This document shows positions 1 to 64,000 of a stretch of 64,000 bases of DNA, piece by piece; position 1 is the first letter of the stretch; every line of letters begins with the position of its first letter. This DNA is from Gillisella vitis. Lineage in GTDB: Bacteria; Pseudomonadota; Alphaproteobacteria; Rhizobiales; Rhizobiaceae. A model generated the notes under the pieces. That model was not told where the DNA came from. It saw only the letters and a program-made list of their open reading frames with translations, and made no database searches. Location: assembly GCF_001541345.2 (NCBI RefSeq), contig NZ_LMVL02000001.1:868001-932000 (forward strand), given 5' to 3'. The position numbers and the translations under genes were made by a program.

Positions 1-26
1 GAGCGTTCACGAAGGGGAATTTGACA

Positions 27-1553
27 ATGGTTCATGCGCGCTTTTTCAAGCCGGGCGCTCTGCGTCGCATCGCGGTGATGACGCTGGCGGCGACGACGGT
101 CTGGTTTGTCGGCCCGGGTCTTGCGGCGGCTGCCCAAAGGACGCTGACGCTCGGCATGAATATCGAGCCGACCGGGCTCGATCCGACGGTGGCAGCCCCT
201 GTGGCAATCGGCCAGGTGACCTGGCAGAATATTTTCGAAGGGCTGGTCGCCATCGACCGCGACGGCAAGATCGTGCCGCAACTGGCGAAGAGCTGGGAGA
301 TTTCTCCCGACGGCCTCACCTATACGTTCAAGCTCCAGGAGGGCGTGACCTTCCACGATGGCGAGGCGTTTGATTCGTCGGTGGCGAAATTCACGCTCGA
401 CCGGGCGCGTGGCCCGGACTCGACCAATGGCCAGAAACGGTTTTTCAGCGCCATCGACAGTATCGAGACGCCGGACAAGGCAACGCTGGTCTTGAAGCTG
501 AAGGAACCGGCGGGTTCGTTGCTCTACTGGCTGGGGTGGCCCGCTTCCGTGATGGTTGCTCCGAAAAGTGCTGCTGACGACAAGACCAACCCCATCGGCA
601 CTGGCCCGTTCAAATTCGTCAGCTGGACCAAGGGCGACAGGGTGGAGCTTGCCGCCAATCCTGATTACTGGAACAAGCAGGTGAAGCTCGGCCTCGACAA
701 GGTAGTGTTCCGTTTCATTCCCGATGCCCAGGCCCAGGCGGCGGCCCTGAAATCGGGCGGCGTCGATGCCTTTCCCGAGTTCAGCGCGCCGGAACTGATG
801 GATAGTTTCAAGGACGACGCCAAGCTTGCGACGGTGGTCGGTAATACTGAGTTGAAGGTCGTGGCGGGCATGAACAATACCCGCAAGCCGTTCAACGACA
901 AGCGCGTGCGCCAGGCGCTGATGATGGCCATCGACCGCTCGACACTGGTGGAAGGCGCCTGGTCGGGCTACGGCACTGTGATTGGCAGCCATTATACGCC
1001 GAACGATCCGGGCTATATCGATACGACCAAGGTCCTGCCCTATAACCCGGAAAAGGCCAAGGCGCTTCTGGAAGAAGCGGGCTATCCGAATGGGTTCAGC
1101 TTCACCATCAAGACCCCGCAAATGACCTATGCGCCGCGCAGCGCCGAAATCATGCAGGCTATGCTGGCCGAAATTGGCGTGACGATGACGATCGAGCCCA
1201 CCGAGTTTCCCGGAAAATGGGTTTCGGACGTGTTCAAGGGTACGGATTATGACATGACCATCGTTGCTCACGCCGAGCCAATGGATATCGACATCTATGC
1301 CCGCGACCCCTATTATTTCAACTATAAGAACCCGGTCTTCAACGAGACGATCAAGAAAATCCAGGCCACATCCGATCCGGCGGCCCAGGCCACGCTTTAC
1401 GGTCAGGCGCAGCAGATTTTGGCGGAGGACGTTCCCGCCCTCTATCTGTTCGTGATGCCGAAGCTTGGTGTGTGGAACAAGAAGATCAAGGGCTTGTGGG
1501 AAAACGAACCGATCCCCGCCAATGTTCTGACGGATGTGCATTGGGAGGATTGA
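27..1553 (+). CDS. ABC transporter substrate-binding protein, family 5 (peptide type)
   Basis: Periplasmic solute-binding protein of a dipeptide/oligopeptide-type importer. An arginine-rich n-region and hydrophobic stretch ending near GLAAAAQ form a signal peptide of about 37 residues. The mature part has family 5 landmarks: the LTLGMNIEPTGLDP opening, FHDGEAFDSSVAKFTLDR, GTGPFKF and KRVRQALMMAIDR. Length (508 aa) is normal. I chose ATG 27 over the in-frame TTG at 21 because GAAGGGG (11-17) lies 9 bases before it. Two permeases, two ATPases and an amidase follow on the same strand. The ligand is unknown. The family also carries opines, glutathione and sugars, so a peptide is only the default guess. 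Confidence 0.93.
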   Translation: MVHARFFKPGALRRIAVMTLAATTVWFVGPGLAAAAQRTLTLGMNIEPTGLDPTVAAPVAIGQVTWQNIFEGLVAIDRDGKIVPQLAKSWEISPDGLTYTFKLQEGVTFHDGEAFDSSVAKFTLDRARGPDSTNGQKRFFSAIDSIETPDKATLVLKLKEPAGSLLYWLGWPASVMVAPKSAADDKTNPIGTGPFKFVSWTKGDRVELAANPDYWNKQVKLGLDKVVFRFIPDAQAQAAALKSGGVDAFPEFSAPELMDSFKDDAKLATVVGNTELKVVAGMNNTRKPFNDKRVRQALMMAIDRSTLVEGAWSGYGTVIGSHYTPNDPGYIDTTKVLPYNPEKAKALLEEAGYPNGFSFTIKTPQMTYAPRSAEIMQAMLAEIGVTMTIEPTEFPGKWVSDVFKGTDYDMTIVAHAEPMDIDIYARDPYYFNYKNPVFNETIKKIQATSDPAAQATLYGQAQQILAEDVPALYLFVMPKLGVWNKKIKGLWENEPIPANVLTDVHWED

Positions 1554-1561
1554 TCCTGATC

Positions 1562-1678
1562 GGCGGTGACCTGAAACGGTCATCGCCCTCCCGATGGGAA
1601 GGCCGATTGGCCCGATAAAAATGCACTTGAGATTGACTGTTTCGTCCTTGCACGGAGCCGGTCCCTAAAAATCCGTGC
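1562..1678 (+). promoter_or_regulatory. Stem-loops between binding-protein and permease genes
   Basis: The 141-base gap holds several inverted repeats. GGCGGTGACC (1562-1571) pairs with GGTCATCGCC (1578-1587) with one G:U. A GGCC-GATT-GGCC hairpin follows. GCACGGA (1650-1656) pairs with TCCGTGC (1672-1678). There is no U-run, so these are not classic terminators. Such hairpins after a binding-protein gene often protect its mRNA and lower downstream expression. That role is inferred here. Confidence 0.45.
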
Positions 1679-1694
1679 GGAAGGAAAACCGGAA

Positions 1695-2645
1695 ATGCTT
1701 GCCCTTATTTTCAGGCGGCTGGGCGGCCTTGTCCTGACATTGGCTGCCGTGTCCATCCTGATCTTTGTCTTGATGGATGTGCTGCCCGGCGATCCCGCCG
1801 CCGTCATGCTCGGCACCTCGGCAAGCCCCGATACGCTGGCGGCGCTGCGCCATGAGCTTGGCCTCGATCAACCGCTGGCGATCCGCTATCTGCACTGGCT
1901 GGCAGGCGCCCTGACGGGGGATCTCGGTCAGTCCTATACCTATGGCGTGCCGGTGGCTGGCCTGATCGGCGAGCGCCTGACTGTCACGCTGCCTTTGGCG
2001 GTGATGGCGATCCTTCTGTCCATGGCAATCGCCATCCCGATGGGGGTCGCTTCGGCCTCCCGGCGCAATAGCGGCTTTGATTATGCGGCTGGCTTTCTAT
2101 CGCAACTGTTCATCGCTGTTCCGGGCTTCTGGGTCGGCCTGTTGCTGGTGCTCGGCTTTTCCATCAGTCTCGGCTGGATGCCGGCTGGGGGCTTTGCCGG
2201 ATGGCAGGCAGGGTTTGGGCCCGCACTGCTGTCGCTGACCCTGCCAGCCGTCGCACTGGCGCTGCCGCAGGCAGGCGTGTTGACCCGCGTTACCCGCTCG
2301 GCGGTGCTTGAGGTGATGAACGAGGATTTCGTCCGCACCGCCCGCGCCAAGGGCCTGACACGGCGGGCGGCGCTCTGGCGCCATGCGGTGCCGAATGCGC
2401 TGGTGCCGGTCATGACCATTCTTGGCCTGCAATTCACCTTCCTGATCGCCGGGGCTATCCTGATCGAAAATGTCTTCAACCTGCCGGGTCTGGGGCGGCT
2501 TGCCTATCAGGCGCTGAACCAGCGCGACATCATCGTCATGCAGGATGTCGTCCTGTTCTTCGCGGGCCTGGTCATCATCATGAATTTCCTTGTCGATCTC
2601 TCTTATCTCATGCTGGACCCAAGATTGCGGGGCAGGGGCAAATGA
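1695..2645 (+). CDS. Peptide-type ABC transporter permease (DppB-like)
   Basis: Inner-membrane permease of the importer whose binding protein precedes it. The N-terminus, with RRLGGLVLTLAAVSILIFVL as first membrane helix and the LPGDPA motif after it, is characteristic of DppB/OppB proteins. About six membrane segments follow. The cytoplasmic EAA-type loop that docks the ATPase is at residues 205-235 (NEDFVRTARAKGL and following). GGAAGGA at 1679-1685 serves as ribosome site. The last codons overlap the next gene by ATGA, so translation is probably coupled. At 316 aa it is full length. Confidence 0.93.
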   Translation: MLALIFRRLGGLVLTLAAVSILIFVLMDVLPGDPAAVMLGTSASPDTLAALRHELGLDQPLAIRYLHWLAGALTGDLGQSYTYGVPVAGLIGERLTVTLPLAVMAILLSMAIAIPMGVASASRRNSGFDYAAGFLSQLFIAVPGFWVGLLLVLGFSISLGWMPAGGFAGWQAGFGPALLSLTLPAVALALPQAGVLTRVTRSAVLEVMNEDFVRTARAKGLTRRAALWRHAVPNALVPVMTILGLQFTFLIAGAILIENVFNLPGLGRLAYQALNQRDIIVMQDVVLFFAGLVIIMNFLVDLSYLMLDPRLRGRGK

Positions 2646-3508
2646 CCACAACCGTGACAACCTCAAAGCCGTCTAGTAGGCGGCCGGCTGGTCTTTTTCT
2701 TCGTCCGACATTGCTGATCGGCGGGCTGATTATCATCCTGCTGGTGGCGATTGCCCTTCTGTCGCTGGTCTGGACACCGCTGCCGCCAACCCGGATGCAA
2801 ATCATCTACAAGCTTAAGCCGCCGCTGGTGCATGGCCTGCTGGGAACCGACCAGCTGGGCCGCGACCTGACCTCGATGCTGATGGTCGGGGCTTGGAATT
2901 CCCTGTCGACAGCAATGGCGGCTGTGGTGCTTGGCGCAGGCGTCGGCACGCTGTTCGGCGTTACGGTTGCGGCGCGGCGCGGCATGGTCGAGGCGCTGAC
3001 CATGCGGATCAATGATGTGATCTTTGCCATTCCGCCTATCCTGTCGGCTATGATGCTCGGCGCTCTACTCGGCACGGGGCGGTTTACCGCCATTATCGCC
3101 ATCGCCGTGTTCATGGTGCCGGTTTTTGCTCGCGTCACGGCCAGCGCGGCCCTTCAGGTCTGGTCGCGGGATTATGTGCTGGCGGCGCGCGCCGCAGGCA
3201 AGGGGCAGGTGCTGATCACCATCGAACATGTCCTGCCCAATATTGCCAGCCAGATCATCGTGCAGATCGCCATCCAGCTTGGCCTGGCCATTCTGACTGA
3301 GGCGGGCTTGAGCTTTCTTGGTCTCGGCATGCCGCCACCAGCGCCGACCTGGGGGCGGATGCTGGCCGATTCCCAGACTTATCTCGCTGCCGCGCCCTGG
3401 CTTGCCATCCTGCCGGGCCTTGCCATCGCGCTCACCGTGCTCGGCTTCAACATGCTGGGCGATGGGCTGCGCGATCTTCTCGACCCGCGTGAAAAGGGGC
3501 GTTCATGA
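2642..3508 (+). CDS. Peptide-type ABC transporter permease (DppC-like)
   Basis: Second permease subunit. It has the DppC/OppC hallmark LLGTDQLGRDL after the first membrane helix, five further hydrophobic segments and the EAA loop at about residues 178-205 (RDYVLAARAAGKG). The C-terminus NMLGDGLRDLLDPR is the usual family ending. It starts inside the stop of the DppB-like gene and its own stop overlaps the following ATPase by ATGA. Length is 288 aa, typical of the family. Confidence 0.93.
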   Translation: MTTTVTTSKPSSRRPAGLFLRPTLLIGGLIIILLVAIALLSLVWTPLPPTRMQIIYKLKPPLVHGLLGTDQLGRDLTSMLMVGAWNSLSTAMAAVVLGAGVGTLFGVTVAARRGMVEALTMRINDVIFAIPPILSAMMLGALLGTGRFTAIIAIAVFMVPVFARVTASAALQVWSRDYVLAARAAGKGQVLITIEHVLPNIASQIIVQIAIQLGLAILTEAGLSFLGLGMPPPAPTWGRMLADSQTYLAAAPWLAILPGLAIALTVLGFNMLGDGLRDLLDPREKGRS

Positions 3509-4503
3509 GCGAACAACCGTTGCTCTCCATTCGCGACCTGTCCATTTCTGTGGATCTCCCCGATGGCCGTTCCACGCCCATTATCGATGACCTGAGTTTC
3601 GATCTTCGGGCTGGCGAAACGCTTGGCATTGTCGGTGAAAGCGGATCGGGGAAATCACTGGCATCTCTGGCGGTTATCGGACTTTTGCCCCGCGTCGCGC
3701 GCCCGACCGGCCAGATCCTGCTTGACGGAGAGGACCTGTTGAGCGCCAGCGAAGATCGGCTGTGCAAGATCCGTGGCAATCGGATCGGCATGATCTTCCA
3801 GGAGCCGCTGACGGCGCTCAATCCAGCAATGACCATCGGCGACCAGATCGCTGAAGGCCTGGTCTGGCATCGTGGTCTCAGCTGGCGGCAGGCGCGCCGC
3901 GAGGCGGTGGAGCTTCTCGATCAGGTCCGCATTCCCGATGCCAAGCGCAGGGCGGTGACCTACCCGCATGAAATGTCCGGCGGCCAGCGCCAGCGCGTCG
4001 GCATCGCCATCGCACTGGCCTTGAAACCGGCGCTGATGATCGCCGATGAGCCGACCACGGCGCTCGATGTGACGGTCCAGGCCGAAGTGCTGGATATTCT
4101 CGATGATCTCGTGCGCGAATATCGGATGGCGCTGATCCTCGTCAGCCACGATCTCGGCGTCATCGCCCGCATGTGCGACCGAACCCTGGTGCTCTATGCC
4201 GGAAGGCGGATGGAGGAAGGGCCGACCCGCGATGTTCTGACCTCTCCGCTCAATCCTTATACGCGCGGCCTGCTGTCTGCCGTACCTAAGCGTGTGCCTG
4301 GAAAGGACGGCAAGGAGGGCAGGCTTGCCACCATTCCCGGTACGGTTCCGGGGTTTGCACAGTTGCCGGAAGGCTGCTGTTTTTCCGACCGCTGCCCTGA
4401 TGTTGCGACGGAGTGTCGTCTCACTGCGCCGGGTTGGTCGAGGCAGAGCGAGGATCGCGGCGTGCGCTGTCTGCGGGCTGAGCAAGGAGAGATCTGCGAA
4501 TGA
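3505..4503 (+). CDS. Peptide-type ABC transporter ATP-binding protein (DppD-like)
   Basis: Cytoplasmic ATPase subunit. Walker A GESGSGKS is near residues 43-50, the Q-loop reads FQEP, the signature SGGQRQRVGIA is at about 158, Walker B with DEPTTALD at about 181, and the switch His in SHDLG. The C-terminal oligopeptide/dipeptide extension keeps its cysteine cluster (EGCCFSDRCPDVATEC), which in this family can hold an iron-sulfur cluster. It pairs with the DppF-like ATPase downstream, with ATGA overlaps on both sides. Confidence 0.94.
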   Translation: MSEQPLLSIRDLSISVDLPDGRSTPIIDDLSFDLRAGETLGIVGESGSGKSLASLAVIGLLPRVARPTGQILLDGEDLLSASEDRLCKIRGNRIGMIFQEPLTALNPAMTIGDQIAEGLVWHRGLSWRQARREAVELLDQVRIPDAKRRAVTYPHEMSGGQRQRVGIAIALALKPALMIADEPTTALDVTVQAEVLDILDDLVREYRMALILVSHDLGVIARMCDRTLVLYAGRRMEEGPTRDVLTSPLNPYTRGLLSAVPKRVPGKDGKEGRLATIPGTVPGFAQLPEGCCFSDRCPDVATECRLTAPGWSRQSEDRGVRCLRAEQGEICE

Positions 4504-5492
4504 CCGACACCAGTCTTCTCGATATCCGCATGCTTGCCCGCGACTATACCAGCCGTCCCCTATTCGGGAAGCCGCATACCAGCCGGGCGCTGGACGAAGT
4601 GTCGCTGACGGTTGGGCGCGGCGAGATCTATGGCATTGTCGGCGAAAGCGGCTGTGGCAAATCCACCCTGGCCCGGCTGGTGATGGCGCTTGATCGCCCG
4701 ACATCGGGCCATGTCCTGTTTGATGGCGACGATCTGTTTTCGCTGTCGCCAGAAGCGCTGAAGCACAAGCGGCAGGACTTCCAGATGGTGTTTCAGGACC
4801 CGTTTGGCTCGCTCGATCCGCGCCAGACCATCGGGCGGATTATCGCTGAACCCTTGCATGTGCTGACGCCCAGGCCGGGTAAGGCAGCAATCCGCGACAA
4901 AGTCGCCGCCATGCTGGAAAGCGTCGGCTTGCAGGCAGGTCATGCGCAGCGCTATCCGCATGAGTTTTCCGGCGGCCAGCGCCAGCGGATCGCCATTGCC
5001 CGTGCTTTGATCACCGAACCAAAACTTGTGGTGGCCGATGAGGCGGTCTCGGCGCTCGATCTCTCGGTCCAGGGTCAGGTTCTCAATCTGTTGATGGATC
5101 TGCGCCGTACACGCGGCGTCAGCTTTCTGTTCATCACCCATAATCTGGCGGTGGTGGATTGTATCGCGGATCGGGTCGGGGTGATGTATCGCGGCAGGCT
5201 GGTGGAGCAGGGACCGGCCCATGCGGTTTTCGAGCAGCCCTTGCATCCCTATACGAAAATTCTGGCCGATGCCGAGCCAAGCGTTCACCGTTTCGGCAGA
5301 CCGCAAAAGCCCGCCCCTCTGCCTGATATCAGTGGCGATCCCGATATCGGCTGCGCGTTCCGCGCCCGCTGTCCGCTGGCGCAGACACGCTGCACCATTG
5401 AGCCGCCAGTGTTGCGGGAGATCATGCCCGGACGTGAGGCGGCCTGCCATCGGGCCGAGGTGATGGCCGGGACCGATAGCTTCATCCGATAA
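4500..5492 (+). CDS. Peptide-type ABC transporter ATP-binding protein (DppF-like)
   Basis: Second ATPase of the importer. Walker A GESGCGKST is near residue 47, the Q-loop is FQDPFGSLDPR, the signature [14 protein letters not shown] and Walker B end in VVADEAVSALD. The DEAVSALD variant instead of DEPTSALD is common in DppF proteins. The C-terminal extension contains RCPLAQTRC. It ends 25 bases before the amidase gene, which is therefore probably cotranscribed. Confidence 0.94.
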   Translation: MTDTSLLDIRMLARDYTSRPLFGKPHTSRALDEVSLTVGRGEIYGIVGESGCGKSTLARLVMALDRPTSGHVLFDGDDLFSLSPEALKHKRQDFQMVFQDPFGSLDPRQTIGRIIAEPLHVLTPRPGKAAIRDKVAAMLESVGLQAGHAQRYPHEFSGGQRQRIAIARALITEPKLVVADEAVSALDLSVQGQVLNLLMDLRRTRGVSFLFITHNLAVVDCIADRVGVMYRGRLVEQGPAHAVFEQPLHPYTKILADAEPSVHRFGRPQKPAPLPDISGDPDIGCAFRARCPLAQTRCTIEPPVLREIMPGREAACHRAEVMAGTDSFIR

Positions 5493-5517
5493 AGACATAA
5501 GATAGAGAAAGCCAGGA

Positions 5518-6903
5518 ATGACCGATCTTGTTGATTTGACCATCCGGGAGCTGATTGCCGGTTTCAGCGCCAAGACCCTGTCGCCGGAAGACTATTGGAA
5601 TGCCGTCGAGGCCCGGATCGATGCTTTCGAGCCGTCGGTTCAGGCGCTTTACCTCTATGATCCCGAAAGCGCCCGCGCCCAGGCCCGCGCCTCGACGGAT
5701 CGTTGGCAACGCGGTGCGGCCCTCGGCCCGCTCGACGGCATTCCCGTCTCGCTGAAGGAACTGATCGCAACCAAGGGTCAGCCGGTGCCGCTTGGCACGG
5801 CCGCCGTTGATCTTGTGCCTGCTGCGGCAGACGCGCCGATTGCGGCCCGAATGCGCGAAGACGGCGCGGTGATTTTCGCCAAGACCACTTGCCCGGATTA
5901 CGGCATGCTGTCTTCGGGCCTGTCGAGTTTTCATCCATTGAGCCGCAATCCCTGGGATTTGAGCCAGAACCCCGGCGGCTCCAGCGCCGGTGCTGCGGCG
6001 GCGGGGGCTGCCGGGTTCGGCCCGCTGCATATCGGAACGGATATTGGCGGCTCGGTGCGCCTGCCAGCCGGATGGACCGGGCTGTTCGGCTTCAAGCCCA
6101 GCCATGGCCGCATCCCGGTCGATCCCTATTATGTCGGGCGTTGCGCCGGGCCGATGACCCGCTGCGTGGATGATGCGGCCTATTCGATGATGACCTTGGC
6201 GCGCCCGGATTGGCGTGACGGGACCAGCCTGCCGCCTGAAGTGATCAACTGGCTGGACGAGGATATCGATATCAGCGGCATGAAAATCGGTGTCATGCTG
6301 GATGCTGGCTGCGGTCTTGCGGCTGAACCGGAGGTGCGCGAGGCAATTATTGCTGCCGCCAAGCGGTTCGAGGCGGCAGGGGCTGAGGTTTTCGAGGTTG
6401 GCCCGGTGATGAACCGCGCCATGCTGGATGGGCTGGATGTGTTCTGGCGAGCAAAGTTCTGGGGTGATATTGCCGCCCTCAGCACGGAAAAGCGCCAGAT
6501 GATCCTGCCCTATATCTATGAATGGGCCGAGGGTGGCGCTAGCGTAAGCGGTGTCGATGCGGTCAAGGGCTTTGGCAAGACCATCGAGATGCGCAAGACC
6601 TGCGGCGCGCTGTTTACCCGCGTCGATGCAGTTCTATCGCCGGTCAATCCTGTCGTTTCCTACCCGGCGGAGTGGGCCTCGCCAACCAATGATCCACAAA
6701 AGCCTTTCGAGCATATCGGCTTCACCGTGCCGTGGAACATGTCGGAACAGCCCGCGGCATCGATCAATTGCGGCTTTTCAAACAGCGGCATGCCGATTGG
6801 CTTGCAGATCGTCGGTCCAAGGTTTGGTGATCTGACCGTGCTGAAACTGTCGAAACTGTTTGAAAGTTGGACCGGGCGGATCAGCACTTGGCCGCAGCCT
6901 TGA
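5518..6903 (+). CDS. Amidase, amidase-signature family
   Basis: Cytoplasmic amide hydrolase of the amidase-signature family. The Ser-cisSer-Lys triad can be placed at K80 (PVSLKEL), S155 (GGSSAG) and S179 (GTDIGGSVR). At 461 aa it has a single AS domain without the extra C-terminal domain of allophanate hydrolase. It is the last gene of the importer operon, so it may hydrolyse an amide bond in the imported ligand. The actual substrate cannot be read from the sequence. It is not GatA-like in context, because no gatC or gatB is nearby. Confidence 0.88.
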   Translation: MTDLVDLTIRELIAGFSAKTLSPEDYWNAVEARIDAFEPSVQALYLYDPESARAQARASTDRWQRGAALGPLDGIPVSLKELIATKGQPVPLGTAAVDLVPAAADAPIAARMREDGAVIFAKTTCPDYGMLSSGLSSFHPLSRNPWDLSQNPGGSSAGAAAAGAAGFGPLHIGTDIGGSVRLPAGWTGLFGFKPSHGRIPVDPYYVGRCAGPMTRCVDDAAYSMMTLARPDWRDGTSLPPEVINWLDEDIDISGMKIGVMLDAGCGLAAEPEVREAIIAAAKRFEAAGAEVFEVGPVMNRAMLDGLDVFWRAKFWGDIAALSTEKRQMILPYIYEWAEGGASVSGVDAVKGFGKTIEMRKTCGALFTRVDAVLSPVNPVVSYPAEWASPTNDPQKPFEHIGFTVPWNMSEQPAASINCGFSNSGMPIGLQIVGPRFGDLTVLKLSKLFESWTGRISTWPQP

Positions 6904-6945
6904 TGGGTCCAGAAAGTGCACGACAGTTTCGATATCTCGGCTTCG

Positions 6946-6992
6946 CCGCCCCCTCATCCCGCTGCCGCGACCTTCTCCCCGCTGGGGAGAAG
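6946..6992. repeat. Rhizobial palindromic repeat / bidirectional terminator
   Basis: A C-rich run CCCTCATCCCGCTGCC leads into a hairpin with arms CTTCTCCCC (6972-6980) and GGGGAGAAG (6984-6992) and a 3-base loop. From memory, this composition recurs many times between genes of rhizobial genomes. It lies between the converging amidase and allophanate hydrolase genes, where a two-way terminator would be useful. Confidence 0.6.
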
Positions 6993-7083
6993 AGAGATAG
7001 AGCCGCAGCGTTTTGGGACCTCCTCTTGGGTGAAGGCAATCTCTGGCTCTGCCGGGTGCTCTGAGCGAAAACATTGAAATGCT

Positions 7084-8880
7084 TTATTGCAAGCTGGCGA
7101 TATACGCCCGCCAGCCACCCAAATGCGTAATGTCTTCAGCACCTTCCAGGGCCGAAGGCTCGACGAGAAAACCCTTGGCGCTGGAGCCGTCATCCAGGAA
7201 TACCGTGCCGATACACATTGGCGAGGGGATCATATTGACGAACTGGCCGAAGCCTGCGGGTGTCAGCTGCCAGATTTCCACGGCAATCGCGGCACCTTGC
7301 TCGACCCGGACCAGACCGGGCTTGGGCGGTGTCTGGTTGGGCAGGGCAAATAGCTTATAGCTGGCCGATGTTGTCCCAGCCCGCAGGAAGCTGGCGTTGA
7401 GGCTGGTCAGTTGGTGGTTGAGCGGCATGCCGGACAGATGCGCGCCGACGACGATGACCGGGATCAGACCCTCGGCCTTTTCCACTGGCTTTTCTGGTGA
7501 CGTCGGCAGCGGCCAGCCGGTGGCACCGACGGTGGTGCCAAGGCGGCTGTGCAAGGCTGACCCCAGTGCTGCGGTCAGGCCATCGGCACCGAAGGGTGCC
7601 AACAGCGTGACGCTGGAGGGCAGGCCATCGCCGCGCTTGCCGGTCGGCACGGCAATGCCGCACATGTCCAGAAGATTGACGAAATTGGTATAGGTGCCGA
7701 GGCGTGAATTGGCCTTGATTGGCTCTTCTTCCAGATCGGCCAGCGTGTAATGGGTTGGGGCTGTCGGCACGCAGATCACATCGACGGAGGCGATCACCGG
7801 CGTCAACTGCTGCTTCAGCGCTTGCAGGCGGTACATGCCGGAAAAGGCATCCGCGGCAGTCAGGGTTTTGGCGGCGCTGTAGATCTTATGGGTCACCGGA
7901 TGGAAGCTTTCGGGCTTCGCATCGAAAAACTCTTTGACCGCCGCATAGCGCTCGGCCACCCAGGCGCCTTCATAGAGCAGGTTTGCGACCTCGTAAAAGC
8001 CTGAAAACGGCAGGTCCACGAGCGTGTGACCCATGGTCGACAATTCTGCCAGCGCCTTATCGAAAGCGGCTTCCATCAGGCTGTCGCCGAAGAATTCACG
8101 GTCGGCCTTGGCGGGAACGCCAATGCGCAGGACTGGTGCGGAGGCCATGGCATGGCCCACCGGCATGGGGCGGGAATAGGCATCCGTTGCGTCGGGTTTA
8201 GCAGCGACGGTGAAGACCTTATGGGTATCTTCCACCGTCAGCGCGAAGATCGATACGCAATCGAGGGTGCGGCAGGCGGGAATGACGCCGGTGGCCGAAA
8301 GCGCGCCGACCGAGGGCTTCAACCCGACAATGTTGTTCAGCCCGGCTGGAATGCGGCCAGAGCCTGCCGTGTCGGTGCCAAGCGCGAAGCTGACAATGCC
8401 TTGCGCCGTCGCCACCGCCGAACCGGAACTGGAGCCGCCGGGGACCAGTTTGGGATCGATCGCATTGCGGGGAATGGCATGGGGCGTGCGCACGCCGACC
8501 AGGCCGGTGGCGAATTGGTCGAGATTGGTCTTGCCGATCACCAAAGCGCCCGCGTCTTTCAACAGGCGCACCACAGTCGCATCGGTTTCGGGCGTGTAGG
8601 CATAGTCCGGGCAGGCGGCCGTGGTTGGCAGGCTCGCGACATCGATATTGTCCTTGACGGCAAAAGGAATGCCCCAGAGCGGCTTTGTCTCCGGTGAAAA
8701 AGCGCCGAGTGCTTGGGCCTGCTCCAGCAGGTCTGCCTTGTCAGCAAGCTTAAGGAAAATGCCGGGATCGTTGATGGCGGCGATGCGCGAAAATACCTCT
8801 TCGATCATCTCCTGTGGCGTCCAGCCAGAGGCATAGGCGGCGTGAAGCGATGCAATATCAAAAGCTTGAGTAAATGGCAT
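7084..8880 (-). CDS. atzF: Allophanate hydrolase (AtzF/TrzF type)
   Basis: Hydrolyses allophanate (urea-1-carboxylate) to two NH3 and two CO2, the last step of cyanuric acid and biuret breakdown. An N-terminal amidase-signature domain (about 1-440) carries K76, S150 and S174. The spacing between these residues equals that of the AtzF triad as I recall it. A C-terminal domain of about 150 residues matches the extra AtzF/DUR1 domain that handles the decarboxylated intermediate. Length is 598 aa, close to AtzF. It is the last gene of the ten-gene operon, three bases after the cupin gene. No biotin urea carboxylase is in the window, so the allophanate most likely comes from biuret. Confidence 0.9.
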   Translation of the reverse strand: MPFTQAFDIASLHAAYASGWTPQEMIEEVFSRIAAINDPGIFLKLADKADLLEQAQALGAFSPETKPLWGIPFAVKDNIDVASLPTTAACPDYAYTPETDATVVRLLKDAGALVIGKTNLDQFATGLVGVRTPHAIPRNAIDPKLVPGGSSSGSAVATAQGIVSFALGTDTAGSGRIPAGLNNIVGLKPSVGALSATGVIPACRTLDCVSIFALTVEDTHKVFTVAAKPDATDAYSRPMPVGHAMASAPVLRIGVPAKADREFFGDSLMEAAFDKALAELSTMGHTLVDLPFSGFYEVANLLYEGAWVAERYAAVKEFFDAKPESFHPVTHKIYSAAKTLTAADAFSGMYRLQALKQQLTPVIASVDVICVPTAPTHYTLADLEEEPIKANSRLGTYTNFVNLLDMCGIAVPTGKRGDGLPSSVTLLAPFGADGLTAALGSALHSRLGTTVGATGWPLPTSPEKPVEKAEGLIPVIVVGAHLSGMPLNHQLTSLNASFLRAGTTSASYKLFALPNQTPPKPGLVRVEQGAAIAVEIWQLTPAGFGQFVNMIPSPMCIGTVFLDDGSSAKGFLVEPSALEGAEDITHLGGWRAYIASLQ

Positions 8881-8883
8881 GGA

Positions 8884-9228
8884 TCAATTTTCCAATAGTG
8901 TTACGGGGCGATCCCATTGGATCAGGACGGTGCAGCCATCAATGCTCCACACGGAATGTTCGGTGCCTGCCGCATTGACGATATAGGAGCCTGGGCCAAA
9001 GGTGCCGGTCTCGTCCGACTGGCTGCCTTCCAGCACCATAATGGTTTCCAGCCCTTCGTGGCGGTGGCGGGGAACCGAGGCTCCGGCCTGATAGGCCAGA
9101 AGGGCAACGCCGGGCTGGTCGCCCTCAAAGCGGCGGATCCAGTGAATGGTCACACCATCACGGAACGCCTCATAGGGCAGGCTTTTCCAGCCCCCGGCCA
9201 GCATATTGTCACGGGTCGTTTCAGCCAT
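8884..9228 (-). CDS. Small cupin protein (ChrR-cupin type)
   Basis: A 114-aa single cupin domain. The likely metal ligands are H55, H57 and E61 (PRHRHEGLE) and H91 (GTEHSVW). The pattern resembles the cupin of ChrR-like proteins. I chose the ATG at 9228, which overlaps the end of the upstream cysteine hydrolase gene by eight bases (ATGGCTGA), over a longer frame lacking a ribosome site. Its place between the triuret-hydrolase-like and allophanate hydrolase genes suggests a role in ureide breakdown or sensing, but no function is established. It could be an enzyme, an intermediate-binding protein or a regulator. Confidence 0.8.
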
Positions 9229-9892
9229 GGGCAAGCGCCTCCAGAAAGGGGTCGAGATGGGCGGTCCAGCCGACAATGCCGCCCTGGGCGCGGATCATCT
9301 CCAGGGTCGCTTGTTTGAAGGCCGGGAAATAGCTGGCGGTGGCTTCTTCGATCAGTAGGCAGTCATAGCCCCGATCATTGGCCTCGCGCATCGTGGTCTG
9401 CACGCAGACCTCGGTGGTAACGCCCGCGAAGATCAATTGGGTAATGCCGCGAGATGTAAGCTCTTCACCGAGAGCGGTGGCGTAGAACGCACCCTTGCCG
9501 GGCTTTTCGATCACCAACTCGCCGTCAACAGGCGCAAGTTCCGGCAGAATGCCGGTGCCATATTCCCCTGCAATCAGGATGCGGCCCATCGGTCCCTCAT
9601 CGCCAATTCGCAAAGTGGGATTGCCGCGATTGCGCTTGGCATCCGGCAGGTCGGAGAGATCGGGCCTGTGGCATTCCATCGTGTGGATGACGGTAAGACC
9701 GTGGGTGCGGGCCGCCTCCAGCAGGCGTTTCACATCCGGCACGATGGCGCTGACGAGGCTGACATCATTGCCGAGCGTCTCGCCAAAGCCACCCGGCTCG
9801 GTGAAATCGCGCTGCATGTCGATGATGACAAGCGCCGCCTGATCCAGCTTCAACGGGAAGGCGAAGGGTTGGGCTTTGATATCCACCATCAT
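9221..9892 (-). CDS. trtA: Cysteine hydrolase, isochorismatase-like; probable triuret hydrolase
   Basis: Amide hydrolase of the isochorismatase-like superfamily with catalytic triad D25 (VIIDMQRDF), K130 (IEKPGKGAF) and C163 ([11 protein letters not shown]). It is clearly related to, but distinct from, the biuret hydrolase at 12470 in the same operon. In characterised clusters a second such enzyme next to biuret hydrolase is triuret hydrolase (TrtA), which makes biuret and carbamate. The assignment rests on this context. Ureidoacrylate amidohydrolase (RutB) is the main alternative, but no rut genes are present. ATG 9892 overlaps the ATPase stop by ATGA. A second ATG follows at 9889. Confidence 0.7.
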
Positions 9893-11415
9893 GCATGTCC
9901 TGCCATATGGGCACCGATCACGGCAATGTCAGCGCCGCGCGCCGGGGTCTCGTACACCAGCCTGCCATCCGACATCACGACAATGCGGTCGGACATTTCC
10001 ATCAACTCATCCAGATCCTCGGAAAACAGCAGCACGGCGCTGCCATTGTTACGCGCCTTCATGATCCGGGCGCGGATTTCGGCGACGGCGGAAAAATCCA
10101 GACCGAAACAGGGGTTAGAGACAACCAGCAGATCGACATCGCCGGTCAGCTCCCGCGCCAGCACGGCGCGCTGCACATTGCCACCCGACAGCGAGGCAAT
10201 CGGCGAGGCGGGCGAGGCGGTCTTGACCTTGAAATCGGCGATCAACCGCCCGGCTGTCTCGCGCATCGCCTTGGCATTCAGCCAGAACCGGGTCCTTCCC
10301 TCGGCATCCACATCGAAATCGCGAAAACTCAGGTTCTCAGCCACCGACATTCTCGGCGCGCAGGCATTCAGCAGCGGTTCTTCCGGGATAAAGCGAACAT
10401 TGGCGGCCCGCGTTTCCTGACGAGTGGCGGTGTAGGGTTGGTCCTTGACCGTGATGTCGCCCGCCTCGGCAGGCCGTTGCCCGGCCAGTACTTCGGCAAA
10501 TTCCTTCTGGCCATTGCCGGAAATGCCGGCAATCCCGACGATTTCGCCAGCTCTGACCTTGAGATCATCGACCTCGATGCTTTTCAAGCCGCTGCGGTCA
10601 CGGGTTTTCATCCCCCGGATCGACAGGACGGAGGGGCTTGCGTCCGCGACCGGCAAGCGGCTGTCGAGTTCGGCCAGCTTAACATCGCCGATCATCATCG
10701 CTGCCATGTCCTGCGTCGTCAGGTCGGCTGTGCGGCCTGAGCCGACCAGCTTGCCCCGCCTTAGCACCGACACCGCATCGGCAAATTTGCGCACCTCATG
10801 GAATTTGTGGGAAATCATCAGCACGGTCAGTGCCCCACGCTCGGTCATGCCCCGCACCAGGCCCAGCATGTCGTCAGCCTCGGCGGGTGTCAGCACCGAT
10901 GTCGGCTCGTCAAGGATCAGGAACCGGCGTCCGAGGTAGAGCTGCTTGATGATTTCCAGCTTCTGCTTTTCACCCGCCGATAATTCCCGCACTGGGCGTT
11001 CCAGCGGAATCTGGAAGGGCATGGTCGCCATGAAATCCTTGAGCGCCTGACGTTCGCGCCGCCAGTTGATCATTGCAGGCACCGCATTGCGGCTGATGAC
11101 CAGATTTTCCGCTCCGGTCAGGGACGGCACCAGCGTGAAATGCTGGTAGACCATGCCAAGCCCCAGCGCTGCCGCATCGCGGGGCGAGGCGATCTCCACC
11201 TCGCGGTCCTCGACCAGCAATTGGCCCGAGGTCTGGCGGTAAAAGCCCATGATGCATTTGACCAGCGTCGATTTTCCCGCGCCGTTTTCGCCGAGCAGGG
11301 CGTGGAACGAACCGGCCTGCACCTTGATGGAGACAGCATCGAGGGCGGTGAAGCTGCCGAACCGCATGGTCATGGCGGCGGTCTCGATGTTGATGGCACT
11401 TCCGCTGGGCTTCAT
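9889..11415 (-). CDS. ABC transporter ATP-binding protein, BMP/nucleoside-type, two ABC domains
   Basis: ATPase with two fused nucleotide-binding domains (508 aa), as in ribose and nucleoside importers. Domain 1 has intact Walker [10 protein letters not shown], signature [11 protein letters not shown] and [11 protein letters not shown]. Domain 2 has the degenerate P-loop GISGNGQKE, signature [16 protein letters not shown] and a Walker B in which the usual acidic pair is replaced ([10 protein letters not shown]). That asymmetry is normal for the family. It serves the two permeases and BMP-type binding protein upstream in the operon. It is coupled by 4-base overlaps to the ring-opening amidohydrolase before it and the cysteine hydrolase after it. 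Confidence 0.92.
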
Positions 11416-12473
11416 ATTACGTTCTCCCGCTCGACAATAATTGCCACCGGCCCACCGCCGGGCGGTCCCTGATGTTCAGCTCCACCAGACACATACAGGT
11501 CCGTTTCCCCGAACACGCCCGCCAGCACACCGCCGACAAAGGCGCGGGCGTGGCGGGTGCCGGAAATGTCGCTATCCTCGAGCATCGTGTGGCGCTTGCC
11601 CCGCACCGTGCCGCGGGGATCGGGTTCGGCCTTGGCCAGTACGGCGCTCAGTTTTCCAAGCGGCATGTCGGACCAGGCGGCCCGCACGCTCGGCGCATCC
11701 ATAGCGTCGAACATCACGGTATGCGTCATGGCAAATGGCCCGCTCCAATGATCGCTCATGCCGAGAACGATGATTTCGTGATCGGTCAGTTCAACGCCCG
11801 CCGAGGTGGAGGCACGGGCGGAATAAAGGTCCAGCGTGCGGCAGATGTCGATATCCTTGATATCATCCATATCAAGCTCGCCCAGCGCTACCGCCACACC
11901 CAGCGCTGATGCGCCGCGTGAATAACCCATGGATTTCAGCGTTTCGGCAATAACCGTGCGTTTGCCACGCGCCTGGGCCTGCGCCACCCGCGCTGAGGTG
12001 AGCAGCGGGCATTTGATCTGGACGAAATGCACGTCTGCTGGATCGTCGATCCCGGCATCAGCCATGGCAGTGCGTACGCCCTGGGCGACCAGATCCACCT
12101 GTTCCTTGCGGCCCAGATTTTCGGGTAGGAGATCGGCTGTGCGGGCAACGCCGATGGCGAGCGAACGGTTGGGCGCTGCCTCCACCCGTTCACGGGCAAA
12201 AATCGTCCAATGGGGCGACAGCGCCCCTTCGGTGCCGCCTGACATGACGATGGAAACGCCTGTTACACCGAGGCGGGCAAACAGCTGTTCGAACGTAGCC
12301 GTGGCAAAACCACGGGTAAAGTCGTTGACGCAGCCATTGCCCTCCGTCTTGCCTAGCACCGCGACGATGCTGTGCGGATCGAGGCCGCTACCAATCAGCG
12401 CTTCGACGCCGGATATGTCATCCGGGGCAGAGGCGGCAACGCGGTAAACCGAGGCGCGGAAGCATGTGGTCAC
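11412..12473 (-). CDS. atzD: Ring-opening amidohydrolase; probable cyanuric acid amidohydrolase
   Basis: Member of the small cyanuric acid amidohydrolase/barbiturase family (353 aa), built of three similar domains that each supply a Ser-Lys pair. I place these at K42/S78 ([16 protein letters not shown]), K154/S224 (QIKCPLL, SAGVE) and K281/S329 ([22 protein letters not shown]). AtzD opens cyanuric acid to 1-carboxybiuret, which becomes biuret. Barbiturase opens barbituric acid instead. The sequence alone does not decide, but biuret hydrolase and allophanate hydrolase in the same operon favour cyanuric acid. It overlaps the biuret hydrolase gene by ATGA. Confidence 0.82.
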
Positions 12474-13171
12474 GGCAGGGCCTCGATCAGGTCTTTCGAA
12501 TGGGAGACCGCGCCGAACACGCCGCCCTGCATTTTCACCATTTTGATGGCGGCGAGATGATTGCCGTAATCAGTCGCTCCGCAGCAATCTTCCAGCAGCA
12601 GGCATTCAAAGCCCCGGTCATTGGCCTCGCGCATGGTTGTGTGGACGCAGACATCGGTGGTGATGCCGGTCAAGATGATATTCTGGATGCGCTTCTGGTT
12701 GAGGATCAGTTCGAGATCCGTGGCGCAGAATGACCCCTTGCCGGGCTTGTCGATAATGGTTTCGCCATCCAGCGGGGCCAGCTCTTCGATAATGTTCCAG
12801 CCCGGCTCGCCGCGCACCAGAATGCGGCCGCAGGGGCCTGGATCGCCGATGCCGGATTTGATGCGCTGCGAGCGCCAGCGCTTGTTGGCGGGCAGATCTG
12901 CCAGATCTGGGCGATGGCCTTCGCGGGTGTGGATGATATGGTAACCCTTGGCGCGCATCGCTGCCAGCACCGCCTTGATCGGCTCAATCGGCGCGCGCAC
13001 CAGAGACAGATCATAGCCCATATGATCGACATAGCCGCCGGGGCCGCAGAAATCGGTTTGCATGTCGATGATGATGAGCGCGGTATTATCAGGCCGCCAC
13101 TCCCCGTTATAGGGCCAGGGATAGGGATCGGCGGCAAGCGTGTGAAGTTTTGTCTCTGTGGACATATCCAT
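12470..13171 (-). CDS. biuH: Biuret hydrolase (cysteine hydrolase family)
   Basis: Converts biuret to allophanate and NH3. The triad D36 (IIIDMQTDF), K142 ([10 protein letters not shown]) and C175 ([11 protein letters not shown]) falls at the positions I recall for BiuH of Rhizobium leguminosarum bv. viciae 3841. Long stretches such as [19 protein letters not shown] and the ending [18 protein letters not shown] also match that enzyme from memory. Length is 233 aa. It lies between formamidase (8 bases upstream) and the ring-opening amidohydrolase (ATGA overlap), which places it centrally in a cyanuric acid/triuret route. This is the most secure substrate assignment in the operon. Confidence 0.92.
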
Positions 13172-13179
13172 GATGGCTC

Positions 13180-14196
13180 CTATTCGGCGGCGGATTTGGC
13201 CGGGTTGCCGTAGAGGCGAGTGGGTTTTTCAAAGCCGCAGACTGTGCCGTCGGTGATCTTGACTTGATCCTCCCAAGGCAAGCGATAGCGGCCTGCTGCC
13301 AGGTCGTGCATATAAGTATAGGGCGCGTCCTGCGCCCCACCGGCAACCGCGACATAGCCGCGATGGCCGAGCTGGTAGATATTGTTTTCCACGCCCCAGC
13401 CCAGCCGCGCCTCGCGCACCAGATCGGGCCGGACCTCGGCAGTGATGATCTCGTTGACGCGGCCTGATGTGCCGTGGGCGATGATCGAGCCATCGAAATT
13501 GCAGATCATCCCTTCGCCCATGCTGTCGAACGTGCCATCGGAACCGCACATGCAGACATTGGCAGTCACCATCAGATTGCAGAAAGCGTTGGACTGGTTG
13601 GTAAAGCGCCAGGAGTCGCGGATCGGTGCGGTATAGCCTGCCGTGCGGATCATGATTTCTGTGCCCTTATAGGCGCATTCCCTGGCCATTTCCGGGAACA
13701 TGCCATCGTGGCAGATGATCAGCGCCAGCTTGGCGCCCTTCGGCCCGTCGATGACGGGAATGCCGAGATCGCCCGGCTCCCATGGCTCGACCGGCACCCA
13801 AGGATGCATCTTGCGATAATAGAGCTTCAGTTCGCCGGTGTCGTCGATGATAATGCCGGAATTATAGGGCATGCCGCCGGGATTATATTCCATGATCGAG
13901 AAACAGCCCCAGATGCGGTTCTGTTTGCAGGCGGCCTTGAAGGCGGCCACTTCCGGCCCATCCATCCGGCACATGATTTCAGGGTTGATGTCCATTGAAA
14001 GGCCGTGCAGGGCATATTCGGGAAATACCACCAGATCCATGCCCGGCTGGTTGCGCCGGGCCTTGGCGACGAGATCAACGATCACCTGGGTCTGGCGGGC
14101 CAGATCCTCTCGCGTCACGGTGACGGGGAGCTGCAATTGCACGAGGCCGATGCCGACCCCGTGTTCTGATTTGTTCAATCCGCCCAATCCGTTCAT
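13180..14196 (-). CDS. amiF: Formamidase, nitrilase superfamily
   Basis: Hydrolyses formamide to formate and NH3. The nitrilase-type triad is E60 ([10 protein letters not shown]), K129 (YYRKMHPW) and C162 ([11 protein letters not shown]), matching E60 and the other positions of the Helicobacter pylori AmiF closely. The C-terminal block [17 protein letters not shown] with [16 protein letters not shown] is specific to the AmiF/AmiE group. Length is 338 aa. It sits between the permease and biuret hydrolase genes, so it is expressed with the ureide pathway. Formamide is not a known intermediate of that pathway, so the enzyme may add another amide nitrogen source or have a shifted substrate. Confidence 0.88.
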
Positions 14197-14211
14197 GGGA
14201 ACCTCCTGTGG

Positions 14212-15138
14212 CTATTTGGTCAGCGACAGCGCCGCCGGAGCGCCGGACAGCGCCCGTGTCGGTGACGATGTGATGATGAGAATGATCAGGGTCAGCACAT
14301 AAGGTGCAGCATAAAACAGATAATAGCCCTCGCTGACGCCGACCGATTGCAGCGCCGGACCGAGCGCGCCAGCCCCGCCGAACAGCAGGGACGCCAGCAC
14401 GCAGCCGAGCGGGTTCCAGCGGGCGAAAATCACCAGCGCCACCGCCATTAGGCCTTGGCCGGACGAAATCCGCTCGTTCCAGGAGCCGGGATAAAACAGC
14501 GACAAATAGGCACCACCCACCGCCGCCAGCGCCCCGCCTGCCATGGTTGCCAGCAGGCGCACGGTGTCCGGGTTTATGCCCATGGCACGCGCCGCATCCG
14601 AACTGTCACCGACGACCCGCAGGATCAGGCCGATCCGGGTATTCTTCAGCGCCCACCAGAGCACCAGCGCCAGCACAAGGCCGATGACGAACAGGATGTT
14701 GATGGTCAACGCCGCCTGAATTTGCGGCAGATGCGACCAGAAGCCAAGCGAAATCACTGGCAGTTTTGGGGCGACCGGCTGGATGAATGGCTTGCCGAAG
14801 AAGAAGGCGAGGCCCAGCCCGAATTGCATCATCGCGATGCCGATGGCGATGTCGTTGACCTTTGGAAACTTGCAGATAAAGCCATGCAGCAGGCCAAACA
14901 GCGATCCGGCCACCATGGCCGCGGCCACGCCAGCCCAGGGCGAACCGGTCATGACCGCCACGGCATAGGCGGCCATGGCGCCAAACACCAATGTGCCTTC
15001 AAGGCCGAGATTGATGCGGCCCGACCGTTCCGTCAGGGTTTCACCGAGGCTGACGAAGATGAAGGGGGTGGAGACACGGATAGCACCCGCCAATATCGCC
15101 AGCGGCACGCCCCAGAGGCCCAGTGCGCTATCGTCCAT
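14212..15138 (-). CDS. BMP-type ABC transporter permease (second)
   Basis: Inner-membrane permease of the BPD_transp_2 family (308 aa, about eight hydrophobic segments), as in nucleoside importers. The LTERSGRINLGLEGTLVFGA signature near the N-terminus is typical. I chose ATG 15138 because it overlaps the stop of the first permease gene (ATGA) and follows GAAAGGAGA. A longer frame upstream has no support. Its partner permease is directly before it, and formamidase follows after 15 bases. Confidence 0.92.
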   Translation of the reverse strand: MDDSALGLWGVPLAILAGAIRVSTPFIFVSLGETLTERSGRINLGLEGTLVFGAMAAYAVAVMTGSPWAGVAAAMVAGSLFGLLHGFICKFPKVNDIAIGIAMMQFGLGLAFFFGKPFIQPVAPKLPVISLGFWSHLPQIQAALTINILFVIGLVLALVLWWALKNTRIGLILRVVGDSSDAARAMGINPDTVRLLATMAGGALAAVGGAYLSLFYPGSWNERISSGQGLMAVALVIFARWNPLGCVLASLLFGGAGALGPALQSVGVSEGYYLFYAAPYVLTLIILIITSSPTRALSGAPAALSLTK

Positions 15139-16301
15139 CAATGGTCTCCTTTCGCGGCGTCCGGCTGTTTCCAAAGTTCGGGATTAAAGACGCGGAACCG
15201 GCCATACAGCGTTTCGCAAAACAGTATGACCACGAACAGCGTGCCTTGAAGCACCAGCACGGTGGCATCCGGCAGGCCCATGCGGCGCTGGATCAAGCCG
15301 CCGGACGCGGTGATGCCGCCTAGAAAAATCGCGACGGGAATGATCGCCAGCGGATTTTGCCGGGCGAGGAAAGCGACGAGAATGCCGGTATAGCCATAGC
15401 CCGCCACCAGCGCGCCATTGGCGCTGCCCTGCACGGCGGCTACTTCGATCATCCCGGCAAGGCCTGCAAAGCCGCCAGCCAGCGCTGTAAAGCCGACGAT
15501 CAAACGTCCAACCGGCAGGCCCTGGATCTGGGCGGCGCGCATATTGCCGCCAGCGATCCGCGCCGCAAAACCGATGCTGGTCCATTCGATAACGATATAG
15601 GAGAGGATGCAGGCGATGACGCCGACCGCCAGCCCCCAATGCACGTCCATGCCGGGGATCTTGCCGATCATGTCGGTGGCGGACAGGGGCAGGGTCGAGG
15701 GCTTGTTGAGGCTGGCTGGATCGCGCAGCGGCCCTTCGATCAGGTGGTTCATCAGCGCGATGGCGATATAGGCCAGCAGCAGCGAGGATATGGTTTCATT
15801 GACGCCGCGATAATGTTTCAACGCTCCGGCAAAGCCGATCCATACTCCGCCCGCCAGCATGGCGCAGAAGCCCATGACGATCCAGAGGACTGGCGGACTG
15901 AAGCCTGGTGCGAGTGGCACGGCAATGGCCGCCGCCGCCAAGCCGCCCAATACCAGCGCGCCCTCCGCGCCAATGATCGTCAGGCCGAGGCGGGCCGGAA
16001 GCGCCACGCAGAGTGCGGTCAGTAGCAGCGGGGCGGCCCGGCTAAGGGCATTTTGCAGCGAAAACCACGAGCCGAAGCCACCGGCAAACATCAGCTGGAA
16101 CAGTTGCAGCGGCGATTTGCCAATGGCGGTGATGAACAGGCTGAACAGGCCAAGCCCGATCAGCACGGCCAGCAGAGTGATTGCCACCGGTTCAGCGCGG
16201 CGGGCCAGCCATTCCACCATCGGACGCAGTGCGTGACGCCCCGCAGACTTGGGCTGCAAGCCATGCGGCAGGGGTGTCCGGCTTTCAGGTGTCGTGGTCA
16301 T
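15138..16301 (-). CDS. BMP-type ABC transporter permease (first)
   Basis: Permease of the same importer, with about ten hydrophobic segments and a cytoplasmic N-terminal tail, as in NupP/YufP-like proteins. Conserved pieces are GLTIIGAEGALVLGG, GVNETISSLLLAYIA and GYGYTGILVAFLARQNP. The start at 16301 is preferred over ATG 16316 because GGAGG lies eight bases before it, giving 387 aa. It follows the binding-protein gene directly and overlaps the next permease by ATGA. Confidence 0.9.
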   Translation of the reverse strand: MTTTPESRTPLPHGLQPKSAGRHALRPMVEWLARRAEPVAITLLAVLIGLGLFSLFITAIGKSPLQLFQLMFAGGFGSWFSLQNALSRAAPLLLTALCVALPARLGLTIIGAEGALVLGGLAAAAIAVPLAPGFSPPVLWIVMGFCAMLAGGVWIGFAGALKHYRGVNETISSLLLAYIAIALMNHLIEGPLRDPASLNKPSTLPLSATDMIGKIPGMDVHWGLAVGVIACILSYIVIEWTSIGFAARIAGGNMRAAQIQGLPVGRLIVGFTALAGGFAGLAGMIEVAAVQGSANGALVAGYGYTGILVAFLARQNPLAIIPVAIFLGGITASGGLIQRRMGLPDATVLVLQGTLFVVILFCETLYGRFRVFNPELWKQPDAAKGDH

Positions 16302-16320
16302 GGCCCGCGCCTCCATTGGT

Positions 16321-17445
16321 TCAGCCCATCGACCCCATGACGCCTTCGACCAGATAGTTCATGCTTTCCAACTCAATGGCGTCTTCGGCATAGTCCTTGC
16401 CCGAGGGGATGACGGTATTGCCCTTGTTGTCCTTCTGGCCGCCTTTGAAGACAGAAAAGCCGCCTGCCTTCATGGTGGCAAGTGTTGCCTCAAATTTGGT
16501 GCGGGCCTCAGCGGAGACGCCGGGACCCAGCGGGCTCATCTTGACGAAACCGTCCTTCAACCCGCCGCGCACGAAATTGCCGAGCTTTTCACCAGCCTGC
16601 GCCTTCTTGACGAAATCGGTATAGACATTGCCCCAGGCCCATTCTGCGCCCGTCAGGTATTTTTCAGGTGCCAGCGGGCTCTGGTTGGCGTGATAGCCGC
16701 AGACGAAAGCGCCGCGGCCAGCGGCGGTCTGCACCACCACCTTCGGGCTGTCGACATGGCAGGTGATGACATCGACGCCCTGATCAACCAGCGCATTGGT
16801 AGCTTCGGCTTCCTTGACGGCCAGCGACCACTCGCCGGTAAAGATCACCTGGCAGGTGATGGAGGGATCGACGGAGCGGGCGCCGAGCAGGAAGGCATTG
16901 ATATTCTGTACCACTTGCGGAATGGGCTTGGCGGCAACGAATCCGATCTTCTTCGACTTGGTCGCATAGGCGGCGGCAATGCCGTTCAGATATTGGCCCT
17001 GGAAGATGTAGCCGAAATAGCTGCCGGTATTGTCGGGGTTCTTGCCCTTCTGCCAGAGGCCGCCGCAATGGCGAAACTGCACGTCAGGATATTTCTGCGC
17101 CACCGCCAGCATATGGGGGTCGAAATAGCCGAAAGAGGTCGGAAATAGCAGGCTGGCGCCATCCAGATTGATCATCGATTCCATGGTTTTCTGGACATCG
17201 ACGGTCTCAGGCACATTCTCCTCTTCGACCACTGTCACGCCGGACAAGGCCTTGACCACGGCAGCGCCCTCGGCATGGGCCTGGTTATAGCCATAATCAT
17301 CCTTCGGTCCGACATAGATGAAGCCGACGGTGAGATCGGCAGCCTGCGCGGAACGCAGCATGCCGGGAGCAGCGATGGCGGCGGCGGCACCAAGGGCGGA
17401 GGTTTGCAGGAAATGACGGCGGGTGAAGGAAGGCGATCTGGTCAT
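16321..17445 (-). CDS. BMP-family substrate-binding protein (Tat signal)
   Basis: Periplasmic ligand-binding protein of the basic-membrane-protein (Bmp/PnrA) family, first gene of the ten-gene operon. The N-terminus has a twin-arginine signal (TRRHFLQTSALGAAAAIA, cleavage near AQA-AD). Conserved stretches are GFIYVGPKDDYGYNQAHAEG, FPTSFGYFDP and NAFLLGARSVDP. ATG 17445 follows CAGGGGAA. A long upstream frame is not used, because it would run through the sigma-54 promoter region. Length is 374 aa. Family members bind purine nucleosides, and the binding protein of the Pseudomonas atz cyanuric-acid uptake system is, to my recollection, also BMP-like. Cyanuric acid or a ureide is therefore a reasonable ligand. 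Confidence 0.9.
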   Translation of the reverse strand: MTRSPSFTRRHFLQTSALGAAAAIAAPGMLRSAQAADLTVGFIYVGPKDDYGYNQAHAEGAAVVKALSGVTVVEEENVPETVDVQKTMESMINLDGASLLFPTSFGYFDPHMLAVAQKYPDVQFRHCGGLWQKGKNPDNTGSYFGYIFQGQYLNGIAAAYATKSKKIGFVAAKPIPQVVQNINAFLLGARSVDPSITCQVIFTGEWSLAVKEAEATNALVDQGVDVITCHVDSPKVVVQTAAGRGAFVCGYHANQSPLAPEKYLTGAEWAWGNVYTDFVKKAQAGEKLGNFVRGGLKDGFVKMSPLGPGVSAEARTKFEATLATMKAGGFSVFKGGQKDNKGNTVIPSGKDYAEDAIELESMNYLVEGVMGSMG

Positions 17446-17500
17446 CGGTGGGTTCCCCTGTTTGATCCGGCTCTCGTCCGGTGCGGATGATTTGAGAAAG

Positions 17501-17508
17501 TGTATGCA
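17501..17508 (+). promoter_or_regulatory. Putative GntR operator copy 1 (TGTATGCA)
   Basis: First of three TGTATGCA copies in the divergent region. It overlaps the -12 element of the sigma-54 promoter, so a protein bound here would block RNA polymerase. Assignment to the adjacent GntR regulator is inferred from position. Confidence 0.5.
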
Positions 17509-17520
17509 ATCACCATGCCA
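17505..17520 (-). promoter_or_regulatory. Sigma-54 (RpoN) promoter of the ureide operon
   Basis: On the minus strand the sequence reads TGGCATGGTGATTGCA, matching the consensus TGGCACG-N4-TTGCW with one change (C to T). The GG and GC dinucleotides are separated by exactly ten bases, as required. Transcription would start near 17494, leaving a leader of about 50 bases to ATG 17445. This predicts nitrogen control through an activator such as NtrC. No convincing NtrC site was found. Confidence 0.75.
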
Positions 17521-17573
17521 GATCTGAAAGCCATGCTTGAAAGGAGCTTCCTGGCGGTCTCTGATTGCTGCCG

Positions 17574-17596
17574 GTGCATCTGTATGCACTTTTAAA
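17574..17596 (+). promoter_or_regulatory. Putative GntR operator copy 2 within a palindrome
   Basis: CTGTATGCACTTTTAAAA starts at 17580 and shares this extended sequence, with one difference, with copy 3. It also forms the right half of a perfect palindrome GTGCAT-CTGT-ATGCAC (17574-17589), the usual symmetry for a dimeric GntR/FCD regulator. It is about 80 bases upstream of the predicted start of the ureide operon. Confidence 0.55.
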
Positions 17597-17745
17597 ATTC
17601 AGATGAATATTTTTTGAGCGCGACTATTAAATTTGCTAAATCGTTCAGGGAAAAATCCAGGCGTTCGCAGGAAAGTTGTGTATTTTTATGAAAATCGTGC
17701 TTTGATATCAGTAGGGCAGTGGGTTAACCTGCCAAAATAAGTGAT

Positions 17746-17763
17746 TTTTAAAACTGCATACAG
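17746..17763 (-). promoter_or_regulatory. Putative GntR operator copy 3
   Basis: On the minus strand this reads CTGTATGCAGTTTTAAAA, in inverted orientation to copy 2. It lies about 25 bases before the ATG of the GntR gene, just downstream of its likely -10 box, a good location for autorepression. Confidence 0.55.
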
Positions 17764-17787
17764 ACGATAATAGACTGGGAAATTTCA

Positions 17788-18471
17788 ATGAATCAGCCGA
17801 GGGTGCGGGAACTTGTTCGTGCCGGCAATACGGTCGAACAGCTGGTGCGCGCCATTGCCGACCTGATCATCGTCGGTGACTTGAAGCCGGATGATAAGCT
17901 GGATGAAGGATCGCTTGCCACGCGGTTTGAGGTGTCACGCACGCCGGTGCGCGAGGCGCTTCGACAATTGTGCGCCATGGGATTGGTGGAGCGCAAGCCG
18001 AACAAGAGCGCTGTTGTTACCAACGTCACCGGTGGGTTTCTGACCTCGATGTTCGAGGCCATGGCGGAGCTTGAAGGGATGTGCGCCAGGCTTGCAGCGG
18101 AGCGCATGACGCTGGAGGAGCGCCGGGGGCTGGAGCGGATGCATCGCGATTCAATCCGTATTGTGCAGGCGGGGCAGACGGAGGATTATTCCGCCTATAA
18201 TATCGAGTTTCACAACCGGATCTATCAGGGCGCCCATAACCAGCATATTCTGGAATTGGTGACGCAGACCCGGTCGCGGCTGGCGCCGTTTCGCCGCGCC
18301 CAGTTCCGGCTGACGGGCCGCTTGTCCCTGTCCTTTCAGGAGCATGAGGCGATCGTCAACGCCATCCTGCGCGGCGAAAAAACGGCCGCCGCCGAAGCGG
18401 CCTATCGCCATGTCGAAATTGTCGGCGATGCCAGCAGCACATTGACCCAGCACACTTCTGGCAGGGATTGA
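17788..18471 (+). CDS. GntR-family transcriptional regulator, FCD domain
   Basis: A 227-aa DNA-binding regulator. The N-terminal winged helix (about 15-80) contains LATRFEVSRTPVREALRQL, the classic GntR recognition segment. The C-terminal part (about 90-215) is an FCD ligand domain with conserved Asp/His positions (FHNRIYQGAHN, HVEIV) that bind metal and a carboxylate ligand in relatives. It is divergent from the ureide operon and shares with it a region carrying three TGTATGCA sites. It is therefore the best candidate for the pathway's substrate-responsive repressor. It could also act on the peptide importer 18 bases downstream on the opposite strand. Confidence 0.92.
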   Translation: MNQPRVRELVRAGNTVEQLVRAIADLIIVGDLKPDDKLDEGSLATRFEVSRTPVREALRQLCAMGLVERKPNKSAVVTNVTGGFLTSMFEAMAELEGMCARLAAERMTLEERRGLERMHRDSIRIVQAGQTEDYSAYNIEFHNRIYQGAHNQHILELVTQTRSRLAPFRRAQFRLTGRLSLSFQEHEAIVNAILRGEKTAAAEAAYRHVEIVGDASSTLTQHTSGRD

Positions 18472-18489
18472 GGTGTCGAAATCCAGGCA

Positions 18490-20148
18490 TCACGGATTGA
18501 TGCGGTAGGTCCTCACCAGGTCCGGATCCTGTTGCAGCGTATCGAGCCAGGTCGGGTCGAGTTTCGGCACCGAGGAAAACAGCAGTTTTGAATAGGGATG
18601 CTGCGGGGCAGCAAGCTGTTGCGGTGAGATCTGCTCGACTTTTTTGCCCGCATACATCACGACGATCTCGTCGCAGATCGCTTCCACCACGGACAAGTCG
18701 TGGCTGATGAAAATGTAGGACAGGCCAAGCTCGCGCTGCAATTCCTTCAAAAGCTCGATGACGGCGGCGGCGACTACGGTATCGAGCGCCGAGGTGATTT
18801 CGTCGCACAGGATCAGCTTCGGTTCCGCCGCCAGCGCGCGGGCGAAATTGACCCGTTGCTTCTGGCCACCAGACAGTTCCGAGGGGCGGCGCTGGCGCAG
18901 CGATTGCGGCAGGTGCACCATGTCGAGCAATTGGTTGATGCGGGCATCGCGGGCCTTGCCCTTCATGCCATGGTAAAAGGTCAGCGGACGGCCGAGGATG
19001 TCCTCGATGGATTTTGCCGGGTTTAGCGCCGTATCGGCGGATTGGAATACGATCTGCATTTCGCGCAGCTGGTCGCGCGTGCGGTCGCGGGCATGGCGGC
19101 CCAGTTCGCGGCCATTGAAAATGATATGGCCCGCCGCCGACGGCAGGAGACCGGCAATGCTGCGCGCCAAGGTGGATTTGCCGCAGCCGGATTCGCCGAT
19201 AATGCCGAGGTTGCGGCCATTGCGCACCGTCAGGTTGACGGACTGCACCGCCTGCACGAGAGGCAAGCCATCCGCTTGCAGGTCGCCATAGCCAGCAATC
19301 AGGTTTTCGATTTCCAGCAGCGGCTTGAGGCTCTTGTCTTCGGCAAGCGGTGTTGTGCGGGGCTTGGGTTCAAAGGCAGACAGAAGTTCGCGGGTGTAGG
19401 GGTGCTGGGCATTGGAGAGCAGCTCTGCGGTGGTACCGGTTTCCTGCATTTCGCCGCCCTTAAGCACGACGATCCGGTCGGCAATTTGGGCGACGACGGC
19501 CAGATCATGGGAGACATAGACCCCGGAAATCCCTTGCGAGCGCATTACCGACTTGAAGGCGCGCAGCACTTCGATCTGTGTCGTTACGTCAAGCGCCGTG
19601 GTCGGCTCGTCGAAAATCACCAGCTTCGGATCGCCGATCAGTGCCATGGCCGCTGACAGGCGCTGCAACTGGCCGCCGGAGACCTGATGCGGATAGCGTG
19701 TGCCAATCGTTTCGGGATTGGGGAGGGACAGCGCTTTAAACAGCGCGATGGCGCGGGTGCGGGCGTCTTCCACCGTCATCAGATCATGAATGCGGGTGAC
19801 CTCGATCACCTGATCCATGATGCGGATGGCAGGGTTGAAGGCCGCCGCCGCCGATTGCGGCACATAGGCGACATCCGTGCCGCGTATCCGGGCGCGTTGA
19901 TGCTCCGACAATGTTGCCATGTCCTTGCCGGCTACGTTGATCGTGCCGCCGGTTATCTGGCATCCGGTGCGGGTATATCCCATCAGCGTCAGGGCGATGG
20001 TGGTTTTGCCTGAGCCGCTCTCGCCGATCAAGGCGACGATTTCGCCTTCGGCAATATCCAGACTGACGCCCTTGATAATCTCGACCTTGCGGCCGGAATC
20101 GGTGGTAGCCTGTACCTTCAGATCGCGGACTTCCACTAGGTTTGCCAT
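18490..20148 (-). CDS. Peptide-type ABC transporter, fused DppD-DppF ATPases
   Basis: Cytoplasmic ATPase with two complete nucleotide-binding domains in one chain (552 aa). Domain 1 has [23 protein letters not shown] and FDEPTTALD. Domain 2 (from about 275) has GESGCGKST, SGGQKQRVNFARAL and CDEITSALD, an unusual DEITSALD Walker B ending. Such DF fusions are common in rhizobial importers. The start at 20148 sits six bases after AGGAG. ATG 20151 would be only three bases away. It is the last gene of this importer operon and converges on the GntR gene. Confidence 0.92.
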   Translation of the reverse strand: MANLVEVRDLKVQATTDSGRKVEIIKGVSLDIAEGEIVALIGESGSGKTTIALTLMGYTRTGCQITGGTINVAGKDMATLSEHQRARIRGTDVAYVPQSAAAAFNPAIRIMDQVIEVTRIHDLMTVEDARTRAIALFKALSLPNPETIGTRYPHQVSGGQLQRLSAAMALIGDPKLVIFDEPTTALDVTTQIEVLRAFKSVMRSQGISGVYVSHDLAVVAQIADRIVVLKGGEMQETGTTAELLSNAQHPYTRELLSAFEPKPRTTPLAEDKSLKPLLEIENLIAGYGDLQADGLPLVQAVQSVNLTVRNGRNLGIIGESGCGKSTLARSIAGLLPSAAGHIIFNGRELGRHARDRTRDQLREMQIVFQSADTALNPAKSIEDILGRPLTFYHGMKGKARDARINQLLDMVHLPQSLRQRRPSELSGGQKQRVNFARALAAEPKLILCDEITSALDTVVAAAVIELLKELQRELGLSYIFISHDLSVVEAICDEIVVMYAGKKVEQISPQQLAAPQHPYSKLLFSSVPKLDPTWLDTLQQDPDLVRTYRINP

Positions 20149-21023
20149 CATGCGCTCCTGTCGCGGATCTTGCGGGGAAGATTATCGATCAGCATATTGA
20201 CGCTGATCGTCAGGCTGGCAATTGCCAGCGACGGGAAAATCACCGCCGGGGCTGCAAAGGGCAGGCCGCCGATATTTTCACGCACCAACGCGCCCCAGTC
20301 TGCATTGGGCGGCTGGACGCCGAGGCCCAGGAAGGAAAGCCCTGAAAGCAGCAACACGATGAAGACAAAGCGCAGACCAAAATCCGCCAGCACCGGTCCG
20401 GTGATATTCGGCAGGATTTCGGAGCGGATGATGTAGAACAGGCTTTCGCCCCGGATGCGTGCGACGCTGATGAAATCCATGGCATTGACGTTGACGGCCA
20501 GTGCCCGGGCGAAGCGATAGGCGCCGGGCGTGTAGATCACCGATAGAGTGATGACCAGAACCGGGATCGACGATCCGACGGCAGCGACCACGACGAGACC
20601 GAAAAGCTTGCTGGGAATGGAGTTCATCGCATCAAGAAAACGGCTGAGCACGGTATCGATCCACCCGCCCGCAACGGCGGCGATCATGCCAAGCACGACG
20701 CCGGAAAAACAGGCGATTGTAACGGCGGCCAGCGAAATGCCGACCGTATAGCGCGCGCCCATGATGATACGCGACAGCATGTCCCGACCGAGATAATCGG
20801 AGCCCAGCCAGAGCGCCTTGCTCATCGGCCCGAAATAGTCGAAATCGACGATCTCACCGACCGGATGCGGAATGAGCAGGGGCGCGAAGATCGCCACCAA
20901 TGCCCAGGCAGCAATAACGGTGAGACCGGCAATGCCAACGGCGTTGATGCGATAGCCGAATGACCGATGTCTGCGGGCGACTGGTGCTGTTGATGGCGTG
21001 CCGTTCAGTGGCGTCATTGTCAT
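20148..21023 (-). CDS. Peptide-type ABC transporter permease (DppC-like)
   Basis: Inner-membrane permease, 291 aa. The LGSDYLGRDMLSRIIMGAR motif after the first helix, the EAA-type loop around MDFISVARIRGES and the NMLIDNLPRKIRD ending identify the DppC family. It overlaps the DppB-like gene (ATGA) upstream and the ATPase gene downstream, so the unit is translationally coupled. Confidence 0.92.
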   Translation of the reverse strand: MTMTPLNGTPSTAPVARRHRSFGYRINAVGIAGLTVIAAWALVAIFAPLLIPHPVGEIVDFDYFGPMSKALWLGSDYLGRDMLSRIIMGARYTVGISLAAVTIACFSGVVLGMIAAVAGGWIDTVLSRFLDAMNSIPSKLFGLVVVAAVGSSIPVLVITLSVIYTPGAYRFARALAVNVNAMDFISVARIRGESLFYIIRSEILPNITGPVLADFGLRFVFIVLLLSGLSFLGLGVQPPNADWGALVRENIGGLPFAAPAVIFPSLAIASLTISVNMLIDNLPRKIRDRSA

Positions 21024-21976
21024 CGCAGCCTCGGATTGGAGAGAATGGAAACGATATCGGCAATGGTGATCAACACCAGATAGCCGACGCAGAAGATCAT
21101 CGCGCAGCTCTGGATCAGCGGCAGGTCACGGGTGGCGACGGCATCGACCATCAGCTTAGCAATGCCGGGATAGTTGAAGATCGTCTCGACGATGATGACC
21201 CCGCCGATCAGATAGGACAGCGACAGCGCCATGGCATTGACGATTGGCCCAAGCGCATTGGGCAGCGCATGGCGCAGCACGATGCGGCGGCGCGAGGCGC
21301 CTTTCAGCAACGCCATTTCCACATAGGGCGTATCGAGGGTTTCGATCACCGCTGCTCGGGTCATGCGGATCATCTGGGCTGAAACGCCGAAGGTGAGTGT
21401 GATGACAGGCATCGCATAGACCCGCACCAGGCCAGCAAATGTGTGAACCTCATTGGCAAAGGACAGCGCTGGCAGCCATTTCAGATAGACCGCAAACAGC
21501 AGAACGGCGGAGGTGGCAATCATGAATTCCGGCACGGAAATCACCCCAATGGTCACCACGGTGACGCAGCGGTCATAGAGAGAACCGCGCAGCATGGCCG
21601 ATGTAATCCCCAGTGTCAGTGCGATGGGAACAGCCAGAAGGGCGGTGATGCCTGCAAGCTTCATGGAATTGACCAGACGGCCGGAAATCAACTCGGCAAT
21701 TGGCATGTTATTGGCGTAGGAGGTGCCGAGATCGCCTTGCAACAAGCCCGTTGCCCACCGCAGGAAACGCAGAATTGCCGGATCGTTGAGATGCATGGCC
21801 TGGCGCAGGCCCTCGACGGCTTCCGGTGTCGCGGCCTGACCGAGCAACATGGTTGCCGTATCGCCTGGCAACAGCGCAGTCGCCATGAAAACGGCGAGCG
21901 ACACGATGATCAATGTGATCAGGGCGATCATCAGCCTGTTGACAACAAGGGAAAAGGCTCGGGCGTTCACGCACAT
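21020..21976 (-). CDS. Peptide-type ABC transporter permease (DppB-like)
   Basis: Inner-membrane permease, 318 aa from ATG 21976. Hallmarks are the first helix with LITLIIVSLAVFMATALLPG, the DTATMLLGQAATPE stretch and the loop TPYVEMALLKGASRRR. The ATG has GGAG only one base away, and the in-frame GTG at 21970 is seven bases from the same GGAG, so GTG may be the real start. A 187-base gap without visible signals separates it from the binding-protein gene. Confidence 0.9.
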   Translation of the reverse strand: MCVNARAFSLVVNRLMIALITLIIVSLAVFMATALLPGDTATMLLGQAATPEAVEGLRQAMHLNDPAILRFLRWATGLLQGDLGTSYANNMPIAELISGRLVNSMKLAGITALLAVPIALTLGITSAMLRGSLYDRCVTVVTIGVISVPEFMIATSAVLLFAVYLKWLPALSFANEVHTFAGLVRVYAMPVITLTFGVSAQMIRMTRAAVIETLDTPYVEMALLKGASRRRIVLRHALPNALGPIVNAMALSLSYLIGGVIIVETIFNYPGIAKLMVDAVATRDLPLIQSCAMIFCVGYLVLITIADIVSILSNPRLR

Positions 21977-22163
21977 GCTCCAGCTTGGTTAGGGCGATCA
22001 ATCCTCGGCAATTACTCGGGCACTCTGGTGATCGGTGTGCGGCTGACCGCGATAATGTGCCGCCAGGCTGGCAAACGGTTTTGCCGCGATGCGCTGGATA
22101 AAGCACGCATCGATCCAAAGCCATTTGCCAAGGCCCGCTCGTAGAAGGTCTGCCGAATTGGTG

Positions 22164-23777
22164 TCAGGCTTCCAGCCAGACATATTCGGCGAAGGCATAG
22201 CCCATCATGCCACCCAGCGGGCTGGGTTCAAGCCCTTTCAGCTTGGCAGTGATGGCGTCGACGTTGGAAAGATAGGCCGGAATGACCGTCCCTGCTTCCT
22301 CTGCGATCATCACCTGCATTTCGCCGTAGATTTCCTTGCGTTTGGCCTGATCGAGAAGGCCACGGGCTTCGAGCAGCATCTTGTCGAATTTCGGCGACTT
22401 ATACTGGCTTTCGTTCCACGGAGCATCGGAAGAATAGAGCAGCGAGAACAGGATGTCGGGTGTTGGGCGTGGGTTGATATTGCCGAAATGGACCGGTGCT
22501 TTCAGCCAGTATTTGTCCCAATAACCATCGGAGGGTACGCGTTGGACATCGAGCTTCATGCCGATTTCTGCCGCCGATGCCTGGATAATCATCGCCATGT
22601 CGATCGAAGAGCTTGCGGCTTCCGATGCGATGACCGGGATGGACTGGCCAAGCACGCCCGCCTTCTGGAAATGGAATTTCGCTTTGTCGGGGTCGAAGGC
22701 CTTCGGCTTCAGGTCGGCATTGTGATAGAAGCTGGCGGACGAGAGCGGCTGATCGTTGCCGATTTCTCCAAGGCCGCGCATTGCCGATTTGATGATCTGT
22801 TCGCGGTTGACGATCAGCTTCATGCCATCGATGAAGTCTTTCTTATTGCCCGGCGCCATGTCCATGCGCATGTTGAGATTGGTATAATTACCGGATGTCG
22901 TCTTCGACAGCACGAAACCGTCCTGGGTGTCGACCAGACGCATGGAGCGAGGATTGATGGAGGCGGCCAGCTGGATGTCACCCGACAGGAGGGCGTTGAC
23001 ACGGGCATTGTCCTCGCCGATGGCAAAGAATTCGAAACTGTCGACATTCGGGCCGCCAGCTTTCCAGTAATTGCCATTGCGCTTCATGATCGAGCGGACG
23101 CCGGGCTCGAATTTTTCGAGAACGAAGGCACCGGTGCCATTGCCCTTGGAGAAATCCGTGGTGCCATCGGCAACGATCATGAACTGATGGATGGCGAGAA
23201 TGGACGGCAGATCGGCATTGGCATGCGAGAGCGAGATTTCCACGGTCAGCTTGTCGATGGCCTTGATGCCGGTCATCTGGGCGGCGATCTTGGCAACCTT
23301 GGAGCCGGTAGCCGGATCGAGATGGCGCTTCAGCGAGTAGACGACGTCGTCTGCACTCAGCGTCTTGCCGTCGTGGAAGGCCACACCGCTTTTCAGCTTG
23401 ATCGTCCAGACCTGGGCGTCCTTGCTTTCAACCGAGTCTGCCAACTCCATCTGCGGAGCGCCAGCCTTGTCGAGAATGGTCAGGCGGTTATAGAGCGCGC
23501 AGCAGCGCACATAGTCGGTGGAGAGCGAGGCCTTGGCCGGGTCCAGCGTATCGGCATTTGAGGCAGAATAGCCGGCGGCTTTCAAGGATCCTCCCTTGAC
23601 CGGCGTTGCGGCGAGCGCGCTTGAGGCACGCCCCATGATGGAGCCTGCGGCGGTAAGGGCAACGCCGCCCGCCAGCATCATCTGCATCAGTTCGCGGCGG
23701 GTGGCACCACGGCGAATAGCGTTTTCCACCATGGCATCGTCAGCGCCGGTCCAGTTTGTCGTCTGCTTGTCTGTCAT
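22164..23777 (-). CDS. ABC transporter substrate-binding protein, family 5 (Tat signal)
   Basis: Periplasmic binding protein, 537 aa. ATG 23777 follows AAGGGGAA. A twin-arginine motif (ATRRELMQMM) lies about 25 residues in, followed by a hydrophobic stretch and cleavage near SALAAT. This N-terminus is long before the RR, as in several rhizobial family 5 proteins. Conserved pieces include TLDPAKASLSTDYV, FHDGKTLSADDVVYSLKRH and GTGAFVLEKFEPG. It opens the importer operon and follows the HAD gene by 82 bases. Confidence 0.92.
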   Translation of the reverse strand: MTDKQTTNWTGADDAMVENAIRRGATRRELMQMMLAGGVALTAAGSIMGRASSALAATPVKGGSLKAAGYSASNADTLDPAKASLSTDYVRCCALYNRLTILDKAGAPQMELADSVESKDAQVWTIKLKSGVAFHDGKTLSADDVVYSLKRHLDPATGSKVAKIAAQMTGIKAIDKLTVEISLSHANADLPSILAIHQFMIVADGTTDFSKGNGTGAFVLEKFEPGVRSIMKRNGNYWKAGGPNVDSFEFFAIGEDNARVNALLSGDIQLAASINPRSMRLVDTQDGFVLSKTTSGNYTNLNMRMDMAPGNKKDFIDGMKLIVNREQIIKSAMRGLGEIGNDQPLSSASFYHNADLKPKAFDPDKAKFHFQKAGVLGQSIPVIASEAASSSIDMAMIIQASAAEIGMKLDVQRVPSDGYWDKYWLKAPVHFGNINPRPTPDILFSLLYSSDAPWNESQYKSPKFDKMLLEARGLLDQAKRKEIYGEMQVMIAEEAGTVIPAYLSNVDAITAKLKGLEPSPLGGMMGYAFAEYVWLEA

Positions 23778-23859
23778 GACATTCCCCTTATTGTTGTTGA
23801 CTGTGTTGCGTGCCTTTTGGTGGCACGTCATCGTATGCTGATTTTATCGAGTGTTGCCT

Positions 23860-24579
23860 TCAGGCGGCGCGATCCAACTCCACGGCCTCGGCAAGTCCCG
23901 CCATGGAGGTGAAGTGAAAATCGGGTTTCACAAATGTTTCCGGCTCGATCGTGCCACCATAGCCTTTTTGGGCATGGCGTCGCTCGATCCAGCAATTGGT
24001 TAAGCCGAGCTGCCGTGAAATTCCGATGTCGTGATATTGGCTTTGCGCCACATGCAGGATATCGGCGCGGCTGTTGCCTTCCTTTTCAACGAAAGCGAAA
24101 ACCGTTTCGAAAAACGCCGGATCAGGCTTTTCCGTGGCTGTGTCGTCAGTGGTGAAGGCGGCATGAAAGGGCTCGCCCAAGGCTTCATCGAAATACGTAA
24201 AGGCCCAGCGCTGTGCATTGGTCATGGCAATCAGCCGGTAGCGGGTTTTCAACTTCGCCAGCGCAGCAACGCTATCGGCAAAGGGCTTCCAATCGGTGAC
24301 GGAGCTACGCAGACGCTCGCCAAAGGCAGCGTCTGCTGGCAGGCCGAGGGTGGGGGCGATCTTTACGTAGACCCGGGTGAGATCATCGGGAAAAAGCAAG
24401 GCCTCATCGTCGTAGCGAGCTGCACGATAGAGCGAAAGGGCGTGTTCTCCATCCAAAGCAATACCGGTCTCGGCGGCAATCTCAGCGAGGCAATGGGTAA
24501 TGCCGCTCTCAAAATCAATGAGCGTGCCAACCACGTCGAAGGTGAGATATTTGAAATCCGCAAAGGCCTTTGCCATCAT
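23860..24579 (-). CDS. HAD-superfamily hydrolase, 2-haloacid dehalogenase type II-like
   Basis: HAD-fold hydrolase of 239 aa. The nucleophile motif is FDVVGTLIDF (Asp at about residue 15), motif II is AMTNAQ and the motif III lysine is in TEKPDPAFF. The cap insertion fits L-2-haloacid dehalogenase type II proteins, though most so annotated in rhizobia have unproven substrates. ATG 24579 is preferred because AGAGGA lies upstream. A start at 24606 is also open. It lies between an aminotransferase and a peptide importer on the same strand. A second, different HAD type II gene is at 27378. Confidence 0.85.
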   Translation of the reverse strand: MMAKAFADFKYLTFDVVGTLIDFESGITHCLAEIAAETGIALDGEHALSLYRAARYDDEALLFPDDLTRVYVKIAPTLGLPADAAFGERLRSSVTDWKPFADSVAALAKLKTRYRLIAMTNAQRWAFTYFDEALGEPFHAAFTTDDTATEKPDPAFFETVFAFVEKEGNSRADILHVAQSQYHDIGISRQLGLTNCWIERRHAQKGYGGTIEPETFVKPDFHFTSMAGLAEAVELDRAA

Positions 24580-24681
24580 TGCATCCTCTGGCTTGCACAT
24601 CTTCATGTATCAGGCTCGGCAAATGCCGTTCCTGTCACTCACGATCCCTTGGTTTCCTCGCTTAACTTTTGTTTTTATCTT

Positions 24682-24716
24682 GAATGCGCCCTGGCATTTT
24701 CTACTGAGGCGCATTC
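24682..24716. promoter_or_regulatory. Inverted repeat upstream of the HAD gene
   Basis: GAATGCGCC (24682-24690) and GGCGCATTC (24708-24716) are perfect arms around a 17-base loop. It lies between the aminotransferase stop and the HAD start. No U-run follows on either strand, so an operator is as likely as a terminator. The rest of this 244-base gap is AT-rich with no clear signal. Confidence 0.35.
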
Positions 24717-24823
24717 GAAGTATTACAGGAGATACGGGCTGTTTCTTCCCGAATGCCGATCTTCAGGCGGCAGAAAATTCTGAATCTGATCGTTTGGCGA
24801 TATTTCACCCGACCGGCTTTAGC

Positions 24824-26197
24824 TTAAGCCATGGCGGCGCGAACATCCGGGTCGGCGAGTGTCTGATCCAGCGTCTTTCTGGTGCGCTCGACAATGGCGT
24901 CGATTTCGCTTTCCGTGCAGCACAGCGGTGGCGCGTAGCCCAGAATGCCATTGGCAAAGGCACGAATGACGAGGCCATTGTCCCACGCGCGTTCAAACAC
25001 CCGTGTGGCAGGTGCGGCAGCCGCTGGCAGTGGCGTTTTCTTGTCCTTGTTCACCACCATTTCAATGGCGGCCAGCATGCCGCGCCCGCGCACATCGCCC
25101 ACCAGTGGGTGGTCTTTCAGGCTTTCCAGGCCTGCAATCAGCCGCGCACCCATTTTGCGGCCGTTGTCTAGCAAGCCGTCCTCATAAAGCTTCAGCACAG
25201 CAAGGCCAACGGCAGCACTGACCGGATGGGCCGAATAGGTGTAGCCGTGGCCAATGGCCGCCGATCCGGCACCATCGGCAATGGTGTTGTAGATTTTATC
25301 GGACAGGAACACCGCACCCATCGGTACATAGCCCGATGTAAGGCCCTTGGCAGTGGTCATCAGATCCGGCACCACGCCATCGTCGGCACAGGCAAACAGC
25401 GGGCCGGTGCGGCCAAAGCCGGTGATGACTTCATCGGCGACAAACAGAATGTTCAGCTCGGTGCAGACATCCCTCATTGCTTTCAGCCAGCCATCGGGCG
25501 GAACAATCACGCCGCCGGAGCCCTGAATCGGCTCGACATAGAAAGCAGCAACGCGCTCACTGCCCAGGTCTTCGACCTTCTTGCGCAAGGCTGCAACGGA
25601 TGACGCGATAATGGCGGCGGGATCATTGCCGACCGGGTTGCGATAGGCGTAGTGCGACGGAATTTTATGCTGCCAATCGAATGGCAGGCCAAAACCGGCG
25701 TGGAACAGCGGCAGCGCCGTGAGGCCCGCACCCACGGTGGACGAGCCATGATAGCCCTGTTCCACCGAGATGAACTGGTCCTTCTGCGGCGTGCCCTTGC
25801 AATGGTAATAATAGCGGATGAAGCGGATCGTGCTGTCGATGGCATCCGAGCCGCCGAGAGTGAAATAGATATGGTTGAGATCACCGGGTGCCCGGTCTGC
25901 CAGTTCTGCCGCCAGCCGGATGGCGGGTTCCGAGCCAAGGCTGAAATAGCCGGTGGCGTAAGGCAGTTCCCGCAATTGCTTGGTGGCAGCCTCTATGATG
26001 CTTTCCTGGCCGTAACCAGCGTTGACGCACCACAGACCGGCAAAGCCATCCAGCAATTGACGTCCGGTGGAATCCGTGACGGTTGCGCCGCTGGCTGATT
26101 TCAGAACGCGCACGCCAGCCTTTTCATGGCTGCGATAGGAGGCAACCGGATGCACGAGATGGGCACGGTCCAGTTCAATCAGGGAATTGCTCAACAT
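24824..26197 (-). CDS. Class III aminotransferase (PLP; omega-amino acid/polyamine type)
   Basis: Cytoplasmic PLP enzyme of 457 aa that probably moves an amino group from a terminal amine to pyruvate or a similar acceptor. The PLP lysine is K284 (TTAKGLTSGYVPMGA) and the cofactor-binding Asp is D255 (VADEVITGFGRTG). LVHPVASYRSHE near the start and GLWCVNAGYG resemble putrescine/beta-alanine pyruvate aminotransferases (SpuC-like). ATG 26197 follows GGAGATCTGATA. The longer frame overlaps the upstream GNAT gene. It forms an operon with the GNAT gene, 19 bases before it. Confidence 0.9.
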   Translation of the reverse strand: MLSNSLIELDRAHLVHPVASYRSHEKAGVRVLKSASGATVTDSTGRQLLDGFAGLWCVNAGYGQESIIEAATKQLRELPYATGYFSLGSEPAIRLAAELADRAPGDLNHIYFTLGGSDAIDSTIRFIRYYYHCKGTPQKDQFISVEQGYHGSSTVGAGLTALPLFHAGFGLPFDWQHKIPSHYAYRNPVGNDPAAIIASSVAALRKKVEDLGSERVAAFYVEPIQGSGGVIVPPDGWLKAMRDVCTELNILFVADEVITGFGRTGPLFACADDGVVPDLMTTAKGLTSGYVPMGAVFLSDKIYNTIADGAGSAAIGHGYTYSAHPVSAAVGLAVLKLYEDGLLDNGRKMGARLIAGLESLKDHPLVGDVRGRGMLAAIEMVVNKDKKTPLPAAAAPATRVFERAWDNGLVIRAFANGILGYAPPLCCTESEIDAIVERTRKTLDQTLADPDVRAAMA

Positions 26198-26216
26198 TAT
26201 CAGATCTCCAAAAAAA

Positions 26217-27062
26217 TCAGCCGAGGGCCTGGCTGGCGAGTGCATAGGTTTTGACAGAAACGGATTCATTCGGACCGGTCGGTGCCGTGTTGCGTCGCAT
26301 TGGCACGCCGCCGCCCACGTGAACAAGGCCCTGCTGCGTCAACCACGGCGCAAGGCCTGTTGCAATTGCTGTATCGACGCGCAGAAATGATCCTGCTCTT
26401 GCCGCAAACACAAAGGACAAAAGGGCTTTTGCATCGTCCTGATTGGCCGCCACGACCGGCCCCGCGACTTCGCCGCGACCAAAGGGACGCAGGGCAATAT
26501 AGCCGGTGATGCGGCCAGCATCGCTGATAATGGCGAATTTGCCGGTTTCCGCGAGCGTGCGAAGGAGGTTTCGCCGATCTGCGCCAAAGGCAGCCGCATC
26601 AAGGGCAGCCAACTCTTGCAGCATATCCTGCTCAGCCCATGTGACCGCTGATGCGTCGAATGCTTGCTTCTGGACAAAGCCCTGATGCTGGACGATCTCG
26701 CCAGAAGCGACAAAACCAAGCTTTTCATAGAGTGGCAGGCCATCCTGTGTTGCCACCAGACGGCATTCTCTGCCCTCGGCAGCCTGCAAGGCCATATCCA
26801 TCAATTTCCGACCAAGCCCGCGCCCGCGCATGGAGGCATCGACAATGACCATGTTGATGGTTGCACAGGTCTCGCCATACAGCGTCGCCATGGCGGTTCC
26901 CACCACGTGACCGTCTTCAAGCGCCACAAAGCCCTTGCTTAAGGAGAGCACAAAGGCCCAGTCTTCACGGCGATGCGGCCACTGTGCCTGCTGGGACAGC
27001 AAAAATGCGCCGTCGATATGTTCCGGACCAAAGGAAATAATGTCGATCTGGCTTGCCTGCAT
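26217..27062 (-). CDS. GNAT-family N-acetyltransferase
   Basis: A 281-aa protein with an N-terminal GNAT domain (about 5-135). The acetyl-CoA loop is RGRGLGRKLMDMAL, and LPLYEKLGFV is the usual C-terminal strand of the fold. Residues 140-281 form a second, weaker GNAT-like half, as in YitF-like double-domain proteins. ATG 27062 follows AGGA with spacing of eight. The substrate is unknown. Linkage to the aminotransferase suggests an amine or amino acid. Confidence 0.82.
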   Translation of the reverse strand: MQASQIDIISFGPEHIDGAFLLSQQAQWPHRREDWAFVLSLSKGFVALEDGHVVGTAMATLYGETCATINMVIVDASMRGRGLGRKLMDMALQAAEGRECRLVATQDGLPLYEKLGFVASGEIVQHQGFVQKQAFDASAVTWAEQDMLQELAALDAAAFGADRRNLLRTLAETGKFAIISDAGRITGYIALRPFGRGEVAGPVVAANQDDAKALLSFVFAARAGSFLRVDTAIATGLAPWLTQQGLVHVGGGVPMRRNTAPTGPNESVSVKTYALASQALG

Positions 27063-27377
27063 GCCACTATCCTGAAATCTGTTTTTAGTGTCCTTCAGTG
27101 ATAGACCCGCGCGCAAAGAAGATCATCCCGACGATGGCGCGTCCTTGGTATGTTTGGCTGTTCCGATCGATTATCGCCGCATCTTATGCCGTGAGTGTGG
27201 ATTTCTGCCGGGTGTGAGGACAGCGGGTCTGGGGCTTTTGCAAAACTCTCTGCCAAATCCTCCACTGCATACGCAACATTGTGCTTTGAGAGGTGGCAAT
27301 TGCGGTGAATGGGTTGGGTTGGCTCTGCCTATGATGGGAAAACCCGAACGATATGCTTTGCAAGGATCGAGAAAACC
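27063..27377. other. 315-base divergent intergenic region
   Basis: This lies between the GNAT gene (minus) and the second HAD gene (plus) and must hold both promoters. I see no clear -35/-10 pair, sigma-54 element, strong inverted repeat or credible small gene. The frames running through it lack ribosome sites. Confidence 0.6.
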
Positions 27378-28046
27378 ATGGCTCCCTTCCGTCCGAAATA
27401 CATCACCTTCGATTGCTACGGTACGCTCATCAATTTCCAGATGGCGGAAGCGGCCCGCGACATTTACGGCACCCAACTGGAAGCCGCCCATATGGATGAG
27501 TTTGTCAAAAACTTCTCGGCCTATCGTCTGGATGAAGTTCTGGGCGATTGGAAGCCTTATGCCGCTGTGGTGCACAATGCCATTGAACGCACCTGCAAGA
27601 GAAACGGCGTGACCTTCCGCGAAGAAGACGCAAAGACTGTGTACGAGCGCGTACCCACATGGGGTCCGCACCCGGACGTGCCTGCTGGCCTTGCCAAAGT
27701 GGCCAAGGAGATTCCGCTGGTCATCCTGTCCAACGCCATGAATTCGCAGATCATGTCCAATGTCGAAAAGCTCGGCGCACCCTTCCATGCGGTCTATACG
27801 GCAGAGCAGGCGCAATCCTACAAGCCACGCATGAAGGGCTTTGAATATATGTTCGACATGCTCGGCTGTGGCCCTGATGACATTACCCATGTGTCGTCTT
27901 CCTTCCGCTATGATCTGATGACCGCCCATGATCTGGGCATCAAGAACAAGGTCTGGGTCAACCGTGGTCACGAGCCAGCCAATCCCTATTACGGCTATCA
28001 GGAAATCGCAGGCGTTGACGATCTGCCCGGCGTGTTTGGTCTTTAA
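27378..28046 (+). CDS. HAD-superfamily hydrolase, 2-haloacid dehalogenase type II
   Basis: HAD hydrolase of 222 aa. Motif I FDCYGTLINF has the nucleophilic Asp, motif II ILSNAMN has the Ser-Asn pair of type II dehalogenases, and the motif III Lys is in SYKPRMKGF. It fits the 2-haloacid dehalogenase type II family better than the copy at 23860. ATG 27378 is used because the longer frame starts in the intergenic region without a ribosome site. The FAD oxidoreductase gene starts two bases after its stop, so the two are cotranscribed. Real dehalogenase activity is not assured. Confidence 0.88.
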   Translation: MAPFRPKYITFDCYGTLINFQMAEAARDIYGTQLEAAHMDEFVKNFSAYRLDEVLGDWKPYAAVVHNAIERTCKRNGVTFREEDAKTVYERVPTWGPHPDVPAGLAKVAKEIPLVILSNAMNSQIMSNVEKLGAPFHAVYTAEQAQSYKPRMKGFEYMFDMLGCGPDDITHVSSSFRYDLMTAHDLGIKNKVWVNRGHEPANPYYGYQEIAGVDDLPGVFGL

Positions 28047-28048
28047 CG

Positions 28049-29323
28049 ATGAAATATCTCTCCTACTGGCACGACACCGCTCCGCAATTTGCCGGTGGCA
28101 TCACCGGGGCAATTGAAGGCGATTTTGATGTCGCCGTGATTGGCGGCGGCTTTACAGGCCTCGCTGCGGCCCGCCAGCTGGCGCGCGCCGGGGCAAAGGT
28201 GATCGTGCTGGAGGGGCAACGCATCGGCTGGGGTGCCTCTGGCCGTAATGGCGGGCACCTCAACAATGGTCTGGCCCACAGCTATCTGGGGGCCAAGGCT
28301 GAACTGGGCAAGGAGCGGGCGATTGCCCTTTACAAAGCGCTCGACAGTTCCATCGATACCATCGAGGCGCTGATTGCCGAGGAAGGCATTGATTGCAATT
28401 TCCGCCGTGCCGGAAAGCTGAAACTGGCCTCAAAACAACTGCATTTTGAAGGGCTTGCCCGCAATTTCGAAGCATTGCATGAAGAGGTCGATCCCGACAC
28501 GGCCCTGTTGTCGCCATCGGAGCTAAAAAGTGAGGTTGGCTCACCTTTTTATGGTGCCATGCTGTCCAAGAAAAGCGCCATGATGCATATGGGCCGCTAT
28601 GTGGTGGGCCTTGCGCAAGCCGCCCACCGCCACGGTGCTGACATTGCCGAGCAGGCCTCTGTGACATCTATTGAAAAACAGGGCGACCGCCACCGCCTGA
28701 CCACCGCGCGGGGCCGCGTGACCGCCAAGAATGTGCTGGTGGCCACCGGGGCTTACACCACGCCCAATTTCAGCTTTTTCCGCCGTCGTATCATTCCGGT
28801 CGGCAGTTTTCTGATTGCCACGCGGCCTTTGTCGGACACGGAAGTGGCTGCTGTGATGCCGGGCAACCGCACCTGCGTCAACACCATGAACATCGGCAAT
28901 TACTGGCGCCTTTCGCCCGACAACAGGTTGATTTTCGGCGGTCGCGCCCGCTTTTCAGCCACATCGGATCAACAATCGGACGCCAAAAGCGGCGAAATCC
29001 TGCGCCAATCCCTTGCCGCGATTTTCCCCCAGCTTGCCAAGGTCGAGATCGATTATTGCTGGGGCGGTCTGGTGGATATGACCAAGGATCGCTATCCCCG
29101 CGCAGGCTATCAGGATGGTGTGTGGTACGCCATGGGCTATTCCGGCCACGGCGCCCAGCTCTCAACCCACCTCGGCATGATCATGGCCGATACCATCATG
29201 GGCAAACCCGATGCCAATCCGCTGAAAGGTCTCGATTGGCCTGCCGTGCCGGGACATTTTGGCAAGCCATGGTTTTTGCCGATGGTGGGCATGTATTATA
29301 AGATTCTCGATAGATTTCAGTGA
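28049..29323 (+). CDS. FAD-dependent oxidoreductase, DAO family (PuuB/OrdL-like)
   Basis: Flavoenzyme of 424 aa that oxidises an amine or N-alkyl amino acid with O2. The dinucleotide motif AVIGGGFTGLAAARQLA is at residues 29-45, followed by GWGASGRNGG, the DAO fingerprint of the PuuB group. YAMGYSGHGAQLSTHLG near the C-terminus is the second FAD contact. In E. coli PuuB oxidises gamma-glutamylputrescine and PuuC then oxidises the aldehyde. An aldehyde dehydrogenase lies at 29773, but no glutamylputrescine synthetase is in the window, so the substrate is open. Confidence 0.88.
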   Translation: MKYLSYWHDTAPQFAGGITGAIEGDFDVAVIGGGFTGLAAARQLARAGAKVIVLEGQRIGWGASGRNGGHLNNGLAHSYLGAKAELGKERAIALYKALDSSIDTIEALIAEEGIDCNFRRAGKLKLASKQLHFEGLARNFEALHEEVDPDTALLSPSELKSEVGSPFYGAMLSKKSAMMHMGRYVVGLAQAAHRHGADIAEQASVTSIEKQGDRHRLTTARGRVTAKNVLVATGAYTTPNFSFFRRRIIPVGSFLIATRPLSDTEVAAVMPGNRTCVNTMNIGNYWRLSPDNRLIFGGRARFSATSDQQSDAKSGEILRQSLAAIFPQLAKVEIDYCWGGLVDMTKDRYPRAGYQDGVWYAMGYSGHGAQLSTHLGMIMADTIMGKPDANPLKGLDWPAVPGHFGKPWFLPMVGMYYKILDRFQ

Positions 29324-29332
29324 GAAGGGCAG

Positions 29333-29348
29333 CCTGCAATCGTGCAGG
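29333..29348 (+). terminator. Short GC hairpin after the oxidoreductase gene
   Basis: CCTGCA-ATCG-TGCAGG forms a perfect six-pair tetraloop hairpin ten bases after the stop. There is no U-run, so it may stabilise or process the mRNA rather than terminate it. Confidence 0.35.
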
Positions 29349-29508
29349 GTCACTGGATTTGCGGATGCATAAAAGCTTTGCGCGTCTGCGTGATATGCTC
29401 TCCCAAGCCATCGTCTGGCGTCGCGCTTGCGACAAAACGCACATGTCATGTGTGGCTGTATTATTCTATGGGAGACCGCATTGATGAATCTCTGAAAGGA
29501 AATGGCCA

Positions 29509-29691
29509 ATGACGAGCGACTGGGTGGACTGGTTCCCTATCGTCTTCTTTCCGGCAAAGATTATCGTGTTGGGCACGGCCATGTTCTTCGCTATAAAATG
29601 GCATCACGATCAGGATAAAGCAGAGAAGAAGAAAAACGAAACCAGCGAAGCGGATGCGCCTGCCAAACAGATCGGTGACGCCTCAAATTAG
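29509..29691 (+). CDS. Small single-span membrane protein, unknown function
   Basis: A 60-aa protein with GAAAGGA (29494-29500) at good distance before the ATG. Residues about 8-28 are one hydrophobic segment (FPIVFFPAKIIVLGTAMFFA). The remainder is strongly charged (DQDKAEKKKNE) and ends in a flexible tail. I do not recognise the family. It is probably real given the ribosome site and the membrane-plus-charged-tail composition, and it may be transcribed on its own. Confidence 0.55.
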   Translation: MTSDWVDWFPIVFFPAKIIVLGTAMFFAIKWHHDQDKAEKKKNETSEADAPAKQIGDASN

Positions 29692-29772
29692 TTGTTCTGT
29701 CCTGAAGTTTGGCCGACTGGAGTTGTGACCGTGTTTGTGCGGTAGGCAACGGCACATAAAACTTTAACCCGG

Positions 29773-31236
29773 TCAAAGACTGATCAGCACACTCTTGCTC
29801 TTGCGATTGGCGTGATAGGCCTCGCGTCCGAGATCCTTGCCGATGCCTGACTGCTTGTAGCCGCCGGTCGGCAGGATGTGATCGCGGGAACGGCCATAGC
29901 GGTTCACCCAGACCGTGCCTGCCTGAAGCGAGCGTGTCAGGTGAAGGGCGCGGGAGAGATCGCGGGTGAACAGACCCGCACAAAGCCCATAGGTTGGGTG
30001 ATCGGCCAAAGCCAGCGCCTCATCCTCGTGCTCAAACGACTGCATGGTCAAGACGGGACCGAAAATTTCCTGTGTCACCGCCGGAGAATGCTGATCGACA
30101 TGGGAGAGCAAGGTTGGCGTATAGAAATACCCATCGCCTTCCATGATGTCGCCGCCCGTCAGACATTCCGCCCCGGCATCAATGGCGGCCTTGACGATGC
30201 CGTCGATCCGCTCACGCTGACGCTGGGAGATAATCGGCGAATATTGCGTTGCGGCATCCCAGGTTGGGCCTGCTTTCACCGCCTTCATTTTGACAATGAT
30301 CGCTTCTGCCAAAGGCTCCATCACGCTGCGCTCAACAATCAAGCGTGAGCCAGCCACGCAGGCTTGGCCTGCGTTGGAGAGAATGCTTTGGGCAATGGCA
30401 GCGGCGGCCTTGTCCAGATCTGCATCGGCAAACACCAGTTGCGGGCTTTTGCCGCCCAGTTCCAGTGTCATGGGTTTGACGCCCGTGCGGGCAATATTGC
30501 CCATAATCGCCTGACCCGCTCCGGTGGAGCCGGTAAAACTGACCTTGGCAATATCCGGGTGGCCGGTGATGGCATTGCCTGTAACCGGACCGTCGCCCAG
30601 CACGATATTGATCAGCCCCGCCGGAATCCCGGCCCTCACTGCCAATTGCGCCAGATAAATGCTGGAAAAGGGGGTCATTTCCGAGGGTTTCAGCACCACG
30701 GCATTGCCAGCGGCCAGTGCTGGCCCAAGCTTCCAGCCCGCCATGGAAACCGGGAAATTCCATGGCGTGATGGCTCCCACCACGCCATAAGGCTCACTCA
30801 TGATCATGCCGAGGCTATCACCATCGGTCGGCACAAGAGCGTCGCCTTCCTTGTCTGCCATTTCGGCAAAAAAGCGGATTTGCTCGGCGGTGACGGCAAT
30901 GTCCCCGGCAATCAGATGGCCAACGGGGCGGGTGGAGGAGAGAGCCTCCAGCTTGGCCAGCGTTTCTGCCTCGCGCTCAATCAGGTCTGCCCAGCGTTGA
31001 AGAACGATCGTACGCTCACGCGGGCGAACGCTGCCCCATTTGCTGGTCTTCAGCGCCTGTTTTGCGGTTTGAACGGCCCGATCCACCATGTCCTCATTGG
31101 CAACAGGACAGCCCGCATAGGTCTTGCCGTCCGACGGGCGGCACATGTCGAGCGCGCCATTGGCATCCACCAGCGTATCGCCAATGAAATGGCCGATGGG
31201 CAGGGCGATGGTGTCTGGATCGAAGCTGAGGGTCAT
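29773..31236 (-). CDS. NAD(P)-dependent aldehyde dehydrogenase (PuuC/GabD-like)
   Basis: Oxidises an aldehyde, probably an amino-aldehyde, to the acid. Catalytic residues are N160 (TPWNFP), E259 (LELGGKSP) and C293 (GQACVAGSRL). The Rossmann motif FTGSTGAGQ is at about 234-242. Length is 487 aa, normal for the family. The first strand region LPIGHFIGDTLVDANG is of the gamma-aminobutyraldehyde/betaine aldehyde type. It is downstream of a cupin and an M20 deacetylase on the same strand and converges on the PuuB-like gene. It is a plausible partner enzyme for that oxidase or the aminotransferase. Confidence 0.9.
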   Translation of the reverse strand: MTLSFDPDTIALPIGHFIGDTLVDANGALDMCRPSDGKTYAGCPVANEDMVDRAVQTAKQALKTSKWGSVRPRERTIVLQRWADLIEREAETLAKLEALSSTRPVGHLIAGDIAVTAEQIRFFAEMADKEGDALVPTDGDSLGMIMSEPYGVVGAITPWNFPVSMAGWKLGPALAAGNAVVLKPSEMTPFSSIYLAQLAVRAGIPAGLINIVLGDGPVTGNAITGHPDIAKVSFTGSTGAGQAIMGNIARTGVKPMTLELGGKSPQLVFADADLDKAAAAIAQSILSNAGQACVAGSRLIVERSVMEPLAEAIIVKMKAVKAGPTWDAATQYSPIISQRQRERIDGIVKAAIDAGAECLTGGDIMEGDGYFYTPTLLSHVDQHSPAVTQEIFGPVLTMQSFEHEDEALALADHPTYGLCAGLFTRDLSRALHLTRSLQAGTVWVNRYGRSRDHILPTGGYKQSGIGKDLGREAYHANRKSKSVLISL

Positions 31237-31251
31237 GGTGGTTCCTTAGGC

Positions 31252-31359
31252 TAGAGCATCGGACCGAAAAGTGGGAACCGGTTTTCGGATAAATCCGATG
31301 CCCAAACAAAAGCTTAGAGCATCGTGCGGATTCCGATTTTCTGCACGATGCTCTAAGCT
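31252..31359. repeat. Rhizobial intergenic palindromic repeat (RIME-like)
   Basis: Two linked palindromes fill the gap between the cupin and aldehyde dehydrogenase genes. The first has arms GCATCGGA (31256-31263) and TCCGATGC (31294-31301) around a GAAAAGTGGGAACCGGTTTTC core. The second is a 17-pair perfect stem (31311-31327 with 31343-31359) built on TTAGAGCATCGTGC. The AGAGCATCG/CGATGCTCT motif is, from memory, a widespread repeat of Rhizobiaceae. In an mRNA it would fold strongly and could reduce read-through into the dehydrogenase gene. Confidence 0.75.
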
Positions 31360-31363
31360 CGGC

Positions 31364-31720
31364 TTACGCCATGATGGTGACGTAGATTTTCTTCACCGTT
31401 TCAATGGTCTTCCACACGCCAACAAAGCCCGGTTTCATAATGAAATGATCGCCTGCCTTGTAAATCACCGGCTCGCCGCCTTCAGGGGTGATTTCGACTA
31501 CGCCCGACAGGATATGGCAGTATTCAAAGCTCTCGCCCTTGATGGATTTGGTCTCGCCGGGGGTGGCTTCCCATACGCCTGTGTGGATCATCTCGCCACG
31601 GCAGACATCCTGCGGCCAGGTCTTGAAAGCCGGATCGCCAGAGATCAGCCGCTCCGGCAGGGCCTTGGATTCTTTCGGCGTGAACGTGGGGTTGGTGTCG
31701 ATGGTTTTCAAAAGAGACAT
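31364..31720 (-). CDS. Cupin_3 (DUF861/EutQ-like) protein
   Basis: A 118-aa single cupin with the DUF861 pattern: GVWEATPGETKS, EYCHILSGVVEITPEGG and YKAGDHFIMKPGFVGVW. The usual cupin histidines are mostly replaced, as often in this group, so metal binding is uncertain. Such proteins commonly sit beside PuuB-like oxidases and aldehyde dehydrogenases in proteobacteria, as here. The function is unknown. It follows the M20 deacetylase by 15 bases. Confidence 0.85.
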   Translation of the reverse strand: MSLLKTIDTNPTFTPKESKALPERLISGDPAFKTWPQDVCRGEMIHTGVWEATPGETKSIKGESFEYCHILSGVVEITPEGGEPVIYKAGDHFIMKPGFVGVWKTIETVKKIYVTIMA

Positions 31721-31735
31721 GGATTAGTCCTCGGT

Positions 31736-32908
31736 CTAAAGTTGGCAGCAGTGGTCTGCGAGAGCGGTAATCATGGTCTGGCAGGTGGCCAGCTCATCCA
31801 TCAGGATATATTCGTTGGGCTTGTGGGCGCGGCTGATATCGCCGGGGCCGCAGATGATGGCATCGACACCCGCTTGTTGGAAAAGCCCGGCTTCGGTGCC
31901 GTAGCTCACGGCTGCCAATGGCTCTGTGCCTGTGAGTCGGTACAGCAGCGCGGCAAGCTGTGCGTTTTGGGGGAGTGAGAGTGCCGGATAAGCACTCATC
32001 TCTGTCCATTCCACGCCAAAACCTTTGTCTTTCAACGCGTCCGCCGCCTGACGAACAGGCTGCAAAAGCACTGCGGGATCAACGCCAGAAATGGCGCGGG
32101 CTTCAAACTCGGCCTCACAGGTATCAGGAATGATATTGACGGCTTGTCCACCACGCACGGTTCCCACTTGCAGCGAGGAATAAGGCGGCTCAAACACCGC
32201 TTCAAATGGACCTTGTGTCAAAGTTCCTGCCGCATCGCGGGCGGCAAGCAGAACCTCACTCATGGCATGAATGGCATTCAGCCCCAGATCAGGCCGCGAT
32301 GAATGGCCGGAGCGTCCGGTGATGGTGACGCGGGCGGCAGCCTTGCCCTTATGGGCGCGGATGGCCCGCATGCCGCTGGGTTCGCCAATAATGGCCCCAA
32401 GGGGGCTTTCGCAAAGAGATGGCAGTTGCATCAGCATATGCGGCACGCCACGGCACCCGGCCTCTTCATCATAGGAAAAAGCAAGATGAATGGGACGGGC
32501 AAGCGGCATGGCAGCAAGGGTTGGAACGCAGGCCAAAGCGCAGGCCAAAAACCCCTTCATGTCGCTGGTGCCACGGCCAAAAAGCCTGTCACCCTCGCGC
32601 CGTAGCTGGAAAGGATCACTTACCCAGCCGCTTTCGCCCGCTGGCACCACATCCATATGACCTGACAGAATATAGCCGGGGACATGTTTGGGGCCGATGG
32701 TGGCAAACAGATTGCTCCGGTCGCCCTCCGGGCCAACAAGCACGCTGACCGCCTCGCCGTGGCTTTGCAGATAATCAAGGATGAAGCTGACAATCTCGCC
32801 ATTGGCGGTGCCGACAACGGAAGGGAAGGCCACCAGGCGTTCGAGAATGTCCAAGGGTCGCTCCGTCGATCCGGTCTCGCAATGCGGCGCAATGCTGATA
32901 AGACGCAA
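31736..32908 (-). CDS. argE: M20 metallopeptidase, acetylornithine deacetylase-like
   Basis: Zinc-dependent deacylase of 390 aa. Metal and catalytic residues are visible in SGHMDVVPAG (His and the next-domain Asp), GRGTSDMKGFLA (bridging Asp), DEEAGCRG (catalytic Glu and ligand) and the late His in CGPGDISRAHKPNEY. The fold is the ArgE/DapE type with a dimerisation insert at about 180-290. It may deacetylate N-acetylornithine or another N-acyl amino acid. Its operon with a cupin and aldehyde dehydrogenase suggests catabolism rather than arginine synthesis. Confidence 0.85.
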   Translation of the reverse strand: MRLISIAPHCETGSTERPLDILERLVAFPSVVGTANGEIVSFILDYLQSHGEAVSVLVGPEGDRSNLFATIGPKHVPGYILSGHMDVVPAGESGWVSDPFQLRREGDRLFGRGTSDMKGFLACALACVPTLAAMPLARPIHLAFSYDEEAGCRGVPHMLMQLPSLCESPLGAIIGEPSGMRAIRAHKGKAAARVTITGRSGHSSRPDLGLNAIHAMSEVLLAARDAAGTLTQGPFEAVFEPPYSSLQVGTVRGGQAVNIIPDTCEAEFEARAISGVDPAVLLQPVRQAADALKDKGFGVEWTEMSAYPALSLPQNAQLAALLYRLTGTEPLAAVSYGTEAGLFQQAGVDAIICGPGDISRAHKPNEYILMDELATCQTMITALADHCCQL

Positions 32909-33060
32909 AGCTCAGTACCTTGGAAAGGCCGAGTGCGCCTGATCTGGAATCTACAAGCCTAGCGGTATTTTTCCTGCCGAAAGCAGGGGATATTTGGTGG
33001 AATCTTCGGTTCCGGACGCTGAGGGGAGCGGATTATACCGACGCTCATGCGACAGACGGA

Positions 33061-33732
33061 TCAGGCCTTTCCTGGCTCTCTATGAATTGTCGAACAGTCC
33101 CGGCTTTGCATGCCGAAACCCACGAGAGCGATCCGGACGAATTGCTGCGCATACGGTACGAGTTGAAAATTGTCCCGGCCGAAGGCCCATTCGCCGATCA
33201 GGCCCGATATGGTCGCGCTCAGGGTCATGGCGGCGGAGGCGGGGCTCCAGGGCTCGGTCAACTGGCCCCTGTCGGCGGCAACCTGGAAGAGGGGCAGCAG
33301 CTTGCCCTTGAGCGTGCTCAGAATGCCATCCGAGTCGGTTTCCTTTATCGTAAGATCTAGATGCAGGCTGACCCGGATCACACCGCGCCGCCGCTCATCG
33401 GCCTGAAGATGCGCCAGCATGTCGAACAATATCTGCTCAAGGGCGGCAAACACGTCGACGGAACTATCCGCCGGAAGCCGTGCCGCCAATTGTTCGAAAG
33501 GCTTGAAAGCCTGGTTGCGCAGGGCTTCGAGAATGCCGCGCTTGTTCTTGAAATGCCAATGGACAGCGCCGCGTGTCACGCCCACTGCCTGGGCAATCTC
33601 GTCCAGTGACGTCTGGTCGAAGCCTTTGGTGAGGAAAAGTTGCTCGGCAGCATTCAGGAGCTGCATGTGGGTTTCCGCTGCTTCTTCCTTGGTTCTCCGC
33701 AATGGGTCCTCCTGGGCGAAATTGTTGGGCAC
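33061..33732 (-). CDS. TetR-family regulator of the RND efflux operon (AcrR-like)
   Basis: A 223-aa repressor. The N-terminal HTH (about 20-67) contains TSLDEIAQAVGVTRGAVHWHFKNK, cut here into its key residues T-S-L, G-V-T-R and HWHF. The C-terminal half resembles AcrR/TtgR ligand domains (FEQLAARL, MTLSATISGLIGEWAF). It is divergent from the efflux operon with a 110-base gap that carries a likely operator. It probably responds to toxic amphiphiles or plant phenolics. Confidence 0.9.
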   Translation of the reverse strand: MPNNFAQEDPLRRTKEEAAETHMQLLNAAEQLFLTKGFDQTSLDEIAQAVGVTRGAVHWHFKNKRGILEALRNQAFKPFEQLAARLPADSSVDVFAALEQILFDMLAHLQADERRRGVIRVSLHLDLTIKETDSDGILSTLKGKLLPLFQVAADRGQLTEPWSPASAAMTLSATISGLIGEWAFGRDNFQLVPYAQQFVRIALVGFGMQSRDCSTIHREPGKA

Positions 33733-33783
33733 GATACGTCGTTCGCTAATTCATCACATATTTACGCACTGCGATCAATCCTA

Positions 33784-33812
33784 TTTACAAACGGTATGTA
33801 TGTATATATATC
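33784..33812 (+). promoter_or_regulatory. Promoter with overlapping AcrR-like operator
   Basis: TTTACA (33784-33789), a 17-base spacer and TATATC (33807-33812) form a good sigma-70-type promoter. The spacer contains GTATGTATGTA, which resembles a half of the E. coli AcrR operator (TACATACA-N-TGTATGTA). A weaker TTTACAAAC occupies the other half position. This suggests direct repression by the TetR protein. Confidence 0.5.
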
Positions 33813-33842
33813 GGAGAGGCTACCGTTGGAGTGTTCCTAGCC

Positions 33843-35000
33843 ATGCAAAAAACAAAGCGATTTCTTGTTGCGGGTTGCGCTATTGCAGCCCTTTCCTTTT
33901 CCACCCCCTCATTTGCGCAGATGCCAAATGCTGGACCGCCGGCTGTCGGCGTCACGATCGCCAAACTGAAGCCGATCAATGATACGACCGAGGTCAATGG
34001 CCGGGTCGAGGCGAAGGATTCGGTCAATCTCGTTGCCCGTGTGACCGGGTTCCTGGAAGAACAGCTTTTCAAGGAAGGCTCTGAGGTCAAGAAGGGCCAG
34101 GTCCTGTTCCGCATCGAGCGGCAGTCCTATGAGGCCGATCTGGATTCCAAGAAGGCCACTCTTGCCGAAAACCAGGCCACCCTGGAAAATTCGAATATAT
34201 CCCTTGCTCGTAACGAACAGCTTCGAGCTGGGGGCAGCGGCAGTCAGAGCAATCTGGACGACGCACGTGCCACGCAACGGACCTCGATTGCCAAGGTGGC
34301 TGAATCGGAAGCCGATGTGCGCACCTCGCAGATCAATCTTGGCTATACCGATATCATCGCACCTATCGATGGTCGTATCGGCCTTGCTTCGGTCACGGTC
34401 GGCAATGTCGTGTCGTCCTCATCGGGAACCTTGGCCACGATGGTCAGTCAGGACCCGATGTATGTGAAATTCCCCATATCGGTGCGCCGTCTCATCGAAT
34501 TGAGACAGCGTTTCGACAAGGAAGGCGGTCTGGAAAAGAGCGTGAAGCTCAAGATCCGCTTGCCCGATGGCAGACTATACGCCCAGGAAGGCACGCTTGA
34601 TTTCTACGACATCAGCGTGTCCGAAAATACCGATTCCATCACCCTGCGCGGCACGATCCCGAATCCACTGCTGCCGACGGGACATCGGGAACTGGTGAAT
34701 GACGAATTCGTCCGTGTCATTCTCGAAACCGTCGAGCCGACCGATTACCTCACCATTCCGCGTGCCTCGGTCATGGTCGATCAGCAGGGCTCCTATGTCT
34801 ATGTGGTTGATGACAAGAGCATTGCGCAGGTGCGCCGTGTGACGCTTGGACAATCCACGCCGGAAATGGCTGTTGTCACCAATGGCCTCAAGGAAGGCGA
34901 CAAGGTGATCACAGACGGAATCCAGCGTGTTCGGCCAAATACACCGGTCAATGCACAGCCGGCCGACCAGGCTCCACCCGCCGCACCAAAGCAGGGCTAA
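33843..35000 (+). CDS. RND efflux periplasmic adaptor (AcrA/MexA-like)
   Basis: Membrane fusion protein of 385 aa that links the inner-membrane pump to an outer-membrane channel. A signal peptide ends near SFAQ. A lipoyl half-motif (VARVTGFLEEQLFKEGSEVKKG), split by a helical hairpin (about 90-160), precedes the beta-barrel and membrane-proximal domains (GSYVYVVDDKS). ATG 33843 is preferred over GTG 33831. No outer-membrane factor gene follows, so a TolC-like partner must be encoded elsewhere. The pump gene starts three bases after the stop. Confidence 0.92.
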   Translation: MQKTKRFLVAGCAIAALSFSTPSFAQMPNAGPPAVGVTIAKLKPINDTTEVNGRVEAKDSVNLVARVTGFLEEQLFKEGSEVKKGQVLFRIERQSYEADLDSKKATLAENQATLENSNISLARNEQLRAGGSGSQSNLDDARATQRTSIAKVAESEADVRTSQINLGYTDIIAPIDGRIGLASVTVGNVVSSSSGTLATMVSQDPMYVKFPISVRRLIELRQRFDKEGGLEKSVKLKIRLPDGRLYAQEGTLDFYDISVSENTDSITLRGTIPNPLLPTGHRELVNDEFVRVILETVEPTDYLTIPRASVMVDQQGSYVYVVDDKSIAQVRRVTLGQSTPEMAVVTNGLKEGDKVITDGIQRVRPNTPVNAQPADQAPPAAPKQG

Positions 35001-35003
35001 GCG

Positions 35004-38000
35004 ATGTTTTCCAATATTTTCATTGATCGTCCACGCATGGCAATCGTCATTGCCATCGTGCTGACGATTGCCGGTGGTCTGGCGCTGACCAGAATACCGG
35101 TCTCACAACTTCCCGATATCGTGCCGCCACAGGTCCAGGTGACGGCCACCTATCCCGGCGCTTCCGCCGAAGTGCTGGAGCAGACCGTTGCGCAACCGCT
35201 CGAATCCAAGGTGATTGGGGTCGACAAAGCTCTCTACATGAAAAGCACCAGCGGTAATGATGGCAGCTACTCGCTGACCGTCAGTTTCGCTCTGGGCAGC
35301 GATGCCGACATTAACACCGTTAACGTCAACAACCGCGTGCAGACGGCTCTGTCCTCGCTGCCCAGCGACGTTCAAAATCTTGGTGTCTCGGTCAGCAAAA
35401 AATCCTCGTCCATTCTGCAATTCATCATGTTGCAGAGCGAGAAGGGCAAGTTCGATCCGCTGTTCATGACCAACTATGCAACGATCAACGTCCTGGACGA
35501 GATCTCGCGTATTCCAGGTGTCGGTTCTGCATCGCTCTTCAGCAACATGAAGTATTCGATGCGGATCTGGTTCGACGTTGACCGCTTGTCCAGCCTTGGC
35601 CTGGTGCCTTCGGATGTCACAAGCGCGATTTCAGCCCAGAACGTCCAGGCACCTGTTGGCCGTATCGGTGCACGTCCGGTGCCGGACGATCAGGCATTTC
35701 AATATAACGTCCAGACCCAGGGCCGTCTCGAAACGCCGGAGGAATTCGGCAATATCGTGCTGCGCGCCAATAAGGACGGCTCTGTCCTGAAAGTGAAGGA
35801 TGTTGCCCGTGTCGAACTGGGCGCACAAAACGACGACACGGTCTCTCGCCGCGAAGGCGATCCGGGTGTTGCCATGGGCATTTACATGTCTCCCGGTGCC
35901 AACGCGCTGAACACGGCTGCGGCCGTCAGCGCCAAGATCGCACAGTTGAACAGCCGGATGCCGGAAGGCATGCGCGCCAATGTCATGTACGACTCGACCA
36001 CCTTCGTTGAAGACACGATTGAATCCGTCATTCATACGCTGATCGAAGCCTTCGTGCTGGTGGCTGTGGTCGTCTTCCTGTTTCTCGGCAATGTCCGGGC
36101 AACGGTCATCCCGATCATTGCGGTCCCGGTCAGCGTTATCGCCACATTCGCGGTGCTGCTGGCGCTTGGCTACTCGGCCAATACGGTCTCGCTTCTCGCT
36201 CTTGTGCTTGCCATCGGCATCGTCGTCGACGACGCGATTGTCGTCGTGGAAAATGTCGAGCGCGTGATGGAGGAGGAGCCGGAGCTGACACCGGTTGCCG
36301 CCACCAAGAAGGCCATGGGGCAGATCACCGGTCCGATTGTTGCGATCACCCTTGTCCTGCTCTCGGTTTTCGTTCCCATCGGCTTCATCTCCGGCATATC
36401 AGGTGAATTGTTCCGGCAGTTCTCGGTCACCATCAGCGTTGCCATGCTGATCTCGGCCATTAACGCGCTGACGCTGTCGCCTGCTCTCTGCGCCGTCTTC
36501 CTGCGCCACACCGGCGAAAAACGCGGCATCATGGGCTGGATCAGCCGGCGTATCGACAATACCCGCGACGGCTATGCCTGGGCGGTTCAGAAAATGGTCC
36601 GCATGGCGGTCCTGTCCCTGTTGATCATCGGGGTCGGCGGTGCAGGCATCTATGGGCTGTCGAAGATTACCCCCAGTGGCTTCCTTCCGGAAGAAGACCA
36701 GGGCACGTTCTTCATCGCGGTGCAATTGCCCGATGGCGCTTCGGTGGCGCGGACAAGCGGTGCCGTTGCGCAGGTGGAAGATCTGCTGAATGCTATTCCG
36801 CAAATCGAAAATGTCTCTTCGGTTATCGGTTATTCCTTCCTCGACAGCTATTCGGCCAGCAATTCCGCCTTCATGATCGTGAAGCTGAAACCTTTCGCGG
36901 ACCGCCCGGCGGCCTTGGACAAGGTACAAGTAGTTATTGGCCGGACGTTCGGCATGGTCCAGCAGGTCAAGGCCGCGACTGTTCTGCCCTTCAACCTTCC
37001 ACCCGTTCTGGGTCTTTCCACCAGTGGCGGTTTCGAAGCGATGATCGAATCGCTTGAGGGTGCCGATCCGGCCACCATGGCCAATGTGGCCTATGGCGTG
37101 GTCGGCGCGGCCAATCAGAACCCGAAACTGGCGCGTGTCTTCACCACCTATGGTGCCAATGCGCCGTCGATCTATCTCGATATCGATCGTGAAAAAGCAC
37201 AGGCGCTCGGTATCAGCATCAGCGATATCTTCAACGCTCTGCAGGCAACGCTCGGTGGCTCCTATGTCAACGACTTCAACGAGTTCGGACGTACCTGGCA
37301 GGTCAAGGTCCAGGGCGATGCCGCCAATCGCCGCGATACATCGGCGCTTTGGAACATCTATGTCCGCAACTCCAACAGTGACATGGTGCCTCTCCAGTCG
37401 ATTGCCGAGGTGAAGACAATCGTCGGCCCACCTGTCATCACCCGCTATAACAACTATCGCGCCGTGACGATCAATGGCTCGGCTGCTCCCAGCACGTCTT
37501 CCGGGGACGCCATGGAGGCCTTCAAGCAGGTGGTCGCCAATACCCTGCCATCCGGCTTTGCGCTGGAATGGACGGGAACGGCCTATCAGGAACAGCAGGC
37601 CTCTGGCCAAACGGGTATCATCCTGGCGTTGGCTCTGCTGTTTGCCTATCTGTTCCTCGTTGCCCTCTACGAAAGCTGGACCATTCCCGTACCGGTTCTG
37701 CTTTCTGTCATCGTGGGTGTATTCGGGGCCTTTGCCGGCATGGTGCTGATGCATATGACGATGGATCTCTACGCACAGATCGGTCTCGTGGTGCTGATTG
37801 CCCTTGCTGCCAAAAACGGCATCCTGATCGTCGAGTTCGCCAAGGAACACCGCGAACAGGGCATGCCGATTGCCGATGCGGCGGTGCTGGGGGCAAAGCT
37901 GCGCTTCCGCGCCGTGATGATGACGTCGATTGCCTTCATCCTTGGCCTCGTGCCGCTGGTTTGGGCAAATGGCGCCTCGATGATGGCACGGCAGAATGTC

Positions 38001-38159
38001 AGTACGCCGGTGTTTATCGGCATGTTGACAGCCAGTACGCTTGGTCTGTTCGTCATTCCGATGCTCTACATCACCTTCCAGACAGTGCGTGAAAAATTGA
38101 AGTCCTGGCTTGGCTTGGGTAAGCCACCCGAACATCATGCGCCGCATAGTGACCATTAA
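35004..38159 (+). CDS. RND multidrug efflux pump (AcrB/HAE1 type)
   Basis: Inner-membrane proton-driven exporter of 1051 aa, full length. It begins [13 protein letters not shown], typical of HAE1 pumps. Twelve membrane segments flank two large periplasmic loops. The paired proton-relay Asp residues are D409 and D410 ([18 protein letters not shown]), equivalent to AcrB D407/D408. The relay Lys lies in [16 protein letters not shown]. It resembles the AmeB-type pumps of Agrobacterium and SmeE-like proteins. Likely substrates are drugs, detergents and plant flavonoids. Confidence 0.95.
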
Positions 38160-38188
38160 GTCGGGCGACTAGGCGCATCGTTTGAAAA

Positions 38189-38227
38189 GACCGGATCGGA
38201 GATTGCATCGCAGCTTCCGATCCGGTC
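38189..38227 (+). terminator. Stem-loop after the RND operon
   Basis: GACCGGATCGGA (38189-38200) and TCCGATCCGGTC (38216-38227) are perfect 12-base arms with a 15-base loop, 29 bases after the pump stop. The following bases are only weakly T-rich. With the second hairpin it probably ends the efflux transcript. Confidence 0.65.
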
Positions 38228-38261
38228 AATTTGCATGATATTCCGGCCATTTTTACGCTTC

Positions 38262-38298
38262 AAAGCCGCAATTGCACTCTGTTGCCATTGCGGCTTTT
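38262..38298 (+). terminator. Rho-independent terminator
   Basis: AAAGCCGCAAT (38262-38272) and ATTGCGGCTTT (38287-38297) are perfect arms, followed by another T. It is a bidirectional intrinsic terminator that separates the efflux operon from the carboxylase genes. Confidence 0.75.
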
Positions 38299-38347
38299 CT
38301 CATTGGGCATCACGGTCCCGCCTCATAAAATGTCTTTTCTGCATGAT

Positions 38348-38388
38348 ACCTTAAGCCGATTCCGGTTTAAGCGTTTATGCTTTAAGGT
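38348..38388 (+). promoter_or_regulatory. Inverted-repeat region upstream of pccB
   Basis: ACCTTAAGC (38348-38356) faces GCTTTAAGGT (38379-38388), and TTAAGCCG-ATT-CCGGTTTAA is nested inside with one mismatch. The position 26-66 bases before the pccB ATG fits an operator. The regulator is not known. It does not match the TTTGCAAA motif of PccR. Confidence 0.35.
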
Positions 38389-38413
38389 CTGCGCGAAAGA
38401 GGACGAGGATCAC

Positions 38414-39946
38414 ATGCCGACAATATTGGATCAGCTGGAAAGCCGCCGCGCCGAGGCCCGTCTTGGCGGTGGGGAAAAGCGGATTGACGCGCAGCACGCC
38501 AAGGGCAAGCTGACGGCGCGCGAGCGGATTGAGATCTTGCTCGATGAAGGGTCGTTTGAAGAATACGATATGTATGTGACCCATCGCTGCACGGATTTCG
38601 GGATGGATGGTCAGAAGGTGGCAGGCGATGGCGTCGTCACCGGCTGGGGCACGATCAATGGCCGCCAGGTCTATGTGTTCTCCCAGGATTTTACCGTGCT
38701 CGGCGGTTCGCTGTCGGAAACTCATGCACAGAAGATTTGCAAGATCATGGATATGGCGGTCCGGGTTGGAGCGCCGGTGATCGGCATCAACGATTCGGGC
38801 GGGGCGCGGATACAGGAAGGCGTGGCCTCGCTGGCCGGTTATGCCGAAGTGTTTCGCCGCAATGCCGAGGTGTCTGGCGTCATTCCGCAGATCTCTGTCA
38901 TTATGGGTCCCTGCGCGGGCGGCGCAGTGTATTCGCCTGCCATGACCGACTTCATCTTCATGGTGCGTGACACGTCCTACATGTTCGTCACCGGCCCTGA
39001 TGTGGTGAAGACGGTGACCAACGAAATCGTCACGGCGGAAGAGCTGGGCGGGGCAGGCACCCACACGAAGAAATCCTCGGTGGCCGACGGCGCTTTTGAA
39101 AACGATATCGAGGCGCTGGAACAGGTGCGGCTGCTGTTTGACTTCCTGCCGTTGAACAATCGCGAAAAACCGCCGAGCAGGCCGTTCTACGATGATCCGG
39201 CCCGGCTCGAAAGGCGGTTGGACACGCTGATCCCCGACAGTTCCACCAAGCCTTACGACATGAAGGAACTGATCCACGCGCTGGCCGACGAAGGCGATTT
39301 CTTCGAGTTACAAGAAGCTTTTGCCAGGAACATCATCACCGGCTTCATCCGGCTGGAAGGCCAGACGGTCGGTGTGGTCGCCAACCAGCCGATGGTGCTA
39401 GCTGGCTGCCTGGATATTGATAGCTCACGCAAGGCGGCCCGTTTCGTGCGGTTTTGCGATGCCTTTTCCATTCCGATCCTGACGCTGGTGGATGTGCCGG
39501 GCTTTCTGCCTGGTGTGGCGCAGGAATATGGCGGGGTGATCAAGCACGGTGCCAAGCTGCTGTTTGCCTATTCTGAGGCCACCGTGCCGATGGTGACGCT
39601 GATCACCCGCAAGGCCTATGGCGGCGCCTATGACGTGATGGCCTCCAAGCATATTGGCGCTGATGTGAATTATGCCTGGCCGACGGCGGAAATCGCCGTC
39701 ATGGGTGCCAAGGGCGCGACGGAAATTCTCTACCGTTCCGAACTGGGCGACCCGGAAAAGATCGCGGCGCGCACCAGAGAATATGAGGAGCGGTTCGCCA
39801 ATCCGTTCGTGGCGGCCGAGCGCGGCTTTATTGACGAAGTGATCATGCCGCATTCGTCGCGCAAGCGCATCGCCCGGGCCTTTGCCTCGCTGCGGGGCAA
39901 GCAGGTTGCGACCCATTGGAAAAAACACGATACCATTCCGCTTTAA
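38414..39946 (+). CDS. pccB: Propionyl-CoA carboxylase beta subunit
   Basis: Carboxyltransferase subunit (510 aa) that moves CO2 from carboxybiotin to propionyl-CoA to give methylmalonyl-CoA. The acyl-CoA binding part includes [20 protein letters not shown] and the biotin-side oxyanion region [18 protein letters not shown] 38414 follows GAGGATCAC. The longer frame starts before the upstream regulatory repeats. The alpha subunit is at 40820, separated by two small paralogous genes, and the mutase for the next step is at 43587. Confidence 0.94.
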
Positions 39947-40025
39947 AAACGGGCCCACGTTGATAGCGGGTTCACTTCAACAGCAAGATCGGACCTGTTC
40001 CGGCAGACAAGAAAGGGTGGCATGG

Positions 40026-40403
40026 ATGTCCAAGGCCCCTGATATGACCAAGCACCGTGGATTTCCCTCCGGCATGCCCGGAACAGGTGTACAGTTCACC
40101 ATTCGCCGGGCCAATCCCCGGGGCGTCACCCCCATCAAGGCCATGCCGCGCAAGGCCTATCCCGGCACCAAGGAACACCGCATCGATGCGGCTTTCTTGC
40201 ACGCGCTCTGGCATCACTTCGGCGCTGAACCTTTCGAGCGCGGCAATCTCGATGCGGCCCGGCTCAACCTGCTGTTTGGCCGCGAAGTGGTGGCGGTGGA
40301 AAAGGATTTCGATCCGCTGTCCTATGAAGCGATGCTGCGCATCGATGAGCGGGTGGCGCGCCACAGCTTTCCGGAATCCTTCGATGATGTGTTTGAGGTG
40401 TGA
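40026..40403 (+). CDS. Conserved small protein of unknown function, paralogue A
   Basis: A 125-aa protein between the carboxylase subunits. ATG 40026 follows AAAGGGTGG. It is clearly homologous to the next gene: both have KHRGFP near the start, Q-F-T-x-RRAN, MPR, then FGAEPFERGNLD, LFGRE, FDP-SY and an FP-FDD ending in V. It has no signal peptide, membrane segment or known domain that I can recognise. It is basic in its first half and more acidic later. The conserved position suggests a link to propionate metabolism or its control, but no function can be assigned. Confidence 0.75.
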   Translation: MSKAPDMTKHRGFPSGMPGTGVQFTIRRANPRGVTPIKAMPRKAYPGTKEHRIDAAFLHALWHHFGAEPFERGNLDAARLNLLFGREVVAVEKDFDPLSYEAMLRIDERVARHSFPESFDDVFEV

Positions 40404-40407
40404 TGCG

Positions 40408-40443
40408 ATGGTTTCTCTCCTGTTTCAGCCGGATGCTGCATGA
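40408..40443 (+). other. Possible 11-codon coupling ORF between the two small paralogues
   Basis: ATG 40408 follows GAGG by about nine bases, encodes MVSLLFQPDAA and stops at TGA 40441-40443. That stop overlaps the ATG of the next gene (ATGA). The next gene lacks a good ribosome site, so translation of this mini-ORF could deliver ribosomes to it. There is no evidence of a functional peptide. Confidence 0.3.
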
Positions 40444-40817
40444 TGGTTAAAGTGTCTGAAATGCCCAAGCATCGCGGGTTCCCGGCGGGCCTTCTTGGCA
40501 CGCAATGGCAGTTCACGCTGCGCCGAGCCAATTCCAACGTGACAAAGCTCACCTCCATGCCGCGCCACCGCACCATGGACCAGACCGTGGCTTTGGCTGA
40601 TATCGGGTTTGTGCGGGCGCTTTGGGAGTATTTTGGCGCAGAGCCTTTCGAGCGCGGCAATCTGGATGGCGAGCGGCTGTGCCGTCTATTTGGCCGGGAG
40701 CTTCTGGCTGCGGAGCGGGGTTTTGATCCGACCTCCTATACGGCAAAGCTGAAACTCAACGAAAAACTGGCCCGGAAGAACTTTCCGCAGGCCTTTGACG
40801 ACACGGAAGGGGTGTGA
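40440..40817 (+). CDS. Conserved small protein of unknown function, paralogue B
   Basis: A 125-aa paralogue of the protein at 40026, the same length and with the same conserved blocks (KHRGFPAG, RRAN, FGAEPFERGNLD, LFGRELLAAE, ARKNFPQAFDD). The middle (about 45-58) is most divergent. Alternative ATGs are at 40440 and 40443. Its stop ends two bases before the ATG of the alpha-subunit gene. A tandem duplication in place is the simplest origin. Function is unknown. A small accessory or regulatory subunit of the carboxylase is one possibility. Confidence 0.75.
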   Translation: MMVKVSEMPKHRGFPAGLLGTQWQFTLRRANSNVTKLTSMPRHRTMDQTVALADIGFVRALWEYFGAEPFERGNLDGERLCRLFGRELLAAERGFDPTSYTAKLKLNEKLARKNFPQAFDDTEGV

Positions 40818-40819
40818 CC

Positions 40820-42820
40820 ATGGCAATCTCGAAAATCCTGATCGCCAACCGTGGCGAAATCGCCTGCCGGGTGATCAAGACCGCCAAGCGGATGGGCATT
40901 GCTACTGTCGCTGTGTATTCCGATGCCGATGCCAATGCGCTGCATGTCAAGCTGGCGGATGAGGCGGTGCATATCGGCCCGTCGCCGTCCAATCAATCCT
41001 ATATCGTTATTGACAAGATTTTGGATGCGATCAGGCAAACCGGCGCGGATGCCGTGCATCCGGGCTATGGGTTCTTGTCGGAAAATGCCGCCTTTGCCGA
41101 GGCGCTGGATAAGGCGGGCGTAGCCTTCATCGGCCCGCCGGTCGGCGCCATTCAGGCGATGGGCGACAAGATCACCTCCAAGAAACTGGCGGCAGAGGCT
41201 GGCGTGTCCACCGTACCCGGCCATATGGGGCTGATTGCCGATGCCGAGGAAGCGGTGAAGATTGCTGGTGAGATCGGCTATCCCGTGATGATCAAGGCGT
41301 CCGCCGGTGGCGGTGGCAAAGGCATGCGCATCGCCTGGAACGATGCCGAGGCGCGTGAGGGTTTCCAGTCGTCGAAGAACGAGGCGATGAACTCGTTTGG
41401 CGACGACCGAATCTTTATCGAGAAATTCGTTGACCAGCCGCGCCATATCGAAATCCAGGTGCTGGGCGACACGCATGGCACTGTGCTCTATCTCGGTGAG
41501 CGCGAATGTTCGATCCAGCGGCGAAACCAGAAGGTGATCGAGGAAGCGCCATCGCCGTTTCTGGATGCGGAGACCCGCAAGGCCATGGGCGAACAGGCCG
41601 TGGCGCTGGCCAAGGCGGTTGGATATTATTCCGCTGGTACGGTGGAATTCATCGTCGATGGCAATCGCAATTTCTACTTTCTGGAAATGAACACCCGCTT
41701 GCAGGTGGAGCATCCGGTGACGGAACTGATCACCGGGCTTGATCTGGTCGAGCAGATGATCCGGGTGGCGTCTGGCGAGAGGCTGGGTTTTGCGCAAGGG
41801 GATGTAACGCTGACCGGCTGGGCGGTCGAAAGTCGGCTCTATGCTGAAGATCCGTATCGCAATTTCCTGCCGTCGATCGGCAGGCTGTCACGCTACCGCC
41901 CGCCCAGCGAAGGCCAGCAAGCCGATGGCACGGTGGTCCGCAACGATACCGGGGTGTTCGAGGGCGGGGAAATCTCGATGTATTACGACCCGATGGTTGC
42001 CAAGCTGTGTACGTGGGGGCTTGATCGGATCACAGCCATCGACGCGATGAGTGCGGCGCTGGACCAATTCGAAGTCGAGGGTATTGGCCATAATCTGCCG
42101 TTTCTGTCGGCGGTCATGCAGCATCCGCGCTTTCGCTCCGGCAAGATTACCACGGCCTTCATCGCCGAGGAGTTTCCGGAGGGCTTTTCCGGGGTGGAGC
42201 CGGATGAGACGGCGGGTCGGACGCTTGCTGCCGTTGCATCTCTTGTCCACCAGCGGCGCGAGGCCCGTGCCGCGCAGGTCTCCGGCACCATGGGCAATCA
42301 CGCCCGCACCATCGGCCGTGACTGGGTCGTTGAACTGGCAGACCGGCATTATCCGCTGACGCTGTCGGCGGAGCCCGGCAGTCTGACATTTGCCGATGGC
42401 GGTGTGGTCGCGGTCGATGGCCTGTGGCAGCCTGGCCAGACGCTGGCAATCTTTAGCGTCGATGGCCAAAGCATCGGGCTTAAAATTGACCTCAAGGGTC
42501 CCGCTATCCGCCTGCGCTGGCGGGGCATGGATGTCGTAGCGCATGTTCGCACTCTGCGCGTCGCCGAGCTTGCCCGGCTTATGCCTCGGAAATTACCGCC
42601 CGACACGTCAAAAATGCTGCTCTGCCCGATGCCGGGTGTGGTGACCGGCATTGCTGTTGCTGAAGGGGACGTCGTGGAGGCCGGTCAGGCGCTGGCGACG
42701 GTCGAGGCGATGAAGATGGAAAACATCCTGAAGGCCGAGCGACGCGGTGTGGTCAAAAAACTGGTTGCGAAACCGGGCCAAAGCCTCGCCGTGGACGAAC
42801 TGATCATGGAATTTGAGTGA
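40820..42820 (+). CDS. pccA: Propionyl-CoA carboxylase alpha subunit (biotin carboxylase/BCCP)
   Basis: Biotin-carrying subunit, 666 aa. The biotin carboxylase domain covers about 1-450 with ATP-grasp motif ASAGGGGKGMRIAW, HPGYGFLSENAAFA and EMNTRLQVEHPVTE. A BT-type linker domain (about 480-590) follows, and a C-terminal biotinyl domain whose lysine is K632 (VEAMKMENI). ATG 40820 follows GGAAGGGG. An in-frame GTG at 40814 overlaps the previous stop and is an alternative. With PccB it forms the dodecamer that carboxylates propionyl-CoA. Confidence 0.95.
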   Translation: MAISKILIANRGEIACRVIKTAKRMGIATVAVYSDADANALHVKLADEAVHIGPSPSNQSYIVIDKILDAIRQTGADAVHPGYGFLSENAAFAEALDKAGVAFIGPPVGAIQAMGDKITSKKLAAEAGVSTVPGHMGLIADAEEAVKIAGEIGYPVMIKASAGGGGKGMRIAWNDAEAREGFQSSKNEAMNSFGDDRIFIEKFVDQPRHIEIQVLGDTHGTVLYLGERECSIQRRNQKVIEEAPSPFLDAETRKAMGEQAVALAKAVGYYSAGTVEFIVDGNRNFYFLEMNTRLQVEHPVTELITGLDLVEQMIRVASGERLGFAQGDVTLTGWAVESRLYAEDPYRNFLPSIGRLSRYRPPSEGQQADGTVVRNDTGVFEGGEISMYYDPMVAKLCTWGLDRITAIDAMSAALDQFEVEGIGHNLPFLSAVMQHPRFRSGKITTAFIAEEFPEGFSGVEPDETAGRTLAAVASLVHQRREARAAQVSGTMGNHARTIGRDWVVELADRHYPLTLSAEPGSLTFADGGVVAVDGLWQPGQTLAIFSVDGQSIGLKIDLKGPAIRLRWRGMDVVAHVRTLRVAELARLMPRKLPPDTSKMLLCPMPGVVTGIAVAEGDVVEAGQALATVEAMKMENILKAERRGVVKKLVAKPGQSLAVDELIMEFE

Positions 42821-42846
42821 TGGGCGACTGTGCTTTTGGCCAAGGA

Positions 42847-43209
42847 TCAGGCGTCATCGCCCTGCCGCTCACCCAGCCGCACCAGCATATGTCTCTGATG
42901 GTCCTGCCCACCGAAAAAGATGGCCAGGATCTGGACCTGGTTTTTAACCTCATCCACTTTGAAATAGATGACCGCACGATTTTTCGTCACATGGCGCAAG
43001 TCCGGCGCGATGCTTGGCAGCAATGTTCCCTGAAAGGGCGCATGGACCAGCGCCTTCAAATCATCGTCGATCGCTTGAAGACGCGCCGAGGCGCGATCAA
43101 ATGCTTCCTGTATCGCATCTCCGAAAGACAAATAGGCTTCGACAAGGTGATCAAAGATCAGGTCAAGATCTCGATTGCTGGCGGCAGACCGCACCAAATC
43201 AAAGGCCAT
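42847..43209 (-). CDS. RelE/ParE-type toxin of a type II toxin-antitoxin pair
   Basis: A 120-aa protein with the ParE/RelE order. An N-terminal helix pair (DLDLIFDHLVEAYLSFGDA) is followed by beta strands ending in YFKVDEVKNQVQILAIFFGGQDH. The spacing APDLRHVTKNRAVIYF is typical of ParE-like toxins that act on gyrase, though some members cleave mRNA. Its start overlaps the antitoxin gene by 11 bases. The pair runs against the carboxylase and mutase genes, as an inserted module would. Confidence 0.82.
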   Translation of the reverse strand: MAFDLVRSAASNRDLDLIFDHLVEAYLSFGDAIQEAFDRASARLQAIDDDLKALVHAPFQGTLLPSIAPDLRHVTKNRAVIYFKVDEVKNQVQILAIFFGGQDHQRHMLVRLGERQGDDA

Positions 43210-43468
43210 AAAAGGACTTTTTCGCAGCGATCATCTGCTGGATTGTTCGGCTGCTGTCCTCGGCGTTCAGGAACGGACCTTTGCTGCGCTCGTCGATCAG
43301 CGCGCGCAATGCCTGAACTTCGGCTTCCTTCATCTCTGTTTCTTCCCGCAGCAGCTCGAGACCGCGCTGCACGACGGCGCTCAGGCTTGAATACCGCCCG
43401 TCTTCCACAAGCTTGCGGGCAAATTTGTCTTGCTGGTCGGAGATGGAAACGGAGGCTTTCACGGACAT
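43199..43468 (-). CDS. ParD-like antitoxin
   Basis: An 89-aa antitoxin. The N-terminal ribbon-helix-helix (about 3-45: KASVSISDQQDKFARKLV and the GRYSSLSAVVQRGLELL helix) binds the promoter and the rest (about 50-89) wraps the toxin. It is the first gene of the pair, as usual for parDE. The upstream 118 bases hold an AT-rich promoter region (GTATTTTTAATAG on the minus strand) where autoregulation is likely. Confidence 0.87.
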   Translation of the reverse strand: MSVKASVSISDQQDKFARKLVEDGRYSSLSAVVQRGLELLREETEMKEAEVQALRALIDERSKGPFLNAEDSSRTIQQMIAAKKSFYGL

Positions 43469-43586
43469 GGGGACAGGCTCCTCAAGGATTAGCTATTAAA
43501 AATACTACTCAGTCGCATTAAAATCAAGCTGAACGGAGAGGCGCTGGAATGTCGTCTTTCGTCTGCAAGGGTGGAGGGATTAATCG

Positions 43587-45725
43587 ATGTCGAAGAAGAC
43601 GGTTGCAGATTGGCAGTCGCTTGCCGAAAAGGAGCTGAAAGCCAGCCCGGACAGCCTGACCTGGCAAACGCCGGAAGGCATTGCCGTCAAGCCGCTTTAT
43701 ACGGCCGACGATCTTGCCGGCATGGACCATCTCGATAGCCTGCCTGGCTTTGCGCCCTTCACCCGTGGGCCACGCGCGACGATGTATGCCGGGCGGCCCT
43801 GGACGATCCGCCAATATGCCGGGTTTTCCACGGCGGAAGCCTCCAATGCCTTTTACAAGCGCAATCTGGCGGCTGGACAGAAGGGACTGTCCGTTGCCTT
43901 CGACCTTGCCACCCATCGCGGCTATGACAGCGACCACCCGCGCGTCGAAGGCGATGTCGGCAAGGCGGGTGTGGCAATCGACAGTGTCGAGGATATGAAA
44001 ATCCTATTCGACGGCATTCCGCTGGGTGAAATGTCGGTGTCGATGACGATGAATGGCGCGGTCATTCCGATATTGGCGAATTTCATTGTGGCGGGCGAAG
44101 AACAGGGCGTTTCGCGGGATAAATTGTCGGGCACCATTCAGAACGATATTCTGAAGGAGTTCATGGTCCGCAACACCTATATCTATCCGCCTGAGCCTTC
44201 GATGCGGATTGTCGCTGATATTATCGACTATACCGCCAGAGAAATGCCGAAGTTCAACTCGATCTCGATCTCCGGCTATCACATGCAGGAGGCGGGCGCG
44301 ACGCTGGTGCAGGAATTGGCCTTCACCCTTGCCGATGGCCGCGAATATGTGCGGGCAGCGCTGGCCAAGGGCCTGGATGTCGATGCCTTCGCAGGCCGGC
44401 TGTCGTTCTTCTTTGCCATTGGCATGAATTTCTTTATGGAAGCCGCAAAACTGCGGGCCGCCCGGCTGCTGTGGACCCGGATCATGCAGGAATTTAACCC
44501 CAAAAATCCGGGCTCGCTGATGCTGCGCACCCATTGTCAGACGTCAGGCGTGTCGCTGGCCGAGCAGGACCCGTATAACAACATTGTCCGCACGGCGTTT
44601 GAGGCGATGTCGGCAGTGCTGGGTGGCACGCAATCGCTGCATACCAATTCCTTCGATGAAGCCATTGCGCTTCCCACCGAGTTCTCCGCGCGCATTGCCC
44701 GCAATACCCAATTGATCCTGCAGCATGAAACAGGGGTGACCAAGGTGGTCGATCCGCTGGCTGGCTCTTACTATGTCGAAAGCCTGACCAAGGAACTGGC
44801 GGATGCGGCCTGGGCGCTGATCGAAGAGGTGGAAAGCCTGGGTGGCATGACCAAGGCGGTGGCTGACGGCCTGCCCAAACGACTGATCGAAGAGGCCGCC
44901 ACCCGCCGCCAGGCGGCTGTGGACCGCCGCGAGGAGGTGATCGTTGGCGTCAACAAATACCGGCTGGAAACCGAAGACGAGATCGACATTCTCGATATCG
45001 ACAATGCCACTGTCCGCCTTGGTCAGATCAAGCGCCTTGAAGACACCAAGCGCCGCCGGGATGCAAAAGCGGTGGAGGCGAGCCTGGTGGAGCTGACCCG
45101 CATAGCCAAAACCGGAGAAGGCAATCTTTTGGCCGCTGCGGTCGATGCCGCCCGCGCGCGCGCCACCGTGGGTGAAATCTCGGATGCCATGCGGGCGGTG
45201 TTTGGCGACCACACCGCCGTGCCAAAAGTGGTGTCCAAGGTTTACGGCGACCGCTATCACGACGATCCCGAATATCAGACGCTTGTCGGTCAGCTATCGG
45301 ACTTTGCCACGGCGTTGGGGGGCAAGCCGAAGATTATGGTGGCCAAACTTGGCCAGGATGGCCATGACCGGGGTGCGAAAGTCATTTCCTCGGCGTTTGG
45401 GGATATCGGCTTTGATGTCATCGCCGGTCCGTTGTTCCAAACCCCGGAAGAAGCCGCCGATCTGGCCGTCAGCCACAAGGTGCAGGTCGTCGGCATGTCC
45501 TCGCTGGCGGCTGGCCATAAAACCCTTGCGCCGCAATTGGTCGAGGCGCTCAAGAACAAAGGTGCCGAAAACATCATCGTCGTGGTTGGCGGTGTGATCC
45601 CAAGGCAGGACTATCAATTCCTCCTCGACCACGGCGTCGCAGCCGTCTTCGGCCCAGGAACAAACGTGCTCGAAGCCGCAAGAGCAGTGATTGATCTCAT
45701 GCAAGGTCGGTTGCGAAACCAATAA
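43587..45725 (+). CDS. scpA: Methylmalonyl-CoA mutase (single subunit, B12-dependent)
   Basis: Converts methylmalonyl-CoA to succinyl-CoA, 712 aa. The N-terminal TIM barrel (about 1-550) contains the substrate region [21 protein letters not shown] and [12 protein letters not shown]-type motifs. The C-terminal cobalamin domain has DGHDRG at 591-596, with H593 as the lower cobalt ligand. It completes the propionyl-CoA route started by PccAB. The epimerase is not in the window. The toxin-antitoxin pair separates it from pccA, so it needs its own promoter within 43469-43586. GGAGGGAT precedes the start. Confidence 0.95.
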
Positions 45726-45829
45726 TGCTTCCCTGAAGCGATAGAGGTTTTTTGGACAGCATAGAGCACGAGATATTATTTTTATCAAAATAGTTTGAAT
45801 ACTAATTATATCTGTGCTACCTAGCGATT

Positions 45830-46294
45830 ATGAGCAATGATCTCGACACGCGCAGACGTTTGACCAGTCAGCTGTTTTCGGCCGCGCGCCTCTGGCGCCG
45901 GACGATTGATGTCGTGCTGGCCGAGCATGGAATTTCCGAGGCCTGTGCTTCACCGCTGGTATGGATCGGGCGGTTAGGGGGCGGTATTCGCCAGATCACC
46001 CTTGCCGAACATGTCGGCATCGAAGGGCCCTCGCTGGTGCGGCTGCTCGATCAGCTTGAAGCCTCGGGCATGGTCATGCGCAAGGACGATCCCACCGACA
46101 GACGCGCCAAGGGCCTTTGGCTGACGCCGGAAGGCACGCGCATGGCAGCACGGATAGAGGCTGTGCTGGACGACGAACGGGCAGGGGCCTTTGAAGGCGT
46201 TTCCCAGGCGGATCTTGAAACGGCCCTGCGCGTTTTAATGGAGTTTCAGCAGCGCTGCGTTGATCTGCGGGCGAGCCGAGACAAGAAGGACTAG
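45830..46294 (+). CDS. MarR-family transcriptional regulator
   Basis: A 154-aa winged-helix regulator with the recognition region ITLAEHVGIEGPSLVRLLDQLE and the wing KDDPTDRRAKGLWLTPEG. It is the first gene of an operon with an aromatic acid efflux system (5 bases to the next gene), which it most likely represses until an aromatic acid binds. The 104-base upstream region is AT-rich with TAGT-N6-ACTA type symmetry (around 45791-45804), a possible binding site. Confidence 0.9.
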   Translation: MSNDLDTRRRLTSQLFSAARLWRRTIDVVLAEHGISEACASPLVWIGRLGGGIRQITLAEHVGIEGPSLVRLLDQLEASGMVMRKDDPTDRRAKGLWLTPEGTRMAARIEAVLDDERAGAFEGVSQADLETALRVLMEFQQRCVDLRASRDKKD

Positions 46295-46299
46295 GGTCG

Positions 46300-48375
46300 A
46301 TGGTCGCACCAACCTGGAGAGACTGGGTGTTTTCCGGCAAGGCTTTTGCGGCTGCCATGCTGGCCCTTTATCTTGCCCTGATGTTTGATCTGTCGCGGCC
46401 CTATTGGGCTGTGTCGGCGGTCTATATCGTTTCCAATCCCTTCGCGGGCGCCACTAAATCCAAGGCACTGTACCGTGTGCTTGGCACATTGCTGGGTGCA
46501 AGTGCTGCGGTTTTGTTCGTGCCGGTCTTCGTCAATGCCCCGGAGCTTTTATCCCTGGTGGTGGCGCTTTGGACCGGAACTCTGTTGTTTTTGTCGATGC
46601 TCGACCGTTCGGCGCGTGCCTATGTTTTCATGCTGGCCGGTTACACGCTGCCGCTGATTGCCTTGCCCAGCGTCAGCGATCCCGGCGGCGTTTTCGATGT
46701 CGCGTTGGCGCGGTCGGAGGAAATCACGCTCGGCATTCTCTGCGCCACGCTCGTCAATCAGGTGGTGTTTCCTTCCAGTATCGGGCGACTGTTCAGTGAT
46801 CGGATTAATGTCTGGCTGGCCGATGCCGGTGCCTGGGCCGAAGATATCTTGCGCGGCGAAGGTGCGACACCGTCTACACCGCTGAAACGCCAGCAATTGG
46901 CCTCTGACGTGTCCAGTCTTGACCTGATGATCAGCCAGTTGAGTTACGATCCGGGAACCAAGGATGTCGTCGGCCAGGCGCGCGAGCTTCGCGGCCGGCT
47001 TTTGATGCTGCTGCCTGTGTTTTCGTCGCTGGCAGACCGCTTGCATGCTGTCAAACAGCAATCCGGCCTGGATGACACCCTCATTGCGCTGCTTAATGAT
47101 GTCGCCGATTGGTTCAAGCTGGGTGGCGGCGTCGAGACGGAAAAGGCAGGCGCGAACCTGCTGGCTCGGATCGACGCCCTGCAGAAGCAGGATAAGCCAG
47201 GTAGCTGGGATGATCTCGTCATGTCGAGCCTGCTGACACGGTTGAAGGATGTCGTTGAACTCTGGCAGGATTGCCTGACACTGCGCGATCACATCGCCAG
47301 CGGCGGTCATGCTGCGGAGACTGTGCCGCTCCTGCACACGCGCCGTATTTTGGCGGGCTCACGGCATTTCGATCATGCACTGCTGGCCATGAAAGTGGCT
47401 GTCGTTGTGGTGGGCATTCTATTGGCCTGCGCATTCTGGATTGCCAGCGGCTGGAGCCAGGGCGCGAGTTTCGTCTCCATGGTCGCCGTGTCCTGTTCGT
47501 TTTTTGCCGCCCAGGACCGGCCAGCGCCGATGATCCGCAAAATGCTGATCTGGACAGCCCTGTCGATTGTGGTGGCGTTTGTCTATCTCTTCGCCATTCT
47601 TCCGGCCGTCACGTCCTTCGAAATGCTGGTGCTGACGCTGGCGCCGATGTTCCTGTTCATCGGCTTGAAGATGAGCAATCCTCAAATGGGCATGTTTTTC
47701 ATGCTGCTGGCGGTCAATAGTGCCACGCTGATCGCCATTCAGGATCAGTATTCCGCCGATCTGACCAGCTTTGCCAATGGCGGGCTGGCGACCCTGCTTG
47801 GCCTCGGTTTTGCCCAACTCTGGGTCACTGTCGCCCAGCCTTTTGGGGCTGAACTGGCGGCTCGGCGACTGATGAAGTCGGGATGGCGGGATCTTGCCGA
47901 TACGGCCTCTGGATCACGGTCGGGAGATGTCGGCCGCCTTTCCAGCCGCAGTCTCGACCGGCTTGGGCAGCTTGTCCCCCGGTTGGCGGCGTTGAATGTG
48001 CGCGATCTCGGCGATGTCGATGGCTTTGCCGATGTCCGGCTTGGCTTCAACGTGGTGACGCTGCAACAGCAGCGGTCGTCGCTTGGGCAGGACAGCGGCA
48101 CGCTCATCTCACAGGTTCTGGCTGGCATTGCAGACCATTATCGCCGCCGACTGAAGACAGGTGGGGCCGGGCCAGCGCAGCCACAGTTGCAGGAGACGAT
48201 TGACCGGGCGCTCGAGACGATCATGCGCAACGAGGGCGATGGCGGGCGCCGTGTGACCGACGCGTTGGTTGGTCTCAGGCGCGTGCTGTTTGGTCAATCG
48301 CCACCGCCAAGCCTGTCCCCGCAGGTTGGTGGTTCGCAGTCCGGCCCCCACCCACTTTCTTTCGCAGCAGAGTAA
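46300..48375 (+). CDS. aaeB: FUSC-family aromatic acid exporter (AaeB-like)
   Basis: Inner-membrane efflux protein, 691 aa. Two groups of membrane segments (about 10-175 and 360-530) are separated by a cytoplasmic region, the AaeB/FUSC arrangement. FDLSRPYWAVSAVYIVSNPFAGATKSKA near the start is the family signature, given here by its key residues R-P-Y-W and NPFAGATKS. With the AaeX and AaeA homologues downstream it forms a p-hydroxybenzoate-type efflux system. It probably protects against plant phenolic acids. Confidence 0.9.
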   Translation: MVAPTWRDWVFSGKAFAAAMLALYLALMFDLSRPYWAVSAVYIVSNPFAGATKSKALYRVLGTLLGASAAVLFVPVFVNAPELLSLVVALWTGTLLFLSMLDRSARAYVFMLAGYTLPLIALPSVSDPGGVFDVALARSEEITLGILCATLVNQVVFPSSIGRLFSDRINVWLADAGAWAEDILRGEGATPSTPLKRQQLASDVSSLDLMISQLSYDPGTKDVVGQARELRGRLLMLLPVFSSLADRLHAVKQQSGLDDTLIALLNDVADWFKLGGGVETEKAGANLLARIDALQKQDKPGSWDDLVMSSLLTRLKDVVELWQDCLTLRDHIASGGHAAETVPLLHTRRILAGSRHFDHALLAMKVAVVVVGILLACAFWIASGWSQGASFVSMVAVSCSFFAAQDRPAPMIRKMLIWTALSIVVAFVYLFAILPAVTSFEMLVLTLAPMFLFIGLKMSNPQMGMFFMLLAVNSATLIAIQDQYSADLTSFANGGLATLLGLGFAQLWVTVAQPFGAELAARRLMKSGWRDLADTASGSRSGDVGRLSSRSLDRLGQLVPRLAALNVRDLGDVDGFADVRLGFNVVTLQQQRSSLGQDSGTLISQVLAGIADHYRRRLKTGGAGPAQPQLQETIDRALETIMRNEGDGGRRVTDALVGLRRVLFGQSPPPSLSPQVGGSQSGPHPLSFAAE

Positions 48376-48380
48376 CGTCA

Positions 48381-48590
48381 ATGCCGACCGAATTTGATAT
48401 TTATGGCGTCTATATCCCGCGCCTTTTCGTGGTGATGCTGATCGCGTTGCTGATCAGCATGGTGGTCCGCAAGCTGCTGGCCTGGATGGGTGCTTATGGG
48501 CTCATCTGGCATCGTGGCCTTTTCGATGTTGCGCTCTTTGTCCTGCTGACGGCAGGTCTTTCCTTTCTAACACGCTGGTTTGTCTCATGA
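48381..48590 (+). CDS. aaeX: DUF1656 small membrane protein (AaeX-like)
   Basis: A 69-aa protein with two predicted membrane segments (about 11-30 and 45-65), beginning EFDIYGVYIPRLFV as in AaeX. It is always found with AaeA/AaeB-type pumps, but its biochemical role is not known. It follows the exporter gene by five bases and overlaps the adaptor gene by ATGA. Confidence 0.9.
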   Translation: MPTEFDIYGVYIPRLFVVMLIALLISMVVRKLLAWMGAYGLIWHRGLFDVALFVLLTAGLSFLTRWFVS

Positions 48591-49468
48591 CGATGTTGAA
48601 GTCTCTCGGTAGGGTCGTTGTCACCCTGGTTGTCGTTGTCGCCGCGCTCTTCGCCGGCTACCACCTTTGGGTTTATTATATGGAAGAGCCGTGGACGCGC
48701 GACGGGCGCGTGCGCGCCGATGTCGCCGAGATTGCTCCTGATGTCACCGGCCCCGTCAGCGACGTGCTGGCGAAGGACAACCAAACAGTCCGTAAGGGCG
48801 ATGTTCTGTTCCGGGTTGATGCAAAGCGGTTCGAACTGGCGCTGGAGCAGGCGCAGGCCGATCTCGATCAGGCGAAATCCTCGCTGGATGAGGCTGTCCG
48901 CGAAAGCCAACGCGAAGAGCGGCTTGGCGATTCCGCTTCGGCCCAGGCGCGTGATAAGGCGGTATCCGCCCAGGAGCAGGCCCAGGCGTCCTATAACAAG
49001 GCCCTTGCCAGCCGCGATGTTGCCAAGCTGGATCTGGATCGCACCGAAGTGAAGTCCACCGTTAACGGCACGGTGAGCAATTTCTCTCTTCAGGTCGGCG
49101 ATTTCGTCAATAGAGGCACGGCTACTGTGGCTGTCGTCAACACCGATACACTGCGGGTCGAGGCCTATTTCGAGGAAAGCAAATTGCAGCGCATTCGTGA
49201 AGGCGACCGCGCCTCCGTGCGGATCATGGGACAGAAAACTGTGCTGACTGGCCGGGTAGAAAGCATGGCGACAGGCATCCAGGACCGCGAGCGCGATTCA
49301 AGCTCCGGCCTGTTGGTCAATATCACTCCGACATTCAATTGGGTCCGGCTGGCGCAGCGCGTGCCGGTGCGCATTCATCTCGAAAATGTCCCTGATGGTA
49401 CAAGGCTGATCTCGGGTCTGACGGCGACAGTGGACATCCTGCCGGAAGTGCAGGCTGGTCAGAAGTAG
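48587..49468 (+). CDS. aaeA: HlyD-family membrane fusion protein (AaeA-like)
   Basis: Periplasmic adaptor, 293 aa. A single N-terminal membrane anchor (about 8-28, VVVTLVVVVAALFAGYHLWV) is followed by the split lipoyl motif DVTGPVSDVLAKDNQTVRKGD, read here as its key residues, and a coiled-coil hairpin (about 80-150). The beta-barrel with EAYFEESKLQRIREGD follows. It partners the FUSC exporter. No outer-membrane channel is encoded nearby. Confidence 0.9.
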   Translation: MTMLKSLGRVVVTLVVVVAALFAGYHLWVYYMEEPWTRDGRVRADVAEIAPDVTGPVSDVLAKDNQTVRKGDVLFRVDAKRFELALEQAQADLDQAKSSLDEAVRESQREERLGDSASAQARDKAVSAQEQAQASYNKALASRDVAKLDLDRTEVKSTVNGTVSNFSLQVGDFVNRGTATVAVVNTDTLRVEAYFEESKLQRIREGDRASVRIMGQKTVLTGRVESMATGIQDRERDSSSGLLVNITPTFNWVRLAQRVPVRIHLENVPDGTRLISGLTATVDILPEVQAGQK

Positions 49469-49477
49469 CTGTGGAGT

Positions 49478-49511
49478 TCGGACGAAAGCCGGTTTCCGCT
49501 TTTACGGACAA
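49478..49511. repeat. Partial rhizobial repeat
   Basis: GAAAGCCGGTTTCCGCTTTT with flanking bases resembles, in reverse orientation, the GAAAAGTGGGAACCGGTTTTC core of the repeat at 31252-31359, without the long stem. It fills the gap between two converging genes. Confidence 0.45.
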
Positions 49512-49514
49512 GTT

Positions 49515-50240
49515 CTAGTGGCGAATGTCAGACAAAAACTTCTGCGCTCTCGGGTGCTGGGGATTGGTGAAGAACGCCTCCGGTGTTGCATCCTCCAAAA
49601 GCACACCGCCATCCAAAAACCAGACGCGATCCGCCACCTCGCGCGCAAATCCCATTTCATGGGTCACGCACATCATCGTCATGCCGCTGTGGGCCAGGCT
49701 TTTCATCACGGAAAGCACTTCGCCAACCATTTCGGGATCAAGGGCACTGGTTGGCTCATCAAACAGCAAGATTGGTGGCTCCATTGCCAGTGCCCGGGCA
49801 ATGGCAACACGCTGGCTTTGGCCGCCGGATAATTGCCCCGGATAGGCATCGGCCTTGCCGGACAAGCCAACACGATCCAGCAGCGCCTTGGCTTTCTCGG
49901 TCGCTTCCTCTTGCGACAGTCCCCTGATCTTGCGTGGCGCAAGGGTCAGATTGTCCATCACCGACATGTGGGGAAAGAGATTGAACTGCTGAAAGACAAA
50001 GCCAATCGAGGTGCGCAGCTTGTTAATATCAATCTTGGGACGATGCACATCCTCACCATTGACGATAATCTTGCCATCCCCGATGGCTTCGAGCCGGTTG
50101 ATGGTGCGGATCAGGGTTGTCTTGCCGGAGCCGGAAGGGCCGCACAGCACCACCACCTGCCCGCTGGGAACCGTTGCCGTGATATTGTTCAGGCATTGAT
50201 AATGGCCATACCATTTGTTGACATTCTGGAATTCAATCAT
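49515..50240 (-). CDS. Polar amino acid ABC transporter ATPase (GlnQ-like)
   Basis: ATPase of 241 aa. Walker A is [12 protein letters not shown] (about 33-44), the Q-loop [13 protein letters not shown], the signature [15 protein letters not shown], Walker [14 protein letters not shown] and the switch His in VTHEMGFA. These are the exact family patterns of GlnQ/HisP. It closes the importer operon that starts with the RraA gene at 53319, overlapping the preceding permease by ATGA. Confidence 0.94.
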
Positions 50241-50992
50241 GGTGCTGGCTCCGTCGTCAGAGGGTTGCTGAGGGAAGTCACTGGATTTTTGGGCGAAGAC
50301 CTTCCCAAACGTCGTTGTGCGATCCGCCGCTCAATGGTTCTGGCGGTTTGCGTTAGAGAGAAACACAACAGAAAATAGATGGCGGCCAAGATCGAGAACA
50401 CCTGCACCGGCTTGGTTAGAAGCTGTGTATTGACCTGTGCGGCTGCAAACGTGAACTCATTGACGCTGATCACATAGCCCAGTGAGGTTTCCTTGATCAG
50501 CGAGACAAATTGACTGAGCAGGCTGGGCAGGGAGTTATAAACAGCCTGCGGCAGTACGATATAAAGCATGGTTCTGCGATAACTGAGGCCGAGAGATCGG
50601 GCAGCCTCCGTCTGGCCGCGCGGCAAGGCCTCGATGCCGGCGCGAAGAACCTCGGCGAGATAAGCGCTCTCATACAACACCAGAGCGCCCACCAATGTCC
50701 AAAACCCGCTGATAGATTGGCCCACCAAAAACGGCAGTGCGAAATAACTCCAGAAAATCACCATCAAAAACGGTGTTCCACGCAGCGTATGCACTATGGT
50801 GCCCGATAAAAACCGCAGGCTGCGATAGGGACTGACCCGGCCCAATGCCAACAGCAAAGCGCATGGCAGCGCCAAAAGCAGGCCAAGAATGGCAAGCAGA
50901 AGGGTGGCAACCAGCCCCCCGAGAGGGCCGTTGGGATATTGGCCAATCAGCAAAAGTAGCCAGTTGTCGCGGAGAATATCAATCATAGCCAC
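50237..50992 (-). CDS. Polar amino acid ABC transporter permease (second)
   Basis: Inner-membrane permease of the HisM/GlnP family, 251 aa with about five hydrophobic segments. The family loop [25 protein letters not shown], shown by its key residues A-E-V-L-R-A-G and PRGQ, lies at about 106-130. The end [18 protein letters not shown] is typical. It follows the first permease by three bases. Confidence 0.93.
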
Positions 50993-50995
50993 CCC

Positions 50996-51691
50996 CTATC
51001 GCTTTGGCAGCAACTGTCGCCGCTCATAGAGTGCGCCAGCGGCCATGATGAAGAAAGAAATGGCCAGATAAATGCCGGTGATGACGGCAAAGGTTTCAAA
51101 CGTGCGAAACGTATCACTCTCAATCTGGCGGCCCTGATAGGTGAGATCATGCACCCCGATGGCCATGGCAATGCTGGTGTTTTTGAACAAAAGCAGCGAA
51201 TAATTGATCAGGGGTGGAATGGCATATTTGATGGCCTGCGGCATGACGATATAGCGCATGGTGCGCAGATAGCCGAAGCCAAGCACACGACCCGCCTCGT
51301 ATTGCGTAGGTGGAATGGCTCTTAGCCCGCTGCGAAGCGCCTCCGACATATAGGCCGCCATGCAAAACGAGATGGCAAACATGGCCAGAAGAAACTCGCT
51401 GTTGCGCTCGTTCAGCCACATGCGTGCCGCCTCGGGCAAGAGTTCGGGCACGGCAAAATACCAAAACAGCACCTGCACCAGCAGCGGGATGTTCTGGTGT
51501 ACCTCCACATAGGCGGCCACAAACCATTGGGCCGGCTTGAAATTGGAATTGCGCAGCAGCAAAAGCACAACGGCTGTGAAAAACGCCAGCAGCCAGCAGG
51601 CAACGGCCAGCTCAATGGTTAGAATAAACCCGCTGATGAGCCAATCCAGATGATCCCCGGTGAGGACCACGGAGAAGTCGAGTGCATGCAT
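50996..51691 (-). CDS. Polar amino acid ABC transporter permease (first)
   Basis: Inner-membrane permease of 231 aa. The family loop MSEALRSGLRAIPPTQYEAG is at about 113-132. ATG 51691 with GGAG eight bases upstream is used rather than the longer frame, which begins in the intergenic gap. A 65-base gap separates it from the binding-protein gene. Confidence 0.92.
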   Translation of the reverse strand: MHALDFSVVLTGDHLDWLISGFILTIELAVACWLLAFFTAVVLLLLRNSNFKPAQWFVAAYVEVHQNIPLLVQVLFWYFAVPELLPEAARMWLNERNSEFLLAMFAISFCMAAYMSEALRSGLRAIPPTQYEAGRVLGFGYLRTMRYIVMPQAIKYAIPPLINYSLLLFKNTSIAMAIGVHDLTYQGRQIESDTFRTFETFAVITGIYLAISFFIMAAGALYERRQLLPKR

Positions 51692-51756
51692 CGAAGGACT
51701 CCATGATAAACCAGCACGCTCGCGCAATAAGGCAAACGTGCTGGTAGGGGGTTGGA

Positions 51757-52593
51757 TTACTTCAGGTCAGCAAGCACCGGATTTCCCGCAGGCTTATCCA
51801 GAGTGAATGTGCGCTCGATCTTATAGGCTGTGTCTTTGCCAAGCCACTTGTCGAAGATCTTTTGCCCGTCGCCGGAGGTTTCCAGCGTCTTCAGGGCGGC
51901 ATTCACCGCAGACAGGAAAGCCGATTCGCCCTTGCGCACGCCCAGACCCCAATATTCAATGGCGGCAGGCTGTTTGATAAAGCTATAGCCATCGCCAGCC
52001 TGTTGCTGGAACTTGATCAGCGCAAGTTCCGACAGGATCATCGCCTTCACCTTGGACTGTTGCAGAGCAAGGAAGGCGCTTGGTGGGTCTTGGAACGTCA
52101 ACAGCGTCGCATCAGGCAGAAGCGCACGGACATATTTTTCCGAGCTGGAGCCTTTGGGGGCGCTGATCTTGTCTTTCTTCAGATCGGCAATCGAGCTGAT
52201 GCCGCTGGCGGATTTGGTCAGAAACATCTGGTTGCTGACGAAAGAGGCCGTGCTGAAATCAATCTGCTTGGCCCGATCATCAGAATAGCCAAGTGCTGCC
52301 GAGAGAATATCAACGCGGCCTTGTGTCAGTTCTGGAATACGGGCTTCAACCGCCAAAAGCTTCAGTTCGAGCTTGACGCCCAAAGCGTCGGCGATTTTCT
52401 GGCACAGGTCCACTTCGTATCCCACCGTTTCACGGGTCTTGGGATCGGGGAAGCTGAAGGGCTCAAACGTGCCCATTGTGCCGCACACCAATGTGCCTTT
52501 GGCTTTGATGTCGGCCAGTTGGTCGGCCTTGGCAGCAGACAGCGCCAAAATGGAAAGCGCGACCGCGCCGCAAAGTGTTTTCATGGAGATCAT
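51757..52593 (-). CDS. Amino acid ABC transporter substrate-binding protein, family 3
   Basis: Periplasmic binding protein, 278 aa. The signal peptide MISMKTLCGAVALSILALSA is cleaved near AKA-DQ. Family 3 landmarks are GTLVCGTMGTFEPFSFPDP, VGYEVDLCQKIADALGV and RVDILSAALGYSDDRAKQIDF. The last covers the carboxylate/amine site (the RVDI-A and T-R/D positions). ATG 52593 follows GAGGG. The ligand is probably a polar amino acid or derivative. Confidence 0.93.
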   Translation of the reverse strand: MISMKTLCGAVALSILALSAAKADQLADIKAKGTLVCGTMGTFEPFSFPDPKTRETVGYEVDLCQKIADALGVKLELKLLAVEARIPELTQGRVDILSAALGYSDDRAKQIDFSTASFVSNQMFLTKSASGISSIADLKKDKISAPKGSSSEKYVRALLPDATLLTFQDPPSAFLALQQSKVKAMILSELALIKFQQQAGDGYSFIKQPAAIEYWGLGVRKGESAFLSAVNAALKTLETSGDGQKIFDKWLGKDTAYKIERTFTLDKPAGNPVLADLK

Positions 52594-52665
52594 ACGTTCA
52601 GTCCCTCTGGTTTCGGTTCATAGTTTGGCTCCTTTGCAGAGCTCTTAACGTTCAATTTCTTATTA

Positions 52666-53319
52666 TTATTCAGCCGCTTGCGACGGCTTGCCGTAAGCGC
52701 CTTTGTAGCGGCCTTCCTGAATGGATTTGATAATCTCGGCTTCCCGCGCTTCTTGCGCACGCACGGCCTGAAGCAGGTCTGGCGCTATCGATTGAGAAAA
52801 GGCGACAATGCCATCCTCATCACCCACCACGATATCGCCGGGGTTCACCACCATGCCACCAATCGACACCGGCACATTCAGCGCCCCCGGCCCATCCTTA
52901 TAAGGCCCGCGATGGGTGGTGCCACGGGCAAAACAAGGCAGGTCCATCTGCGCAATGGCAGCCACATCGCGGATAGCGCCATCAATCACCATGCCAGCCG
53001 CGTTGCGGTGAATGGCAATATTCATCATGATTTCGCCAATCAGGGCGCGGCTTGTATCGCCGCCGCCATCAACCACAAGAACGTCGCCGGGGCGGATGTG
53101 CTCAAGGGCTTCATGCAGGGCAAGATTATCGCCGGGGCGGGTGCGCACCGTGAAGGCCGTGCCCACCATGACCCCGCTGACCCGATGATAGGGCAGCAGG
53201 CCGACTGCACCGGGAAGACGCAATAGGTTATCACTGATAACCGCTGTTGCTGCCAGCCGAAAGCCTTCAATCAAGGCTGCGTCGGCAGGTTGCGCGCTGG
53301 GGTTTCGTTCAATCGCCAT
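52666..53319 (-). CDS. RraA-family protein (HMG/CHA aldolase-like)
   Basis: A 217-aa protein of the RraA/demethylmenaquinone-methyltransferase-like fold. Conserved GDVLVVDGGGDTSRALIGE and the active-site DGAIRD segment with the Arg-Asp pair are intact. In metal-dependent 4-hydroxy-4-methyl-2-oxoglutarate aldolases these residues bind pyruvate and Mg. The protein is therefore more likely a class II aldolase or oxaloacetate decarboxylase than an RNase E inhibitor. It is the first gene of the amino acid importer operon, so it may act on a catabolite of the imported compound. Confidence 0.85.
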   Translation of the reverse strand: MAIERNPSAQPADAALIEGFRLAATAVISDNLLRLPGAVGLLPYHRVSGVMVGTAFTVRTRPGDNLALHEALEHIRPGDVLVVDGGGDTSRALIGEIMMNIAIHRNAAGMVIDGAIRDVAAIAQMDLPCFARGTTHRGPYKDGPGALNVPVSIGGMVVNPGDIVVGDEDGIVAFSQSIAPDLLQAVRAQEAREAEIIKSIQEGRYKGAYGKPSQAAE

Positions 53320-53632
53320 TGCTTGCCTCGAAAATTCTATTCTGTTGAATGAAAAAATAAGGACAGACGCACTTTTCTGAAAGCGATATTATTTAATGTT
53401 CTTTGATCTCTTTTAGGAATGAAACTGAGATAGCATGCTCTGCACGGGTGCTTAACAACAGGGCGCATGATCAATAAACAATCATGATTGTCTTTTGAAA
53501 AAAGCAAGAAATAGGCTGTTTCTGTCGGGAAAAGGGACCCGATGCAGTGAAGCCAAAATCCGTGATCTTTTCACAGTAAAAAAAAAGATTAAAAGGAATT
53601 AAAGTCGATCTCTTTCGGGAATGGTAAGCGCC
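53320..53632. other. 313-base divergent regulatory region
   Basis: An AT-rich region without a gene between the RraA gene (minus) and the LysR gene (plus). It contains the LysR-type site listed separately and a poly-A/AT stretch (53576-53602). No clear -35/-10 pair stands out on either strand. Confidence 0.6.
53467..53491 (+). promoter_or_regulatory. Candidate LysR-type operator
   Basis: ATGAT (53467-53471), nine bases, then ATCAT (53481-53485) gives the interrupted dyad with a T-N11-A core expected for LysR regulators. It is followed directly by a perfect 14-base palindrome ACAATCATGATTGT (53478-53491). It lies midway between the divergent LysR and RraA genes. Confidence 0.5.
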
Positions 53633-54535
53633 ATGATCACACTGCGGCAGCTGGAGGCCCTCTACTGGATTTCCCATCTGGGTACGTTTGAGCGGGCCGC
53701 AACGCGCCTCAACACCACGCAATCAGCGATATCCAAACGGATTCAGGAGCTGGAGCTGGTCGTCGGCCTTGCCGTTTTCGACAGAAATCAGCGGGGGGCG
53801 CGGCTGACCGAAAAGGGCGAGCACTTGCTGGCCATGGCCGAGGAAATCTTGCGACTTCAGGAGCAGATTCTGGAACTCAAGACCTCCGGCGAAACCCCCG
53901 CCAGACGCCTGCGACTGGGGGTCACAGAACTCTCCGCCATGACCTGGTTTCCACGGCTCATTTCAAAAATCCGCGAGCTTTATCCCAAGGTCAGCCTTGA
54001 GCCACATGTGGATACCAGCCGTGCCTTGGATGCCATGCTGCGCGATGATGAACTGGATTTGATTGTGATCCCGGAAGTGTTTCCTTCCGATGAAGTCATC
54101 TGCGTGCGGCTGGCTGATGTGTCCAACGCATGGATGGCCCGGCCCGGACTGGTGGCCCCGACCGATGAGGCGCTGACGCTTGAGCAACTTTCCAAATATC
54201 CCGCGGTCATTCAGGGTGGACGCTCAGGCACGGGCTTGTTCTACAATAGATGGCTGCGGTCTCAGGGCCTTGTGTTTCCGCAGGCGATTGCCAGTGACAA
54301 CCTCATGGCACTGGTGGGGTTCACGATAGCGGGCGTTGGCATATCCTATCTGCCGCGACAATGTCTTCGACCGCTGGTCGATGAGGGTCGGCTTGTGGTG
54401 ATCCCGACCAGACCTGTCCTTCCGCCGATTCCCTATAGCGCCGTTTACAGGAATGATCGTCCCTCGGCATTCACGGCGATTATTGCCGATCTGATGTGCG
54501 ACATCTGCGACTTTTCACGGCAATTGCAGAGCTGA
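53633..54535 (+). CDS. LysR-family transcriptional regulator
   Basis: A 300-aa regulator. The N-terminal HTH (about 1-60) reads MITLRQLEALYWI, then the recognition helix region TRLNTTQSAISKRIQELE. The C-terminal substrate domain (about 90-295) is complete. ATG 53633 gives the standard N-terminus. ATG 53621 is an alternative. It is divergent from the RraA/amino acid importer operon and probably activates it when a ligand is present. A strong terminator follows. Confidence 0.92.
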   Translation: MITLRQLEALYWISHLGTFERAATRLNTTQSAISKRIQELELVVGLAVFDRNQRGARLTEKGEHLLAMAEEILRLQEQILELKTSGETPARRLRLGVTELSAMTWFPRLISKIRELYPKVSLEPHVDTSRALDAMLRDDELDLIVIPEVFPSDEVICVRLADVSNAWMARPGLVAPTDEALTLEQLSKYPAVIQGGRSGTGLFYNRWLRSQGLVFPQAIASDNLMALVGFTIAGVGISYLPRQCLRPLVDEGRLVVIPTRPVLPPIPYSAVYRNDRPSAFTAIIADLMCDICDFSRQLQS

Positions 54536-54541
54536 ACGAAT

Positions 54542-54575
54542 GAGTGTCGTCCTGTGTTTTGAGCGACACTCTTTT
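54542..54575 (+). terminator. Rho-independent terminator of the LysR gene
   Basis: GAGTGTCG (54542-54549) and CGACACTC (54564-54571) are perfect arms, followed by TTTT, seven bases after the LysR stop. Confidence 0.8.
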
Positions 54576-54689
54576 CGTCAGTCGTGTTGCCTCGCCTGCA
54601 ATGATATTCGTGCCCTGTGGTGATACGCGCTGAACCACGTGCGTATAGGGACCACCAAAACCTTACAGTCCGTCCAATAATCACCGCTG

Positions 54690-54790
54690 GCCGTCTGCAA
54701 ATGGCAATTTCTGCGCTTCCGGTACTCACGTACGTTAAGTACGCTCCGTTCCGGTTCTCGAAATCACCATTTTCGCCAGGCCAGCAGCAA
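54690..54790. repeat. Probable dispersed intergenic repeat
   Basis: The sequence around CGTAC-GTTAA-GTACG (54729-54743), flanked by CTTCCGG on the left and TTCCGG on the right and continuing into AAATCACCATTTTCGCCAGG, does not look like ordinary spacer. It has the symmetric, GC-rich look of a REP-type element between converging genes. Only one copy is in the window, so this is tentative. Confidence 0.35.
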
Positions 54791-54805
54791 TTCTTGAACA
54801 GACTG

Positions 54806-55648
54806 TTAGATATCGGCGATGAATGCCTGTTTCTGGGTGCCGAGACCTTCGATGCCCAGTTCAACCACATCGCCAGCTTTCAGGAAGCGTGGTGGCTTCA
54901 TGCCCAGGCCGACGCCGGGCGGCGTGCCGGTGGAAATCACATCGCCGGGATGCAGGCTCATGAACTGGCTGAGATAGGACACGAGAAAGGCGACGCCGTA
55001 GACCATGGTCTTGGAGGAGCCGTCCTGCATGGTCTCGCCATTGACGGTCAGCCACATTTTCAGGTTCTGCGGATCGGCAATCTCATCCTTGGTGACCAGC
55101 CAGGGACCGATCGGGCCGAATGTGTCGCAGGATTTGCCCTTGGTCCATTGTCCGGCCCGTTCGGTCTGGAAGGCGCGCTCGGACACGTCATGGGAAATGC
55201 AGTAGCCTGCGACATAGTCCATGGCGTCTGCCTCGGACACATATTTCGCTGTCTTGCCGATGACGACGCCAAGTTCGACTTCCCAATCGGTTTTTTCCGA
55301 GCCGCGCGGGATCAACACCTCGTCATTGGGACCGCAAATCGCTGAGGTCGCCTTCATGAAGATTACCGGTTCGGGCGGAACGGTTGCGCCGGTTTCTGCG
55401 GCATGGTCGGAATAGTTAAGGCCGATGCAGATGAACTTGCCGGTGCCGGATACGCAGGGGCCGATCCGGCCCGGAGCAAGTTCCGGCAGCGTCGCGGGAT
55501 TGAGCGCCGCCAATTGCGACAGTCCTTCCGGCGAAATTGCCGCGCCGCCGATATCGGTGACATGGGCAGAGAGATCGCGGATCTTGCCATCGCTATCGAG
55601 AAGGGCTGGCTTTTCCTGGCCAATCGGGCCAACGCGCATCAGTTTCAT
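54806..55648 (-). CDS. Fumarylacetoacetate hydrolase (FAH) family protein
   Basis: A 280-aa hydrolase/lyase. The FAH catalytic domain (about 70-280) has the metal ligands in DWEVELGVVIGK (two Glu) and the Asp of SHDVSERAFQ. TGTPPGVGLGMKPPRFLKAGD is the family ending. AAAGGAAA precedes the start. With the SDR gene upstream it matches pairs in L-fucose/L-rhamnose acid pathways, where this family cleaves a 2,4-diketo-3-deoxy acid. It is often annotated ureidoglycolate lyase, but nothing here supports purine catabolism. Confidence 0.85.
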   Translation of the reverse strand: MKLMRVGPIGQEKPALLDSDGKIRDLSAHVTDIGGAAISPEGLSQLAALNPATLPELAPGRIGPCVSGTGKFICIGLNYSDHAAETGATVPPEPVIFMKATSAICGPNDEVLIPRGSEKTDWEVELGVVIGKTAKYVSEADAMDYVAGYCISHDVSERAFQTERAGQWTKGKSCDTFGPIGPWLVTKDEIADPQNLKMWLTVNGETMQDGSSKTMVYGVAFLVSYLSQFMSLHPGDVISTGTPPGVGLGMKPPRFLKAGDVVELGIEGLGTQKQAFIADI

Positions 55649-55701
55649 CGGGTATTTCCTTTCATATTTCTAGGCACTTAGGCTGAAATTTAAGGCAAAC
55701 T

Positions 55702-56436
55702 CTAAATCGACCAGCCGCCGTCGATGGCGTAGGCCTGCCCGGTCGTATAGGTGGCGCCGGCCAGATAGACGGCAAGATCGGCGATCTCTTCCGGGGTGCC
55801 GATCCGCCCAATCGGCTGGCGGGCGATGAAGGCGGCGCGGGCTGCCTCATAATCGCCTTGCGCCTTCAACCTTTCCTGAAGCGAAGGGCTTTCCACCGTG
55901 CCGGGGCAGATGGCATTGCAGCGGATGCCCTGGGCGACATATTCGGCAGAGACGGATTTGGTCAGGCCGATCACGGCTGCCTTGGTGATGGAATAGGCGC
56001 AGCGGTTGGCCACACCTTTGACGCTGGAGGCGACCGAAGACATGTTGATGATTGCGCCATCGCCTTTTTCGATCATCGCAGGCAGCACGGCGCGGATGGT
56101 GCGCACCATCGCATGCACATTGAGGTCGAAGGCAAAGTCCAGTTCGTCGTCCTTCATGTCGAGGACCGAGCCGGCATGAACGAAACCGGCGCAATTGAAA
56201 AGCACGTCGAAGGGACCGGTTTCAGCAATCACCGCCTTGACCTCGTCGTCCTTCAACACGTTCAACCGGCGCGTGATAATGCCAGCCTCCGCCTCCAGGC
56301 TGGCCAGCGCCTGCTCGTTGATATCTGTGGCGACGACCGTGGCGCCAGCGCGGGCAAACGCTAGCGCGCTGGCCCTGCCTATGCCTTGGCCTGCGGCTGT
56401 TATCAGCACCTTTTTATCAGCAAGAGACGACGACAT
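55702..56436 (-). CDS. Short-chain dehydrogenase/reductase (2-keto-3-deoxy sugar acid type)
   Basis: NAD-dependent SDR of 244 aa. The cofactor loop TAAGQGIGRA (13-22), NCAG (81-84), catalytic S134 (NMSSVAS), Y148 and K152 (YSITK) are all present. LQERLKAQGDYEAARAAFIARQPIGRIG, summarised by its key residues Q-P-I-G-R, is like the 2-keto-3-deoxy-L-fuconate dehydrogenases. It begins with a strong AGGAGG ribosome site. With the FAH-family gene 53 bases downstream it probably oxidises a 2-keto-3-deoxy acid before cleavage. Confidence 0.85.
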   Translation of the reverse strand: MSSSLADKKVLITAAGQGIGRASALAFARAGATVVATDINEQALASLEAEAGIITRRLNVLKDDEVKAVIAETGPFDVLFNCAGFVHAGSVLDMKDDELDFAFDLNVHAMVRTIRAVLPAMIEKGDGAIINMSSVASSVKGVANRCAYSITKAAVIGLTKSVSAEYVAQGIRCNAICPGTVESPSLQERLKAQGDYEAARAAFIARQPIGRIGTPEEIADLAVYLAGATYTTGQAYAIDGGWSI

Positions 56437-56656
56437 TGGATTTTCCTCCTGGTTCGGGCAGGCTTTAAGGGGACGAAGGGGGGCTTTGGTGCACGAACCG
56501 CTCGTCTTCCTATCGATACCACCGGATTATTGCAGAATTTCCGCTTGATCCTCTTCCATTTCAAGGGGAAATTATGATGTATAAATAACGCATTACGGGG
56601 AATGCGCGATGAACTATAGGTCGCTGAACGGTGTAAGGTCAAGCTTACTTGGCGCT

Positions 56657-57853
56657 CTAACCTGACGGACGTCTGAGGCATTCGTTCAGCCGGTGATCCA
56701 AGTCGCGGGCGAGTGTTTCGGCGTTGCGGCCAATCACGATACTCTGGTGATTGCCGCGCATGTCGATCCACTCTGCGCCCGGCAGAAAGGCCTCCCATAG
56801 CGGCTTCGGATCGCAATCGATCGGTGATCCTCCAAGCGCGCGATAGAATGTCAAAGGCCCGGTATAAAGTCGTGGCCGGTAGAGCCCTTTCATTCTCAGA
56901 AGCTGACGAGCCATTCGATCATAGCCGGGAGGGTAATTGCCGATCCATTGCGGCGCCATCGTCGGATAGTCGGGGTCGCGTGGATCGCGGAATCGAAACA
57001 GAAACGGGCGGAAATAGATGGAGATGCCACAGGCTCGGGCAGTTATTTCTGTCCATGGGTGTCTGTTGGATAGCTCTCCTCCATCATCTCCGCGCTGCTG
57101 CGAGGGCGGTATGACGCTTGGGGCAGGCCGGGGCTTTGCGGTCTTCAGCCGTCGCGTCAAGCGCTTCAGCATGAACCGCGACCAGACGGATAGCGGCCAG
57201 ATATACTCGCTTTGGGGTGTGTCGATCAGGCCGAGAAAGGCAACTTCCTCCCCACTGTCTTTCAAGGCTCTCGCCAGTTCAAGTGCCAAAACCCCGCCGA
57301 AGGAATAGCCCATCAAGCAATAGGGACCGGGAATGCCAGCGTCTTTCAGGGCGGTGAGACAGGTGTGAATTTCATCCTCGACCACAGCCGGGTCACAACT
57401 TCTGTTATCGAAGGGCGTCAGGGACATGCCAAGAATTCGGCCGGGAAATTGCAATCTTTGAATGAAGTCCTGTATTTCCAGAAAGCAGCTTAATCCTCCG
57501 GCAAAGACGATCAATGTCTTGTCCGTGGAACCCTTCCTGATTTCGATAATCTTCGGCAGGTTTAAATAGGAGCCATTTTCGATGGCAAGGGCAAGCGCCT
57601 GTGGGCTTGGCCAGAGGTAGAAGCTGTTGACATCCAGTTCTATCGCGGTTTCTCGCCAGAACCGGTCAATGATGCGCAAAGCCCGGTTGATGGTCAAACC
57701 GTCTTCCAGCAGATTGTCGTCGGGCGACACAGTACGTTTCAATTCCTGGCGACAGAGATCGACCAGCAATGCCGTGACATTCATAGGAACAGCCCGTTGC
57801 CGGCCCAAATCGTCTTCATTTACGATCCTCGCAGACATGATCCCGATATCCAT
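56657..57853 (-). CDS. Thioesterase with N-terminal carrier-like domain lacking the attachment serine
   Basis: A 398-aa protein. Residues about 24-95 resemble a peptidyl carrier domain (V-S-P-DDNLLEDGL then NRALRIIDRF). At the place of the GGxS phosphopantetheine serine it reads GLTI, with I55 where Ser should be. Residues about 110-390 are an alpha/beta-hydrolase of the NRPS type I thioesterase family with nucleophile S184 (GYSFGG), acid D211 (LIDTPQ) and a late His (GNHQSI). No NRPS, PKS or acyl-transfer gene is nearby. Starts at 57838 and 57784 are possible. It may release an acyl chain in trans from a remote synthase. Its role is unknown. Confidence 0.72.
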   Translation of the reverse strand: MDIGIMSARIVNEDDLGRQRAVPMNVTALLVDLCRQELKRTVSPDDNLLEDGLTINRALRIIDRFWRETAIELDVNSFYLWPSPQALALAIENGSYLNLPKIIEIRKGSTDKTLIVFAGGLSCFLEIQDFIQRLQFPGRILGMSLTPFDNRSCDPAVVEDEIHTCLTALKDAGIPGPYCLMGYSFGGVLALELARALKDSGEEVAFLGLIDTPQSEYIWPLSVWSRFMLKRLTRRLKTAKPRPAPSVIPPSQQRGDDGGELSNRHPWTEITARACGISIYFRPFLFRFRDPRDPDYPTMAPQWIGNYPPGYDRMARQLLRMKGLYRPRLYTGPLTFYRALGGSPIDCDPKPLWEAFLPGAEWIDMRGNHQSIVIGRNAETLARDLDHRLNECLRRPSG

Positions 57854-57985
57854 CGCCTTCAGGTGGAGAGGATAGTGAGGACAATCACGACGGCGCCAAG
57901 AGGTTCCATCATAGTCTATCTACGACATTCTGCCGCTAATGAGAACGGATTTTACGAAAAAAGTCAGGCAACGTGGTGTGGTGGT

Positions 57986-58750
57986 TTAATTTTGCGGCAG
58001 GGGGGCCTCGGCGAACGGTCCGCCCAGCAGTGGACCAATGATTTCGCTTTCGCGGCCCTGGTCCATCGGCGCATCCTGTGAGCGGTCCTGCGCTTTCCAG
58101 CCGAGTTTCTCGGCGTCGCTGCTCACCATGCAGCCGCTATCGTTGTCGGAGACGCCGTAAACCATCAGGCAGCCGAGCGTTTCGACCTTGAAGGCGCGGT
58201 CGACAAGACGGGTCAGGTCATCGGCGCTGATCCATGTGGTGAGCATGCGGGGGCTGCGGACCGTGTCGAAGCAGGAGCCGATGCGCACGCAGACCGATTG
58301 AATGCCGCATTTGTCGTGATAGGTGCGAGCCAGCAACTCGCCATAGGCCTTGGACAGGCCGTAAAAACTGTCGGGCAGCATTGGCGCGGTCTCATCGATT
58401 GGCGCCCCGAACGGGTGTAAGCCGACGACATGGTAGGAACTGGCCAATACGATGCGCGGGACGCCAAGGCGTCGGGCGGCTTCGAATATGTGATAGGTGC
58501 CGCGAATATTGGCATTGAGCACGGTTTCGAACGGCGCCTCATTGGCCATGCCGCCAAGATGAATGACGCCATCAACACCTTGCATGACGGCGCAGATCGC
58601 ATTGAAATTGCCGAGATCGGCACCTTTGATGCCCCGGGCCGCATCGTCATGCAGGTCGCTCAACACCAGGTCATAGCCAAGTGCTGCGAGGCGAGGCGCA
58701 AGCGTGGTGCCGATATTGCCAGCGGCGCCGGTGATTAAAAGACGGGTCAT
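57986..58750 (-). CDS. NAD-dependent epimerase-fold dehydrogenase, uronate dehydrogenase-like
   Basis: A 254-aa extended-SDR enzyme. The Rossmann loop TGAAGNIGTTL is near residues 7-17 and the catalytic pair is Y130 and K134 (FYGLSKAYGE). VIHLGGMANEAPFETVLNANI, given by its residues H-L-G-G and E-x-PF, and VRIGSCF-x-RML-TW are close to Agrobacterium uronate dehydrogenase (Udh), which oxidises glucuronate or galacturonate to aldaro-lactone. ATG 58750 follows GGAG. The SMP-30 lactonase just upstream would open such a lactone. Confidence 0.87.
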   Translation of the reverse strand: MTRLLITGAAGNIGTTLAPRLAALGYDLVLSDLHDDAARGIKGADLGNFNAICAVMQGVDGVIHLGGMANEAPFETVLNANIRGTYHIFEAARRLGVPRIVLASSYHVVGLHPFGAPIDETAPMLPDSFYGLSKAYGELLARTYHDKCGIQSVCVRIGSCFDTVRSPRMLTTWISADDLTRLVDRAFKVETLGCLMVYGVSDNDSGCMVSSDAEKLGWKAQDRSQDAPMDQGRESEIIGPLLGGPFAEAPLPQN

Positions 58751-58783
58751 CAAACACTCCTTGCCTCGGTCATATGTCAGGCT

Positions 58784-59659
58784 TTAAGCGATATAGTGGT
58801 CCGGTTTGCGCCCGGCTACTGGCAGATCGACGGCAAAGATCCGGCCTGCGAATTCATTGCCCTTGCCGCCCGGTTTCAGGCTGGTGATGAAAGCCGTCCT
58901 GAAATCTGGCCCGCCAAAGGTGATGTTGGTGGGATTGGTGGTCGGCACATGGATGACCATATCGGGACGGCCTTTGGGATCAAGCCGCAAGACCCGGGCA
59001 CTGTCGGAGGCGGCGATCCAGTAGCCACCATCCTGATCCACCGTTGCACCATCCGGGCGTCCCCCGAATTCGGAGAGGTTGGCGAAAAGCTGCGGCTTTT
59101 CCAGCGGCATGCCATCGGCGTCGAGCGCTATCGTCCAGACTTTGGCGACACTCGGATGGCTGTCAGAGACATAGAGCCGCCTGCCGTCAGAGGAAAAAGC
59201 AAGGCCGTTCAAGGTGCGAAAGCCGTCGCGCACCACCCGAACTTGTCCTTTGTCGAGGCAAAACAGCCGACCAAGCTGCGGACTGTTTGGCTCGATACTG
59301 CCGCACCAGAAACGTCCGGATGGATCGGCAATGCCATCATTCATACGTGTGCCAGGCATGGGTGCGGCGGGCGAGGCCGTGAAAGGGGCATGTAACAATT
59401 CCCGCTTCAGCCGGTCGCCATCCAGTGACAGATATTCAAACCCCAGCGAGGTTCCGGCAATGAAACCGCCATCGGTTGGCGCGATGGAGGCGAGCGCACC
59501 ATCGAGCGTCCAGCGTTTAAGGCTGGCATCTTGTGGATCAAAGCGCAGCAGGCCACCGGCCTCGATGTCGCAATACCAAAGCGCATCCTCGTGCCATTGC
59601 GGGCTTTCTGCGACGGTGACGGAGGGAATATCGAGCGGTTCAGCCGTAAATTCCTTCAT
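58784..59659 (-). CDS. SMP-30/gluconolactonase family lactonase
   Basis: Six-bladed propeller hydrolase, 291 aa. The single-metal ligands fit E in VAESPQWHEDALWYCD, N in GTRMNDGIADPSGRFWCGSI and D in LYVSDSHPSV. Family members open sugar lactones. Overlap with the ABC transporter gene (ATGA) and closeness to the uronate-dehydrogenase-like gene support a role in sugar acid lactone hydrolysis. Confidence 0.9.
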   Translation of the reverse strand: MKEFTAEPLDIPSVTVAESPQWHEDALWYCDIEAGGLLRFDPQDASLKRWTLDGALASIAPTDGGFIAGTSLGFEYLSLDGDRLKRELLHAPFTASPAAPMPGTRMNDGIADPSGRFWCGSIEPNSPQLGRLFCLDKGQVRVVRDGFRTLNGLAFSSDGRRLYVSDSHPSVAKVWTIALDADGMPLEKPQLFANLSEFGGRPDGATVDQDGGYWIAASDSARVLRLDPKGRPDMVIHVPTTNPTNITFGGPDFRTAFITSLKPGGKGNEFAGRIFAVDLPVAGRKPDHYIA

Positions 59660-62535
59660 TGCAACTCCAGCGCAGGAGGCATGATCAACGGCTTGCGCCG
59701 TCTCGACATGTCGGGCTGTGGCACCGAGGCGATCAGCTTCTGGGTATAGGGATGCTGCGGCCGCAGGCAGATGTCGTCGGCATCGCCCATTTCGACGATC
59801 TTACCCTTTTGCATCACCGCCACCCGGTCGCAGAAATAGCGGACCACGGTAATGTCATGGCTGATGAAGATGAAGCTGATACCAAGCTCGGCGCGCAATT
59901 CCGCCAGCAAATCAAGCACCTGATGGCGCAGCGACACGTCCAGCGCCGAGGTCGGCTCATCGGCGATGATCAGCCGTGGATTGGGCGCGATGGCCCGGGC
60001 GATGGAAATGCGCTGGCGCTGGCCACCCGAAAAGGCATGCGGATAGCGGTTGATGGCATTGGTCGGCAGGCCAACGCGGTCAAGCAGATATTCCACCCGC
60101 TCGCGCATCTGGGTGGTGGTCAGGCCCATCATCCGCATCGGCTCGGCGATGGTTTCAAACACCGTCATGCGTGGGTTGAGCGAAGAATGTGGGTCCTGAA
60201 ACACCATGCGCATTTCCGTATAGAGATGACGCATGGTGTTGCGCGACGCCTTGGCGATGTCAACATCATGACCCTTGGCATCAGCATAATGAACATGGCC
60301 AGCCGTGGGCTTGTAGATTTGCAGCATGGTGCGGCCAAGCGTGGTCTTGCCCGATCCGCTTTCCCCGACGATTCCAAGCGTTTCTCCGGGCGCCAGCGTC
60401 AGGCTGACACCGTCGATAGCCTTGACGCCGAATGTCTGCTTTACCCCCCAGCGGCGGCGCGAGCCGAATTGCAGCTCGAGGTCGGAAACCTCCATCAGTG
60501 GCTTGGCGGCGGCAGGCAGCGTGCGGCGGGGAAGGGGCGTTTCCAGCTTCAGCACGGCACCCAGAAGCGCTGCGGTATAGGCGGCAGCGGGACGGCGCAG
60601 AACTTGTTCCGCCAGCCCTTCCTCGACCTTTTCGCCGCGATACATCACCATCACCCGGTCGGCAATTTCCGCCACAACGCCGATGTCATGGGTGATGAAC
60701 AGCACGGCCATGCCGCGCTCACGTTGAAGCGAGACGATCAGATCGAGAATTTCAGCCTGGGTGGTAACGTCGAGCGCCGTGGTCGGCTCATCGGCAATCA
60801 ACAGACGCGGATTGCAGGACAGGGCCATGGCGATCATGGCGCGTTGGCGCATGCCGCCGGAATATTCGAAGGGATAGCGGTCAATCGCGGTTTCCGGGTC
60901 GGGAATGCGCACCTGACGCAAAAGGTCTATGGCGCGCGCACGCGCCTGCGCCTTGTCCATTTTCTCATGCAGAAGGATCGCTTCGATGATCTGCTCGCCG
61001 ATCCGATGCACCGGCGACAACGAGGTCATCGGCTCCTGGAAGATCATAGCGATCTGGCCGCCTCGGATCGACTGCATGTCCGGGCTGGAGGATTTGAGCT
61101 TGGCGATATCGCGGTCGGCCTTGCCATTTTCCCCGGCAAGCAGGATCTCGCCCGATGTCAGCCGACCAGGATCGGCCAGCAGCTTCAGGATGGCGCGGGC
61201 CGTGACGCTTTTGCCCGAGCCGCTTTCGCCCAGCACGCAAAGGGTTTCGCCTTCATAGACGTCGAAGGACACATTGCGGACAGCCTGGATGACCTGGCGA
61301 TGCACGGGAAATTCGACACTGAGGTTCTTGACCTGCAAGAGAGGCTTTACGTTCGATGTCATGGAGTTACCTCGTGCATAGGGATCGGCTGCATCGCGCA
61401 GGCCGTCGCCAAGGAAGTTCAGGCTGAGCACCGCGACCACCACCGCCACGCCGGGCGCCAGCAGCCAGGGGGCCTGGGTCAGCGCCCGCAGGTTCTGGGC
61501 ATCCTGGAGCAGCACGCCCCAGCTGACGATGGGCGGTTGAAGGCCAAGGCCTAGGAAGCTCAGCGATGTCTCGGCAAGGATCATCGTCGGGATTGCCAGT
61601 GTGACAGCGGCAATGATGTGACTGGTGAAGGACGGCATCATATGACGTCCGATCACCCGCATTTCGCTGGCGCCATCCAGCCGTGCGGCGGTGACGAAAT
61701 CTTCGGTGCGCAGGGACAGGAAGCGACCTCGCACCACCCGGGCCATTTCTGTCCAGCCGATCAGCGAGAGGATGACCAGGATGACAAAATAGACCTTGAG
61801 CGACGACCAGTCCTTCGGCATGGCGGCGGCCAGCCCCAGCCACAGCGGAATGGTCGGAATGGAGCGGATAAACTCGATGGTGCGCTGGATGACGCTATCG
61901 ATGATCCCGCCGAAGTAACCGGATATGCCGCCCAGGACCAGGCCGATTACCAGGCTCAGAAACACACCGATCAGGCCGATCGACATGGAAATCCGTGTGC
62001 CATAGATGACGCGGGACAGGAGATCGCGGCCAAGCCGGTCGGCACCCAGAATATAAAAAGGCTTGGTATGATCGAGCGGGCCGATGAAGTGCAGATTGGT
62101 GGTGAACAGGCCCCACATGTCATAGCTTTCGCCACGCGCAAAAAACTCGATGGGGATGATCGCATTGTCATCCACCTGGAAAACCCGGGTGAAGGATTTT
62201 GGGTCGACGACATTCTTGTAGCCTTTCACATGCGGCAAAAATTTGCCATCGTGAAACAGGCTGATCGGCTGCGGCGGCGCGAATGTATATTGCGGCTTGA
62301 AGGTCGTCGGCAGGGTTGGCGACAGGAATTCTGCGAAAATCGCCAGGAAATAGATCGCTGCTGTGGCAATCAGGCCGATCATCGCCAGCTTGTGGCGGCG
62401 GAACTTGAACCACATCAACGCCCATTGCGAGGAGACCACCATGCGGTCGCCGGTCGTCTGATTGTCGAGCAGGGGTTCGTTCGGGGCGCCAGTCCCCGGT
62501 GCGGCGTGGGGCAGGGGAGAAGATGTCACGGTCAT
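59656..62535 (-). CDS. Fused peptide-type ABC permease (DppC) plus two ATPases (DppD-DppF)
   Basis: A single 959-codon frame with three importer parts. Residues 1-391 are a DppC-like permease with a long periplasmic insert (about 60-150), [19 protein letters not shown], and the ending [12 protein letters not shown]. Residues 392-660 and 680-959 are ATPases ([32 protein letters not shown]; then [31 protein letters not shown]). The join reads RGNSM, and ATG 61362 at the join has GAGG upstream, so the ATPase part may also start separately. ATG 62535 overlaps the DppB stop (ATGA). The longer frame upstream is antisense to sense in that gene and is not used. Confidence 0.88.
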
Positions 62536-63515
62536 GTCAGACGAATCCTTGGATCGACGATGGCAAGCAGGATGTCGGACAGCAGCGTGCCGACCAGGAC
62601 CAGGCCACCGGTCATCAGCAGGAAGGCGCCGGCCAGGTACATGTCCTGGGATTTCAGCGCCTGCAAAAGAAGAGGTCCGGCGGTGGGCAGGTTCATCACG
62701 GTGGACACGATCAACTCGCCGGAAATCAGGGTCGGCAATACCCATCCGACGGTGGAAATGAATGGATTGATGGCAACGCGCACCGGATAGCGCAGGATGG
62801 CCCGCCGTTCCGGCAGGCCCTTGGCAAGGGCTGCTTCCACATAGGGCTTGCGCAATTCGTCAAGCAGATTGGCGCGCATGACGCGGATCAGTGCCGCTGT
62901 GCCGCTGGCTCCCAGAATGATCACGGGGATCCAGACATGTTTGAGAAAATCCCCGATCCGAGCCAGCGACCAGGGGGCATTGGCAAATTCCGGCGAGAAC
63001 AACCCGCCGACACTCTGTCCGAAGTGAATGGTCGCCACATACATCAGCAGAATGGCCAGCAGGAAATTCGGGATCGCCATGCCGATAAAGCCGAGCAGGG
63101 TGAAGAGGTAATCGCCCGGAGAATATTTGCGCACGGCGGAGTAGATGCCGATGGGCAGGGCCGTCAGCCAGACGAACATCAGGGTTATGAAAGCGACCAG
63201 CGCCGTCATCCCCATCCGCTGCATTACCAATTGGCTGACAGGCTGGTTCCACTCGAAGGAATAGCCGAAATCGCCATGCATCACGCCGCCGATCCAGTGG
63301 ACATATTGCAGTACGACCGGCTCGCCGATGCCATAGCGCTGGCGCAGGGTCTCCAATTGGGCAGGAGACATGGTGTCGCCGGTTTCAGCGGCCTGGGCGG
63401 CCAGCGTCGAGACGAAATCGCCAGGCGGCAACTGGATCACCACGAAGGTCAGAAGCGAAATGGCAAACATCGCGGGGATCATACCCAGCACGCGCAATGT
63501 GATGAACCGTAACAT
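62532..63515 (-). CDS. Peptide-type ABC transporter permease (DppB-like)
   Basis: Inner-membrane permease, 327 aa. It starts MLRFITLRVLGMIPAMFAIS and has the LPPGDF motif typical of the DppB branch that carries sugars and sugar acids in rhizobia. The EAA-type loop is at about 225-250 (KPYVEAALAKGLPERR). ATG 63515 with GGAAAGGA upstream is used. The extended frame has no ribosome site. It is preceded by the binding-protein gene and overlaps the fused permease-ATPase gene. Confidence 0.92.
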   Translation of the reverse strand: MLRFITLRVLGMIPAMFAISLLTFVVIQLPPGDFVSTLAAQAAETGDTMSPAQLETLRQRYGIGEPVVLQYVHWIGGVMHGDFGYSFEWNQPVSQLVMQRMGMTALVAFITLMFVWLTALPIGIYSAVRKYSPGDYLFTLLGFIGMAIPNFLLAILLMYVATIHFGQSVGGLFSPEFANAPWSLARIGDFLKHVWIPVIILGASGTAALIRVMRANLLDELRKPYVEAALAKGLPERRAILRYPVRVAINPFISTVGWVLPTLISGELIVSTVMNLPTAGPLLLQALKSQDMYLAGAFLLMTGGLVLVGTLLSDILLAIVDPRIRLT

Positions 63516-63668
63516 CGACGATCCTTTCCGGGGTCTTACGTTCCTGTCCATGGACGCGGGCAGGGGACTACAGGGTGACCAAAAGCGGGGTCTTCGGGGC
63601 GCCGGACGCGGAGCGCAAGGTTGGGCAAGCGCCACGCGGACGACGCCCCGAAGTCGGGAGGAGCTTTC

Positions 63669-64000
63669 TTAGTTCTGGATGAACCATTGCTCGGTATTGC
63701 TGGGCGCCGGGCTTGGATAGACCCAGGAGGTCGGCGCATTGTTCATCACGTTGTGCAGGTTCTTGGCCTTGACGGCGAAGCCAGCGGGCGGTGTCGAAAT
63801 CGCAATCGTGTAGAACTGGTCGGCGGCAATATCGAGAATCTGCTGGAACAGCGCCGTCTGCTTGGTCTGATCGGTGGTGGACTTGATCTGGTTATACAGA
63901 TCCCACTGTTTCTTGACCGGCTCCGGCGGCTCTTCTCCACCCTGCATCTTCAGGTAAGCCTTGCCCCAGGCAACGGCATAGTTGGATTCGATTGAGACCG
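63669..64000 (-). CDS. ABC transporter substrate-binding protein, family 5 (C-terminal part)
   Basis: The gene runs off the right edge of the window. The last 109 or so codons are visible. Conserved end motifs are the helix KQWDLYNQIKSTTDQTKQ, QILDIAADQFYTIAIS and the C-terminal NTEQWFIQN. This is the usual ending of family 5 binding proteins in rhizobial sugar/peptide importers. It should be the first gene of the sugar-acid operon that runs down to 54806. The 153-base gap to the permease gene holds no clear hairpin. Confidence 0.9.
   Translation of the reverse strand, partial: VSIESNYAVAWGKAYLKMQGGEEPPEPVKKQWDLYNQIKSTTDQTKQTALFQQILDIAADQFYTIAISTPPAGFAVKAKNLHNVMNNAPTSWVYPSPAPSNTEQWFIQN

Follow-up and report, generated by a model that had tools for sequence, protein, structure and literature searches.

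The locus described here raises the question of whether one short stretch of DNA can serve both as the -12 element of a sigma-54 promoter and as the operator of a repressor. Sigma-54 promoters are usually discussed as activator-controlled, and to our knowledge, well-placed repressors on them are few. In the 64 kb of DNA analyzed (hereafter the window), the intergenic region concerned lies between a regulator gene, gntR, on the plus strand and an ABC transporter operon on the minus strand. The regulator (17788..18471, plus strand; 227 aa) matches PF00392 with 62.9 bits and PF07729 with 93.1 bits, both above the cut-offs. With an N-terminal GntR wHTH and a C-terminal FCD domain, it belongs to the FCD subfamily of the GntR superfamily, and among solved structures, GntR-family regulators such as 7xp0 (E 5e-24) come closest to it. 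The HutC model TIGR02018 gave 31 bits against a cut-off of 220, which does not support membership in HutC. The sequence models for LldR and NanR, which are FCD regulators with the same domain make-up and operator type and with sigma-70 as their known promoter class, also scored far below their cut-offs.

The operon, with all genes on the minus strand, starts with a BMP-family ABC substrate-binding protein (16321..17445; PF02608), followed by two ABC permeases (15138..16316 and 14212..15174; both PF02653). The second permease was listed among the open reading frames with a TTG start, and an ATG at 15138 is the likelier one. Further downstream are genes for a formamidase (13180..14196; NCBIfam PRK13287, 588 bits, cut-off 406), the biuret amidohydrolase BiuH (12470..13171; NF050097, 423 bits, cut-off 370), the cyanuric acid amidohydrolase AtzD (11412..12473; NF052395, 529 bits, cut-off 360), an ABC ATPase (9889..11415; PF00005), a second isochorismatase-like hydrolase (9221..9892), a cupin protein (8884..9276; PF12973), and, directly after the cupin gene, the allophanate hydrolase AtzF (7084..8880; TIGR02713, 802 bits, cut-off 511). 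The second hydrolase is BiuH-like but below the cut-off of the BiuH model (254 of 370 bits); because of this likeness, and because TrtA was found together with BiuH (PMC7948467, accessible text), it is probably the triuret hydrolase TrtA. The predicted gene products fit nitrogen scavenging through the breakdown of triuret, biuret, and cyanuric acid. As a separate observation, the region 7084-17445 appears to encode every step by which triuret, cyanuric acid, and biuret would be converted to ammonia, including that of AtzF, along with the formamidase.

For comparison, relatives were drawn from three sources. A search of 60 relatives with the GntR protein yielded 30 loci, and a search of 297 family genomes with the BMP protein (E up to 1e-60) gave 73 places in 71 genomes, of which 70 were taken as loci. 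The third source was a set of 80 named loci (the best of 467), with Agrobacterium vitis providing the nearest named genomes. Only loci with a BMP gene next to a GntR match of 58% or more were retained. These number 112, including 21 of L033-L100, and have 100 distinct upstream regions that form the main set; the regions are related sequences, close strains included, and are not independent of each other. The motif scan omitted L012-L030, which have no BMP match in 2-4 kb, as well as L031 and L032, which repeat L001 and L004; L096 also has no BMP match. Of the 80 named loci, 79 have BiuH, and the same number holds for the second hydrolase, the ATPase, and the cupin, whereas the formamidase is present in 49 and AtzD in 29; contig ends truncate some of these loci.

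The candidate sigma-54 element, TGGCATGGTGATTGCA, lies at 17505..17520 on the minus strand, with -24 TGGCAT and -12 TTGCA. As the original prediction stated, it differs by one mismatch from TGGCACGN4TTGCW and has the -24 GG and -12 GC at exact spacing. Counting from the C of the -12 GC (17506), sigma-54 geometry places the predicted transcription start at 17494 (minus strand), the same position as had been expected. Judged within the window by itself, this match is no better than chance, as 13 matches with at most two mismatches were found and 15.8 were expected. Across the 5.75 Mb genome, the pattern TGGCAYRN4TTGC has 35 matches and the reversed control has eight. The same genome encodes one RpoN and has eight sigma-54 activator-domain matches over the cut-off, five of them strong (180-245 bits), with a model that also matches all 14 control genomes.

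The lack of significance in one genome alone leaves room for an operon transcribed from a sigma-70 promoter, with the sigma-54 match being accidental or decayed. No sigma-70 promoter was found in a scan of 17400-17850; this counts against such a promoter, but only weakly because the scan used the E. coli consensus and just 0.5 matches were expected in shuffles. The comparison among relatives is more telling, as TGGCAYRN4TTGC is present in 100 of the 100 distinct upstream regions, and Markov-shuffled 200-nt upstream regions contained the sigma-54 pattern in 15 of 20,000 draws. In an alignment of the first 11 loci, the N4 varies and the -24 and -12 halves are constant. Furthermore, no comparably conserved stretch lies upstream of this element, except for an IHF-type site and the second operator introduced below. 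These patterns support a sigma-54 promoter at 17520-17505 and make transcription from a sigma-70 promoter extremely improbable.

The 8-mer TGTATGCA was found at three sites in the window, at 17501-17508, 17581-17588, and 17755-17762 (minus strand), each within the gntR-BMP intergenic region. By count alone, this is weakly significant (mean 0.93; at least three sites in 5 of 100 shuffles). The extended 12-mer, TGYATRCASTTT, was matched three times across the whole 5.75 Mb, each time between gntR and the BMP gene, and never by the reversed control, such that the operator is private to the gntR-BMP intergenic region. The same holds around the best 80 of 467 named loci, where 176 of the 177 matches to TGYATRCASTT in 1,591,531 bases are inside a 510-bp interval holding the intergenic region. 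Three copies of the short palindrome TGYATRCA beside a regulator gene are the pattern expected of GntR/FCD operators, and given this linkage, we regard them as putative binding sites of the adjoining GntR/FCD protein. Operator O1 (TGCATACACTTT; 17497..17508, minus strand) overlaps the -12 element and has bases in common with its TTGC, O2 (TGTATGCACTTT; 17581..17592, plus strand) is 80 bp upstream of O1, and O3 (TGTATGCAGTTT; 17751..17762, minus strand) is upstream of gntR. The repeated operator motif of the original prediction thus reappears at three intergenic sites, the first of them on the -12 TTGC.

The -12 box TTGCA is also a half-site of the FCD operator (TTGCATRCAA), which might allow FCD repressors to be written onto sigma-54 promoters. 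For the same reason, the operator at -12 could be a by-product of the TTGCA common to both elements, with the repressor acting mainly at O2 and O3. Three loci in the named set (L113, L121, and L126) fit this explanation, having lost O1 and kept the sigma-54 element together with O2 and O3. However, TGYATRCA is kept over the -12 element in 97 of the 100 distinct upstream regions, and this conservation includes an STTT flank for which the sigma-54 consensus has no need. We consider a by-product quite improbable. All O1 sites of the main set have T immediately before TGYATRCA, a position occupied by C in 57% of O2 and 62% of O3; neither O2 nor O3 is preceded by a conserved -24. The two elements are also separable, since sigma-54 elements without O1 exist in the three named loci and in 12 distant loci (L079-L087 and L092-L094; BMP 50-54% identical). 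The latter have a sigma-54 match (zero to two mismatches) with no operator over it, and three of them have TGTATGCA 175-187 bp further upstream. These observations support O1 as an element separate from the sigma-54 promoter and superimposed on its -12.

Other homologous loci show diverse arrangements. The seven loci with BMP identities of 65-68% (L072-L078) have a similar operon with TTGYATGCAA over the -12 element, and a GntR homologue (41-49%) was found within 20 kb in three of these seven, two being cut by the end of the locus. In the 18 loci with BMP identities of 70-75% (L053, L054, and L056-L071), neither a sigma-54 match below three mismatches nor an operator was found in the stretch searched. 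A LysR-like gene was seen by eye upstream in five of six such loci inspected, and control of the transporter appears to have switched in this group. Nine additional loci (L088-L091, L095, and L097-L100) have no sigma-54 match under three mismatches.

Within the 450 bp searched, O2 is present in 94 and absent in six of the 100 regions, and O3 is present in 92 and absent in eight. In most of these 92 loci, O3 coincides with the -10 of what by eye looks like a gntR promoter of the type TTGAC-N17-CATSTG, a position consistent with autoregulation; the gntR promoter region of the window itself is without the TTGAC seen in relatives. O3 may be autoregulatory by its position. The distance between O1 and O2 is nearly fixed, being 79 bp in 35 loci, 80 bp in 47, and 81 bp in nine (together 91 of 94), with 90 bp in one locus and 91 bp in two. 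The spacing from O1 to O3 is suggestive of a preference for steps near 10.5 bp. With 33 clusters at 90% identity, Rayleigh R is 0.61 and the best period is 10.3; p is 7e-4 with 24 clusters (85%) and about 0.03-0.05 with four to six clusters (75-80%), and path-disjoint pairs give p of about 0.009 or 0.04 (13 or 17 pairs). Between O1 and O2, just above the -24 element, is a site resembling WATCAAN4TTR, the IHF consensus. In 69 of 100 loci this site deviates by no more than two mismatches, and in 50 by no more than one, with under one expected; three mismatches occur in nine of the 100 upstream regions and four or more in 22. In the window, the register at -44 to -32 (17526..17538, minus strand) is weak, with three mismatches.

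These spacings raise the possibility of a loop, in which dimers at O1 and O2 would be brought together by an IHF bend of the 80 bp, locking the promoter closed and adding to occlusion of the -12 element. The near-constant O1-O2 distance, the IHF-type site in 69 of 100 loci, and the stepwise O1-O3 spacing point in this direction, as do O1-O2 distances of 90-91 bp in the other three loci with O2, 100-101 bp in L076 and L077, and 90 bp (three genomes) or 87 bp (one genome) at a different operon whose FCD regulator is distantly related. However, the main group holds a single independent change of O1-O2 spacing, 87 bp is out of step, and 80 bp corresponds to about 7.6 turns, which is no whole number. 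Moreover, O2 is absent from six of the 100 loci, and the window has a weak IHF-type site. Such a loop is conceivable, but we hold it to be doubtful.

The reading that we consider very probable is that the GntR/FCD protein blocks RNAP-sigma-54 until the substrate appears, on top of control by RpoN and an activator. Sequence and conservation establish the sigma-54 element, its overlap with O1, the presence of three operators, the operon content, and, in most relatives, the IHF-type site; from this layout we infer that the GntR protein binds O1-O3 and that binding represses. The sigma-54 promoter would drive an operon for uptake and breakdown of triuret and biuret as nitrogen sources, joined by cyanuric acid in loci that have atzD, and the divergently encoded protein would be a substrate-released repressor with three operators. 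Since O1 is written over the -12 element, bound repressor would exclude RNAP-sigma-54 from the promoter. O2, which most loci keep 79-81 bp upstream of O1, and O3, in front of gntR, would reinforce repression and provide autoregulation. With a repressor on the -12 element of a sigma-54 promoter, expression would need two conditions at once, namely, an active sigma-54 activator and an inducer that removes the repressor. The inducer is more likely biuret, triuret, or a product than cyanuric acid, since many loci lack atzD and still retain the regulator. Such a promoter would amount to a conserved AND-NOT gate in which global nitrogen control through sigma-54 and a local substrate repressor meet on the same bases, in an operon relevant to the soil turnover of biuret, triuret, and cyanuric acid. 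The natural variants (operator lost, sigma-54 without operator, and palindrome changed) make this logic directly testable.

The activator arm would respond to nitrogen limitation, probably through NtrC. In the original prediction, the operon was thought to need nitrogen limitation as well as release of a substrate-sensing repressor; conservation supports the sigma-54 promoter and the superimposed GntR-type operator, and the gene content fits nitrogen scavenging, but neither nitrogen limitation nor NtrC or another named activator finds such support. NtrC-type dyads (TGCACCN5GGTGCA-like, at most three mismatches) occur in seven of the 100 regions vs. five of 100 shuffled ones and no NtrC site was recognized. 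Sigma-54 promoters can lack an upstream activator site. Among generic 4+4 dyads, the commonest is AAACN8GTTT (21 regions), which is the operator flank, followed by A/T-rich ones (13-15 regions); the shuffles gave maxima of 6-12 for any dyad. GACTN5AGTC (10 regions vs. 0.1 expected), CATGN9CATG (nine vs. 0.55), and GGCAN11TGCC (seven vs. 0.15) are well above their individual expectations without exceeding the any-dyad shuffle maximum, and a UAS may be among them. Apart from a weak stretch rich in T (-28 to -21 from O2) and the IHF-type site, conservation at fixed positions revealed nothing enhancer-like. The motif GCCTA upstream of O2 was rejected as a conserved site, being scattered and present in 16 of 94 regions. 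Since no NtrC site or enhancer-like conservation was found, the case for nitrogen control, which we regard as likely to apply here, is built on the sigma-54 element together with the operon function.

The same search bears on another role for the regulator. FCD proteins can also activate, and the protein might be an activator or co-activator at O2 (about -90), with O1 as an autoinhibitory or fine-tuning site. The O2 spacing is nearly fixed, its distance is usual for sigma-54 enhancers, and no other enhancer site was recognized. On the other hand, Pfam shows GntR and FCD domains only, with no AAA+ domain to remodel sigma-54, and a protein sitting on O1 would block the promoter. Activation from O2 is highly unlikely.

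Among the closest known systems are those of HutC and the LysR-type AtzR. In Pseudomonas aeruginosa, the region protected by HutC, a GntR-family protein, overlaps the sigma-54 site of hutU (PMC12977541; also reviewed in PMC8871633). In the accessible parts of these sources, the similarities are a GntR superfamily protein, a nitrogen-yielding catabolic operon, and an operator on a sigma-54 site, with repression predicted in our case. The hutU system also features NtrC and CbrB as activators, a substrate-derived inducer, and autoregulation, the counterparts of which are proposed here from sequence. The two differ in that HutC belongs to the HutC subfamily and has the operator TGTA-N2-TACA, whereas our regulator is of the FCD subfamily and has TGYATRCA, three operators, and shared -12 bases. 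The regulator may therefore work like HutC without being a HutC member. Both atz operons of Pseudomonas sp. ADP depend on sigma-54 and respond to nitrogen starvation by induction, and one of them is repressed by AtzR (PMC6834077, accessible text). This system resembles ours in having a cyanuric acid pathway and a transporter operon under sigma-54, nitrogen starvation, and a substrate-sensing regulator (the last two predicted in our case). However, AtzR up-regulates atzDGEHF, its repression occurs with cyanuric acid present, and the gene arrangement differs.

Because of HutC on hutU and AtzR on a sigma-54 atz operon, the regulatory logic is already known, and a GntR-type repressor on a -12 element is less unusual than the original prediction held. 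As judged from the loci compared and the source texts accessible, the novelty lies in the FCD subfamily, in -12 bases that are themselves shared, and in a layout of three operators that is conserved in most relatives with the gene pair. No FCD operator on a sigma-54 -12 element and no regulation of a biuH operon was found in the literature searched, which included PMC4362333 and of which most subscription papers were not part. Also, the accessible text of a sigma-54 regulon survey (PMC12316311) contains no occurrence of GntR, repressor, or biuret.

Operons with the same enzymes, BiuH and TrtA, are described for Rhizobium leguminosarum 3841 and Herbaspirillum (PMC7948467 and PMC5806882), and the main texts of these two papers do not mention GntR. 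On pRL10 of R. johnstonii 3841 (L171), the gene order from gntR to cupin and the promoter layout are the same as in the window. The 20.7 kb fetched for this locus has no AtzF match and has an amino acid transporter after the cupin; the 3841 operon contains AtzF according to PMC7948467.

The combination of both elements recurs elsewhere. The composite TGGCAYRN4TTGCATRCA has 34 sites in 32 of the 297 family genomes, of which 28 belong to the biuret/triuret operon, and the reversed control is zero in every row of the count. Taking about 35 sigma-54 matches per genome, as counted in the genome of the window, and a chance of 1 in 512 for the five further bases, some 20 composites could arise by chance; the remaining six therefore carry weight only with an FCD gene, a second operator, or a longer match. 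Those with such support are at a NitT/TauT-type operon (L236, L237, L240, and L272, as well as L284 without a second operator) and at the allophanate hydrolase gene of G262. In G262 (L269/L285), this gene is 278 kb from the operon and has its own composite, TGGCATGTAAATTGCATACACTTT, with the same operator 12-mer; no AtzF match was found in the 20.7 kb of a locus with the same 30-base promoter sequence (L106). In genomes G001, G002, G016, and G323, an FCD regulator about 29-30% identical to ours is divergent to the NitT/TauT-type transporter, the sigma-54 match of which carries TGCATRCA on the -12 element, with a second operator upstream by 90, 90, 90, and 87 bp, respectively. G278 has the NitT/TauT composite and no second operator.

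A broader proposal would be a recurring composite switch used by at least two distantly related FCD regulators (about 29-30% identity), together with an IHF-bent, phase-locked O1-O2 loop for biuret/triuret that goes beyond occlusion. We know of no IHF-bent, phase-locked repression loop at sigma-54 promoters, and this combined proposal seems unlikely.

The looser pattern TGGCAYRN4TTGYATRCA was found in seven of 289 class genomes, including that of the window. Among the six others, only L276 has a GntR hit in 3 kb; this is a TRAP operon with an FCD gene and a single case. Composites at urtA in G089, G187, and G253 were rejected as supported cases, having no GntR hit in the 3 kb loci, and may have arisen by chance. 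In L265-L267 (one genus, three genomes), the urtA sigma-54 match has TGCATGCA on the -12 element; the domain scan covered L266 only. In the one NitT/TauT region scanned (L282), the genes that follow encode an amidohydrolase, for which 8-oxoguanine deaminase is the best model, and a protein resembling gamma-glutamyltransferase, both below the cut-offs. Finally, the genome of the window has another sigma-54 match, TTGCTTGTATACAGC (L230; G000:C17:826183), which has TGTATACA just downstream of its -12 element and lies some 180 bases before a gene that by eye resembles one for a NitT/TauT binding protein.
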